Below, piece after piece: positions 1 to 64,000 of a stretch of DNA of 64,000 bases. The translations under genes and the position numbers were made by a program. Below the pieces are notes generated by a model, which saw only the letters and a program-made list of their open reading frames with translations, was not told where the DNA came from and searched no databases. Each line of letters starts with the position of its first letter. Position 1 is the first letter of the stretch. Source of the stretch: Nephromyces sp. MM_2019 (taxonomy: Eukaryota > Apicomplexa > Aconoidasida > Nephromycida); contig JADHZB010000413.1 in the NCBI GenBank assembly GCA_015657535.1, positions 1 to 64,000 on the forward strand. The letters are read 5' to 3'.

Positions 1-3000
1 ATGGATAATAATAATGAAGGAGGAGTAGCGGCATTTAGATTCTTACAAAGGGCCCAACATATTGGTAAAGTCGTACTGAAGGTTCCATCATTTTGGGATA
101 GGGACGATATGAACGAGCCAGGTACGTATGTAGTCACTGGTGGAACTGGTGGCCTTGGTCTAGTATTCACAAAGTGGCTAATCGAAGAAGGAGTTAAGGA
201 CATAGTGTTAGTTTCAAGGAAAGGATTCATACCCAATGAACTAAGCTCAAATAGTACATGGCAATGGATCGAAGCCTCAACAGCAAATATCAAATACATC
301 TCATGTGATGTATCAAACTACACCGAAGTTACAAAATTATTTAGAACTATAACTACATGTGGAATGGCAAAAATAGAAGGCATATTCCATGCAGCTGGAG
401 TTACAGCAGACTGTTCAATTATGAATATGAATGAATCTTCAATTGAATCGGTTTATAGATCAAAAGTATATGGTGCATGGAATTTACATAATGCTTGTAA
501 TGAATTTGGTTTAAACAAAGATATGAAAGTGTTCATGATGTTTTCATCTATTTCTGCACTTTTGGGTAATTTTGGGCAAGCAAATTATGCTGCAGCAAAT
601 GCTTGTTTGGATTCTCTAGTTGAATGGAGGCGCTCACAAGGTCTATGTGGTCAAAGTATTCAGTGGGGTCCATGGCTTGAACAAGGCATGGCAACTTCTT
701 TGAAAGATCAATTATCAAAGGTAGGGATGGTTGGTATAGCTAATGATCTAGGCCTACGAGTGATGAATGATGTACTGAATTCTAGTACAGTGACTACAAT
801 AGGCTGCCAAACGCTTAAATGGAAAAAATTTTTCAAAAGATATATTGAAATCCCTCCTTTCTATTCTGAGGTGTTTCATTCATTTGAGGCTGTCAAGACA
901 AGTATCTCCCTATCTCAAATGAATTCAGATGAAGTGATAGCACTGATTATAGAAGTAGCACAAAATGTTTCTGGCTCTACAGAAGTTCCATCATCTGATA
1001 CTAAGCTTATGGACCTTGGTTTTGATTCACTTGGAGCTGTAGAATTCCGTAACTCCATTGATGAACTTACATCTGTTAAGTTGCCTCAAAGTTTATTATT
1101 TGAAAATATATCTGTAAAAGGAATAGCAGAATACCTAATGTCAACTGTATCGAGCCAGGATGATATAAATAAAACTCGAACATCAAAATCCGAAGATGTT
1201 TTGACACCGTATTTCGAATCGTCCATAGACCAGTGGCTTATGTCTGTTTTAGAACCTTCAGAGAGGTATACACTGTATATAGAACAATTCAATAGGTTTT
1301 ATGAATCACTAGATAAAATGGCTCTTGAAGATGATGTATTAGATTGTATGGCTCGCCTGGATATTGATGATAACCAAGATTATGATAGGATATATGTAGC
1401 CTGGAATGAGCTAATTGATTCTATCCAGAAAAATAATGAAGAATTAAAGAATAACAATTATGACATAGAACTTCAAAAGATTAAACTTATGATATCATCA
1501 AAGCCTAAAACGAATGTTGTTCATCCTTTACAAGATGTAGAAATGCTTAAAAACCAGTTAGATTTCGATCTGACATCCATTAAACCTATTGCGAAAACTG
1601 TTCAAAAGGTTTTATTGACAGGTGTGACTGGATTTGTAGGACGTGTTCAGCTAGCAACTCTACTAAAAAGAAATAACAACAAAAATTTTAAGGTTGTATG
1701 CCTGGTTCGTGCTAAATCAAAACAGCATGCACAGAGTAGGATCGCAGATGCATGCACTGAAGCTGATTGTTGGGATCCCACTTATTTTGAACAAGTTATT
1801 GCTCTTCCAGGTGACTTTACTCAGCTAAACTTCGGATTAGAGGAAGAAGAGTTTAATGAACTTTGCAAAACTGTGGACATGGTTTATCATACTGGTGGTG
1901 ATGTTAATTTATTAAATAGCTATACACGCCTTAGGGAAACTAATACTCTTAGTATACAGCAAGTTATAAAGATGTGCACAACATATAAACTGAAACCATT
2001 ACATTTTGTTTCAACACTTGGGCAATTTCCCGAATTTTTCGCTCTCTTCAATGGGGAGTATAAGAATCATAATATAGTTGAAATGTGCCATCCTAGTATA
2101 GATGATATGAAAAGGACATTTCCACCTACCAGGCAGGGTTATCCTTGGAGTAAATGGGCTGCTGAGCAAGTTTTATTCGAAGCTAAAAATAAAGGTTTAC
2201 CTGTGTTCATATACAGACTGCCTAATACATATATAGCATGTGATACTGGATATACAAATATAAGTGATTATGCAACTGCCTTAATGATCTCATCAATGGA
2301 GGAGGGTTGTTATCCAAAGAGTGGATCTTCAGCTCCTTTCACACCAGTGGATACTATTTGTGAAATATTGGTAATTTTATAATTTTACCAAAATGTACGT
2401 TCATTTACAAGTTTTTGAATGTCTTCTAGGTACGTATGTCCTTTAAAGATGATTGTAAACACTGGGTGTTCAATCTATTTGATCCTAGGATAGTCACAAA
2501 GTAAGATGAAAGGCAAATTTTAGTTGTATTTATATAGTATTGAATGAATTAAATTATCCGAATTATCATATCTTCATATCTTTGCAATTCAGTGATGAAA
2601 TAGAGTCTTGGAGTAAAGAGTTAGCAATAACTTATAAGGCAGTTAACTTTAATCACTTTTCTGATTGTGTGAGAAAGAGAGGACCTTCCAGTGCAATTTT
2701 TAAATTCCTTCCATTAATGAAATATTGGTATAAATACTGGTTTGACTGTGATGAGCGACAAGAAGATTTTCCTATCAGAAATCAAAATATATTTGATGAA
2801 TTACCTGATATAAAATGGCCAGACCTCAAAACGATATTCAAGAATTCTATAACTTATTGGTAATCTTTGTGGATAATTTTCCCTGCATAAATTTTCATCA
2901 AATGATCTATTGTGTATATTTCAGTATCAAAAACAAGTTTTTCAATAAGGAATCGGCCTCAATAGTTTTGGATCCCTATCTTGCCAAAAAGGAAGCAGAA

Positions 3001-4295
3001 GAAATAACAGCTCTGAAACCAGTATCTGATGAAATGTTCTTCATGAAGCCCATCGAAATCATCACAAATTCTTTTAAAAATGAATGTGATCACTCGTTCG
3101 CTGGAAAATTGGCAATATTTAGGACATTTAGGCAGTATATGATGAATATGTTGTATATGGACAATATGAAACAGATGATTCCTGCTATTGAGACCCAGGA
3201 AGTTGTTGCTCCAATTTTTATTGTTGGTTTGAATCGTAGTGGAACTTCGTTTTTGCAGCAGATTCTATCAACTGATGATAATTTCAGAGTAACAAAATAC
3301 TGTGAAATGATTGCTCCATATGGGCAAGATGGTAGCTATAGACCTTTTGATCTACCAAATTGTGAAGAATCCTGGAAAGACGTGAGATTTTCAGTTTTTT
3401 GAGAAAAAAGATTAAAATTTCTAATAAATTATTTGTTATTTTTCAATAGGATCCCAGAATTTCATATGCCCAAGATGTTTTGAAAGCACAGCTAGGATCC
3501 TCTGTGGAATGGGAAGGTATCCATAAACAATCTGCAGATTTAGCTGAAGAAGAATTTATAATACTGGAGCACTGTGGAAGATCTTATTCAATCTGTGCGG
3601 GTTTTATGGTACCACAGTATCGGGATTGGATTTTAAAAGATAATTGTAAGGAACTCAAGTCAGGCTATAAATTTCACAAAAGATTTTTACAGCATCTTCA
3701 GTGGCAAAGAAAAGCTAATAGATGGCTACTTAAAATGCCCTTTCATTTATTTGCCTTAGATGCGCTGTTTGAAACCTACCCTGAAGCTTCTATAATATTT
3801 ATGCATCGGTTAGTTAATATATATAATCTAATTTTTAGCTTTATTTAAAATGTCTTGTTCTAATTCTTTAGTGACCCAAAAAGGACTATTGGTAGTTGGT
3901 GCAGTCTTGTCAAACATGCACAACAAAACCTTTTGAGTACATACGATCCTAAAATGATCGGACAGGTTGAATTAGAAGCAATGTCATCAATGATGAAGTA
4001 TGCAATTGAATTTAGGAGTGAAAATGTGCATTTAAAGAACAAATTTTTGGATATACAATATGATAATCTGATTAATGACCCTCTGAGTGTTGTAAAAAAT
4101 ATTTATAACAAATTAGGTATTAAACTGAGTTTAAAGCAGCTCCAAAAATTCAAGACCTTCTTATCAAACAACGAGAAAGAAAGGAATAAAATTGTAAAGC
4201 ACAGTTATAATCTTGAAGATTTTGGGCTCGATAACCAAAAGGTTGAAGTCGCATTCAAAGATTATTATGATTCTGCTCTTTTCAAATTTATGTAA
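1..4295 (+). CDS. Type I polyketide synthase C-terminal part: KR-ACP-thioester reductase-sulfotransferase (5'-partial)
   Basis: This is the end of a modular PKS. The first residues (GVAAFRFLQRAQHIGKVVL) look like the end of an enoyl reductase domain, so the gene starts upstream and the ATG at base 1 is probably internal. A ketoreductase follows (about 41-270; GGTGGLG, Ser183/Ser185, Tyr196), then an acyl carrier protein (GFDSLGAVE, Ser343 as phosphopantetheine site), then an NAD-binding thioester reductase (TGVTGFVG about 540-547; YxxxK at Tyr714/Lys718). After the reductase the frame runs on through introns 2371-2429, 2501-2523, 2860-2924, 3382-3449 and 3809-3871 into a PAPS sulfotransferase with a 5'-phosphosulfate loop (FIVGLNRSGTSFLQ) and a 3'-phosphate motif (MHRDPKRTIGSWCSL). 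All phases agree. A reductase normally releases the product as aldehyde or alcohol; sulfation of that product is inference. Two adjacent genes cannot be fully excluded. Confidence 0.85.
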
Positions 4296-4607
4296 TAGCA
4301 CAAATTTAATATGTTATTTGAAACATTTTTTTCAGAGAAAATTATTTAAAACAGTATGCCTAATAACAAATCAAAAACTTACGAAATTTACTTCAAGTAA
4401 TTCAGATATCAAATTTCTTTCTATTAGCAATTTTAATTAACTTACAAGACTTTATTAAAACGAATTGAAATGTATTTTAAGAGAAAATTTATCAAATATG
4501 TCACATCGAAACTTTATATGTGAAGTGTATATAATTTTTATATTACAAGCAGTGATATGAAAATATTAATAAGCTCAATGAGGCAAGTTGTAATGATTAT
4601 AGCTTAG

Positions 4608-5263
4608 CTACCAAAATTTTATAGATGAACTGAGTGGTCTGTAATAGTGAGTATTTTGCCACCATTTCTTCTTTTGTGGCCCATATCCTTTAACTTCATG
4701 ATATCTGAATATTAAATGGTTTAGGGTTTTAGTGTGTATATAAGGAAAATACTTCAAATATTACCTATATGGCCTATAAGTATCGAAAGATAAGTTCTTT
4801 TTGCGTGTTGCCCAATAACCATGCCTATGATACCATTTCCATTTATTTGGTTGCCAGGTCCCTAATGAAAAATCGTTCATAAAAAATATCACTTGAAGAT
4901 GATGATTAAAAAGTTAGATACAATCAGGGAGAATGAGTTGATCATCAAGAAAAATTTCTCATACATACTTCGAGACCTAAATTTATGTAACATGGTTCTT
5001 TTTCGAAAACAAATTTTTTATTATTATCTTTGCTTACTTTTCCTGCCTGCCCACTTCGGCCTTGGTATTATAAAGTCTAGGCCATTTCCTATGATATCTC
5101 TTAGCCTTCGCCAAGAGGATTCGAAATACTTTTCAAATATAGAAGCAGGGGATTCTCTTAGTAAAATATCATTATAATTCTTAGTCAAAGGGCCTGTTAG
5201 TAAAGCCCTAGTAATGTTTAGTGGAGATAGGGGAAGAATCGATACTTTATAGCACAAGTTCAT
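4608..5263 (-). CDS. bL34-like mitochondrial ribosomal protein (candidate)
   Basis: Three exons read on the minus strand (5263-5038, 4861-4765, 4704-4608) with matching phases give 139 residues. The middle reads KRTWQPNKWKWYHRHGYWAT, which aligns with the bL34 signature KRTxQPSxxKRKRxHGFRxR. It is followed by a basic, aromatic C-terminal extension (KGYGPQKKKWW) not present in bacterial L34. The N-terminal part has no acidic start and could be a mitochondrial or apicoplast presequence. The family role is a small structural protein of the large ribosomal subunit. The match spans one exon junction, which supports the splice. The start Met is the first in the open frame; an upstream exon is possible. 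Alternative: an unrelated basic organellar protein. Confidence 0.6.
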
Positions 5264-7340
5264 ATCAGTGAAGTTAGTTGACTCAATATTAGAGGAAAGG
5301 TTAATTGGCTTAGGGAAAACTGATAATCAAACTTTGGAATGAATTTTCACTCCTAAATGAACAATTTTTAAGTTTATTTCTCAATATAAAATAGAAAATT
5401 TTGTTTTCATGAATAAACAATTTCTAAACCCAAAAAGTCTCTACCAACTTCTAGTTAATAATATACGCTGATAAGCTATCATAGTAGTCATATTGTTAAC
5501 TATAAAATATCAGCACTAAAACATTTTAGCCTAACGTGCTGTCTGATAACGTAAACTACTCGAAATTTAAATACTAAAAGCTAGAGAAAAATAGATTAAA
5601 CTAGGTGTGTAACGTCAACGTAATATATTTATCAATTCGAATTTCTTTAATCTAGGAGAAATTAAAGACAGTAAATGGTCCTAAATTAATGATTAGCTAG
5701 CTACTTAGTAAACCCTGCTTGTCAGTTTTTGTAAGCCCACTAGCTTAGCAAGCTAGATGATTATACTCAATTTATGAATTTGATTGTTTTACATAGCATT
5801 CAATGCTTAGAAAGTGCTATCTTAACAGTGGTAGGGCTAGATAGATGCTTAATGTAAATTTATTGATCTCTTTGAGCTTTTTATGCTAACACTTTTTATT
5901 AGGATTCATTTTTGTTTAGAGTATGAAGCATAGTGTGGGATTTTAATCCTATTTTCAAATAGTATACTACAATAATTTTGGAAAACACTGGAATTTTGCT
6001 TCCTATAAAGTGTTAAATGTTGAAAATGCAGGTTGTTAAATATATCAATTAATGCATAGCATTTGAAAATTTATATGATAAGTTGATCCCTTTTTTACAC
6101 TTGCTAAAATTTTTAAATTAAAATTTAGAATTTCAATTTTCAATTTCAGGGCATGCTTTTACAAAATATCAATTGAATAACAGCATTCATTCTCCCTACT
6201 AATAATTTACGACAAATTATTAAAATTATGAAGTGCATTCATATCCTTCAAGTATTCGATATTATAACTTTTAAGAAGTAAAGTACTTATAGGAATTGTG
6301 GCATAAGAATACAGTTTCTTGGCAAACCGTGTTCACATATACTGTTAATAAATACACAAATGTTTTGTTAACTGTGTGCCATTCTCGATTTATGATTTAG
6401 AGAAAGTTGGGTACCTGGAATTAATTCTAGCATCCTATATGTATTCCTTATGATGTATTTTTTAACTACTTCAAGCATTTGATAAGGCTTAGGAGATACT
6501 TTCGCTATCTTAATTTATCAGTAGCATCATAATAACTTTGTCTCTCGTCTGCCAAGCTAGTGAAAATTTAGAGCTCTTTTCCATGTGCTAAAGAGATGTC
6601 TTACATTCAAACAAATTGATTTTTCTATTCGCTAGGTGATTACAAGCTTGTTTTTATAATTACATATACAAATGCTTAGAAAGATAGAATCCAAAACTTA
6701 CCCTAACTTTAACGAACCATTAGCTCATAACTAATTTTTTTTTTAAATACTATAAATATCGATAAAAATAATGCTAAATCAGAGTTTACCAAATCTTTTT
6801 GATTCCTAATTTATAATGAGATTGTCATGTAATCCAGATTTAATATATTTAATAGTGTTGATTCTTATATAACACAAGATAAATTGGCAATTATTACTGT
6901 TTTTAGGTCTAATCCTAAGGTCAAGGTAAATAAATAGGTTCCCTCATAACTATAATGGGTTAACGGGTTGTGTATAGTTATCAGTATAATTTGATTAATG
7001 ATGTTATATGATCTTACAATCATTTATTATGATTAAATAATCATGTATACTGCATAAAATATTCATAAAACCTGAACTGAAATAAGTTATTCTCAAGTTG
7101 TAGAAACTGTGGAATTTACATCTATAGAGATGATTTTATTTTTTAGTTTATTTTTTATCAAAGATTTTATTCGTCTTAATAGTTATAGTTATAACGTAGA
7201 TTTAAGTTTAAATTGAATACTTAATATATCTCATCTCCTGGATTTTATGGTCTGGTTTTCTTAATCTGTTGATTTTCAAGGCTCTTATTAAGATTGAAAA
7301 TAAATTTGTTGTAGTTATTAATTCTTAGTACATTATCAAA
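5264..7340. other. Intergenic, AT-rich
   Basis: Short open frames only. No exon with coding character, RNA gene or repeat array was recognised. It should contain the divergent promoters of the bL34-like gene and the GalT-like gene. Confidence 0.6.
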
Positions 7341-9410
7341 ATGTGGAAAATTTTCCCTGGCATAAGATTTGGAAAAACTCCCCATTCAAAAATGTGAGTA
7401 GATTATCGACGTAACGTAGTTTTGCTTTTTTCAAATTATTGATATACTTGTAACAAATCAGGAACAATTTCAGTAATGCAATTAAAAGATTTTCTAATTC
7501 TTCTGAAGGTCGAACATATCTCCCAATTGGAGATTTCTGTCCAATTAATAATACTAAGAAACTAACAGCAAAACAAATATTAGCAAAAGAGCTTAGCAAT
7601 AAAGAATTATTTGGACCAAATGTCGTAAGTAATTACTCACTAAGTAATCAGGGTTAATAGTCATAGTGTATTGAATGCTTTTTGTTTAACAGAAATGATT
7701 CTCAATCAAAAATTTGATTGTTAATAGTACATAAAATCTTATCCGAAACAGTTATGGACAGAAGGTCATCCTATCAATGTTCCTACATTTATAAGACAGT
7801 GTTCGGCAACAGGTCAATGGTCAATATTTGCAATTGAGAAATTTTCTCAAAAGCCGATGATGTACAAAATATGTGACCAGAATCAGAAAATGCTAACTTC
7901 CCAGAGAATTGAATGGGATGAGAATTGCCCCTTTTGCCCAGGCAATGAAGATAGGTAATAAAAATATACCATCAGAATTATCTATGTCAAGCATTATTAG
8001 TCACATAATTTTTTCAAGAATTGATGAAGCTGAATAATTCTTAAACAGCATTAGCTGCTCTTAATTGCACTTAGTGGTGCTATTTAATATTCAAATTCAA
8101 TCTCTATTATTTGGATTTGAAAATGTTGATATAATTTCTCGAAAATAAGGACTACTTTTATTTTTTGATTTCCCAGATGCCCAGATTCTCTTTATCAAGT
8201 TTCCACGTCTGATGGAAATTGGAAAGTACGAGCTCTGCCTAACAAATATTCTTTTCTTAGAAAATCCAAAAATGTCATATGTGGGTTCTGGGGTAAGAAC
8301 CTTCAGGTGTCAGGAAATGGCGTACAGGAGGTTAGCCATAAAGTATTTGATTACCATGAAAATACATAATTTAAGACATTTATTTATAATTAATAGAGTT
8401 GCAGACTCTTTAGATTTTGCTAATAATGCTTGCGAGGTATAAAACTCGTGATTCCTCTTTTTTATAAAATGTTTCAAATAGGTTATAGTGCTTAGTCCTC
8501 GACACAATACGTGTCCTGCGCTAATGCAAGAAAAAGAACTACACACCGCAATCGAAACTTTGTATTTAAGAGGGAAATTAGCTTCCCAAGATCCAAATAT
8601 CTTGTATGTTACCTTGTTTCAAAACCATGGTATCAAATCAGGTGGTATGTTGAATGTGTTTATAGGAATAATTATTAAATTAAGTATAGAAAGATCATAA
8701 GATCTTAAAATAGCTATAGTGTGATGCAAATATCCCGTCATATTCTTAACCCTTCACGCAAAATTTTCAAAAGGTTCACTAGAGCATCCACATTTTCAAG
8801 TTGTTGGTTTACCCATTGTACCAACAAGTGTATTACGAAGAGTCGAACATGCCGAGATCTATTATCTCCAACATGATGAGTGTGTCTTTTGTCGCGCCAT
8901 CTTAGATGAGCAAAATGATTTAGAAGGTGATGGTTCTCGGATTGTTTATGAGAATGAAGAGTTCATTTCGTTTATACCCTATGCAGCTACTAGGTAAATC
9001 TAAAAGTGTATCTTATCTAATCCTATAATTTTCGAAAATATTTTGCTAGAGCATACCAAATATGGATATTACCTAAAAGGCACTCTCCAGATTTCTTCGA
9101 GATAACAGAACAGGAACTTCAGAGCTTAACACAAAGCTTACATAAATGTCTAAAGATGTATTATTATAATCTAAATGATCCTGATTACAACATAGTTATT
9201 CGCACTTGTCCAACTAGTTACGGGTCAGCTAAAGACAAGAAGTACGAGCTATTTACATCATCCAATCGAAAGTGGGAACGATCATACCACTGGTATCTTG
9301 AAATCTCCCCACATACTTCGGAATGGGGCGGTATTAGCTGTTTTGATATGGTGGTGCACAAGATGTTACCTGAAAGCATGGCGAAAGTGCTTAGGGCACC
9401 CATAGTATGA
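7341..9410 (+). CDS. GalT-superfamily nucleotidyltransferase (galactose-1-phosphate uridylyltransferase or ADP-glucose phosphorylase)
   Basis: Seven exons (7341-7393, 7474-7624, 7752-7954, 8177-8330, 8482-8644, 8774-8993, 9050-9410) add up to exactly 434 codons plus stop. Hallmarks are a first CxxC (CPFC, Cys127/Cys130), SPRH (His195), the active-site motif SLEHPHFQ (His246-x-His248-x-Gln250, His248 the expected nucleophile), a second CxxC (CVFC, Cys278/Cys281) and a late YHWYLEISP segment. Two CxxC metal sites are typical of the plant At5g18200-type ADP-glucose phosphorylase and of archaeal GalTs. The family moves a nucleotidyl group between sugar phosphates through a histidine intermediate. 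Substrate choice cannot be decided from these motifs. The first exon is short and its start is the only ATG that joins in phase. Confidence 0.88.
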
Positions 9411-10116
9411 TATATATCTTATAATTGTAAGCTGCAAAAATGTATTATTAAATTCTCATCTGCTTAAAGAGAAACATTTGATCAATTTTATCACACCATA
9501 CACATTTAACACTAGATTCACAAGACATATAATGCATCCCATATCTTAAATTTAAGGACAACACTTCTTAGTCAAGATAGAAGAATTATTTAAAAAGAAA
9601 CTATTCTTTCTATGAAGGATGAAAATTTTAGCAAAAAGTAAACAGCATTCTTCAGTGTTTAGGAATAAAGTCTTTAGTTTTATTATTTAAAAATTGGATG
9701 AATAAGAAATTTAATGGAAAATTGGACTACAATTAAAAATCTAGCTAAATTTAATCTGTTCATGGTATTTTGAGAATTGATGATTCATAATTATTCAGTA
9801 CAAAATAATAAAATAATAAAGTTAATTAATTTGAAATTTCATATTTCAGTGTGGTTAGAGACAAGATATCAAAAAATATTTAATTTATTGTAATGGAGCT
9901 CAGAAAAAGATTGTCAAATAGTAATCACACAATTATCACGATTTAAATCGTAAGGAAAACCTTTTAAGTTGTAATTAAAATTATCGAAAAGAAGAATCAA
10001 AATTTAAAAAATCAAGTGATTTTATTCCAAAAAATGTATTTTTGAGTTTTAGTTGTACATGTTGAGTAATTACCTTTTTATTCGAGATTGAATTAAATTT
10101 ATTCATTATTTGTGGA
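9411..10116. other. Convergent intergenic spacer
   Basis: AT-rich spacer between two genes that end towards each other. Nothing beyond likely 3' untranslated sequence is visible. Confidence 0.6.
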
Positions 10117-13100
10117 TTAAATTTTTGAAGCATCAATGATGGCCATCACAGTCCTAATGATATTTTTAAAGAGTGGAAAGGGAATTAATGGGAAAAGCAA
10201 AATAAATCTTACCCAATGATACCAAAAATAGTTCCAAGAATTATCACAAGAAGCGCTTTTATTTTCCTATAGTTATATGAATTTTAGGTAATGATTTGTG
10301 TTTTTGTCTGTATGTGGCTTTCTAGTCACATTAAGGTTAATGTGGACACTAAATGATGTTCAAAATTTATAAAAGAGCTATAGCTGATTTGAAATACGTA
10401 TAATAAGCCACACTAAAATGGGCAATTACAAATATGCAGTGTAAAAACTAAGATGTAAAATCAAATGTCTATCTTAATTCTTTTATAAAAAATTATCCCA
10501 CTCTACGATGTTACGTATAGTATAATGAATTCTATTTCTATGTTTTAATAAGGTGTTGTTGTAATGATTATTTAGAAATAATTAAATCATAAATATCAGG
10601 AGGAAATCGGTTATAATAATTGAACAAATTACCTTTTTTGATATAAGGGTCCTGGGATTAGTTTTAAAAAGAAAAATCCAGGAAGTATAAAACATACAAA
10701 ACTGCCCGATGTGCTTCCAATCAATTCAAACACAACAGAAATATTAGGGATAATGATTGAAAACACATATGTGAAAAGAACCTAAAAGTCAAGGCATATT
10801 TATTTTCGTATATGCGCCAAATTGTAAATAAGAAAAACTTACAGTCCCAACGGTAATAAAAACTTTAGTTCGTTCAGGATTGAGATTAGGATTCATTAGA
10901 AAAATGAGCATTTCCTAGAATAAAAGGGAAATGTTTTTGGAGGTACAATTCAAATATTAACAACGATGAATAAGTATGTAAGTAAGAATTTATTAGAGCA
11001 TTTGAAATAAATTTGTAAAAAATATCTATTGATTCTGTTGGAAGCTGTAAGAAAAATATATTAACTAGGCAATTTAATGTTTCCCTATATAGGGCAGAAA
11101 TTTACCAGTGAAAATCGACATGGAAAAATATTTAAGGGGTAGGCAAAAATAATTGCAAATGTTACAGCCACGAATGCAGCAAATAGGTACCAGCTGAAAT
11201 GAAGTTTGGAAATTATATTATAAAGATTTCTATGCGCATATTCAGTTTGTTGTGAGTTTTAATATAAATTTTATGAAATGCATGTGTTTCCATAATTAAA
11301 ATATGCAGGTATTGGCTGAATATTAAATATTACTGAGAGGTCAACAAAGGATAAAGGTTGATTAAAATGTTTTGTTTTGTATCATCTTGAAATGCTGCCA
11401 TTCCAGAGACGCCCATTATAATGTAAATCAATAAACATAAACTCACAGATCTATAAAAAATTTTAAAACAAAACAGTATTAATACTAGCCCTAATATATT
11501 TTTCAAGTGTAATTTACTCTACAAAGATCATGTTGGGAGTTTAAGTTTATAATTATATAATACAAAGATACCAAAAGATCTACATTCATGGTGAACGGAT
11601 TTGAAGTATAACTTGTCATGAGGTGTACGAATATTTCATGTACTAATATAGAAGATTTCTGAATGCTTCATATCATTTTATTTGTTAACAAATTAGTAGA
11701 AATCATAAGTATACAATATATATATTGACCCTGTGGCTACTCTTTTCATGCACCAAGGTGATCTTTCATTTAGTTCATGATAAACAGCAGGTAGATTTGG
11801 TTGACAAGTAAAAGCAAATATCAATATGCTAGAAGCACGGATAATTGAGGTTGATGTTCTCGGTAGTAAAAAAGGTTGTAGCGAACTAATCCCTGCTTTT
11901 GATCCCTAAAAAATTCAAAGGGGTGTTATTCATTAGCTTCAGTTTAATAATAATCAATATGTATAATCAAAGTATAATAATCATTAAACAAAATTTCAAA
12001 AATGAGGTACTTGTTTTATTTTATAACAAGGAATTAAAGTTGGACAGTATTTAATATTTCTAAGTAGTATGATATCACGACATTAATATACGAAATTGAA
12101 ATTACATTACAAAATGAAATAAATAAGTCAAATCAAATACAAATAACATAGAAATAGATGATGACGGAGAAGAAGCAGTAATAAATGCTCACCAATATAA
12201 TGAAATAGAATAAAATTACAAAGACAAGAAATACAATAGAAGCAACACCTGCAGTTTTAATAAAAAAGATTAAGTCAACTTATGTATTGAATTGAAAGCA
12301 TACCACCAAAATAAGCTTATTTTCCTATAATTGTTTAATACTAGTATTATATTAATCAATTAGTGGAGGTATACAACGAATATGTAATAAGTTTTCTAAG
12401 CTGTAATCAAGTAGCATAAATTACCCTATACCCAAAAACGATGTAAATCTCAATTCTCCAACTTTTTCAGCCAAACTCAGAGGTAGCAAGATAAATATTA
12501 AAACGATTGCCGATAAAAATGCCCTTGAGAAGAATACTCGTTGCCACCAGTGAATCATTTCCTAATTTTTTAATAAGATCATGGTTATTAATAATATTTT
12601 AGGCTGAATCTGATCTAAGTAGACGGAAATATGCAGATATAATATATAGGCATCCTTATGTATAGAAAATTATAAGTCTAGATCAATAAATAACAGATAA
12701 AGCACATTTAATTCTAGTTTGATTTAGAATAAGAAAAGTCACTAATTAAAGTGAAGATATTGATAAACTTTAATCTAATTTACTGCATTTATATATTTTC
12801 TAGTATAGATTTAATGCACTTTATATTACCGGGATGTTAGCATCTACAACAAGAGTTATGATATCAGCAATAGTAACAAGATATGCAACTGATGTTCTAT
12901 GTTCGAATAGGGAAAATTTAAGAAAGATAATTATCTTATTTCACTAAAGCTTAGTAAGAATGCTTACCCAAAACAGAAAGCTATAATGCTCAACTGAGCT
13001 ACTATAGCGGACTTTTTGTTAAGTGAGGATAATGTTAATTCTTCATAAGTCTATAGGTAGGAAATAATTAGTCATAAATTCGGTTCTTATTGCTGCTAAT

Positions 13101-14443
13101 ACTAAGTTACCTTAAGGTTAGAATAATCAATTGTTCGTATTAAGTAATTACAAGATATTCTACTCAAAATAGCGAAGAGTATCAATAAAATGGATCCAAA
13201 TATAAAACCTGCAGTTAAATGTATATATGAATATAAAGTCAGAGTGGCTAATGTGTTTAGTTAAATAAGTTACTGTGTGGTAAAATAATAAAAATAAGTC
13301 ATCTCATGCGTTTTGAATACTGTAAGCAATCGTATAAGGATAAAAAGAATATTCTTTGCTAAAATTGATTAAATTAAAAATGCGGGCCAAAATTTTAAAT
13401 TAAAGACAATGATTGAACAAATATATGATTAGATCCTATATATTTGGCACCTGCATTTAGAAATGCAAATGGAAGGGATAAAACTCCAGCTCCGAGTGTA
13501 GCACTTGTTAGATTAAAAAGGGAACTCAGCATAGTCCTGAGGTGATCACACAAAAATTTTGGATAATATCGACTATAAAAGAGTTAACAATAGTCTTTTT
13601 ATAAACTTGGGGATAGCTGAATTAAAGTTCTAATTACCCAGATGGAAAGAAATTTCGTCTTGTGGGGGCCTCCTCAACGAGTGGTGAATAATCACCAACT
13701 CGGCCAACGAGTAGTCTGCTTGAATTGTTTCTGAGTATGGATCCATCAGGATTTACAATTGTTAATATATCTGGAATGTAGCCCTGAGTAGAAAAGACCA
13801 TTCCATACTAGATCAAAATCGAATAAATTTTTATATTAGTTATTCAACAATATATAGATTAAAGATGATGAAACGAAAATTATAATTCAAGTGGGCTTGA
13901 CAATTGATTTTACTCTGAAATTATATCCAGCATGGCCCAAATATAGTATGTAGCGTTGCCTAATATAATCGGTTCTACTCCTGTTCAAGTGTACTTCAGA
14001 TGCAACATGAATAACCCTAAATAAATGTAAGATTTGCATAAAATATTAATTTTATATCAGCTTCAATTAGACTATGCTTTTGCTTTTATAGCATATAAAA
14101 GAAGGTCTAGTTCTTTCAATTGAAGTTTTCATTAATAAAATATAATTATTTTCCTAATTTTTGGACTCTACGTAAAGTTGGTAGGGAAACATATAATGAT
14201 TGAGCGGATCTTTTATCAAAGATAAATATCAAATTGAAGAATAGTTTATATGGCACATATATTTATGCTTTGGTCAATATTTTCTCACCCATTCTCTTCA
14301 AATTCTAAGCTATCTGACTTAGTCATGGGGTATAAAGAGTCATAGTCTCCATTTGTGTTACTGTTTATAGATAACTCTGTTGAAACTGAGCCAAAATTTA
14401 TTGATCCCTCATTGTTGTTCTGAATTGCTTCAGTCATTATCAT
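10117..14443 (-). CDS. Amino acid transporter, AAAP (SLC32/36/38-like) family
   Basis: A minus-strand gene of about 15 small exons. After a soluble N-terminus beginning MIMTEAIQ at 14443, the first membrane segment carries the family signature (SATLGAGVLSLPFAFLNAG, about 13540-13450). Later exons give further helices in the expected order: GFIFGSILLILFAILSRIS, KKSAIVAQLSIIAFCFG, AYLVTIADIITLVVDANIP, the EMIHWWQRVFFSR loop, SMLFAFTCQPN-like segment (ILIFAFTCQPNLPAVYHEL), IMGVSGMAAFQDDT, and the IIFAYPLNIFPCR motif typical of the family. The last exon ends VMAIIDASKI and stops at 10117-10119. It should be a polytopic importer or exporter of amino acids at the plasma or an internal membrane. One junction near 13.8-14.3 kb and the donor near 11.7 kb are not resolved in phase. 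Confidence 0.9.
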
Positions 14444-16804
14444 TTGATTTTAAATGTAATGTGATTAAAAGTACAAATGTTGTACAAGATTCAGGCGAAG
14501 TAAAAGTGATTTATAGCTTGAAAGAATTTAAATATGTGAAATGAAATAAACTACTTATATTCAAATGACAGCCACAATCAAGGGTGAATAGATCAAATTT
14601 TCTATGCTGAATTCGCCTAAATGATATAATCTGAGTAATGGGATACTGTTTGAATATAAAACTTGAAGAATTTCCATGAGTAGAAGTTAAGGCAATAATT
14701 TGATATCAGTATTAATCCCATCACTTCGTGTCCATCAAAAAGTGAAAGGAATAAAATCGTCGTCAAGCATACGGGACATCTTCCAATTTTAAGTCGCGTA
14801 ATTTGTAATACAGAAGAGATTGTTATTTAGGAAATTTATCCTGAGGTTATGTAATGTACAAAAGTTTTTTATCGAGTAGACTCTCTTTAAAAAATTATTT
14901 TCTAGAATTCTTTATGAATATATGTGTCCTGCTTAAACTTATTCTCTGGAAATATACCCCAGTGATTAGTGTTTAGTAAATATTCAAGTCAGAAAAGATG
15001 TCCTGGGAAAATCGTCCTGATGAAATTTATTCTTAGAAAGCTTAATTTTGAATAATTTGTCCTTAGAAAGCTTCTCTGGATTCAAATTTCTGTAAAAAAG
15101 TTATACTCAGATTTTGGAATGTTATCAGAATTATTACGAGATGTTAATAAGTTTTGTTTTAACATTGTTCGATTAGTAATAATTTTGTCAAAAAAGTGGA
15201 AAAAAGTTTCTGAAACAATTTACTATAGCTCAAGAGATTGAATTAAGCAACTGAAACATTGGAAGGTTAGTGTGGAATATTCTTAAAAGTTTTTCATCGG
15301 TTTAGCTTACTCTCCATGTTACATAATCAGTAAAGAGATTGAATGAGATTATTAAATAGTGTTTTAAATCAGTGTGAAGGCAGAAGTCTATTGTTTTATT
15401 TTGATAATCATTACATAAGCTAAACATCTTTTGTATTTATGTAGTAATCAATTTAGCTGAAATTAAGGAAAATATATAATTATTTGTCTAGCTTTATCTT
15501 TATTAGGAGTCATCTAGATGAATATGTTAAGTGTTGACTCATGTAGTTTAGTCAATACCGAGCTGTTGCCCAGAAATTTTAGCTCAGACGTCACACACAA
15601 AAGAAAGTTGTGGTTATCTAGCACAACAATATTTGAATTTGCTATAATTAGAGTAAGCCTAGGTATACATTATGAATATTTAAAAATAGAATTTTAATAT
15701 TGTTAAATGACCTAAGAAAAGTCCTAATTGAATCCAGGTAGAATTGCTTTGTTGTTCCAAATGTTCCACAATTTGTTCATTTATTTTGTGAGGCCATAAA
15801 ATTCTCTCAACATTTATTATCTAGAAATTCGTGAAAGTCAGCATTCTGTGACAAGTCTTTAATAAAATCCACAACTTATTGGAGTAGTTCAGTTCCAGAT
15901 TTGTATTGAGTTTTGCTTTGATATTCAAAATAACATACTTAAGGTGCTCACAATTCACAAATTTCGTAATTTGTATAAAAAAACTGCAAACTATAACAAG
16001 CAACTTTGGTGTTTTGAGATTTTTAGACCTTTTTATTTCCCTTTCCGAAAGGTTAAAGTGATTTATAACTTTATAAATTAATAATTATCCTGAACTCTAT
16101 TTAAACCTATCAAAGATTTATAGTTGGTGTTACGCTTTTTTTATCGATACAACTTAAAATGAAAATGAAACTCAACTAGTAGACTATTTAGTTGAAATTT
16201 TAGCAAACTACTTGGCTATTTTATTCACACAATCATAATTAAGTCAACAGGGACTATCAGATGTAAATTAAGATTACTGGCTTGTTATGATCCGAACTCA
16301 AGAATTAGAGCATGTGCTTAAGTGATAAATTTCAAAATATTTAATATAAACTATAAGTTATAACTATCCGCGTTTTAACCTTGGGCTTAAACTACTCAAT
16401 ATTAGAGTTCTCAGCTTTTGGGAGCAAAAGGAATGAAAATAAAATCACAATTGCTACATTGGGGATGAAGAAATTTATAAATGAACTTCTGGATATTGAA
16501 TAATACTACTTTTAAAGCTCAAGCTCTAATAAAAATGAGTAATGATACTCTATTTTTCAAATAAGAAATTTCCCTAAAATGTGAAATTCGAGAATTAAAT
16601 TAATTTAAATTCATTCTATCATAAAGGCTGTCATAGGAAATAAATCCCATTTAATTGTAAATAATTGCAATTTCCAAACTATATAATCAATAAAAGTTTA
16701 ATTACATGTTCTTTTGAAGTTTATTAAAATTAACTTTTAGGTAATTGAAATATGTATTTTCATGTTTCAAAATATATCCTGGAATATGGAAATATAAGCC
16801 TCAC
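14444..16804. other. Intergenic, AT-rich
   Basis: No coding exon, RNA gene or array recognised. Open frames up to about 60 codons lack compositional or motif support. Confidence 0.55.
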
Positions 16805-17220
16805 TTAACTGCTGGCTTGTTCTGTCTCAGGTGATTCTTCAGATTTCTCTGTTTCTTCCTGAGTCTTTTGTGGTGGGCTTACTTTTGGTGGTGGAGCTTT
16901 AGGTGGAGGTGGGGATACCCCAACATCTTCAGATGCTGCGGTTTGATCTGCTGAAATTCAAACATTTTAATTATCATTTTGTGTGGACAAGTATAATGTA
17001 AGATCAAGTGTAAACTTAATTCTTATTTGAATATTAAACTAAAAGAGTTCTAATTCAGACAGTCTATGGTTGATTCTTAATAAACTTCAATTTCTATGTC
17101 TTGTTTACCATTATTCTGCTCAGCTGTATTATTCATGTTTTGATTCTCGGTCGGTGCTGTATCCTTTTTAGTTTCTGTGGTGGTTGGTTCACCTTTCATT
17201 TTACTACTTCCACAACCCAT
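16805..17220 (-). CDS. Small acylation-motif protein, Pro- and Glu-rich
   Basis: Two exons (17220-17109 and 16950-16805) joined in phase encode 85 residues. The N-terminus is MGCGSSKMKG: Gly2 with Ser/Lys downstream fits N-myristoylation and Cys3 fits S-palmitoylation, so membrane anchoring at the plasma membrane, inner membrane complex or rhoptry/endomembrane surface is likely. The rest is hydrophilic and disordered: Thr/Asn/Gln-rich, then a Pro-rich stretch (VSPPPPKAPPPKVSPPQK), then an acidic Glu/Ser tail ending QASS. No catalytic domain is visible. The Pro-rich part could bind SH3-like, WW or profilin-type partners, which is inference. No family name can be assigned. Confidence 0.75.
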
Positions 17221-20200
17221 TTTAACAGAATAATTCTGATTGATATATGAATGATAAAATTAGAAAATAAATAATGCGGAGATACTAAATTTATTAATGT
17301 AAAAAAAAAGTCCTTTTTGCCTAAAGATTCAGGGAAAGGCTTTAAAGTATAAAATTATACAATTTATGAGCTAAAATTTCTAAATTAGTAAAAAATTTTG
17401 ATTTACCCGGTGTAATTCTGGAAATGATTTCAAATAAAAATTTTATTATTTGACTTGGTTTATTCTCGAAAAATTATATGAATCCGATAAATATTTAAAG
17501 AAAATAAATTTTTATTATTAAAAATTGGTTTAGACAAGCAATTTATTAAGTTAAAGGAGCAAGAACATGTATAATTTGAGGTATTATAAATGAATTATAA
17601 CATTCTATAATATTATCAAGCATAACATGTTAAAAAACTGAGATAGTAGGATTTCATAATAGTTAAAATTTATGAGATATAAAATGTCAAATTTTATGTG
17701 AAAAGCATATTATAGTCTAGAGATATTAATAACCCCAGTTAGATTAGTTTTAATCTCACTTTTAAAATTCTATTTTTATATGTTATTTTTGAAAACTTAT
17801 CTATTTCTTTAAAAAAGTCTAGATGATTTGAAAAAAAAGATGCTTTTCAAAAAAAAGACACTTTCCCAAATAAAAAATTAAAATCAATTTAGCTATGTGA
17901 AAAGACTTTATTGAGTCTCTGTATCTATAAATTTTAATACTAAATCTATTTGGTTGATAATAAATCAGTTCTTGCAGTATTACTGTGAATATTAGTGAAA
18001 ATAATGGATTAGAGATTACTAATAGATATAAGATATAATTTTTTTAATACAATTCAGGTTTTTGTGGAAGATAGAATTTAGTGAATAAGAATAGAATTGT
18101 TTGTTTATTCCAAATTTCTAAGATCCCTTTTATTTTATCATTCATGACTTATAGTAAAATGTAGTAAATTTTTAATAGTAAAAATAATCAAGTACATCTA
18201 AAGAGATCTCAAAAAGGGGTAGCTAATTTATGTTCCATTTCTAAAGTAAAATTAAATTATGAAATCAGAGAATAACTAGGATATAATTTTTCTAAAATTT
18301 GTTAGTATTTTAGATTCCAATTGAAATAAAAATATAGCACAGTTGAGCTAAAACAAATACAGGCATCATATTTATGTCCTATTTCTGCATTTACTCTGAG
18401 GAATAGATATATGCAAACTCCTTAAGAATCTATATAGCACTTAGAGTAATTATTTTGGGTGATGTTTTGTTTTTAACTTTATAATTTAGACAAGAAACAA
18501 AATTCCAAAACTTAGAGTTTATAAAAGGAGATTATTTTATATTTTCACTTAATTTAAACTTTAAAGAAAGATAAATTTAAAGGTATCATTTATGTTTTTA
18601 TTTTTTAGTGATTAGATACCAATAAGCAATAAGAAAAATAAAGCATTCAATTATTATTAGATATTGAACATTTGCTGCTTGGGCTAAGTAGGCTTTTATT
18701 TTAGGCTGTAAAACATAGGAATGAAAGTTCAGCTTAGGTTAATAACTTGATACTTGAGTTTACTTTTTTATGATATTGAGTGATTTTTAATGATGTAAAT
18801 CGATTTACAATAAACACATTAGATTTTATAGGTGTATTCTTCATACCTTTCAGTTGGATACAGAAATGTGTTGTAAACAAGTAGACATTACTTTTAAAAA
18901 TTGAGAAGGTAGCGTAGAAACAAATCTTGGATATTCATTAGAATCATATATCACATTAAGAGCAGTGATAAAAGCTTAAAAAGTTTAAAATGATCTAAGA
19001 TGTAAAACCTATCCTTTGTTAGTGCATTTCATTTAGGCTAATAGTGAAAATAGTGATTAATTAGATTGAATATCTTGCTTTAATTTTTAGCTTTTAAAAT
19101 CGTTTGAACTTTTCGTAGAAATAAAAGGTTGGCTTTACGCGTATTAACCTAAGTTGGATGTTTTGCTTTTGCATTTTTGCTGGTACTTCAAATTTTATCA
19201 CCACCAGGGATGAAATTTGCACTAGGGTACCTAGAATACTAGTGAACTAGTGTGATAGCTACTCAAAATCAGCTCCTTATAACTATTTATACAAGCAAAA
19301 CTAACAAGCTCAAGCGTTTAAGTAGACATGAACGTAAGCACACTTGGATACAGCATACCATCACACGTGTGACCAAATCACACATGTGCTAAAAGAAAGC
19401 ACACACATGTCATAACTTAAGCTAATGGTATTTAATGGTGATTATAAACAAGAATCTTAACCTAGAGAAATAATTTAGCTTAAGTTTCGATCAAGTGTTA
19501 TAAATTCCCTCTTCAGGCGCTTATGCCTAAAAAAATTTTCAATTTGTAAAAAGTTTAATATTACACAATTAGCCATTTTCACCTCTATAGCTTTAAAGAG
19601 TTGCTAGTTTATTTAGCCTATCACTCGAAGTTTGACTAGATTTACGTATAAGGGAATTTTCTACCTTGTCTACTTGATGAATTTTTTAATGATAAAAATA
19701 TTCGACCTTAAATTTTCAAATTATAAAAATGATTTATTAAATAAACAATAGAAAACAATTTTGAAAAGTTTTTGAATTATCTTTTTGAAAAGCAATTTAC
19801 TGCTTTACCTATGTAACTTGAAGGAAGTCACAGGTCACTATACTAAATTCATAGTCATTTTTTCAATCCTTTTCTTTCAAAATAATTCGCTGAATGAACC
19901 AGCTAATACTTATTTCTAATACCTACACTGCTGTGACTTTTCGGTAATTGTTTTATTAACATATTTGCCGCTGATTTGGCACCCAAAAGATCATTTGAGG
20001 AATCACATCTTACCAAACTCTTATTACTTATCAAACTCGTTTGCAAGTAATTTAGTGCCAACCCTTTATTAAATATACCACAATAACTTGAGGTTATAAA
20101 AGATTTAAGAATAACACTCAGGAATTGAGGGCTACATCTTTACCATAAAAACATTTTTTAATATTAGAGTTAATCCCAATTACCTATAGACACTTAATAT

Positions 20201-20392
20201 TTTTCTACAAATTCGGCTTTTTGGCTAGCTTATGTGCTTTTAACAATTGTCACTCATTTTACTTATTAGCTCTTTTATTTTCAGATTTGCATCTAAAATT
20301 GCTATAGATAGTTTCATCTTCCACCAAACCCTTCCAAATTTTCAGAAAGCTACTATTTTATAAAATAGCTCATCCTAGATACTTGGACTAGA
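17221..20392. other. Long intergenic spacer upstream of HDAC3
   Basis: AT-rich and without a supported gene. It holds three closely spaced CACAyGTG-type palindromic motifs near 19361-19410, listed separately. The rest shows nothing distinctive. Confidence 0.5.
19361..19410. promoter_or_regulatory. Cluster of CACAyGTG palindromes
   Basis: TCACACGTGTGA is a perfect 12-bp palindrome at 19361-19372. CACATGTG follows at 19381-19388 and ACACATGTCA near 19403. Three related motifs within 50 bp in otherwise AT-rich DNA, about 1 kb before HDAC3, suggest a transcription-factor site. Function is inferred. Confidence 0.3.
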
Positions 20393-21733
20393 ATGTCATT
20401 CCAACGCCGTGTAGCTTATTTTCACGACCCCGATATTGGGAGTTATTATTATGGATCTGGACACCCTATGAAACCTCAGAGGATAAGGATGGCTCACTGT
20501 TTAATTTTGGCTTATGATTTATATAGACACATGGAGGTTTATAGGCCACATAAATCGATCCAACCTGAATTGACACTTTTCCATGAGAATGATTATATCA
20601 ATTTTTTATCAACTGTGAGCCCAGATAATTTCAAGGATTATACATTACAACTAAGACAGTTTAATGTTGGTGAATCAACTGATTGCCCTGTTTTCGATGG
20701 GCTATATCAATTTCATCAATCTTGTGCTGGAGCCTCCATTGATGGCGCTCAGAAATTAAACAATCAGCAAGCAGACATATGTGTTAACTGGTCCGGGGGT
20801 TTACACCATGCTAAAAGATCTGAAGCTTCCGGGTTTTGCTATGTAAATGATATTGTCTTATCTATCCTCGAGCTACTTAAATATCATGCTCGTGTTATGT
20901 ACGTAGACATAGATGTCCATCATGGGGATGGAGTTGAAGAAGCGTTTTATGTTTCACATCGTGTTCTTACAGTTTCTTTTCACAAATTTGGAGACTTTTT
21001 TCCTGGAACCGGTGACATTACAGATATAGGAGCTAGCCAAGGAAAATATTATAGTGTCAATGTCCCTTTAAATGATGGTATGAATGACGAATGCTTTTTA
21101 TCACTATTCAAACCAATCGTCAACAAATGTGTTGAGGTATATAGACCTGGTGCTATAGTCATGCAATGCGGGGCAGATTCTTTGACAGGCGATCGATTAG
21201 GAAAGTTCAATTTGTCAAACATTGGTCATTCAGAATGTGTAAAATTTTGTAAAGAATTTAATATACCTCTTTTAGTTGTCGGTGGTGGTGGGTATACTAT
21301 AAGAAATGTGGCACGATGCTGGGCATATGAAACAGGTGTCGTTTTAGGAAGAGAGCGTGACATGTCCGAAAAAATCCCAGTTAATGATTATTATGAATAC
21401 TACGCACCTGATTATAAACTTCATTTAGAACCAAGCAACATGCCAAATTCTAATAGTGCTGAACACATTGAAAAAATTAAGCAACGCTGTCTAGAAAATC
21501 TTTCACATCTCATACATTCACCTGGAGTGCAGTTTGCCCACGTTCCTCCAGACTTCTTCGATCCGGATAATGAAGATACTGATGAACATGATCAACTTCA
21601 GGTTGACTGGGAAGGTGGTGGGAGAGCCTATGGGACCCCCGCACCAGACTCCGTAAAAATGTTTTTAAGAAAAGACCATGATAATGATTTTGAGGATTCA
21701 CCTGATCGCGATCAAAGGTCTCCACTTCAATAA
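20393..21733 (+). CDS. HDAC3: Class I histone deacetylase, HDAC3-type
   Basis: A single-exon 446-residue protein aligned end to end with class I deacetylases. Zn-dependent hydrolysis of acetyl-lysine on histones is expected, in nuclear co-repressor complexes. Visible catalytic elements are [20 protein letters not shown] (His138/His139), DIDVHHGDG (Asp174, His176), GADSL (Asp262) and GGGGYT (Tyr301). The loop [12 protein letters not shown] has Ser95-Thr96 inserted relative to animal HDAC3 (FNVGDDCPVF). A two-residue insertion here is a known apicomplexan HDAC3 feature, Ala-Thr in Toxoplasma, where the Thr affects response to cyclic tetrapeptide inhibitors. The C-terminus is acidic and short ([14 protein letters not shown]). 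It is one of two intron-free long genes in the window, with gamma-COP. Confidence 0.97.
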
Positions 21734-23412
21734 TAATTCTATAATAAGTAGAGCCTTAAGTGTACCATGAAGCTTCCCATACTATTTTATTAGTTCTCTA
21801 ACACATTTAAAAAGAAACTTGCATCAAACTTGAGAAGAAATTTCTATTTGATGATGACCACCGAATGAATACTAACTCCAATATATAGATTCCCGATATT
21901 TATTTTGAAGCAGCATCTGAAACTTTTTTGAGCTGAGAATGTCATGTTTTACCACCCACTTGATGCCTATTACAATATTAATAACGACTTTTATATATAC
22001 ATAAATATCCTCACAAATTTTCGACTAGCAATACTAATTAACAATAGTTTTACTATATAAGATAAAATAAAACCCAGTTTGATTTGAGTCAAAACTCAAT
22101 ATTAAAACACAACCTTAATCTAATTTAAAATTAGGCATCCACAACTAGTACATAAGTCTCAAGACCTTCATTTTATTTCCTACATTAGTTAAGTAAATAT
22201 ATTCTTATTAACTTATGTTATATCATAATGATTTAATAAAATATCCATGGAATGAACTAGAAAACTGAACATTAGAATGCTTGGCTTTTCGTAAGTATAT
22301 ATAAGATAAAAAAACATAACATATTATTATAAATTGGCAATCCAAGTATGGCTAAATTAGTCTAGCCACATTATTAGGTGCCCCTACTTATATTCATTTT
22401 CAGAACGATACTTGAGATTAAGTTTATTCCTAAGACAATTGTTTTACCTATGGTAATTTTTATCAAAAACAAATTAGCCTAACTCACTCTTGATCATTTT
22501 TATACAGGTGGAAAGCATTATCTCAAATTGAACATAATTATTATTTATCTAATCTGAGACAGAGTTAAAATTTTGTTACTATTGAATAAAAACAGCCCTA
22601 CGATAACAACTAGATAGACGAACTTTGCTAGCTTAGCAACTAAATTGCCCATAATAAAAGACTAAGACTACCAATTTTGAGAGAATGTGAAATTGCAGGC
22701 AACTGTAACAGATGAAAACGTTTTAATCTACTGGACTGGTTACTTATTCTATATCTAAAATACAATTTAAACCAAAATTATATTAACTTTTCTAAGCCCA
22801 TCTGTTATGTGTTACAAAATACTTTAAAGAATTTTTATGTTAATTCTATAAGTCTTAGACGTTGAGTAAAAGTTGCCTCAAACAGTAGTTAAAGTAATAC
22901 TATTTAAATATGAAATAATTTGCTGTATCTTAGCACACCTATGAGAAATAGCGTCTAAAGATCTGCATGAGTGACGTACTTTAACAAAGAGAGGGATGTA
23001 GCGCATTAAAATCGTTATTGCTATCTACCATATGGAGCAGAGAATAAAAATTGCTAGATTCGATCAACATTTGAACAACACTGCTGTGTTATGGACAAAA
23101 TTAAAATTACAAACACTTAAACTACTCACCATAGCTAGCATTTCTAACGGTGTCACAGATATACAACATCTCTACTAAGCAACCAGGCCACCCACATGTT
23201 GATAATTGAACTTTGTCATAAAAAACCGAGTTTATTACGCACTAACTGTTATGATCACACACGCTAGGAGGAATGAGTGTAATTTTTTTTTAAAGATCTG
23301 AATCATCATCTATCAATGGGCCTATTTGAAAATCAGTGAATTACACCTCAATTCATTAGCAAATCTGCTCCTCGCCTCTTATAATACACCCACAAATCCC
23401 AATTCAAACCTA
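21734..23412. other. Intergenic spacer with one exon-like island
   Basis: AT-rich. A stretch at about 23110-23215 is less AT-rich and on the minus strand holds an open frame of about 45 codons that runs to a good GTGAGT donor, but no start or following exon could be found. The rest holds nothing recognised. Confidence 0.4.
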
Positions 23413-26237
23413 ATGCATAGCAAAACTCGGACATCACAATCCCCTTTTGCCAAACTTGGCCTCAGCCCGTTACTATGCCAGGCACTCCAGAAGCGCATGG
23501 GATTTCGTCTACCTACTCCTATACAAAGAAAGGCTATACCGGCAATCCTCCAGGGCTCAGATGTGATTTCTATGGCTAGGACTGGTTCGGGTAAAACCAT
23601 TGCTTTCATGGCTCCTCTAATCGAACTTCTACAAGCTCACTCTCCTACTGTTGGCGTTAGAGCTATCATATTATCCCCAACAAGAGAATTAGCCCTTCAA
23701 ACCGACCTAGTTGCAAGAAAGCTGGTAAAATTAACTAATCTTAAGTTAGCCCGGCTTGTTGGTGGCTCATCCATGGATGATCAATTTGATCAACTTTCTC
23801 AAAATCCTGACATTATACTAGCAACTCCTGGAAGACTTGTTCACCATCTAGTTGAAGTTTCGGAGTTTAATCTCAAATCGATCAAGATAATTGTTGTAGA
23901 TGAAGCTGACCGTTTATTTGAGTTGGGTTTTGCTAGTCAACTAAAAAGAATTTGGGACAATTTAAATTTCACCAGACAAAGTGTGTTTGTTTCAGCTACC
24001 TTACCGGCTGAGCTCATCCAATTTTCGAAAACTGGGTTGAAAGACCCTGTTTTTGTACGCTTAGATGCCGAGCAAACTGTGAGTGATCAACTTGAAATAC
24101 AATTTCTATACATTCGTGAAACTGAAAAGCCTGCCGCACTACTCAAAGTTGCACAACATTCCACAAAAGTAAGAATAGCATTCAATAATAGTCTACATAT
24201 ATATATATATATATATATATGAATATGGTAAGTAATTGCAGTAATGCATTATTCTTATAAGGCTGTAGCCTTTGAAATTCTCAGTATATTTATATATTAC
24301 TGCTTAAATTTCGATAACACTCGAAGAATAATTAAGCTTAAAAATAATTGTTGTTTCTTGAACCTTATCACAACATACTACTGATCTCCTTAAACTAAAA
24401 TACATTTTTTTAATGTAATCTCGAGAAACTAGTTATAAATGATTTTCGTTTTAATCTTTTAGCCTTTTCAATGCTTGTGATAAAAAATGATTCTTTTCAT
24501 AATAATCTCATAACATTTTTTATATTCCAATCATCGATATAAGTGAAGTCTTGAAGGCTTGATCGATTATATGGTAGTAATATGGTAATTATTTTCTTCT
24601 ATATTTATTTACAGATGAATGAAAAATCAATTGTTTTTGTTTCAACGCGACATCATGTTGAATTTTTGGGGAGCCTAATGATTAAACGTAACTTCAAAAT
24701 TTCAATGGTTTACGGTAAAATGGACCACGAAGGACGTGAGAAAAACTTATTTGACTTTCGCAAGGGAAAAACAAACTTTTTAATAGTTACAGATGTAGCT
24801 GCAAGAGGTCTTGACATACCAGAAGTCAATCGTGTCATTAATTATGATTTCCCAAGTAGCAACAAATTGTTTATTCATCGATCTGGCCGTACAGCACGAG
24901 CGGGTAGCTCAGGCATAGCAACTTCATTTGTAACACAAAATGACTTACCATACACATTTGAATTAGCACTTTTCCTTAATCGGAAGATATCACTACCACA
25001 CCAGAATAACAAAACAGAAAAAGAAACTTGTTATATAGGTGGTTTACTTGACCTATCCATGGAAATTGAATTCTTCGATAAGCTTCTTAAAGATGATAGT
25101 GAAATGATATCTTTACAGAAATCTATGATAGCTGCATACAAACTATACTACAAGACACGTAATCCAGCTTCAAATAGTAGTGTAACACGTTCGAAAACTT
25201 GGTTAGAAAGTCTCGATGGCTCTTGGAAATTATTAGAAAAACCACATCCTTCATTCATAGAAGATTCATACAATTTTAAGGATGAGGAAGATCTGACTAA
25301 AATTTTAGGGGAACTTCGCTCATTCCGACCTAGCCAAACCAAGAAGGGTGGTAAAATTGCATCATCTATAACCAATTCACTAAAGGATAAAATTTGGTCC
25401 AATACTGGAAACTTCAAACTTAATGAAACCAATCTACAACCACAGGAAACATCTTATATTACACCGGATGATCCGACTCAAAGACCTGGAAAACGTAAAT
25501 TGAATTTATCAAACCAATTTTACTTGGATACAAGTCTTTCCGAGAAAAAGCAGTCTCAAGTAACCACTTTTGCACTGGAACAGTCTAATTTGGACCTTAC
25601 GCCTGATGAAGATGGTGAAATGAGGCGTAATAAAACGATTTCTAAAATGAAGTGGAACCCTAATCGTAAAAAATATGAAATGACTACCATCGATCACCAT
25701 GGACGTGTTCTAAAGGATAGCCAAGGTAATAAAATTAAGGGAGAATTAAAAAACAAGGGTCTATACAAGCGATGGGCTAGTCAAAATAGAACAAGAATTC
25801 AACGCACTGGGGAAATCGAAGATATTAGTCCAAAATCAAAGAAACTTAAGCGAAATTCAAGTGAAAATGATGAAGAAGAAAATAATAACGAAGGAACAGC
25901 CGTATCTTCACAGCAATTCAATGAAAAGAAGAAGTTATTATTAGAAGCTAAAAAGAAAGGAAACTTAACACACAAACAGTCAAGACAGTTAAAGAAATAT
26001 TCACTTTTATTCAATGATTCAGTGAAGCCAAATAATTCCAAAATCAGAGATGAAATAAAACGGCCAGAACAATTAGCAAAATTACGCGAAAAGAGAAAAT
26101 TAAAGTCTCAAAATACTAAAAAGGGTAGAATGCTTAGTAAAGAGAAATGGCAGAAAAAGCATAACGAAAAGATAGCAAATTATGGACGAAATAATCGTAG
26201 CATTTTGATACGCCGTACACAGAAAAAACGAAGATAG
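23413..26237 (+). CDS. DBP10: DEAD-box RNA helicase Dbp10/DDX54
   Basis: Two exons (23413-24168 and 24615-26237) with a phase-0 intron. Helicase core motifs are in order: FAKLGLSPLLCQAL with Q-motif PTPIQRKAIP, MARTGSGKT (I), PTRELALQ (Ia), TPGR (Ib), VVDEADRLFELGF (II), SAT (III), RGLDIPEVNRVINYDFP (V) and HRSGRTARAG (VI). After the core comes a long charged region with a DBP10CT-like block (WNPNRKKYEM, KGLYKRW) and a very basic C-terminus rich in Lys/Arg, as in nucleolar helicases. Dbp10 acts in large ribosomal subunit assembly. The start is the first in-frame ATG before the core; the open frame extends upstream to a TGA at 23299 without another ATG. Confidence 0.95.
24197..24221. repeat. 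(TA)n microsatellite in the DBP10 intron
   Basis: An uninterrupted run of TA dinucleotides lies just inside the only intron of the helicase gene. Confidence 0.9.
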
Positions 26238-27033
26238 TTTTGCCTAAATTGGAACAAGACTTGATTCAGATTAAGACTTAAACATCCATTGGTTTAAAGA
26301 TAAATAAATAAACTTATTAGCTTTTGATTAGATATAAAAACTATTCGTTTCTAGTTTAACTCATAGAACTCACATGGCTTGGCAGAAGATAAATAAGTTG
26401 TAATAATAGGGCTACAAATTTCATACAACTTAAAATTGCCAGCCTGTCTCAAAAATTTTTTTCTTAATTAATTATAGTCAAATCCACAAAAATAATGCTA
26501 TATACTTATCAAAATCTATAAATAACTAATCGATTATGTTTGATCACATATATACTAATGAATTCATACATTCAATACCAACTAAAATGATAAGAAAGGA
26601 TGGGAATGTAAAAGTTGTATTAACTGTTAGCCATGACTATGGACTTTCTGATACTTTTTAAAGAAGTACAAAAGATTGTGCTAAACTAAATATTCATTTA
26701 AATATATTGTGATTCGAAAGCTGAATACCTATATTGCATGTATTTCTAGAATAATGTATTTATATATGTATAGTTTACGTTAATATGAAGGTTCATTTTG
26801 CTCAAAAATGAGATATATTTTCAATTATTTCAATTAAACATACCCTTTGCTTTGCAGGGTACAAAATTATAATGTTTCAAATCACTTTTGTTTGGGAATA
26901 GTTAATATAGTACGAAATGATGGCAAGTAATATGTATTGATACTAGGTACACCCTAGTTGTTTATGCTGTGGATTTTTGTATAGATTAGAATTTATCATC
27001 TATTGATTGACAAATGTGTATATGTATAAATTG
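26238..27033. other. Convergent intergenic spacer
   Basis: AT-rich 3' flanks of two converging genes. Nothing else recognised. Confidence 0.6.
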
Positions 27034-29155
27034 TTAAATTACTATTTTCTCAGTTGGGTCGATCCAATTCATTACTTTATGTTTCGGGGTCTCAACAACT
27101 GTAATATCTACATCGACTCTTTTAAGAGAAGGGTCCCTATTTAAAAATATATTTTTGTAGGCTTAAGGTTTTTGAAACTTATATTGAACAGGCTCATATA
27201 ATGATAATATAGCAGAAAAATATTAAACACACAACTGTATAACGAGCGTTTAAAGATAATGCAATTCAAAAGGACTTCAGTTGGTCATATGGAGAAGGAT
27301 ATGAACTACGTGTGTATCAATTTGATTGGCATGTTTACCTTTTTTCCATCAATGGGAACGCAGACATAGATTCGACTTGTATGGCTTGTAGATTCAACCA
27401 ATCTGAGGTTGCTTTGTGCCCTGTAATATTCATGTAATTAATTGAGAGTAAACTTCATAAAGGACGAATGGATTTTTACCTTTAGTTTGTTTTTCTGTGT
27501 GTGTTTCCTCTTCACCACGGAATTGATAGCCTTAAAAAAAAAATAATATATGTGTATATTTTGAATGCAGGGTATTATACAAAATCGAAAAGTAAATATG
27601 CGTTTTGAGAAGTTTAGGGATATATGAAATTGTGTAACAAATGTAAAAATCTATAGGTTTTGAATTATGGAAATAAAGTTAGGAGCTGTTTTGAATCAAA
27701 CAAAATACTAAAGTCTACCTAATAAGATTATCAATATACTGAAATTGTCAAGCTATTAAATGGTTATACTCCAAGGGGTTATAAATGTGCAAACGTATCC
27801 TATACAAAAATTTACGTACCAACATAGTCTGCATATAAATTCTCTTTAAATTGTGCAACGGCTTCCTCCCGTGTGATACGTCGAGATTTATGAACACCTA
27901 ATCTATATAGTATCAAAGTTTTAAAAAAATTCAACATATAATCCAAAGAGGTAAAATAAGATCGATATTGTGAATCTAAAAATAATTGTATTCAAAATCT
28001 GCTAAGCTGAGTATTGCAAAGTTAAAATTATATTGATTTGGTTGTTTTAATTAATTGGAAAGCAACTCGATTCAGTATGTTAATGTTTTATTTATTTATA
28101 GGGGATATAATTCTTATTACTTGCAATCATCCATGAATTTTTTCAGCTCGAATTCATGTCTAATTTTTTGGACTGTATTAGCTTTGAGACTGAACGTGTA
28201 AAGGAATTATTGTTAAGAAAAAGCTTATGCATACAGATGAAAAAATATTTACCCGAATCTTTCACCAATCTTACTATCTGTGAATCTTGTAGCATCAAAA
28301 GAATGTAAGAAGTAAAAATAAGAACGCATCAATGGATCAATTTTTCTGAAAAAAAACTCAAATGTCTTGAAATCGTATCAAGGAGTAAATAGTTTTATTT
28401 TATAAAAAAATGATGTTCAGTGGTGACTTTTTAGGCTAGGTGAGCGATGCTTATAAACATAGATTACCGATGGGCAGGAATTTTAAATGGAAATCGACGT
28501 GTGATGAGTTTGTCCAGACCTTTGTCCTGAAGTGTATGGAATTAAATTCATTTGCTAAGAAATATAAAAAGTGTCGATGATCTCGTTTATTAAAATGGGT
28601 TGGGGAGAATATTTAAGTATGTTCTATAAAAAATAAAGACAGTTGAAAGTGGATTGATGCCATAGTGTGTATCAAAAAATAATAACTATAGCTTAGGTGG
28701 CTTTTATGATATGTGTGGTAGAAATAATTTGCATGCATATTAAATTAACCTTCCAGTATTGATAATTCTCAGCTGTAGATAAAGTTGGAAAACGATTTCC
28801 AGAAAATTCACTATAGTTCAATTCTGGTGTGACCGATCTTGAAAACTGATTAGGCCTGAACAAAAAATTGCTCACATATATGAGGGTGAGCTCTCATCAA
28901 AAAATATATAGTTAAGTTTTGGGGGTGTCAATCAACACAATAAATGCATTGTGCAAGAAGTTTGGGATAAATTATTCACAAAATGAAAGATTTACTCTTC
29001 ATATTCGGATTGAACGATCCTGAATTTATAAGGGATACTGTAGTCCTTAACTAATTGGTTGTTGCCAAGTGTAAATCTAAATATTTAGAAGTCATAAATG
29101 GAGATATCAGATAAGCAAAATCATATTTATTATACCTCAATAACAGGGTAAACAT
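27034..29155 (-). CDS. Uncharacterised basic protein, about 225 residues, eight or more small exons
   Basis: Minus-strand exons join in phase from a first exon of 20 nt (ATG at 29155) to a stop at 27034-27036. Segments in order: MFTLLLRFTLGNNQLVKDYS, IPYKFRIVQSEYEEPNQF, RSVTPELNYSEFSGNRFP, TAENYQYWKDKGLDKLITRR, KIDPLMRSYFYFLHSFDATR, LGVHKSRRITREEAVAQFKE, ATSDWLNLQAIQVES, and a C-terminus KVMNWIDPTEKIVI. It has no transmembrane helix, is rich in Arg/Lys and aromatics, and begins with a short hydrophobic-basic stretch. That profile suits lineage-specific mitoribosomal or respiratory-complex subunits, but this is a guess; I recognise no family. Eight junctions with preserved phase support a real gene. 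Confidence 0.75.
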
Positions 29156-31311
29156 AAAGCAAGACTATGAAGTTTTAAATAGGTTATAAGGTGTCGATTA
29201 AAAGTAAGAGTTACAAATACATGCTCTATATAGATGTTAATGTAATCAGAGTTGATTCAAGGCTCAATTTATCATTAAAAACCTCAGCTTATATAGAAAT
29301 AGCTCATTCAGTGGATTTTTTTTTAATTAGCAAATATATATTTGGAACAAGTGTTGTATTCTAATTTTCAAATATATTATGTGTGTTAAAATTTTGTATA
29401 TTCATTATTTCATATTATAAGTGCTTATTAGTTCACAATTGATAAATGTAATATTTCACATTTTATATATCTTATGATTTTAATTATATATATCCATAAT
29501 CTAATAAATTTAGCTTTAGATGTTAAATAAAACACTCTACCGGGCCTTGGGTATAGATTGGAGTTGTGGTTTTCGTCGTGAGAAATTGCGAGAGGGAGAT
29601 AAAGTAGTAGATAAATCTCCCTTTCCGTCAGATATTGGCTTTGACGTCGATGTAGAAAATGATTTATATATAGTTATAGAAAATGTATCAAATAACTTCG
29701 AAGTTCTGAGCAGCTTAGATGTTGTAGAAGTGAATAGTTTATGTGTGTGTGTAGGAAATGAGTAGGGTTGTGTTAAGTTAAGTATATATATATGCTGAAT
29801 TGGAATCAACGTTCTATTCATCTTGGTAATATGTCTGGTGAGTCATCAAAGTTAATGAATATGATCAAATTATCCCATAATCAACAAATTTTGCGTTTTT
29901 AGAGTTGCTAATAACACCTTTACGTCTATTGAAAATTATATATACATCAATATAAATTTATATATACATATATAGTGTATTCGAGAGGTAGCATATATAT
30001 ATGTTTATGTATGCTATTGGTGAATAGAACGTATATAAATATGTAGTAGATGTATTGATTTGCTAGATTGTGTGGGTGAAGCTATAAAATTCTGTCGAAG
30101 CCAAAATCAGTATTGCAAAGTAATTTCAAAATTTTTTTTTGCTTAAGTGGTGCTTCCAAATTTTTTAATAAGTAGCCTTAAAGAATGAATTGTTATCATT
30201 TACTTAGTTAAGAAATTACTTTTGGTATTAATGATTTCTGATACCTCAAATAATGACATAACTACAATTTAAAACAACTTGAGGTTTGAAATCAAGGATG
30301 TGTAACTAAACAGATTTTTGTGCAAGTTGAAGATAACTTTGTTTGACATTGTCAATATTATGAAAGAGAAAAAATAAAGTATTCAAACCCTACAATTATT
30401 TAAAGTAATGTTTAAGCATCATTATTTTAAAGTTATGATTTTATCTATTATAGCAATATAGTAACGTTATTTGTTAGTTTAATGAGTTTTGGTGCGTTTG
30501 CTTGTTGATGATAATTTAAATTAAATTGAAATTGATGATGGTTTAAATTTATGGTATTTAAATGTTAGCAGCTCTTTAAGGAGTTTCGAAACTTAATTTT
30601 TATAGGTGTGGATTTGAATTTTAAAGAATGACTTAGGGTCAGCTTTCAGATTTCATATGTCTAGCATCATTTTTTGGACATAGACCACTTTATAAGTACA
30701 TTACAAAAACTCCCAAGTCAAATTCCTACATACAATTTATACACAAGTGTAGGGCATAAGAAAGTAAGAACAGGAATGTTTAAGCATTATGTCTTGGGCC
30801 TATTATCTAATATGTAGAAATAAAGTTGTGATGCATATCAAATAAGAATTCACTAAATAAGTCTCATAAGATTTTAATATCTAAATTGAGAGTCCTTTGA
30901 AAACTCAACTAGAAGTTTTATAAATTACAAACTCCCTGAAATAAGTTAAGTTGGTTTATAAAGGAAAGAGCTAAAGATCAATTGAATGTGTTTACAACCT
31001 TAATATTATATTTGGAAACTTTTTACATAAAGGGAAAGTTGTAGACAATATAAGCATCAATTAAATTGAAAGATCATTCCAGATATTGTAGGACAAAAAA
31101 AAATTGTAATTATTTATAATTAAAGCTAAAAACTCAGTCTATTTGAAATTATTGATCATGTGAAAATACAAATTTTGGCAATTCTAGAGTATATAATTGT
31201 ATACATAACTGAAAACTGGAAGATGGTTAGTAGTTGTGTTTTCGGAAAGAAATTAAGTAATCTAAACCAAGGAAGAGTTGGGTTGAAGCTGTTTTCACAG
31301 CAAATTTTTAT
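29156..31311. other. Intergenic spacer with a two-strand open island
   Basis: AT-rich except 29520-29821, listed separately. The remainder contains TA-rich runs (about 29940-30050) and no supported gene. Confidence 0.5.
29520..29821. other. Short island open on both strands, possible small gene
   Basis: This island has clearly higher GC than its surroundings. The plus frame gives 81 acidic residues (starting MLNKTLYRALGIDW). The minus frame (29821-29537) gives 94 residues, Ser/Thr-rich then basic, reminiscent of a mitochondrial presequence. At most one is real. No splice partner, domain or family could be recognised, so no strand is chosen. Confidence 0.25.
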
Positions 31312-34300
31312 TCATAACTTCTTGAAAAGCTCCCCAAAATTTATGTTTCTTATATCACTTGCGTCCTTCATGATATTAGTTAAGTATATATTTTTGTTAT
31401 GGGTGGAAGACGGCTTGGTAGAGGTTGTGTTTGCATCTTGTAGGTTCTTATGAGCAAATCGGTTTGACGTATCTTGAATTTCTTTAGTTTCAGGTTGGGA
31501 TAAAAAGTGGTTGAAGGTGGCGGACATGAAATTGCTTCTCTCAGGATAGAGATCAAGGAATGCCTGTTTTTTCTTGTAAATACCATCTTGAGCTGATGAC
31601 CATGCTTTACCCACAAATCCACTTACTGAAGATAAAATTTTTTCATCAGTTGGTATTCGTGAGGCGTGAGGGTTAACAGAACCCAAGTTATTCGTTAAGA
31701 ATTTATGGGTATATTGGGGTTCGTGGAAGGCTACCTGATGGGTATGTGCTTTATTTTGAGCTAATGACGAGTCGTATGCTTTAGCGAGATCTGTTTTACT
31801 TGAGATTGGATCCTTAATTTCAGCTTGCTTATGGAGCTGGCTTGTGTCTGGAGTGTGGGTATCTGTTGCTATTTTATGGCCCAGGGTATTTTGATTGTCT
31901 AAGCTATTTTGGTCGGGGAGTGAGTTAGATAGATCAAAGTAAGCTTCTGTGTCAAAAGAATTATGGTGTGAGGTTCCAAGTTCTGTTTCATTAATTTCAC
32001 CTGCTTGAATATTAGCATCAGAGATGTGAAGATCATTTTGAGGGACTATTGGTGTTGTCGTATCAATATACTGATTGAGAAACGTATCTTGGGGTGTACC
32101 GGCTAATGTATTCGGTGGGTTAGGAATCTTAGAATGAGGAATTTCTTCTCTTGGTATTTGCTCGTCTCTAGTTAATGAATTAGATTTGGTAAGCGTACGT
32201 GTCAATTGATCAGTTGAATGTTTGAATGCTGTTGTGACTGTGCTTTCTGATTCTATCCCAAAAGTGGTTGGGCTACTAATTGCATTAGGTTGATTATATA
32301 AATCATCAAAATCAATTTGTGATGGCTGAGCAGGTAATTTAGCAGTAATATTTGAACACACTTGACTATCTCTTGATATATTTAAAGTATCAAGCTCTGA
32401 GTGATCCTGTTGGAGTAGAGCTCCTCTATTTTTATCAGGTGATAGAGCTTTAGACAAGTAGTCCTCCTGTAAGTTCAAGTCAGTGTCTAACGTGTGCTCA
32501 ATTAGTTCATCAGATTCTGAAGGGCTTGGCTCATACAGGATGTGTTCAGAATGTGTTGATATTTCAATTATTCTTAATTCCTCTTGTGAAGGATCAAAGG
32601 ATATTTTCTCGGGTTCAATGAGGGGTATCGGATAGTCTTTTAAAATTGGTACTGAGTCGTTAGGATATGATGGAATGTTATCGTTAGAATGTGCAGAAAA
32701 AGTTACCACCTTTTCTTCGTGGTTTGATTTCTGTGTGTGTGATACAAATTCAGCTTGAGCAGTTAGGGTATTATCCAAAACTGTAATTGGGGTGTTTTCT
32801 TGCGTAATCGAAACATCTAGCTCCTCAACTTGTGTTATTCCAATGCTATGTGTTTGTTTGTACATGTGTAAATCTTCAACAGTGTCTAAGATATTCTCTT
32901 GAGTGTTATTTGATCCAGATCGGGTAAAAGAAGGTAGAGATTCTGGATGATCTAGTAAGATATCTTTCTTGTTAAAAGTGAACAAGTGGTGACTAGAGTT
33001 AGAATCAATAAGCTTGGGGTTAGGTTTTAATTGCTCACTTAATTTATAAGCGTTGTTATCTGAATCTATATTAGTCAAAACACTTGATTGGAAAGAGGTT
33101 ACAAATTCATCGGTTTCTATTTGTTCTATGACCTTTACACTCTCCTCATATGAGCCCCAAAATTGCTCATTGAAACTTTGTTTATCTAGTCCTTCACAAG
33201 CAGTTAGAGTGCCATTGTACTGTACCTGCTTTGGTTCCTTTTTAGTTATAAAATGTTCGGTTTCATCTCTTAATCCATCAGGGCTAGGAGTTAATTGTAC
33301 TTCTGAGGGCATTTCACTTAATATGTTGATGCTTTTATTATTGTCATAGTTTAATGAATTTAGGTGACCAAGCTGTGATTCAATGTGTTTTCCCTTCAAA
33401 GAGTCTATCTGATCGTAGCGTACAAAGCTATTACTACTAGAGTTATAATTAATGTTCTTACCACTCGATAAGTTATATTCCGTGTTGTTAGTAAAATCAG
33501 GAGTAGAAGTTGATAAGAAATTATTTGTATCAAAACATGCAGAGGTATAATTTCGACAGGATCTCTGAGTTTGAAGCATTTCTTTGTTGCTAGTTGTACT
33601 ACAGAGGTTATAATTCGATTCGGTTTTACTCAATTCATAGATATTCATTGTAGAAACTTGTTTGTTTTGATAGTAATCTTTATTACTCAGTGATGTTTCG
33701 TATGATTCCAAAGTTTTATTATATTCATTATGTAAGTTTTGAGGTTTGTCATTGTTTGTCAAAGTAAAATTTTCAGTTATTTCTTGTACAGTGCTCTTGT
33801 GATATTGTAAGTAGACAGGGTGTGAAGAGATTGATTCATTTGAGCTCATAATAGGTGTATTGTCTTGCTCTAAAGAAGTCTTGACGCTGGTTGAAGAGTA
33901 GTTTACTTCGTGTTGCATGTTTTTATTTAGATACACTTGGCGAGGTGAATTAGAACAATAGTAATTATTTTGTTCTGTAATGTTTTTCTTATCATCTGGA
34001 GAAGTAAGATCTTTGGCTGCAATCTTTGGGGCAAAATTATTCATGAGGAGTTTTGCCTGGGATTTTATAATTGAGGTGTATTCGTCTATATTTATAATCC
34101 CAGTGTCACTTGAAATAGGAGGATAACTTGAGATTTGCTTATAGGTGGGGTTGCCCCAAGTGCTTGTCTTCTCTAATGCTGTTTTAGATTTACTGTTTGA
34201 ATCATCTATGTAAGATTGCTGTTTGTGCTTAGGATCAGTAAAAATGTGATCTCTGTATAGAGATTTAACTTGGCTATATCGGATATTGGATCGAATTAAT

Positions 34301-35577
34301 TCTTCTTTAGTTGATTCTAATGCTTTTTTCTGTATCTTAATTTCCTTAATCAAGATCTAATTCAAAGAGTGAATATGGTATTAATGTTTATTATATATCT
34401 ATAGTATCAACTTAGGTATATAAATCATAAATTGATTTTTAGGGGAAAACTGATTACCTTCCTTTCACTCTTTAATCTGATTATTAAATTCGCCATTTGT
34501 TCATTCTCTTTGTCGAAAGATGATGTTATTTCCTTTTAAAAAAGTTTGATATTAATATTAAATAATTATTATAAACACGAAGTTAAGCTTAAAATCTGAA
34601 TAAAACCTGAATATCTTTCTTTAGATTTTCAATCGTACGATTTAAAAAGGAAATTTGGAGAGCATAGTGAGAGTTCTCATCTTTCAGTTTATTAATACAT
34701 TCCTCAAGATATCCATACTGATCGCGAGTTTTAAAATTATCTTGAAAAGTTAATCTAGAGCATTTACAGTACTGCATATTTACTAACTTTTGATTGAGAA
34801 TATTTTTCCTTGATTTGTTTGAGATAGTCTTGACTTTGGTTTATCTGCACTCTCATTTCAAGACAAGCCTCTTGATATTGGAGCTTTTCGTCATTCAAAG
34901 ATTTTATAGAACCTTCCTTGGCTTTTAAGTTATTGAATAAAAATTTTTTAACCTATGGTATCATATTAACCAAAATAAATTGGATGTACAATGTGTTTAT
35001 AAAAATGTATAAATTTAACAGCTTTATCTTTATTTCAAATAAAGCTTAATCAATTAGAGTTGGGAGCAGCATAGATTTAGCATGATAAAATATGTTAAGT
35101 TGAAGTGAGTTGTAAGTCATTGTGAATAAGTAATGGTTAAGAGTCTTTAGTATTATTCTAATCTTTTAATTAAAAATTTATTCTAATGTTTGTTCTAATT
35201 GCTATGGCCGGTTTATGCAGAGGGTTTAAGTGTACTAGGTCTTTCAAATCAAATAAGTTTGGGAGGAATTATATATAGGAACATCATACAATATATATAA
35301 TGTGTTGACTTGAATGAGAAACATAATAACACACGACTCAGTTGTTGAGAATTTAGGGACATAGTAAGTTGATAATCTCCCAAATAATAAAAGGGAAATT
35401 ATCTAAGAAAACAAAAAACTTGAGAGCTTGCCTTATTGGAAGCACATAGGGCTGCTTGATAATCGATTGGCTCGAAATCGTCAAAATATCGCATGCTAAG
35501 CAAAGAAATGCTTGGATCGTGAGATAAGTCAACTTGTATGTGTTGCCAATAGTTGTCATTGTGTGTTGTGTCATGGG
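31312..35577 (-). CDS. Large coiled-coil protein with Asn/Ser-rich low-complexity C-terminal region (5' end unresolved)
   Basis: The last exon (34356-31312) is about 1015 codons. Upstream exons at 34532-34458, 34771-34607, 34952-34788 and 35577-35432 join in phase. They form a Lys/Glu/Gln-rich N-terminal third with heptad-like helices (SIKSLNDEKLQYQEA, YLEECINKLKDENSHYA, QMANLIIRLKSERK), that is, a coiled coil of about 180 residues. The rest is Asn-, Ser- and Thr-rich and probably disordered, ending NINFGELFKKL. Two junctions are odd: a possible 16-nt intron (34772-34787) and a GC donor (AAG|GCAAGC at 35431). No family recognised; scaffolding or cytoskeletal roles are only plausible. The true start lies at or upstream of 35577. 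Confidence 0.7.
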
Positions 35578-38333
35578 CTATATGATAATATCACAATGAA
35601 ATATTATGATATATGTTTGATAATGTAATTTTATGAATTTCTAAGATAAATTCATGAAAGGTTTCTCTCAAAAGTACTTTCTTGTGTATTGCGTGAGAAA
35701 TCTGTATCAGATAACTACATACTTTAGCTTGAATGTTGATAAATAAAATAAATCAAGATCTAAATCTTCAGATTTAGGTAAAATTCTATAAATTTAGGAT
35801 GAAATCTATCGATGAATCGAGTACTAGATAATAAGCTTATTATGTATGTTGCACAGGTGTAAAATTCTTGTTTTGAAACATCTTGTAAGTGAAATGCAAT
35901 ATCGCATATTGTCAAAGGTGTTTGGTTAGCAACTAAATTTGCTCAGCTTATCGGTATAAGATATCATGAATTAATCTTCGAATTATTGAAACCATATAAG
36001 TATGCTTATATATGTGTGCTATGGACATCGTAAGTTACCTATTGGTTGATTGATATTGCTGTCAAACGAATTACTATCCCTTACTTGAACCATTTTCAGA
36101 GGGTGGCTCAGGCCGAACCAAAATTGTTAGGTAAGGGTGTTATTTCACAATACTCATTAGGTGACATAAGATTTATGGAAAGTAAATATGTAGGTGGAGA
36201 TTATTGAAGGAAAATGTTATCAAACAAATTATCAGCCAGGCTAATCCGTGTATGCAAATTTATACTTGTTCTTGCAATGTCGTAGGTCGTAGCATGCCAA
36301 GTAACACATTAAAATGCTACTAGAAACTTTTTAAAATTTTGTTGTTTTTCAAAGAGTGGAAATTAAAGCATTACATAGGTTCAAAACCGTTACTTATTTG
36401 CAATTTGTTTTAGCTCTTTTAACTCAGTCAACACGCATATTTCAAAAAGGCCCCACTTACACACGCCCCTTCTCAGCCCACATTTTTCTAATGATTGATA
36501 TGTAAATCTAGAAGCATTATCATCTGATACAATTTGGATACATCAACAGCAAAATTATGTTGCTTGTTTATTGAATGTTAATCAGCTTTTTTGTTAAAGA
36601 CTTGATAGCTAACTATTTCCTTTTTAGGCGTGTTTTTATTTATTGATTCATTAATTATATATAATTTATCAATTCACTACTAGATTTAGATGCGAATTAA
36701 GATTTAATGTTATATAGAATATTCAAGTATAAAAAAATATGACAATTTTTGCACATTTTGTTTTGAGCTGTTTAATTTTAATAACAATTGTAAATTTGAA
36801 AAGTTTATAAAAGTTAAAAAAACATCCGGAAGTTTCAATAATAAAGTTTCATTAATAAGCATTCTTTATAAAAATATTCCTGGAAGGATAAATCATGTAC
36901 GAGTTTACACATTAAACACTCTTTAAGCACATTGAAAATATAAACAATAGCTTTATGATCACAAATTGTGACTTTACTAGGTAATCAATGTGTTTATAGT
37001 GCTGCAGATTTAAATTGGATCAATTACTAAATGCTCATAACCCATGAAGAAATTTTAAAGAAGCATATATAAAATTTTATAAAACAAAACATGTGTTGTA
37101 GGATTGCTTGCCTTATGTCTAAATAAAATAATAATACATAATTTAATTCTCAAATTTAACGCGTTTACTTTCGAGTTTGGTAAAACTACAACCACTATAT
37201 ATGCTTATGCTCAAATTGTGTACTTACACTCAATTTTCACAACTTAAATTATACAAACTTAACCCAACATCATATAAATTATAACTAAGCTAAGCTCTTC
37301 TTTATTCTATTTCACTTCTTAATTTTAACAGATACACTTTGAAACAATCAAATCAATGTATATTAAAACCTATCATGATTCTATAGAAATAACAGCTAAA
37401 GTACATAAATTCAATTCCAGATTGTGAAACTTCCAAATAAGTGTGAAAGTAAAAGTACAAAGCTCAGCTCGATTAAGCTCTTCAGCTCTGCTAAAGAAAT
37501 AAGTTTAGTTTTTTTCTTACTGATAAAGACCTTGTGTTGATGTTTTTAGGAAATAAAGATTTTTCAGGTAATGAAAAAGGGCGATAACTTTAAAATTCCA
37601 TAATTTATTATGTTTCCGAAAGTAGCAAAATAATATTAGCTAGCAAGTTACTTAAGATTTTACTAAAATTCCTTAATTTTATTCATATGGTTCAAATCTT
37701 CATTTAGGACACAGCTCATAACCAAACAAAATTGTATCAAATTGAAAATTAGTTACGTTCTTAGTGTGATTGATTTGAACATAACAATGTGCTATTAAAC
37801 AAAATAATAAAGACTAGTCTAGATTATAACTAAAAGGTTGTTTGTTTCTATTTTTTTTACTTTTTGAATTGCACTAGTTCCAAAGTTAATGTTCTAATTA
37901 CTCGATCTGGAAGATTTTCACTTATAGGAAGTTTCCTATTAATTTTATTTTCACTTATTTTACGTTTGTCTGCTTATTATTTGTTACTCTGTTTATGTGA
38001 GAGTTTGATTTTTTCAAGTAAATGTTTGATATATACGCTTTATGTTTATGAATTTATACATTTAACATATATATGATAAAGATACCCGACATATTTCAAT
38101 GCTTAAATATTAAAATTGAAGTATGTGATTTTAGGGCACCAATCTTGAATTTAAGAACTGATAAGCTAATGGAAGTTCTAACAAAATTGTTTGTATAAGG
38201 CTAAGAAAAAATCCAAGTTCCGAGATAGCAGTGCGGGGACAAATAATTCATATTATTTTCAGATCTGCATGATTATTAGAGATAGCTTTATATGAAGTTT
38301 AAAGATTTATTTTGCTTGTAATATTTCAATTAG
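35578..38333. other. Spacer probably holding 5' exons of both flanking genes
   Basis: Mostly AT-rich. It holds a 31-nt plus-strand segment at 36100-36130 framed by perfect TTTTCAG and GTAAGG splice sites. It also holds a plus-strand hydrophobic open stretch at about 37900-38030 ending in a GTAAAT donor, a candidate first transmembrane exon of the BAP-like gene. Neither could be tied to an ATG. Confidence 0.4.
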
Positions 38334-39220
38334 ATTCGAGAATTTTTATCTCCAAAAATGATTGGTTCCTCAAAGCTAATACTAAAAAGTTCATTGAGTC
38401 ATATGAGTCTCTTAATTCAGCAAGTTTATATTATGGGTAGATCGCCATTATTTGGGTGGTCGCTAGTGTTTTTGTTATTTGTTTTAGAGATACAACTGAG
38501 GAATTTATACAACTCAGGATGCTTATATATGCAATTGTTAAATATCAACCCAACAAAATTTGCAAAGATGCTAGAGCTTAAGCAAACTTCTCAATTAAAC
38601 AACAAGGAAAATGCTACAGAATTTCAGCAATTAAAAAGCTTGATGAACCAATCAAATATGCTTTGGTTGCTCACTATAAGTGCAATAATTTTGATTTTCA
38701 TCAATATGTTGGTACAATTATGGTTTCACTTGTCAAAAAAAATGATCAAATTAGACTTGTCAGATTTGAATCAACAGATAGAAAAAAAACATGTTGTAAA
38801 AGAATATGCACTTTATAGTCAAGAAACACTTTGCCATGACGTTGAAGATGATGAGATTAGGTCACCTGATGAATTTGATCAAGGTTTTAAATCTAATATG
38901 GTGTTTAAGAATAGTATCCCTCTAAGGTTAGAAGATCCTGTTTCGAGTGAGTTTACCACTTTCATTTCGAGTCTTACAATAAATTAAGTTTTATATTCAC
39001 AGATCATTCAAAAGAAAAAATTATTTACAGAAATCCTATTAAAAACTCCAAGAATGGTAAAGCATTAGAGACTTTAAATGCCAACTTTTATATCCCATCT
39101 ATAGACAAAAGCATCTCTAATACTATGCAACGAAGCCCATCACTAGATAAATTCATGGCAGTCTATAAGACAAAAAAAAGATTGTTGAAGAATCAGCTCA
39201 AACATATATATCAGAGTTAA
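38334..39220 (+). CDS. BAP29/BAP31-like ER membrane protein (5'-incomplete model)
   Basis: The segment starting after an acceptor at 38333 reads IREFLSPKMIGSSKLILK, resembling the first loop of BAP31 (FISPKRWQKI). A membrane helix follows (FGWSLVFLLFVLEIQLRN), then a loop, then EFQQLKSLMNQSNMLW leading into a helix (LLTISAIILIFINMLVQLWF) in the same order as BAP31's third segment. The cytosolic tail is charged. The open frame seems to end at 38987, but a 56-nt intron (38947-39002, GTGAGT/TTCACAG) joins an in-phase exon encoding about 72 more basic residues and stopping at 39218-39220. The first membrane helix must lie upstream. Family proteins act in ER export and quality control. Similarity is judged by pattern only. 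Confidence 0.55.
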
Positions 39221-39958
39221 ATATGCAATCAAATTATATTAAGCTATACTATCTAAGTTATTCATTTCATTTCTAGGAGATTTACTTATGTCAATTGTGT
39301 CGTTTTGTTTTAGATTTAAATCATTTTAAAACTGGAGTTTCGATTCATCTTGAAGCTTTCGTAGGGTTAGACTGCAGCAGCAGCAGTATGAAAATTTTTT
39401 ATTATAAATCCATTAGAATTTATTCTTTAGTTTCTGAAAATTATATAAACTTCAATTAAAATTAACTAAGCATACTGAGGTAAAATAATCATTTAATTTA
39501 GATAAATTTAAATAATTAGTTAGTAAAGTTTAGAACTCGGAAGTGTTTAGTAAACACAAGAATTATATTATTTAAAAAGTATGCAATTGATATATACTAA
39601 AACGCTTGTTCTCAATTTTGTCAGTGTTGCTTCAATGATGCTCATGTAAATAAGTTGCTATATTTGAAGGATTAATTTTAATCTGGCAACCTCACCGCTT
39701 TTATCACATAAACTGACTTTTTCGATGTTGAGGACAGTATTGGATAAAATATAAGTACAAAAAACATTATACTAATCATTTAGAGAAAAATAATAATACA
39801 TGTAAAGTTTAATTTTTTAGTAATGTTAATAATTTAATGTATGAGGATTTTATTATACGAAATAAGTTGATTTGCTTATGTTCTGATAGCGTTAATACTT
39901 AATTTAATGGAAACTTGTTGTAATTAAGTGAGGGGTATGAAGATGTGGTTCTTATTCC
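39221..39958. other. Convergent intergenic spacer
   Basis: AT-rich, with a short GCA/CAG run near 39375. No gene recognised. Confidence 0.6.
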
Positions 39959-42672
39959 TCATGTATAATTTTGAGTTTTGGGCTTAAAATTAGTATCATC
40001 AATGGTGGCCTCTATTAGCGAGCTTATGCAATCGTCCAAGTTAAAATGTTCCTTGTTGTCTATCAAGGGAGTCTTGGAAACCGACTTTACAGAAGCTGAA
40101 GAAGCTGCGTTAGATGAGGGCGAAGATTGAGGTTTGGATAGAGGTGAATCAGATAGAAAATAACTACTGTCAATAAAATCATTGGAATTAAAGTTATTTT
40201 GATATCCATTATTTGTAACTAATGGGTTGTGGATTGGGTTTGGATTCATATCTAATTTTGTAGAATTAAAATCCCAGAAAGGGTCTTCACTGATAGGAGT
40301 ATACGGATTTGCATCTCTGAATGATGGACTCTGTGGTTCTTGTTTTGAAGGTTGTGTAAAATCTTTCATGGTTTCAAAGGGATCTATCTTCTCAAAAGAG
40401 GTATTCTCGAAGTATTTATTTGTCAATGGTGGATCTGCATGCTTGTTGTCATCTAAAGAGTCTGAGACAAAACTTTAAATAGTCAGAAAATCTGAAAAAT
40501 GGGTTTAATTGGTACCATTTAGAAAGGGCTCGATTTCTTTTGCATATGGTTCAGAAGAAGAAATAAAAGGGTTGAATTCGGCATGTGCGATGCTTGTAGA
40601 TTGTCTTGCATCATTAAAGGGGTCCCAATTTTGGATCTTGGAATCTGAATTGTTTGAGAAAGGGTCCCAATTTGCAAAGCTTTGGTTTCCAATGTTATCT
40701 TTGAATTCAGTGAGTGAGTTGCCTTGCGCAAGTACACAAATTAAAAATTATACTTAGGGGAAAATAAATTTGACAAACTTACTATTGAGAAGTTCTGCTA
40801 AATCTTGATTATCTGGGTTGGCTACATCAAAGACGTTTGACGCTTTATCTATACTCGCAGGACCTGAAATTAATGTGAGCACCTACAAATAAAATTTAAA
40901 CAAAAATTTTCTTTACTTACTAGGTGGAGGTTTACTGGCTTCTGGAGTTTGATTTTTAATAATCTTAGATGGAACTTTTTGCCTTATTTTCGCCCTTTTT
41001 AGTAATGCAGGATCTAGAGGTGTATACGGTTTCTAGAAAATAAAATATTTTAGATAATTTATAGGTAAGGAAGCAGCTCAGTGCTGATTTTGGTCTTACG
41101 TTAACCATGTTATAATTATTCTGAGCAGTATTGTAATAATCTTTGCACTTGTTTTGTATATTCTGAAAATAAAGATATTAAAGGTACATAAATCTATAGG
41201 TTATATAATTTAAGTTTGTAAGATATTGGAGAAATGAATGAGTTAACCTCAGGCATTGGTATTGTTTCCAACTGGGGGTAATTTGAAAAAATTTCAACAA
41301 GGGTAGTTGAGGAAGGCCTATCTAGAGGCTTAATAGATAGCATCCAAATGATTAGATCGGTCAATTTTTTGCTATAGCTTCAGAAATAAATAAAATTGTG
41401 TTTATTAGTCTTAATATGTTACTATTTATTGTTCTCTAAAAGTTCTTAAGATGTTTCCAATTTCTTATGAATATATTGATGAATTACCCATGGTTCATTG
41501 GAATATCAAATTTTGCATTTGTTATCGCCAGACTATTTGCGTCTTGAAAAGGATGTTTATAAAAAGCAAGTATAAACAGAATACACCCAATCATCTGTTT
41601 ATAAATAAAAATTCATTGAAAATTTAAATTATTTTATGTATTGATTTTACCCAAATATCCATGTTTACTGTTATCTTATCGTCTCGCTGAAGGTCTATCA
41701 TTTCAGGTGCCCTAAATTTAAACAAAGATATTTGAGCTATGAAACTGTCCAAATATTAAAATACCTATAGAGCATAGTCGTGTATTGTTCAATTGATGCT
41801 CTTTCAAGTAGTAATTCCTCTTTGGAGCATGTCATAGTGTCGATAAAATTAGTTGAAGCAGAACCAAAATCACATATCTTAAGTTGACCGCGACTGTCAA
41901 AAAGGATGTTCTCAACTTTGAGATCACGATGTGCAACTGGTTTAGGTAGAGTGTGTAAATGTTCAGTACCTCTGTAAAATTTTAATATGGATATCGCTCA
42001 GAATTTTTATGATCTGAGGACAAATTTGACAATATTCACCTGAGGATATCATTCATAATTGATACTATTGCTTCTTCACCAATTTTACCATCTGTTTTGT
42101 CTAAAAGATTTAACAAATGACCACCCTCGCAAAGTTCTAATAATATTAGAATTTCGTTTGCTTTATCAGTCTTAATTTGTGCGGATCCATAGTATTTTAC
42201 CAAGTTTTGGTGAGGTGGGATACTTTCCTGGGCAATTTTTAAAGAAGTTTTGTCAAAAAGAGGCAAATTACAATATAAATATTTACCATTATCTGAATTT
42301 CATGTTTTGCCATGAACAATCTGTCGCTTTCTTGACATATAATTTTTTTCAAAGCATAGCTTTCTGAGGTGTAAACGTCTTTCACATGGTAAACAAAGGC
42401 AAAAGCACCTAATATAATTCATGAAACGCAGATCTTTGGTACAGTGTAGTGACTCAAAGTTGGAGCGACACATTGAATATAAATCTATATATAGTATACC
42501 CTCTGATATTAATCTTTCTTCTTTCAGTGTTTTCCCTTCAATCACATAATGTCTCTGGCTAACCGGAGCGCCCTGTTGATAAGCATTTCCAAATTATTAG
42601 TAAAAATGAGAATCCCATTATAAAAATAAAATTTACCCATAAGTTAGACCGTAATCCCAATATTGGCCTCAT
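39959..42672 (-). CDS. AAK1/GAK/Ark1-Prk1 (NAK) family Ser/Thr kinase with clathrin-adaptor motifs
   Basis: A multi-exon gene from MRPILGLRSNLW (42672) to a stop at 39959. Kinase motifs are in order: Gly-rich loop region ISEGGAFAFVYHV, YALKK (catalytic Lys), HEIQIM (C-helix Glu), LLELCEGGHL hinge, HRDLKVEN, DFGSAS, and the family-diagnostic IEQYTTMLYRAPEM; then WMLSIKPLDRPS. The C-terminal tail is Asn/Ser/Pro-rich and studded with endocytic motifs: NWDPF twice, IDPF, EDPFWDF and FNPF. DPF/DPW peptides bind AP2 alpha-appendage and NPF binds EH domains. In other eukaryotes these kinases phosphorylate the AP2 mu subunit and control clathrin uptake and actin. Exons are short, mostly 100-250 nt, except the last. 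Confidence 0.92.
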
Positions 42673-44175
42673 GTAATGATAATATCTCTATATAGTTTTC
42701 AGATTTGAAGATGGTATAAAAGTTGTAAATAGCAAAGGTCAACCAAATATTATATACTGAACCATTACTGTCTGTTATATTTTTAAAACAAGGTTTGAAA
42801 GTTTAATATTTTAAGCAATTATTTTAGATAGATGAAATTTATAGATTTTCAGTTTCCTTCACTATTGATTGAATAGCTACTGAATTTTAAAACGCATGTG
42901 TGAATAATATTCAACTGTCAAGATGCAAGTAATCCTTAGTGAACCTGTGTTAATAGGCGAGTTTTCGCACATCCAGCCATTAAAGATTATGTGTAACACA
43001 ATATAAGGTTGTAAAGTTAGTTGAGTTTTTTATTCTAGCTAAGCAGTTTAGAAGAAGAATGGTCCTCTCAAGCTTGCCTGGTGATTGACCAGGTAGTAGG
43101 TTCAGCAGCTATGTAAGCAGTCATTGTAAGTGTTATATCCTAGTGTACTTAAATATACATAAAATGCTTAAACTGAGAATTGTAAACTAAAAAAACATGA
43201 CTAATGGTGCTAAAAAATATAAAGTTACTTTTCGAATCAATAACAATAAATGAGACTATATAACTTTTTTTTACGAGTGAAAATTTTGATCCTTTGTTTA
43301 ATTCTTAAGTACCCAGAAATTTCATACTTAAAATGGATACAAAGTAACAAGTGAGCCTTTTATTGACTTTCATTTTTTCTCAAATTTGATAGAAGCAGTA
43401 AAGGTCATTTTTAATAGTAATAAAACTTAAGAAAGATAAATTTTGACTACCTAAAAAAAGTAAAATTTTCAACTTCATTAAGTGAAACCTTCAAATAAAA
43501 TTTAGTTATTTCGATAAATTTGGGAGCTTATAAAGAGTTTATTTCTATACCAATAATACTAAAATTGACAAATTCAAACAGAATCTTAATCCATTTAAAA
43601 GAAAATTTCATATTCGCTATTTCCAAAGTAAATAATACTTATGAGTTTACCAATTTCTACCTCAGCCTACACCCCAATTATTTGTAAAAATATTTCATCG
43701 AAAAAAAAGTGTACAATTAAGGACATTATTTTGATTATAAAGTAATATAAAACCACTCAGTAGCCTAATCAAAAAATCGAGATACCCTAAATCATATAGT
43801 TGCTGCGAAAGTAAAGACTATTAATAGCATTTTTAGATCAAAAATTGAGAAAACTATTGATAATATTTGAAAAGTAACTAGGGCTTAGAAACAATTTAAA
43901 ATCACTTATGTAGCCTATTTTTAGATGTAACAAAATTCCTGTTATGAATTAACACATCAGAAACTCCTAATTGATTTTTACTTAAAATTTTTATGTTTAA
44001 CACTTAGTATAAACTAGTATTTCAGGGCGAAACTTGTAACCAGAATTTTTCTTGTTATAAAGTTTTGTCAAGAAAAGTTTAATTAGGCATAATCAGAAAA
44101 GATACTAGTCAACAAAATATTTCATCAACTAAATTTCCTTGTGAATTACAGATATTTTGTTCTTCATGTTAAAAA
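42673..44175. other. Divergent intergenic region
   Basis: Promoter-side spacer between the kinase and the Orai-like gene. AT-rich; nothing distinctive seen. Confidence 0.6.
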
Positions 44176-44912
44176 ATGCTTTCAGTTCTTAAAAACTCTT
44201 TAGTAACTGGCTTAAGTCAGCAAGATGTTATGATAAGGAAAAAAGAGTTGGACTGGCTAGCTCAAAATTATTCAATTATTGCTACCCAAGCAGCAGTTAT
44301 GGCTGGTTTCGCATTTCGTCAGATAATGCCACAGGATAACCTTGAATTAAACTGGATAGTCTCACTTATATACATCCTTTTAGTAGTTTCAACGCTTGGG
44401 CTGTCATTATATGTAATATTAGTTGCCACTCTATCAAATATTTTCGCTAAGGGTAGCTCAAATAAATTTTGAAATTCAAACAAACAGCTACTTGTTATAG
44501 ACTTTAATTTTATTATTTAGGTATGGCCCTACGTGGAGCATTAGGTTTTGATTCTATGAAGCAGGCGATACATTATTTGAGAAATAAGCAAGAAAAAATA
44601 TTGAGTTTCTATATTCTTGGCCTAGTCTGCCTTTTAATTACTACTTTTATAACTATTTCCTGTATTGGTACACAGTTTGGATCTATCATAAGAGCACAAT
44701 TTACACTATTAATTATTACCATGGTAATTCTTATTAGTAGCTTCAGGATTCACAAAAACTTCTATTGTCAAGCGTAAGAAACTAGGCAATTTTATTAGAA
44801 TTTAAATATACACAAAAACCTTATTTGTCCATGCAGGACTTCCCCGAGTGGAGTTGAAACTCTTGAGAATCGTTATAAACTTGGAGATTTAGACGCTATC
44901 ACATCACAATGA
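44176..44912 (+). CDS. Four-helix membrane protein, Orai-like candidate
   Basis: Three exons (44176-44452, 44521-44773, 44837-44912) give 201 residues. There is an N-terminal helix (VMIRKKELDWLAQNYS), then four membrane segments: IATQAAVMAGFAF, WIVSLIYILLVVSTLGLSLY, ILGLVCLLITTFITISCIG and LLIITMVILISSF. The tail is hydrophilic. The first segment (AVMAGFAF preceded by a basic/aromatic helix) and the second (LYVILVATLSNIF) recall Orai calcium-channel TM1 (ALLSGFAM) and TM2 (FALMISTCILPNI). The pore Glu of animal Orai is not evident at the equivalent place. Alternatives are a conserved protist membrane protein of unknown role. The last exon was found beyond an apparent stop at 44776. Confidence 0.5.
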
Positions 44913-45165
44913 AAGATATTGAGAAGGAATAAAAAATTATTAGAAATAAAAATATATTTTATTGTTTTCAAAAACCAAGTTGATTTAATAAGCTTATTAA
45001 TCTACAGATGTTTGTTAAATATAAAATTTTCAATTTTTTTGAGGTCTGGGTAGATGAAGTAGTGCCCTGCGGATTTCATGTGTATAATCGGCTTTTGAAA
45101 CTTTGGTTTTACTTAGAGTATATTCATATTGATATAGATTTGAATGTTTTTTTCAAAATCAAATT

Positions 45166-45985
45166 TTAATTTGATTCAATTGGGGTGCCATGCTTGTTGA
45201 ACTCAATCATGTGAACTTTGGCTTCACCTTCCTTTTCTTCGTAGACATAAACCGATACAGTTGATCCTCTGATTGCCATTAACATGAAGCTGGGTGAAAT
45301 ATCAGTATTGAATGCATGAAATGCACCAGTTACAGACCCAGGATTAATAAAATATTTTCCTGAAACTTCTAATACAGAGTTTTGATGAAAATTGCCATAC
45401 ACTAAAATATCACAATCAAGTCGTCTTTGCCATTCAATTAGAGATTGCGAATCACCCCAAGGGAGTATTTGATGACCATGGAGGAGACCAATCTTGAAGT
45501 CACCTAATAGTAAAACGTAATAAATAAAAAAAAAGAAGAAAAAAGCAATAAGATCAAAAATGTATATTTAAAAACAATTATATACATTAAAGACAATTTT
45601 AAAAAGGTGTTGTGAAGATAAGATTGTGTTTATAAAGACTTGAAATGTTGCCTGAATAATACTAAAGAAATTGTGTGCTTTTCCAATTTAAGAATCACAC
45701 ATCCTAACATATGTAGGTTTAATTACCTATTTGAATGACTTCGTGGTCAGGAAATGGGAAATCAAAGTCCATATCGCCTCTTACTATGTATAATGAGTTA
45801 GACATACCCTGTAGCTGATTAAGGACTTCATAGCAACCAATATTTCCTGTACAGAGGATATGTCGTATCTTGTTTGTGTTGAGCATTTCTTGGAAGCATG
45901 AAGGCATCATTGATGTGCGATGAGGTATGTGAAAATCGCCAATAAGAAGCACTAAATCACCAAAGTCAGAAAAGTTTGAAGTCAT
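45166..45985 (-). CDS. VPS29: VPS29, retromer subunit with calcineurin-like phosphoesterase fold
   Basis: Two exons (45985-45727, 45503-45166) give 198 residues, close to the human 182. Near-identical family blocks are visible: LIGDFHIPHR, HILCTGNIG, YIVRGDMDFDFPFP, GDFKIGLLHGHQILPWGD, FINPGSVTGAFHAF, ISPSFMLMAIRGSTV, YVY and KVHMIEF. VPS29 is a scaffold in retromer, which recycles cargo from endosome to Golgi; in apicomplexans it supplies secretory-organelle traffic. The usual ISGHTHKF metal-site block reads VYGNFHQN, so one of the two conserved His is Asn. The protein is normally inactive as an enzyme, so this loss may be tolerated. Confidence 0.95.
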
Positions 45986-46959
45986 ATTTGATTAGTTGAG
46001 AAGAGATAATGAAGGCAGGTGTTAAAGTTTGAGTGATAAATTTATAAAATGTGATTATTATTCAAGGAAATTTTATAAACACTGATTAATTTTTTAGTGT
46101 TAGTTTGGAGAGAGATAGTTATGTAAAGCAATGTAGTTGTTATAATATTATATATATATAATTAAAATCCAACGGAGCTCAAAGTGTAATAATTTTTAAT
46201 GGTCAAAGTTTTGTATTAAATTGTGTGCTTGGAGGAATTTATCAATAGGTTACAAAATTTGAAACTGCCTATTGATTTCATATATACTACGCACAAAAGT
46301 GTCTATCTTTTATAGAATTGGGTATACTGTTGGTTGCTCACATCACTCTTAATGATACCAGGAAAAAAATTCAACTTCATCTTTCAGTTGTGACAGCTAT
46401 TATAAAGTTGATAGAAACTCAAATGGGCTAAATCGATCAGATAGCACACTCAATTACACACACAGAGAAGTTGCATTTAGTTTGGTTACATACATATTCT
46501 AAACAGAAGTTAAGTAAGAAGAGTCTAGATTAATTTCAGCCTAAATAGAAGTGGAGGATGTAGATAAGCTTAATCACGTGAATACTTTTGCTTGCTGCGA
46601 GTTATCTTTTGGCTTAAAAAGGTTTGTTCATTACCATCTGCATCTTCAAACTCGTGTTAAAGAATGTATAAACACTTAGGATATTGCGAAGAAAATCTAG
46701 ATATCTTAATAGGCAAAATGTTAACACTATTGACTTGTCAATATCCACCATAATTATTAGTTTCAACTAAGATGAAATTAATAAGATTGTAAATATCTTC
46801 TTTTTTAACATTAAATGCTAAACTTACAATTTCTTCTTTTATGAATTTATTCAACTTGAGGCATAATCTTTTATATTTTGATAAATTTGATTAATTTCAA
46901 CAAAAATTTATCTTTTGTGGCTATTTCTCTTGTCTTCTTCTCTTTTAAATACTTAAACA
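45986..46959. other. Divergent promoter region, VPS29/uS3
   Basis: AT-rich with a TA run near 46150. Should hold both promoters. Pyrimidine-rich sequence (TTTCTCTTGTCTTCTTCTC) lies just before the uS3 start and may be its transcription start or 5' leader. Confidence 0.5.
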
Positions 46960-48098
46960 ATGACTCCACACCCAAATGTAAGTTCTTTCATATACGCAAA
47001 TTATGTCGAACAAATCAACTACTATAGCTTGTAGTTTCTTCACACAATGAATAAATAAACAGTGAAAAGCATTCTTATATATAGGGAAAAGAAATTTTCT
47101 TTCTTCCATTGTTTATGAAGAAATCTCTATTCTTAGCCTCGTAGAAAATGAATATATGGTTTCATATAACAAACACACACAGGCAATTACTATATATCTA
47201 TATATACACATTATTGATTTATGATTTTAGGCTTCAGATCAATGTCTGAAGAGACGAAAATTTGTCAGAGATGGCGTTTTTAAGGCCGAACTTGATGAAT
47301 TTCTATCACGATGCCTTGCTGAAGATGGTTACTCCGGTGTAGAAGTCCGTACCACCCCTATTAGGTACTTATTTTTATAATATAAAAATCTTATAAAATC
47401 CTTTAAATTGTACCACTCCTGTAGGACTGAAATCATCATTAGAGTAACTCGTGCCCGAGAAGTCCTTGGCGAAAAAGGAAGAAGAATCCGTGAGCTCACA
47501 TCCCTTATCCAAAAGCGTTTTGGCTTTGAACCAGAAACTGTTGAACTTTTTGCTGAAAAGGTAGAACATCGTGGACTTTGTGCTATGGCCCAAGCTGAAT
47601 CTCTCCGTTATAGATTACTCAATGGCTACCCTGTTAGAAGAGTTTGCTATGGTGTTGTTAAAAGTATAATGGAATCCGGTGCAACTGGTATGACTTAAAT
47701 TAGATAATTTTAAGAACTTATATTACAATCGCTTTGATTAACGAACAGGTTGCGAGGTTATTGTTTCTGGTAAACTAAGAGCTCAACGTGCTAAGAGCAT
47801 GAAATTCCGTGATGGATATATTATTTCAACTGGTCAAATTTGCAATCTTTATGTAAACAAGGCTGTCAGATCTGTCAAACTTAAACAAGTAATAAACTTT
47901 CTTTTTTTTTTAATTTAATATTTTATTATATTATTCCTTTTATTAAAATTTTGTTCAAAATAGGGAGTTCTAGGGGTTAGTGTAAAAATTATGCTTCCAT
48001 ATGACCCAGATGGAAAGAAAGGACCATCTGTTCCTCTTACCGAAACTATTACAGTTTTTGAGCCTAAACAAGCAACTGTTGAAGAGGAAGATGAATAA
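46960..48098 (+). CDS. RPS3: 40S ribosomal protein uS3 (S3)
   Basis: Five exons (46960-46977, 47231-47364, 47425-47687, 47749-47888, 47964-48098) give exactly 229 residues. The first exon holds only six codons (MTPHPN). The KH-type RNA-binding domain is clear ([20 protein letters not shown]), followed by the C-terminal S3 domain ([33 protein letters not shown]) and an acidic end (VEEEDE). uS3 sits at the mRNA entry channel of the small subunit. Codon use is more pyrimidine-ending and coding GC higher than in neighbours, as expected for a highly expressed gene. The 253-nt first intron directly after the start region is typical of ribosomal protein genes. Confidence 0.98.
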
Positions 48099-48425
48099 TT
48101 TTTTAGCTATTAAGCTTTTTTTCGACCCTAATTAAATTTTGAATCTTAATATAGAGACTTAAACAGATTATAAATGCTCATATTCTCTAATAAATCTGTC
48201 CTGGGAGCTCAGATAACTGCGGACTCCCTATAATATTTCTATTATCATTCTCTGACACCTTTGACATTTCAAATAGTGCTAAATATATATATATAGTTAT
48301 AACAATGTTGTACCGTTGGATATCCTTGGCTATGTCCTTCTAAGTCCACTCGTCCTAGAGTTCTTTTAAATGGGCTTGGACTTTTGTTAGCTTATATTTT
48401 TTTTAATAAATTGAAACTGTGTATG
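48099..48425. other. Short convergent spacer
   Basis: 3' flanks of uS3 and the lectin/PAN-like gene. Nothing else seen. Confidence 0.6.
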
Positions 48426-50253
48426 TTATAAAGTATTACTTGGAATTCTTTGTGGTGCTTTAATAGCAAAAATATGTCCATTCATCGGAATCACTGTAGG
48501 GGTACCCTGGCATACCCTGAGAAATTGGGATAACAACGGTTAGCAGAATAGTATTAAACTAACCATAAGTGATTTTTATAACCCTCAAGCGATTCAAGTC
48601 CACTACCTGCCACTGAGGCATACGATAAGACTTTCCCAAATTTAAGATCAGATTTCTTACATAAAGATATAAAGTTACATTTGTCTAATTCTGAGCATAG
48701 ATTTGTTGCTGATTTGAATGACTTATTCCAAGACAAGCTTTCTATAACGTGATCACTCTCACATGTACCTATATTTTTTGTCAGAATTAACCTTCAAATA
48801 GTTAAACACTCCCCACATTTACCAAAGTAATTAAGATATACTGCATAGCCATCTATGAAAAATTGACTGTATTTTAGTGAAGTGATAATAGATTTATATG
48901 GTTTCATATCCTAAGATAGGTATTACAATTATAATGAAGTTAAACTAATTAACTAATTACTCTCCATGATGTATCGCCACAAAAAAATGTTTTTTGTGTT
49001 TCCTCATCCCACGCAAGAAATTTGCATTCTATTGACCTTTCACATTCTCTCTCTGCATCACGTATGTTAGTAAAAGTATTTGCCATATTCTTTAGTTGGT
49101 TAGAACAGTCTTTATTCTCATTTGTGCTGCTCTTCACAATATTTGCTTAGTACTTACTTGACACATATCCCGGCACACTGATGAGTAAGTTTTTATATTC
49201 ACTCGATAAATTTATGAAAATTAGTTAGTATTACATCAAATTATGTGGCGTTACTCCTGTTTTATATGAATGATTAGATTTGTTATAGAGAGCAAATGGT
49301 CCTTTCTTACTAAAGTGAAGAAAAAAAGTTCAAACGATAAAAATTAAGTAAAACATTGTTATTACTCGGAACTTAGGATACATTCGTGGGACACTTGAAA
49401 CTTAAGTCCACTGATGTTTTTACATTCTGATTGATCTATGAAGTATGGATTCTTTTGCCAATCAAACTGAATATAAATTAATTATTCCATATATTCAATC
49501 ACACATTTAGTTTTTATCCAAGTAACCTGGCATTCCATTAAACCATTGCAAACTTTTTTAATCACTTGCTCAACTTGCTTGAAATTACAATTGGCTTTGA
49601 ATAAGAATTAATTTTTAGATGGACAAGTGAAAAAGTCTCTAACCATGTCTTTTATCATTGTTATACTCAAATAAAACTGGTTTAAACTTTTTTAGCACTT
49701 CAAAAATTTTTTCGGAAGATTTAAATCACTTCGTTTATAAAAGGGTACTTGATTTTTGTTTTCAACAGCTTCATGAGATAAATTAGTGTATTTTATTTTG
49801 ACCCAACTGTTGAACTTACTATGCGAAACTTTTCTCACTTGTAAATTAAGGCCCGCCGGACAAGTCAGTGATAACCGGTCCCCATACTCCTATGATTAAT
49901 TTTATAGAGATGTACAAGAGTAACTTGAAATTTTCACCATATCAGTAACAAATTTAGAGTATGACCAGGGCATGTAATGTTGATAGTGTTCATTATTTAT
50001 ATATCTTTCATAGGAGATTGAGATTTAATTAATTTCAATGTGATGTTTACCCCGAGTAAAAGATTGGTCGGGCATCTATGGATTTTTTTGAATATAACTC
50101 AGGTGGAAAGTGTAATCCTACTGCAATATTTGGAGGTCCACCTGTGATAAAATTGTATGTCGCTAGTAGTAATTTGATAATATAAAAGTAGCAATAAAAC
50201 TTCATTAGTAGTAACGGTTCATAAAAGGTTGAAAGTAGAATAAAAGTAGCCAA
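48426..50253 (-). CDS. Predicted secreted protein with SUEL-type lectin-like and PAN/apple-like Cys-rich domains
   Basis: About ten minus-strand exons. The N-terminus has a hydrophobic signal; the Met at 50205 (MKFYCYFYIIKLLLATYNF) is the better start than 50253. Then comes a block MEYGDRLSLTCPAGLNLQ and, several exons on, NCNFKQVEQVIKKVCNGLME and CKNISGLKFQVSHEC, matching the beginning and end of a SUEL/Gal_Lectin domain. Two PAN/apple-like segments follow: AERECERSIECKFLAWD with FFCGDTSW, and ATNLCSELDKCNFISLC. The stop is at 48426. Introns as short as about 26 nt (49132-49157) and 32 nt (49698-49729) are needed to keep frame. Such proteins are usually adhesins of micronemes or oocyst walls; that role is inferred. 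Some inner junctions are uncertain. Confidence 0.65.
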
Positions 50254-50906
50254 TGACTGAACCTTTGACGAATTTGTACTTACACCTCTTTATATGTAAC
50301 TTACGAGTGCTTGGACATTTTTGTGCTAGTAGACTGATTTGCATTCCTATTATCTACATTTCTTTAACTTAATTTAAGGCAGATATTATTTATCTTTAGG
50401 TCTGAATTTACAAACTAATAAGTATGGGTTTTGCTTCGACACAAGCACTTTGTGCTCAAATAGATGAATTTATACATACAAATATTGGAACCTTGAGCAA
50501 CTTTCTCGATTCTGCTTGATAATAATAAGATTCCTAAAAGGCCATTAAAAATACACAAAAGCCATCTAATCTGGTTGCAATTATTATTTTAAACGATCAA
50601 AATTATTTCCTATTGATTTAAAGGATGATCTGCAATCTAAATTATAGAAAACAACCCAAATAATAAAATACCAATGATAATAAGACTTTAATATTTATAT
50701 AAAAATAACTAAACAAACTCCTCCAGATTACTAAAATCACTATTAACATAAGAGGTTCAGTAAAGTTTCACCTTTTATTCGATTAATAGATAAATACAAA
50801 TGTGAGCTTTTAGCAGAAGCTTATGATTATATTAAATAAGATTATAAAAAATCATATAAATAAATAGAGAAGATATTTAATCAATGTCATTTCCCAATCT
50901 TAAAAA
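50254..50906. other. Divergent intergenic region
   Basis: AT-rich promoter-side spacer between the lectin-like gene and ALG13. Nothing distinctive recognised. Confidence 0.6.
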
Positions 50907-51515
50907 ATGAGTCTCAACGACAAACCTATAAGTTTCAGAAGGATATTTATTACTGTTGGTTCATTTAAATTTGACAAATTAATTAATAAGTTGGTTTCTG
51001 AAAATATCTTAACTAATATTAACTATGAACAGGTAATAATTCAATACGGTCGAGGTTGCTCTCCAAATGAGTTTAATACCTATATTAAATTCATAGAGAT
51101 GACTGATGAAACTCAAAAAAACTGGGAATATCTCTCTTCGCATGGTGATTTACCTTCTCATGGCTGTTTCAACCTTTATAAAAACTCGGCAACATTTTTT
51201 AAACTCGTCCACCAAGCTGACTTAATAATTACTCATGGAGGCGCTGGTACACTTCTTGATTTAATTCGTGATACCCGTAATAACAGCCATGTTGTGGCAG
51301 TTTCTAACCCAGATCTTCTTAATAACCATCAAGTTCATTTGATAAAGAAATTGAGCTCTAATAAATTTATAGCTGCTGGCTTAGAAAGCCCGGATGAGTT
51401 AACAATCGAACAATTGTCAAAATCTAAAAGTTCAACAATCGAGAAAATACCTCCCGCAAACACAAAAGCTTTTCTTAAAGATTTGGAGATGCTTACAGGC
51501 TACTCTTTTCAGTAA
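50907..51515 (+). CDS. ALG13: ALG13, UDP-GlcNAc transferase catalytic subunit
   Basis: A single-exon protein of 202 residues, the usual size of Alg13. It starts ISFRRIFITVGSFKFDKLI, matching the Alg13 N-terminal FVTVGTTxFDxLI. The GT28 C-terminal fold is shown by QYGRGCSPNEF, KLVHQADLIITHGGAGTLLD (the conserved DxxISHAGAGS block) and VVAVSNPDLLNNHQVHLIKK (the conserved NxxLMxNHQ block). With membrane-bound Alg14 it adds the second GlcNAc to dolichol-PP-GlcNAc on the cytosolic face of the ER. Its presence implies at least a short N-glycan pathway in the organism. No introns are needed. Confidence 0.93.
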   Translation: MSLNDKPISFRRIFITVGSFKFDKLINKLVSENILTNINYEQVIIQYGRGCSPNEFNTYIKFIEMTDETQKNWEYLSSHGDLPSHGCFNLYKNSATFFKLVHQADLIITHGGAGTLLDLIRDTRNNSHVVAVSNPDLLNNHQVHLIKKLSSNKFIAAGLESPDELTIEQLSKSKSSTIEKIPPANTKAFLKDLEMLTGYSFQ

Positions 51516-52639
51516 ATCTGATAATGTTTTAATATACTATTGACACTTCTTTTTGCTAAGGGTTCTCTGTTAAATAGGAACTATACCAAGACTTTTTCTC
51601 GAAATAAGCTTTGAAACATTTGCAAAACCACTTAAATATTAGCTTGGCTTATTTAAACTTTGCACAGCCTAATTAAATGCTTGCAAATTCTAATTTTTTA
51701 GTAATGAAATTTTCTGTAGTTTCCATGAATGAGCTTTCATATTTTCCATTCATAGAAAAACATATTTGTCAAGAGTTATTCCATTTAATTTTTATTCATT
51801 TTTAAATGCTAAACTGATAGCTTCAAGGGTTTGTTATTTTTTCTTTTTTCCGTCTACAAAGTCTGATCTAATAGTATAAAAATTATCCCAGTCTTGTGAA
51901 AACATTTTGAAATAAATAATCTAGACAAGAAATTTATAATCAAATTAACAAGTTTGTAAAAAACTTATTAAATAATATAATACATGTTCTAATCGGAAAC
52001 TATAAAATTTATTATCTTATGAAATATTTCAGGCAACCCTGTATTTTTTATGATATCTTAGCGTTTACCAGATAAATTATTTGTCCTCATTTTAGTCATC
52101 GAGTTCATATTTCCCATCAAATTATAATGTGATAAACTTCTAATTTAAATCAATTAAGTTTCAAATTTATTTCCTGCTTTTGTTAGTAATAAAGTGGCAC
52201 CTCCTATATTACAATAATAATTGCACTTCAAATCTATTGAATGTTTAAGATCATTGATTTCCTTAAGTGGATTGAAATATCATATGGGAAGTTTGAGCAA
52301 GTTGGTTATCTTATGCATGCTTAAAAAATCATTAACGTGAAAATCTTTTATAATTTTAGAAAATAGAAAATTTTTATCTGGTAGATAATGCATATTTGCC
52401 TCATTATATAGGTTTAATTCTTTGTGAAGCCTAAGGCAAGAATTTTTGTCTTCAAGCTACATTATAATTGGGAATAATTCAACTTCAAAATCAAAGATTA
52501 GAGATTGTGTTTGTATGTATGTTAAGTTTATTCCGTGCTCAAGGTTTGTGTTGAATTTAGTGAGGCTAATATTCTTTGTTTTCTTAGTTATAATGTTTTT
52601 AGGAATAAGAGAAAAAACAAATTCACAAATTTGAGGGTC
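51516..52639. other. Convergent intergenic spacer
   Basis: AT-rich. An open frame at 52446-52634 has no ATG start or motif support. Nothing else recognised. Confidence 0.6.
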
Positions 52640-53082
52640 TTATTTCTTCTTGCCTTTTTCCAACAATGCTTTTCTTGCTGCTTCTTCTTTTCTGATATAT
52701 TGTAGAAATATTAATAATTAAAGTTCAAAATTGTACTATACATGTCTAATCTATTACTTTTTCCTTTCCGACTCTTGTTTTTTGAAGCTTACATCTTCTT
52801 CTGTCTCTACAACCTCTTTCTTTGGGGCTTTAAGAGGCTTTTTTTTTCCAGCCTAAAGATCAACAATTTGGGGATAATTATAACATTTGTATAGTCATAA
52901 CCTAATTCTTGCATATTATATATTATCAATTATATAAAAACTTATTCACCAAGCATATTATGCTTTCTAAATTTTGAGTTTGGTGTTTCAGAATGATTCT
53001 ATATGATTTCTTATGTTTCCTTGTTATTGAGGTCAATCACACTAAGCTGTTATTTTATACTTACTTGTGCTCCAGTCGGCAT
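52640..53082 (-). CDS. TMA7: TMA7, translation machinery-associated protein 7
   Basis: Three small exons (53082-53065, 52852-52758, 52691-52640) give 54 residues. The sequence MPTGAQ followed by AGKKKPLKAPKK is the family hallmark (human: GGKKKPLKQPKK). A short acidic stretch (VETEEDVSFKKQ) and a Lys/Glu-rich helix ending LLEKGKKK complete it, with the C-terminus shorter than in animals. TMA7 associates with ribosomes and its precise role is unclear. It is too short and too split to be seen as a single open frame. All exon phases agree. Confidence 0.9.
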
Positions 53083-54048
53083 TGTAACTAATAATCTCGA
53101 AAAAGATATTTATCCTATGTTTTTGAATAATATAGTGAAATTTAGCAAATTATATAATCCAAAGTATCAAACTAAAATAAAGCAGCGCTGTCAACTGTTA
53201 ATTATATCGTGACTTTAACATTCTTACAGCTAATAAGAAGCAATTAATTCTAGATATCCCTTAGCTATTAAAACACGTTACGTAGTGGTTGACTATTATT
53301 ACTTTAATATTAAAATTATCTCCCTTAGACTAACTAAGGCATCATCATTTTAAAAGTTTGTAAAGCCTTATGATAATGTATCCGATTATAATATTTGTGA
53401 AAAATTTTAATTAGAAATCCATGGCATGCATCATTCATTTTTACAAATATGTTTATGAGAAATTTTAGTCATTACTATTGCAAACGATCTTGCATATTTA
53501 TAGCTTGTAATTTTTATCCTTTATTTTGTTATGCATATGAAAATTGTGTAAGACCTTTACCATTATATAAAGATATATATTATTAATGCTTATTTAGGGA
53601 GATGACTTGAAAAGCAACATATTTACGATGCCTTATTAGTGCAAATATTCAAGTGTAAAAGCTTACAGATTTAATTAAACTTTATAGTATTACAAATATT
53701 AAAATTATAAATTTACACAACTGATATTAATAATCGGACCTCCCTTTAATCTAGTAATTCTTAGGTTAGAGTTTTTTTATTCGATTGTGTAGTACAAAAA
53801 ATGACAACTAGAAAAATATTTTCTTAGAATTGAAAATAATGATAATATATAATTAATGTAAGAACTCCTCATAGCTTAAAAATTAAGTGTAAAACTTGTT
53901 CAAAGATTAGTTTGAGAAATGAGAGATATGTGTGTTAATCATTTCGTATTGAAAGCACTGCTTTATAGCTAAGATTTTTGATGATTAGCAAGGTTTAAAT
54001 TGTGTATGAGTATTGTATTTTATTAGTGTATAAAATATCATATAAGAC
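53083..54048. other. Intergenic spacer
   Basis: AT-rich, between the TMA7 start and the gamma-COP 3' end. Nothing recognised. Confidence 0.6.
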
Positions 54049-56817
54049 TCAATCTAAAGAGCCTATTATAGCATCACGCACTAATGGATCCATACAACGG
54101 CAAGAAAATTTCAATAAACAGCCATGTTGATAATCCACGAAAATAGTAGCTACACATAGCACCTCAACCTTATTCAAATAAGAACCTGACAAGAGTAGAG
54201 TGTGTTTAGACTTATTTGAGTCTACCATATCTGATTTTTCACAGGCAGACATGTTAAAGGAAGTTAAAAGGCTTTCAGCAGCATCTTTTGCAGACCGAAA
54301 ATTTAGGCTATATTGGCCAATCTTTTCTGATTCTGCAGGGATATATCGCTCCCAGTGTATCATAAACTGGCCAGATCTCAAATGCTGTGGTATTATGTAA
54401 TCCGAGATACCAATTACAAGTGGATCGACAGCATACTCATCGTTTATGACAGAATAGCCATCTACTATTTGATATCTCAATTGTACATCAAACGTATCTG
54501 TAAAAGTTTCAAGATTCTGAGATAGGGGCTGTAAAACTACATAGCTTGACTCAGGGGAATCGTAGCACAAACTTTTTATAGGTACAGAGCCCAATATTGC
54601 CCAGTTAGTTGGGTCTAAACCACTTAGGAAGACAAATGCATCTGTCAACTCTTCATCAGCAATAGTGTTGGTTATCATGAATTCGAGTACTAAGAAATCA
54701 TTGAAAAAGACCTTTTTCACAGTAACTCCATATTCAGCCTCACGTTCCGTTAGAGATTGCCAGCGACTTGACACCAATACAGGACCCAAAGATTTAAAGT
54801 TGACTATCGAAGAAACTGCTTCTATCAGATCTTGTTCAGGATCCTTAATTGTGGGGGGAGTTGATGGTTGAGGTTTAATATCTACAGTGGAAAGTGGAAC
54901 CTTGGAAGTGTCATTTTGAGTTTCTATTGCCCTTGATTTTTCATAATCTTCATTTGAAAGTATTCGAGATGTATCAAATGTGCTTTCAATATTTGTTTCT
55001 ATGTGTTCTGTTAATTGTTCACATAAAAAATCCAAAGACAATTCATTTTCTATATTGAAGAATGAGTCTAAAGAGGGTGGAGCCATAGTTTCAACACTAG
55101 TTTCAGAGCTGAGACGAGAACTGCTTGGTTTATCAAAAGACATCTCAATGATTTTACTATACAAGTTTGTTCTGTCGCGAACCTCATCGTCATTATCAGT
55201 ACTACAAACTTCTAAAAGGATTAATATGTCCTTACGTAATTCAGGACATTTTCTGGAAATTTTTGCTAGAGAGTCAACTCCAGCTGCTCTGAGGTGTGCA
55301 TTCTCTAGTATCAAGCGATTATATATGAAACGAATGTATTTAGAAGGGCAATTAGTGGATGGTATACGTTCTCCAAGGAAAGAAAGAATAGACATACAAA
55401 GTGAAGGGAATTCGCAATCTTCTATGAATTCACAAAGGTGGCTAATTCCAGTTTCTACAGCATCAGGGATTTGATCAATTATAGTCATTATAGCATTAAC
55501 AGATTCATTTTTTGAGTCAAAATTTCCATCCTCCCTCAAACTGGTTGCTAAAACAGTCATCAAAGTACGGTGCTTGTAAGGGTAGGTCAAGCAAAGTGTA
55601 TTTACAGCTTTCAATACATCTAATTTGAAGCTATCTGTACCATCATTCATGAATGAAGTAATTTGCTTTATAAGGCGGTCAATATTAGACTCATTTCCGA
55701 ATTTTAAGAGTGATGCAAGAGCTAAAGAAGCTATGTTACGGCTTGGATCTGATAAAAGTAGCTCAACATCTTGGCTAAATTGCGTTAGAAGATGTGGGCA
55801 ATACTGTGACAGAATATTCAGTTGCCTTACAGCGGCAAAGCGAACAACTGGCTTTGATGATGATAAGAAATCTCGCAGTGTAATCACTGATGGTAATAGT
55901 TCAAAGCCGAAAAGTATTCCGTTATTTAAATCCTTGTGGAAATATGTGACGAGCGATGTGAACGATTTGGCTGCCTCTAGTCTAATCATTTCATTCGAGT
56001 TTGCCAAAGATCGTTCTAAGTTAGTCATTAAGGTCTTTTGTATCGTAGAGTCTGTGTCTTGGCACAGTAATTTGACTGAATAGCGCATGACTAAGCACTC
56101 AGCTAAGGGAGACTTAGAATCCTTCTTCGATAACATGATAACTATTTTCTGAAGTGCAAGCCTATCAGATTTCTTCATCTCATATAGGAGTGCTATAGAA
56201 TGGAATTGTACCATGGGGTGGGAATTATTTACTGTTTCGGTTATCTCATTAACCCAACGTTTGACTACCGAGCTAGCTACTTTCCAGAGGTGTATACCAC
56301 AAACCAATGCAGAGCATGCAACAAAGGGATTTTTATCTACTACAGCCGTTTTGAGATACTTCTCGATCTGTGATGCCATGGATATGTTTGCAATCTTACT
56401 GAAAACGCGTAGTGCATTGGCGCGGTTGCAGTCATTGTCACTGTTGAGATCCTTGGACAGTGAACTGGTAAGAATAAAAAATTCAGAGCTTTCGACCTCA
56501 AGGTTCTTCACAACCAGATAAACTAAGCGACGTAGCCTCCGATTAGGAGATTGGAAGAGCTGGGTGATGCTGAAGAAGATATCCGAGTTTTCCTTCGGGC
56601 TTAGTGTCTCCCCTTTAACAATCCGCTTGAAAATTTTCACAAGTGTCTTACAACATTCCTTAATAATGAGTGTCGACTGTGTAAACCTTTTGACTTCCAT
56701 CAAAATTGCGTTTATGTCTGTAGATAAGTTGTCCAACTCCAAGGGTTCATCAAGGATCTTAATATCCTTGAGTAGCCTATTTGAAACCTTTTGAAAGGGT
56801 TGTACTGCACTTACCAT
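54049..56817 (-). CDS. COPG: Coatomer subunit gamma (gamma-COP)
   Basis: A single-exon protein of 922 residues, the normal length of gamma-COP. The N-terminal two thirds is an adaptin-type HEAT/ARM solenoid (for example LFQSPNRRLRRLVYLVVKNL, KNPFVACSALVCGIHL, DPSRNIASLALASLLKFG). A Ser/Thr/Pro/acidic linker (about 550-650) follows. The C-terminal appendage (about 660-922) has the beta-sandwich segment FLVLEFMITNTIADEELTDA and a platform domain ending CRCMDPLVRDAIIGSLD. It belongs to the COPI coat for Golgi-to-ER and intra-Golgi transport, binding Arf1 and dilysine cargo. It is intron-free, unlike most neighbours. The first ATG of the frame gives the expected start. Confidence 0.97.
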   Translation of the reverse strand: MVSAVQPFQKVSNRLLKDIKILDEPLELDNLSTDINAILMEVKRFTQSTLIIKECCKTLVKIFKRIVKGETLSPKENSDIFFSITQLFQSPNRRLRRLVYLVVKNLEVESSEFFILTSSLSKDLNSDNDCNRANALRVFSKIANISMASQIEKYLKTAVVDKNPFVACSALVCGIHLWKVASSVVKRWVNEITETVNNSHPMVQFHSIALLYEMKKSDRLALQKIVIMLSKKDSKSPLAECLVMRYSVKLLCQDTDSTIQKTLMTNLERSLANSNEMIRLEAAKSFTSLVTYFHKDLNNGILFGFELLPSVITLRDFLSSSKPVVRFAAVRQLNILSQYCPHLLTQFSQDVELLLSDPSRNIASLALASLLKFGNESNIDRLIKQITSFMNDGTDSFKLDVLKAVNTLCLTYPYKHRTLMTVLATSLREDGNFDSKNESVNAIMTIIDQIPDAVETGISHLCEFIEDCEFPSLCMSILSFLGERIPSTNCPSKYIRFIYNRLILENAHLRAAGVDSLAKISRKCPELRKDILILLEVCSTDNDDEVRDRTNLYSKIIEMSFDKPSSSRLSSETSVETMAPPSLDSFFNIENELSLDFLCEQLTEHIETNIESTFDTSRILSNEDYEKSRAIETQNDTSKVPLSTVDIKPQPSTPPTIKDPEQDLIEAVSSIVNFKSLGPVLVSSRWQSLTEREAEYGVTVKKVFFNDFLVLEFMITNTIADEELTDAFVFLSGLDPTNWAILGSVPIKSLCYDSPESSYVVLQPLSQNLETFTDTFDVQLRYQIVDGYSVINDEYAVDPLVIGISDYIIPQHLRSGQFMIHWERYIPAESEKIGQYSLNFRSAKDAAESLLTSFNMSACEKSDMVDSNKSKHTLLLSGSYLNKVEVLCVATIFVDYQHGCLLKFSCRCMDPLVRDAIIGSLD

Positions 56818-57220
56818 TTTCGTGATTGTTGAGTAGCAAAGAATTACTTGTATGAAGCTGAGATGAATGAATCAAACGATTTTGCCTTATCCTAACTTGG
56901 GGGAATAGCACACTGTTTCATATACATAAACTAGAATAAATGTAATTTAAAAAAGATTATGTGATTGTAAATTTCATCACGCCATAAGTCCAGTTAGATA
57001 TTTTGGAATATTTTGGGTATGTCTATGTTTTTTTCATCAAATTTGATTTAGACTGTGAATCTTGGTGTTGATTTGTGTTTGTTTAAGAAAATTTATTTGA
57101 TATTAAAATGACTTTTGTGTAAATAAATATACATAGATGTGCAAGTTTTATGCGTTTATGTACACATTGACATTAAGATGTGTTTTGTTAGTGAGGAGGT
57201 GGGTGTATTAATCGAACTGT

Positions 57221-57390
57221 GTGTATGTTAACAGAGTTTGTTTATGTTAACAGAGGTGTGTTTGTTGATAAAGGCGGTTGTGTATTAACAGGGTAGTGTG
57301 CAATAATCAACACATATGTATGTGTGAGTATGTGTAATCAATTAGATAAGTGTGTGCTGCATTTACAGAGCTTTATATATCAACAGAGTA
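57221..57390. repeat. Degenerate interspersed repeat, core TTAACAGAG
   Basis: The core occurs as TTAACAGAG twice (near 57229 and 57247), then ATTAACAGGG (near 57284), ATTTACAGAG (57361) and ATCAACAGAG (near 57379), separated by TG-rich sequence. Confidence 0.6.
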
Positions 57391-59328
57391 AATTGTGTAT
57401 TAATATAGAGATTGACATACTTAGAGCCAATATATCGGTATGGTTAATTTAATTATACGTAAAATTGAAGCGAGTGTAAGCTGATATAAGAAGAAGGCGG
57501 AGTAGCATTTATAGCAGTTTCTATCTAGGTGTTAATTATGTATCTTTGACATTATAAAAATAATATAGACATGATATTTAGATGGAAATGTATGAGTTTG
57601 ATTTATGAAAACATTAAATTTGTTATTTGAATCATCCTCAGTGTTAACTTTTTAATGAAATTAAATTATCAACTTTCTCAAGTTTATTGTTTTAATTTGA
57701 CAACTTTATATGATTAATCCAAGTTTATGGGGGTATTAATTTGTCAAATTCGAAGTGTGAATTGGATAAATTCTGAGTTTTAGTTTGTTAAACTTTGATG
57801 GTCCTTGGATTATTTAATAAATTTAGCTTAAAAATACAATCTTAGAGTTAAGTGATTATTTTTTTTTTGGTTTGAAAAAAGAAATTAGACAAATTTAAAA
57901 ACATATAGAACCTTTTTTTAAGTTGATGTTAAGGAATGTGCTAACCAAATTTTACAATAGTGATAAAGATTTTAAAAGCATTATTCACAAGTTTTATAAA
58001 TAAGTATCTAATCTGTGTAATATATATTATAAACTAACAAAGTTCAAAATTCAATAATATATTTAGATTACAAACTCCCATCAATGTTAAACAAATTATT
58101 AAGTATTTCACTAATATAGGTAAATTATATTTCAACGTTAATAAATTTAAAATTAAGCAAATAAAATTTTGCAAACTTTTTAAAAAATTACTGAGATTTA
58201 ATGGTAATTATTGCGCACTATAAATAATTTAGTCATTTAGGTTTTATTTGAAACCTAAATTTATTATATTAGATTAGTTTATTTTAATTTATGATATCAA
58301 AATATAGGCAATTTATTACACTTTTTGTCTTCACTGGGCTCTATAATAAGTATCTCCAAATTAAATTAAAAATGATTGCGCCTAATATATAAGAATGAAG
58401 TATTGTAATAAGAGTCATATATGTTTGAGATCCATTTAAAAATTGATTATTCTTTTGTTTTTAGGTTTTAATATATATAAGATTTATATACCATTAAACC
58501 ATTTTTTTCATTAAATTTATGTCATTAATAAAAATACTTGCACATGTTTACAGACACAAATATTCAGATATGGAAAATTTGCTTGTGCACATATATATGT
58601 TTACACACACTCAAAGCACCATTGGTGTGTATATGTTATATACTATATATAGGGAAGCAAGCGTGTTGGTACATATCCAAATATAAGCAAATAACTGGTT
58701 AGTATAGATATATTATGCAAAACATACTGTTATACACATATATTTATATAAGTGTATATATTTGTTTGTATATGTGTGTTATTTATGCAGATGTTTTAGT
58801 ATAGAAATATAAATTACTTGCATTTAGATAGTAATTATGTATATACATATGTATATATATTTAAACAATCTTTGTATATTTTATATAATTTTTATTGAAA
58901 TTTGAATATAATCGATGCTCTTAGAATGTATTATGTTACTCAAGTATATTTGAAACTGTAATTATTTATAAAAAATAATTCAAATTTTTTCAATAGTTAA
59001 ACACTAAAATTTATATATCACTTATTTGTACACACACATATAACTTTATATATTTGTATGATAAATCATTTGCCAAACTCTTTGAACAAAAAATTTTACA
59101 TATAAATTCACACCTTAACCAACATTCACAATTATATACAATTTATTACATACATACAGCAATTTTACTATGATTATATATATAGCCTATAAAATAAAAA
59201 ATTATAAGAATAGGTATACATATATATAAAGTTCAAACAATTAATTCACATCTAGATTGTAAAAACAGTAAGTATATCATGAAACTTAACACGAAAGTAC
59301 ACACACATGTGAACACACAGACACACAT

Positions 59329-59424
59329 ACACACACATATATATACACACACATATATATACACACACATATATATACACACACATATATATACACACAC
59401 ATATATATACACACACATATATAT
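59329..59424. repeat. 16-bp minisatellite, six perfect copies
   Basis: The unit ACACACACATATATAT repeats six times without error and runs on into a plain CA tract to about 59440. Confidence 0.95.
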
Positions 59425-60598
59425 ACACACACACACACAAGTATACACACACATACATGCATAGCACTCCATTTTGCACATGTTCATATTAGGTATAATA
59501 ATTCGATCTAATCACACCTACGCACACACCCTACACAACTTGCAAAAAATATAGTCATGGCAAATTTGCAACATACACATAAGAAGATAGACATATTTGT
59601 CAATCTTAACACGCACAAGCACACACATAATAAAACTTAACTAGTTTGATTGAACTAGAGATAAAATTTACACACACACGCACATATCTATTATATATAA
59701 ATACAACATAACAAATAAGCATAGTGATATAAGCACACACATCCAAAAATTTTTTTAAATATATACACACAGCTGAATGCTGTTTTAATGAAATGTAAGA
59801 AAATGTGTTAGCCAAATGACATAATCTAATTTGGGATTTTCGATCAAAATGAACAAAAAATTAAACTATTTATAAGAAACACGCAATTTGATTTTAGTAA
59901 ATTGAAAACGTGTGTGTGCTTTGTTTTAATTAAGATTCATGACTAACAAAAGTATCCCAATTATATTGACATAAACAAGATCGCTTTAATAGATATTGGT
60001 CCAACCTTCTCTTCTTTTAACGCACACACACATACAAATAAACACATGTAGATTCAACTTTACATATAAAACACACTACAAAGCCAGCATAATTTAGATA
60101 TATACACCATACAACAACAAATCATAAATCACACATATAAGAATAGATAACATTTAATATAGAGATAGACCTATTTTTCACAAATGCATCTTCACTTTCA
60201 TAAACATATATATACACACGTATACATATACAAAAATTAGCGACAGATTGGATAACTTAAAAGCTAAACGTACATTCACCTATCCCCAAATTTACACATC
60301 TCCCTATGACTACACTCATATAGCTAAAGATACACACAACCATTATAACAATTAACACTTAGATAATATTATCTAACACTTGGTTTTCCTAAAAGTATTT
60401 AGAAGTATTACAATATATATGACAACACTGCCTTGTGCGTGCTTTGATCGTGTTTTAAACAATTTTCAACTCATTCGTCATTCTACACACTCTAGGACAC
60501 ACTTTCTTTAAATGCGTGTAAATTGATAAAGGATATCCCACCCCCTACTCATCAATTACACACAACTCTTCTACGCCTAATTATACTCGATTCAAAAT

Positions 60599-63500
60599 AT
60601 GAGATTCCTCTTTCTCATACTCCTCTTCTTACTCTCTTTGTTAGTGCCCTCTGAAGGCGCTCTACCTCAGCCATTCAAACCTATTTGGCATCAGCGTAAG
60701 TGTGTGTGTGTGTGTGTATGTGCTGGGCACTGTGTACTGTGTGTGTTTGCTGTGTGCTGTGTGTGTTTGCTGTGTGCTGTGTGTGTTTGCTGTGTGCTGT
60801 GTGTGTTTGCTGTGTGCTGTGTGTGTGTGTGTGTGTTGTATGTGTGTGCTGTATGTGTGTGCTGTATGTGTGTGCTGTATGTGTGTGTGTGTGTGCTGCA
60901 TATGTGTGTTTGTAGGTGTGTATGCATGTGTGTGTATGTATGTGTGTGTGTGTATATACATGTGTGTGTGTATATACATGTGTGTGTGTATATATGTGTA
61001 TGTGTGTACATATGTGTATGTGTGTACATATGTGTGTGTGTGTATATATTTGTGTGTGTGTATATATTTGTGTGTGTGTATATATGTATATACGTGACTA
61101 TATATATATGTGCGTGAGTATGCGTGTGTGTATGGTTGTGTGTGAGTATGCGTGTATGTGTGTCTGTGCATGCATTTAGGCACGTGTGTATGTATTAGCT
61201 TTATGTACATGTATTTAGGTGTGTTTGTGTGTGGCTAATTGGTTATGTGTGTATTTGGTTATGTATGCGTATTTGGTAGTGTGTGTATATTTGGTAGTAT
61301 TTGTGCATTGGATAGTAGGTATGTTTAGATATCTATGAGTAATGTGTGAATTTAATTGTGTATTCGTGTTTGAGAATCTAATCAAGAAAGTACGTGAACT
61401 TATGTGTGAGTGTGTAAACTTAATAAAGTATGTATATTAGCTTAATGTACCTCTCCTTCAGCAGGTGTATATACATTCAAATATCATACAAGTATTTTCA
61501 ATTTTGCACACATACACCTCTCTGTATAAAATCTAAGCAACACGAATGCAGTACTTCAATGTAAACTTGATTATGTCTTCAAATTCTTATCCATGTGTGT
61601 GTGAGCATATTTTTGTATATTTATATTTCTGTATCTACACTTAATTTGCGTTAAGCTTCATAATATTTGGATGTATGTACATTTTTTATATATATCCATC
61701 GTTATGTGTGTACATAGCATGTATATAATTATATGTGTGTGTGATCTTAGCAAATGACTATGATATCAACGGTCAATCATGTGCTGAAAAAAAACCAACA
61801 GTCCTACGCACATGCCCATTATTTGGATTTTTGGCCCAAAATTTAAACCAAGAACAATTCCAATCAAAATGCACACAATTTGGTTTTCAATGTAATGGCC
61901 ACATCTTACTAGATGGTACCTGTGAACAATGTGCAGATGGATATGAATTGGTTGAAGATGATGGTGATGTATTTTGTAGAAATTCTAATGGAGATGTGCA
62001 ATTCAACGGCAAAACCAACCCCTTTGACTGTATATCAGATACACAGATCCCACGTACTATTAAGGGGGCCTATCGCCCATGTCATTCAATGGAAAATTCA
62101 CCTCAGGTGAACTTTATACACACACATTGTAATTATACTTTCACAGACATACAGACATTGTAATTTCCACACATACACTACAATTTTCACAGACACACAC
62201 ACACTACAATTTTCACACACTGTAATTATTACAGACACATTCACTATTATTATCACCCACACAGGCGCACACTGTAATTATTACAGACACACTTTAATTA
62301 CCACATACATACACATAATTGTTTTTTCTGTTTATAGTTATATATTAATTACACACAAATGATTCTGGAACTTCATGAATTCTTGATAACATTATAGCTT
62401 ATTATTATATTCACCCTATACACCTAGTAAACAACTTTTATTGTGTGTACGTTTTTGTATAAATGAATTTATTTTTTATCCGCAAATTACTCATTACTAG
62501 TACATTTCACACACAAAACATATACACACACTAAAATTTTAACACACAGATTGATGTACCTCGTTATTATATCGGTGATGATTTTGCTTCTGAATTAACA
62601 ATGGCATCCTGTGCAGAAGCAAGAGGCCTTTCAGAATACAAAACAGTAGTCAATCAAAACAGGTGTGTAACCACAAACACGTATACTCGCATTTTTATTT
62701 TTATACACTCGTGTCATGTGTGTAAAGATGTATATTCTTTATACGTAGTATATTACCAACACCTATAGACACAGGCGTGTGCAATATTTTGAACTACATG
62801 AATCCTACGCATTTGTCGTATATTTTTAAATACATTTTTGTGTGTGAAACTCTCTACACACAACATTTCATCAACCCCTATAAATGAAATGTGTGTAAGT
62901 TTTTGATACAATAAAATTCTATACATTTCTCTACATAATTTAATTACAGAGGGGAAGAGGTTTATAATTTTCCCGTAATAAGAGATTCCGATGGAACTGA
63001 CACCGAATTTGGATATTTAATGTGTCCAAATGTTGTTCCTGAGCCTTATAATTATGCGGTAAACATACACACAGCCTATAAACACACACAATCTATATTC
63101 ACACATAACCTATACATGCTCCTGACCTATACAAACATATTATATATACATTCTAATAGAGCCCATAACACACACGTACGCTCATTTTGTATATATATAT
63201 TTATATACAAAATTACTCATTTATACATAAATTTTTTATATAAATATGTTTTAATAGACATCGGGGTGGTTAACACTCTATGGTGTTTATGCCTTTGGAT
63301 TCTTCCTTGTTATTTGTTACTATTTTTACAAGACTAGTAAGTCAACTATTCGACATTAAATATTATATTTATAATTACACACATCATCAATATATTTCAC
63401 ACATAGCCTACACATTTAAACAGAAATAAGATGATATTTGATGAATTATACTACTCAATATAGGGTTTAAAAATGAGCATCTTATATCAAATAAACATCC

Positions 63501-64000
63501 ATATACACACACAAACTATCTACATACATTTGATTTTCTCACACACATACCCACACATCCCAACCCCCCATCCCACCTACATACTCAACCATACACACAC
63601 GCAGACACCTATAAATCTTAACTTTTTTTTGAATGATCTGAATATACTTCTAGACTTAATAAAGTTCTTATAATAATATACACATTCATAACACACACTA
63701 AACACATTACAAACATTTCACAGACTATACACATTACATACATTTCATAGACCTTCACACATTTCACAAACTATACACATTACACACAATTTTTAATACT
63801 TTAGTGAGAGAAAGTAAACTAGAAAAACAAACCAAGGGGGCAAATAGGCCCTCACAATCATTTGATTTTGATGAAAACAATATTTTTACAAAAGTTAAAC
63901 AAGAAGGATATAAAAATGATATATTTGGAAGGATTGCATTTTATTATGTTATAGCCCTAACTATCTTACTTAAACTCTTTATGCTTGTGTAAGTATCTTT
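60599..64000 (+). CDS. Predicted secretory-pathway Cys-rich membrane protein (3'-partial)
   Basis: Exons 60599-60695, 61751-62106, 62550-62662, 62950-63058, 63258-63336 and 63805-63988 join in phase. The protein starts with a strong signal peptide (MRFLFLILLFLLSLLVPSEG), followed by a luminal Cys-rich part (ILLDGTCEQCADGYELVEDD, resembling an EGF-like or furin-like loop; more Cys after it). A membrane helix (LYGVYAFGFFLVICYYFY), a charged cytosolic stretch and a second helix (IAFYYVIALTILLKLFML) follow. At 63989 either a TAA is read or a good GTAAGT donor is used; the donor is more likely, so the gene continues beyond the window. I do not recognise the family; meckelin-like or other Cys-rich polytopic proteins share this layout. 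Its introns carry the TG/CA repeats listed separately. Confidence 0.7.
60741..60820. repeat. 20-bp minisatellite in intron 1, four perfect copies
   Basis: The unit GTGTGTTTGCTGTGTGCTGT occurs at 60741, 60761, 60781 and 60801 without mismatch. It lies in a TG-rich intron. Confidence 0.95.
60841..60879. repeat. 13-bp minisatellite in intron 1, three perfect copies
   Basis: The unit TGTGTGTGCTGTA repeats three times directly after the 20-bp array and shares the GTGTGCTGT core with it. Confidence 0.9.
60940..61090. repeat. Mixed TG/TA repeats in intron 1
   Basis: Successive pairs or triplets of related units of about 18 bp combine a TGTGTGTG run with ATATACA, ACATATG or ATATATTT. This looks like a ladder of local duplications. 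Confidence 0.8.
62126..62295. repeat. Intron 2 repeat, core TGTAATTATTACA
   Basis: ACACTGTAATTATTACAGAC occurs near 62217 and again near 62270. Degenerate copies (TGTAATTATACT, TGTAATTTCCAC, TACAATTTTCAC twice) precede them. The core is nearly palindromic. Confidence 0.8.

Follow-up and report, generated by a model that had tools for sequence, protein, structure and literature searches.

A fatty acid synthase-like gene of Nephromyces ends in a thioester reductase and a predicted sulfotransferase, whose PAPS motifs are lost in Cryptosporidium

The window, a stretch of 64,000 nucleotides that opens on the first base of contig JADHZB010000413.1 (G000:C224:1-64000; hereafter C224), begins with the 3′ portion of a type I fatty acid synthase (FAS)-like gene, in which ketoreductase (KR), acyl carrier protein (ACP), thioester reductase (TR) and sulfotransferase (ST) domains follow each other in one polypeptide. 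We consider it probable that the alcohol released by the TR is sulfated by the ST, and that C224 carries the 3′-terminal part of an apicomplexan type I FAS making an alkyl sulfate. The TR-ST ending is real and well supported, and it is another case of a described arrangement, since its domain order and the underlying chemical proposal had both been published in 2013. What looks new here is the loss of the PAPS motifs in Cryptosporidium and their erosion in Chromera, the co-conservation of ST and TR, and the reading of the C-terminal half of Cryptosporidium FAS1 (CpFAS1) as a decayed ST.

Because the contig starts where the window starts, the gene is truncated at its 5′ end. Joining the six exons (Table 1) gave a single open frame of 1315 amino acids with a TAA stop, in which Pfam recognized all four domains above their cut-offs. 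The TR bears the motif TGVTGFVG together with Tyr714 and Lys718, and the ST bears a 5′-PSB-like GLNRSGTS and a 3′-PB-like HRDP...S, so both predicted PAPS motifs are present; by these motifs it is a PF13469-type, predicted PAPS-dependent sulfotransferase. We take VGLNRSGTSFL to be the PAPS 5′-phosphosulfate motif and MHRDPKRTIGSWCS the 3′-phosphate motif. The central claim of the earlier note, a reductase running in one frame into a PAPS sulfotransferase with both cofactor motifs, is therefore upheld by six in-frame exons, the Pfam matches and the intact motifs. The stop codon lies directly behind the ST, and no thioesterase was found in the 1315-residue model (Pfam scan, E<=0.001). Among solved structures the sole matches of the ST at E<=1 were 2zq5 and 2z6v, its closest solved relatives being the mycobacterial Stf1 and Stf9; for a profile of bacterial STs run against solved structures, the best 60 of 102 matches were considered.

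Table 1. Positions of the gene, its exons, introns, domains and motifs in the window, and of rpoB genes on other contigs
Feature	Position	Strand	Basis
3′ part of type I FAS/PKS-like gene, six exons	1..4295	+	open frame across five GT-AG introns
Exon 1	1-2370	+	open frame
Intron 1, phase 0	2371..2429	+	GT-AG; position and phase matched in C616
Exon 2, reductase C-terminal part	2430..2500	+	gene model
Intron 2, phase 2	2501..2592	+	GT-AG; kept in C616
Exon 3, reductase end and linker to ST	2593..2859	+	gene model
Intron 3, phase 2	2860..2924	+	GT-AG
Exon 4, ST domain start	2925..3381	+	gene model
Intron 4, phase 0	3382..3449	+	GT-AG
Exon 5, ST core with LKMPFHL	3450..3808	+	68% identity to C616, 120 aa
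Intron 5, phase 2	3809..3871	+	GT-AG
Exon 6, ST end and stop codon TAA	3872..4295	+	gene model
Probable enoyl reductase (ER) last residues (FRFLQRAQHIGKVVLKVP)	16..90	+	inference
KR, aa 41-226	121..678	+	PF08659, E 2e-59
ACP, aa 317-379, LGFDSLG	949..1137	+	PF00550, E 4.9e-9
TR catalytic part, aa 539-789	1615..2367	+	PF07993, E 4.2e-59; also genome search
ST domain, aa 999-1260, interrupted by introns 4 and 5	3211..4127	+	PF13469, E 2.6e-34
Presumed PAPS 5′-phosphosulfate motif VGLNRSGTSFL	3223..3255	+	motif table
Presumed PAPS 3′-phosphate motif MHRDPKRTIGSWCS, intron 5 inside Arg codon	3801..3905	+	motif table
rpoB genes (L086-L088)	C1112:7536-8735, C318:4468-5667, C1009:24436-25629		11-19% GC stretches

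A second copy was found on contig C616 of the same assembly (48.3 Mb, 1127 contigs). A profile search of the contigs gave two PF07993 matches at E<=0.001, one on each of the two contigs, and all five PF13469 matches at this threshold fall in the same two genes. The C616 gene encodes 1313 amino acids without internal stop and has the identical domain order, six exons and the same five intron positions and phases (0,2,2,0,2). Identity to C224 ranges from 44 to 68% by segment, with 59% for the TR, 60% for the ST, 30% for the ACP-TR linker and 48% over aa 790-925 (TR end and linker). Since the copies share exons and phases, the ST is as conserved between them as the TR, and five ORFs from EukProt hold PF07993 and PF13469 in one frame, the continuity of TR and ST in C224 is, on this sequence evidence, more than chance.

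Three contigs of the assembly bear different rpoB genes with a mutual identity of 61-64% over about 400 amino acids. All three remain free of stops only if TGA is taken as coding, from which, together with their low GC content, we infer that they are apicoplast-type genes. At least three apicomplexan organisms therefore probably contributed to the assembly, and two of them are the probable sources of the C224 and C616 copies; a mixture of Cardiosporidium-like apicomplexans such as Nephromyces may account for this. A plain paralogue within one genome is not favoured and was set aside in view of the three rpoB genes and the conserved gene 3′ of the ST; minus-strand pieces of this gene, or of more than one, lie at about 4611-5146 on C224 and about 820-1640 on C616 (L001), and match at 79% over 33, 59% over 34 and 35% over 40 amino acids.

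Searching proteins of about 720-2300 amino acids with C224 residues 535-1315 retrieved 65 proteins, 43 of them with both PF07993 and PF13469. Sixteen of these are protist-type (P0001-P0016): eight are named (Cardiosporidium, Eimeria acervulina and E. maxima, Cyclospora, Gregarina, two from Vitrella, and Chromera), five are the EukProt ORFs, which have transcript-style names (GHVS twice, GHVN, GHVR and GDKK), and three are unnamed (P0003, P0010 and P0013). The 27 others are bacterial-type or metagenomic (P0024-P0050) and share 28-32% identity with C224 across 97-99% of the query region; 25 of them are free-standing proteins of 829-854 amino acids, and P0049 and P0050 carry KR and ER-type domains in addition. 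The 22 matches without the pair comprise seven FAS-like proteins without a PF13469 call (six from Cryptosporidium and one partial Vitrella protein) and fifteen other reductase proteins. Toxoplasma proteins were absent from the matches, the length range of the search excluding very long synthases. In a TR-ST tree C224 pairs with Cardiosporidium cionae (94/88) and C616 joins them, the three forming a group supported at 98/91. The Cardiosporidium, Gregarina ('putative type I fatty acid synthase'), Eimeria ('Soraphen polyketide synthase A, related' or hypothetical) and Cyclospora (uncharacterized) proteins share the ACP-TR-ST order, that of Gregarina also the KR, at 46-57% identity to C224 over TR-ST. 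Both motifs are intact in four of these five rows, the exception being E. maxima P0008, which is gapped at the 3′ motif. Sequence divergence is their only difference from C224, whose upstream part is unassembled.

The earlier statement that known protist FAS and PKS megasynthases end with the reductase is contradicted by these named proteins, and likewise by Cryptosporidium FAS1, which extends past the reductase core with a long C-terminal half. The same-order search in other apicomplexans that the note had proposed thus removes the novelty it had supposed, as does Della Sala et al. (2013), where a reductase and sulfotransferase (R+ST) are described from bacteria and two coccidian FASs are cited in which both are contiguous (PMC3908369). 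This was the sole relevant prior description among the PubMed Central matches listed, and literature on Nephromyces and PKSs yielded nothing helpful to this gene. Given the relatives, the bacterial operons and the 2013 report, the C224 ending belongs to an already-known kind of predicted lipid-making enzyme.

In the swf operon of sponge symbionts, swfA encodes KS-AT-DH-ER-KR-ACP, swfB R+ST and swfC a radical SAM protein (PMC3908369). SwfB resembles the C224 ending in having the TR followed by the ST behind such a synthase, but is a separate protein of about 830-850 amino acids, whereas TR-ST of C224 is fused to KR-ACP; the TR and ST of two bacterial proteins of this type are 37-40% identical to those of C224 and stand well apart on the tree. 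In a species-genome collection, a pattern scan yielded 124 confirmed loci; 80 were kept (L006-L085), with titles including Gemmatimonadetes, Proteobacteria, Acidobacteria, Latescibacterota, Nitrospira, Caldilineaceae and Saprospiraceae. For 64 of these 80, the sequence reaches more than 7 kb upstream; in 62 of the 64 a single same-strand KS region is followed by a KR-ACP match and then TR-ST, and the other two (L036 and L084) lack a KS match upstream of TR-ST. Of the 62 loci, 41 have less than 1 kb between the KR-ACP end and TR-ST, 20 have about 2-2.5 kb, and a single one has 3.8 kb. Judged by these domain matches, the swf-type order occurs in more bacterial groups than the sponge symbionts of PMC3908369.

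The gene had been labelled a PKS, and type I FAS is the better reading. The stretch taken as the end of an ER also precedes the KR in C616 and P0019, and the ER-type families PF00107 and PF08240 lie beside the KR in P0005, P0009, P0012 and P0014; the last module of C224 is thus probably fully reducing, which makes FAS the more fitting name. Upstream domains were sought through KS matches, which fell on four contigs, with most of a KS on C9 and C739 and short pieces on C1028 and C715. Towards their ends C9 and C739 carry the end of an AMP-binding domain (AL; below its cut-off), ACP, KS, AT and DH, C9 additionally showing the start of an ER, and there they break off, neither being joined to C224 or C616. 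By GC content (33.8% for C9 and 39.8% for C739 in the fetched stretches; 36.1% for coding C224 and 42% for C616), C9 may pair with C224, and C739 likewise with C616. Such a set of domains would permit a one-module synthase, and the unassembled gap may hide further modules.

In the mechanism that we favour, a long or very long, probably saturated acyl chain would sit on the last ACP, the NADPH-dependent TR would free it as a primary alcohol, most likely in two successive 2-electron steps, and the PF13469 ST would move sulfate from PAPS onto that hydroxyl, giving an alkyl sulfate (a sulfated fatty alcohol). TR and ST would be an inherited pair, apart as SwfB behind a one-KS synthase in bacteria and fused in apicomplexans and chromerids. 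The reduced, then sulfated long-chain product proposed earlier accordingly stands as the best reading, at the level of predicted chemistry. Counted against it are the PKS/NRPS reductases, which may halt at the aldehyde or proceed to the alcohol (PMC13303079), and the weaker conservation of ST than of TR in Vitrella and Chromera.

It is unlikely that the ST instead acts while the chain is still ACP-bound, sulfating a hydroxyl such as a β-hydroxyl, and that the TR then frees a sulfated aldehyde or alcohol. One polypeptide does contain ST and ACP, the final module has a KR, and the curacin ST works on a β-hydroxyacyl-ACP (PMC3908369); yet the apparent ER before the KR, deduced from positions 16-90 and from P0005 and P0012, would reduce the β-carbon, the model has no thioesterase, the solved ST relatives listed are Stf1 and Stf9, and the bacterial TR-ST is separate from the ACP in 25 of 27 proteins. 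The ST could also act on some acceptor other than the released alcohol. The curacin parallel drawn earlier is weak: a curacin-type ST-TE likewise places an ST near the megasynthase end, but in C224 there is no thioesterase, the reductase precedes the ST and the nearest solved STs are others, and alkene formation of that type was set aside for want of a thioesterase. Two further systems are similar in part. A PKS of Emiliania huxleyi, also a protist, likewise includes an ST domain; it is likened here by description only, and a reductase-ST pair is not mentioned in the passage considered (PMC7073580); the terminal R domain of myxalamid MxaA (4u7w, 4w4t), from a PKS-NRPS pathway, is a reductase alone.

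Returning to sulfation of the released alcohol, a working ST is presupposed, and the conservation of the domain bears on this. Identities to C224 for ST and TR are 60/59% for C616, 65/63% for Cardiosporidium, 60/57% for E. acervulina, 54/59% for P0006 and 52/53% for Gregarina, so that the ST appears about as conserved as the TR among apicomplexans; they are 50/57% and 41/56% for Vitrella P0007 and P0012, 33/49% for Chromera, and 17/56% and 14/60% for Cryptosporidium P0018 and P0019. In a table of 40 rows, in which the 5′ motif was scored by a fixed pattern, this motif is missing in ten (six from Cryptosporidium, Chromera P0016, P0014, and Vitrella P0012 and P0007, the last altered only in part) and HRxP in eight (six from Cryptosporidium, Chromera and P0008), its absence being a gap in Cryptosporidium P0023 and E. 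maxima P0008. The PAPS motifs are thus lost in all six Cryptosporidium sequences and eroded in Chromera, and the TR motifs persist where this has happened. Such loss, with the erosion in P0016, P0012 and P0014, would suit an ST that is a structural or inactive appendage on a synthase just freeing fatty aldehydes or alcohols. We regard this as rather improbable for C224, since both motifs are intact in C224, C616, Cardiosporidium, E. acervulina, Cyclospora, Gregarina and the GHVS and GHVN ORFs, and in the intact-motif sequences measured ST identity to C224 lies within 5 points of that of the TR. That two genes, one for a synthase closing with its reductase and a second one downstream for a sulfotransferase, have been read as one is very improbable: retention of intron 2 would give an in-frame TAA (at 2502-2504, not 2501-2503 as the note had it), but the five intron phases are conserved across both copies, the transcript-named ORFs of relatives contain both domains, and fused TR-ST proteins are known from several genera, so this reading was set aside.

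CpFAS1 shares ACP-TR and the linker with C224 (TR 56-60%, linker 40-42% identical for P0018 and P0019) and differs in its ST-matching region, which is 14-17% identical and without PAPS motifs. Zhu et al. reported the C-terminal half behind its reductase to be without a motif, which the loss of the ST motifs would explain. A profile of this half from six Cryptosporidium sequences, from C224 residue 930 on, gave an in-order alignment of 197 columns to a profile of 11 apicomplexan and Vitrella-type STs; its score of 38.2 exceeded that of every one of 200 column shuffles (27.0 at most) and of the reversed profile (13.4), and hhalign gave a probability of 42% (P 0.00027). Against bacterial STs the score of 21.4 was not significant, 200 column shuffles reaching 22.1. 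Fold searches with a Cryptosporidium model (mean pLDDT 79.6), which leans on intact ST relatives in its alignment, returned only reductase- or SDR-type folds among the 50 matches listed by either program. From the profile alignment, the C-terminal half of CpFAS1 is likely a decayed ST. A wider scenario may be offered tentatively, in which the TR-ST ending is ancestral to apicomplexan and chromerid type I FAS, working and bacterial-type, makes long-chain alkyl sulfates, and kept its TR but let its ST decay in Cryptosporidium and separately in Chromera-like lines. If it is true, lineages would differ between release of a free fatty alcohol, where the ST has decayed, and release of an alkyl sulfate, and the motif loss in Cryptosporidium would provide a natural comparison between them.

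The conserved ending predicts a concrete class of product, long-chain alkyl sulfates, and the remaining interest lies in this product, as deduced from the predicted chemistry, and in the lineage-specific ST loss. We know of no long-chain alkyl sulfates from apicomplexans or chromerids. According to PMC7036892, what apicomplexan type I FAS/PKS enzymes make is unknown, and a role of their products in the oocyst wall is a published hypothesis; a surface or wall role of the C224 product may be imagined likewise. The saponification and methylation usual in lipid analysis would miss long-chain alkyl sulfates (PMC3908369). Literature on fatty alcohols or hexacosanol and the oocyst wall gave no oocyst title among the matches listed.

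Two minor observations were made along the way. The metagenome protein P0013 is a TR-ST with Phe in place of the catalytic reductase Tyr (GFPWSK). Behind the FAS gene, a short open stretch at 8722-8994 of C224, which we presume may belong to a galactose-1-phosphate uridylyltransferase-like gene, has relatives on C1102 (60%) and C25 (44%), a further fit with a mixed assembly.
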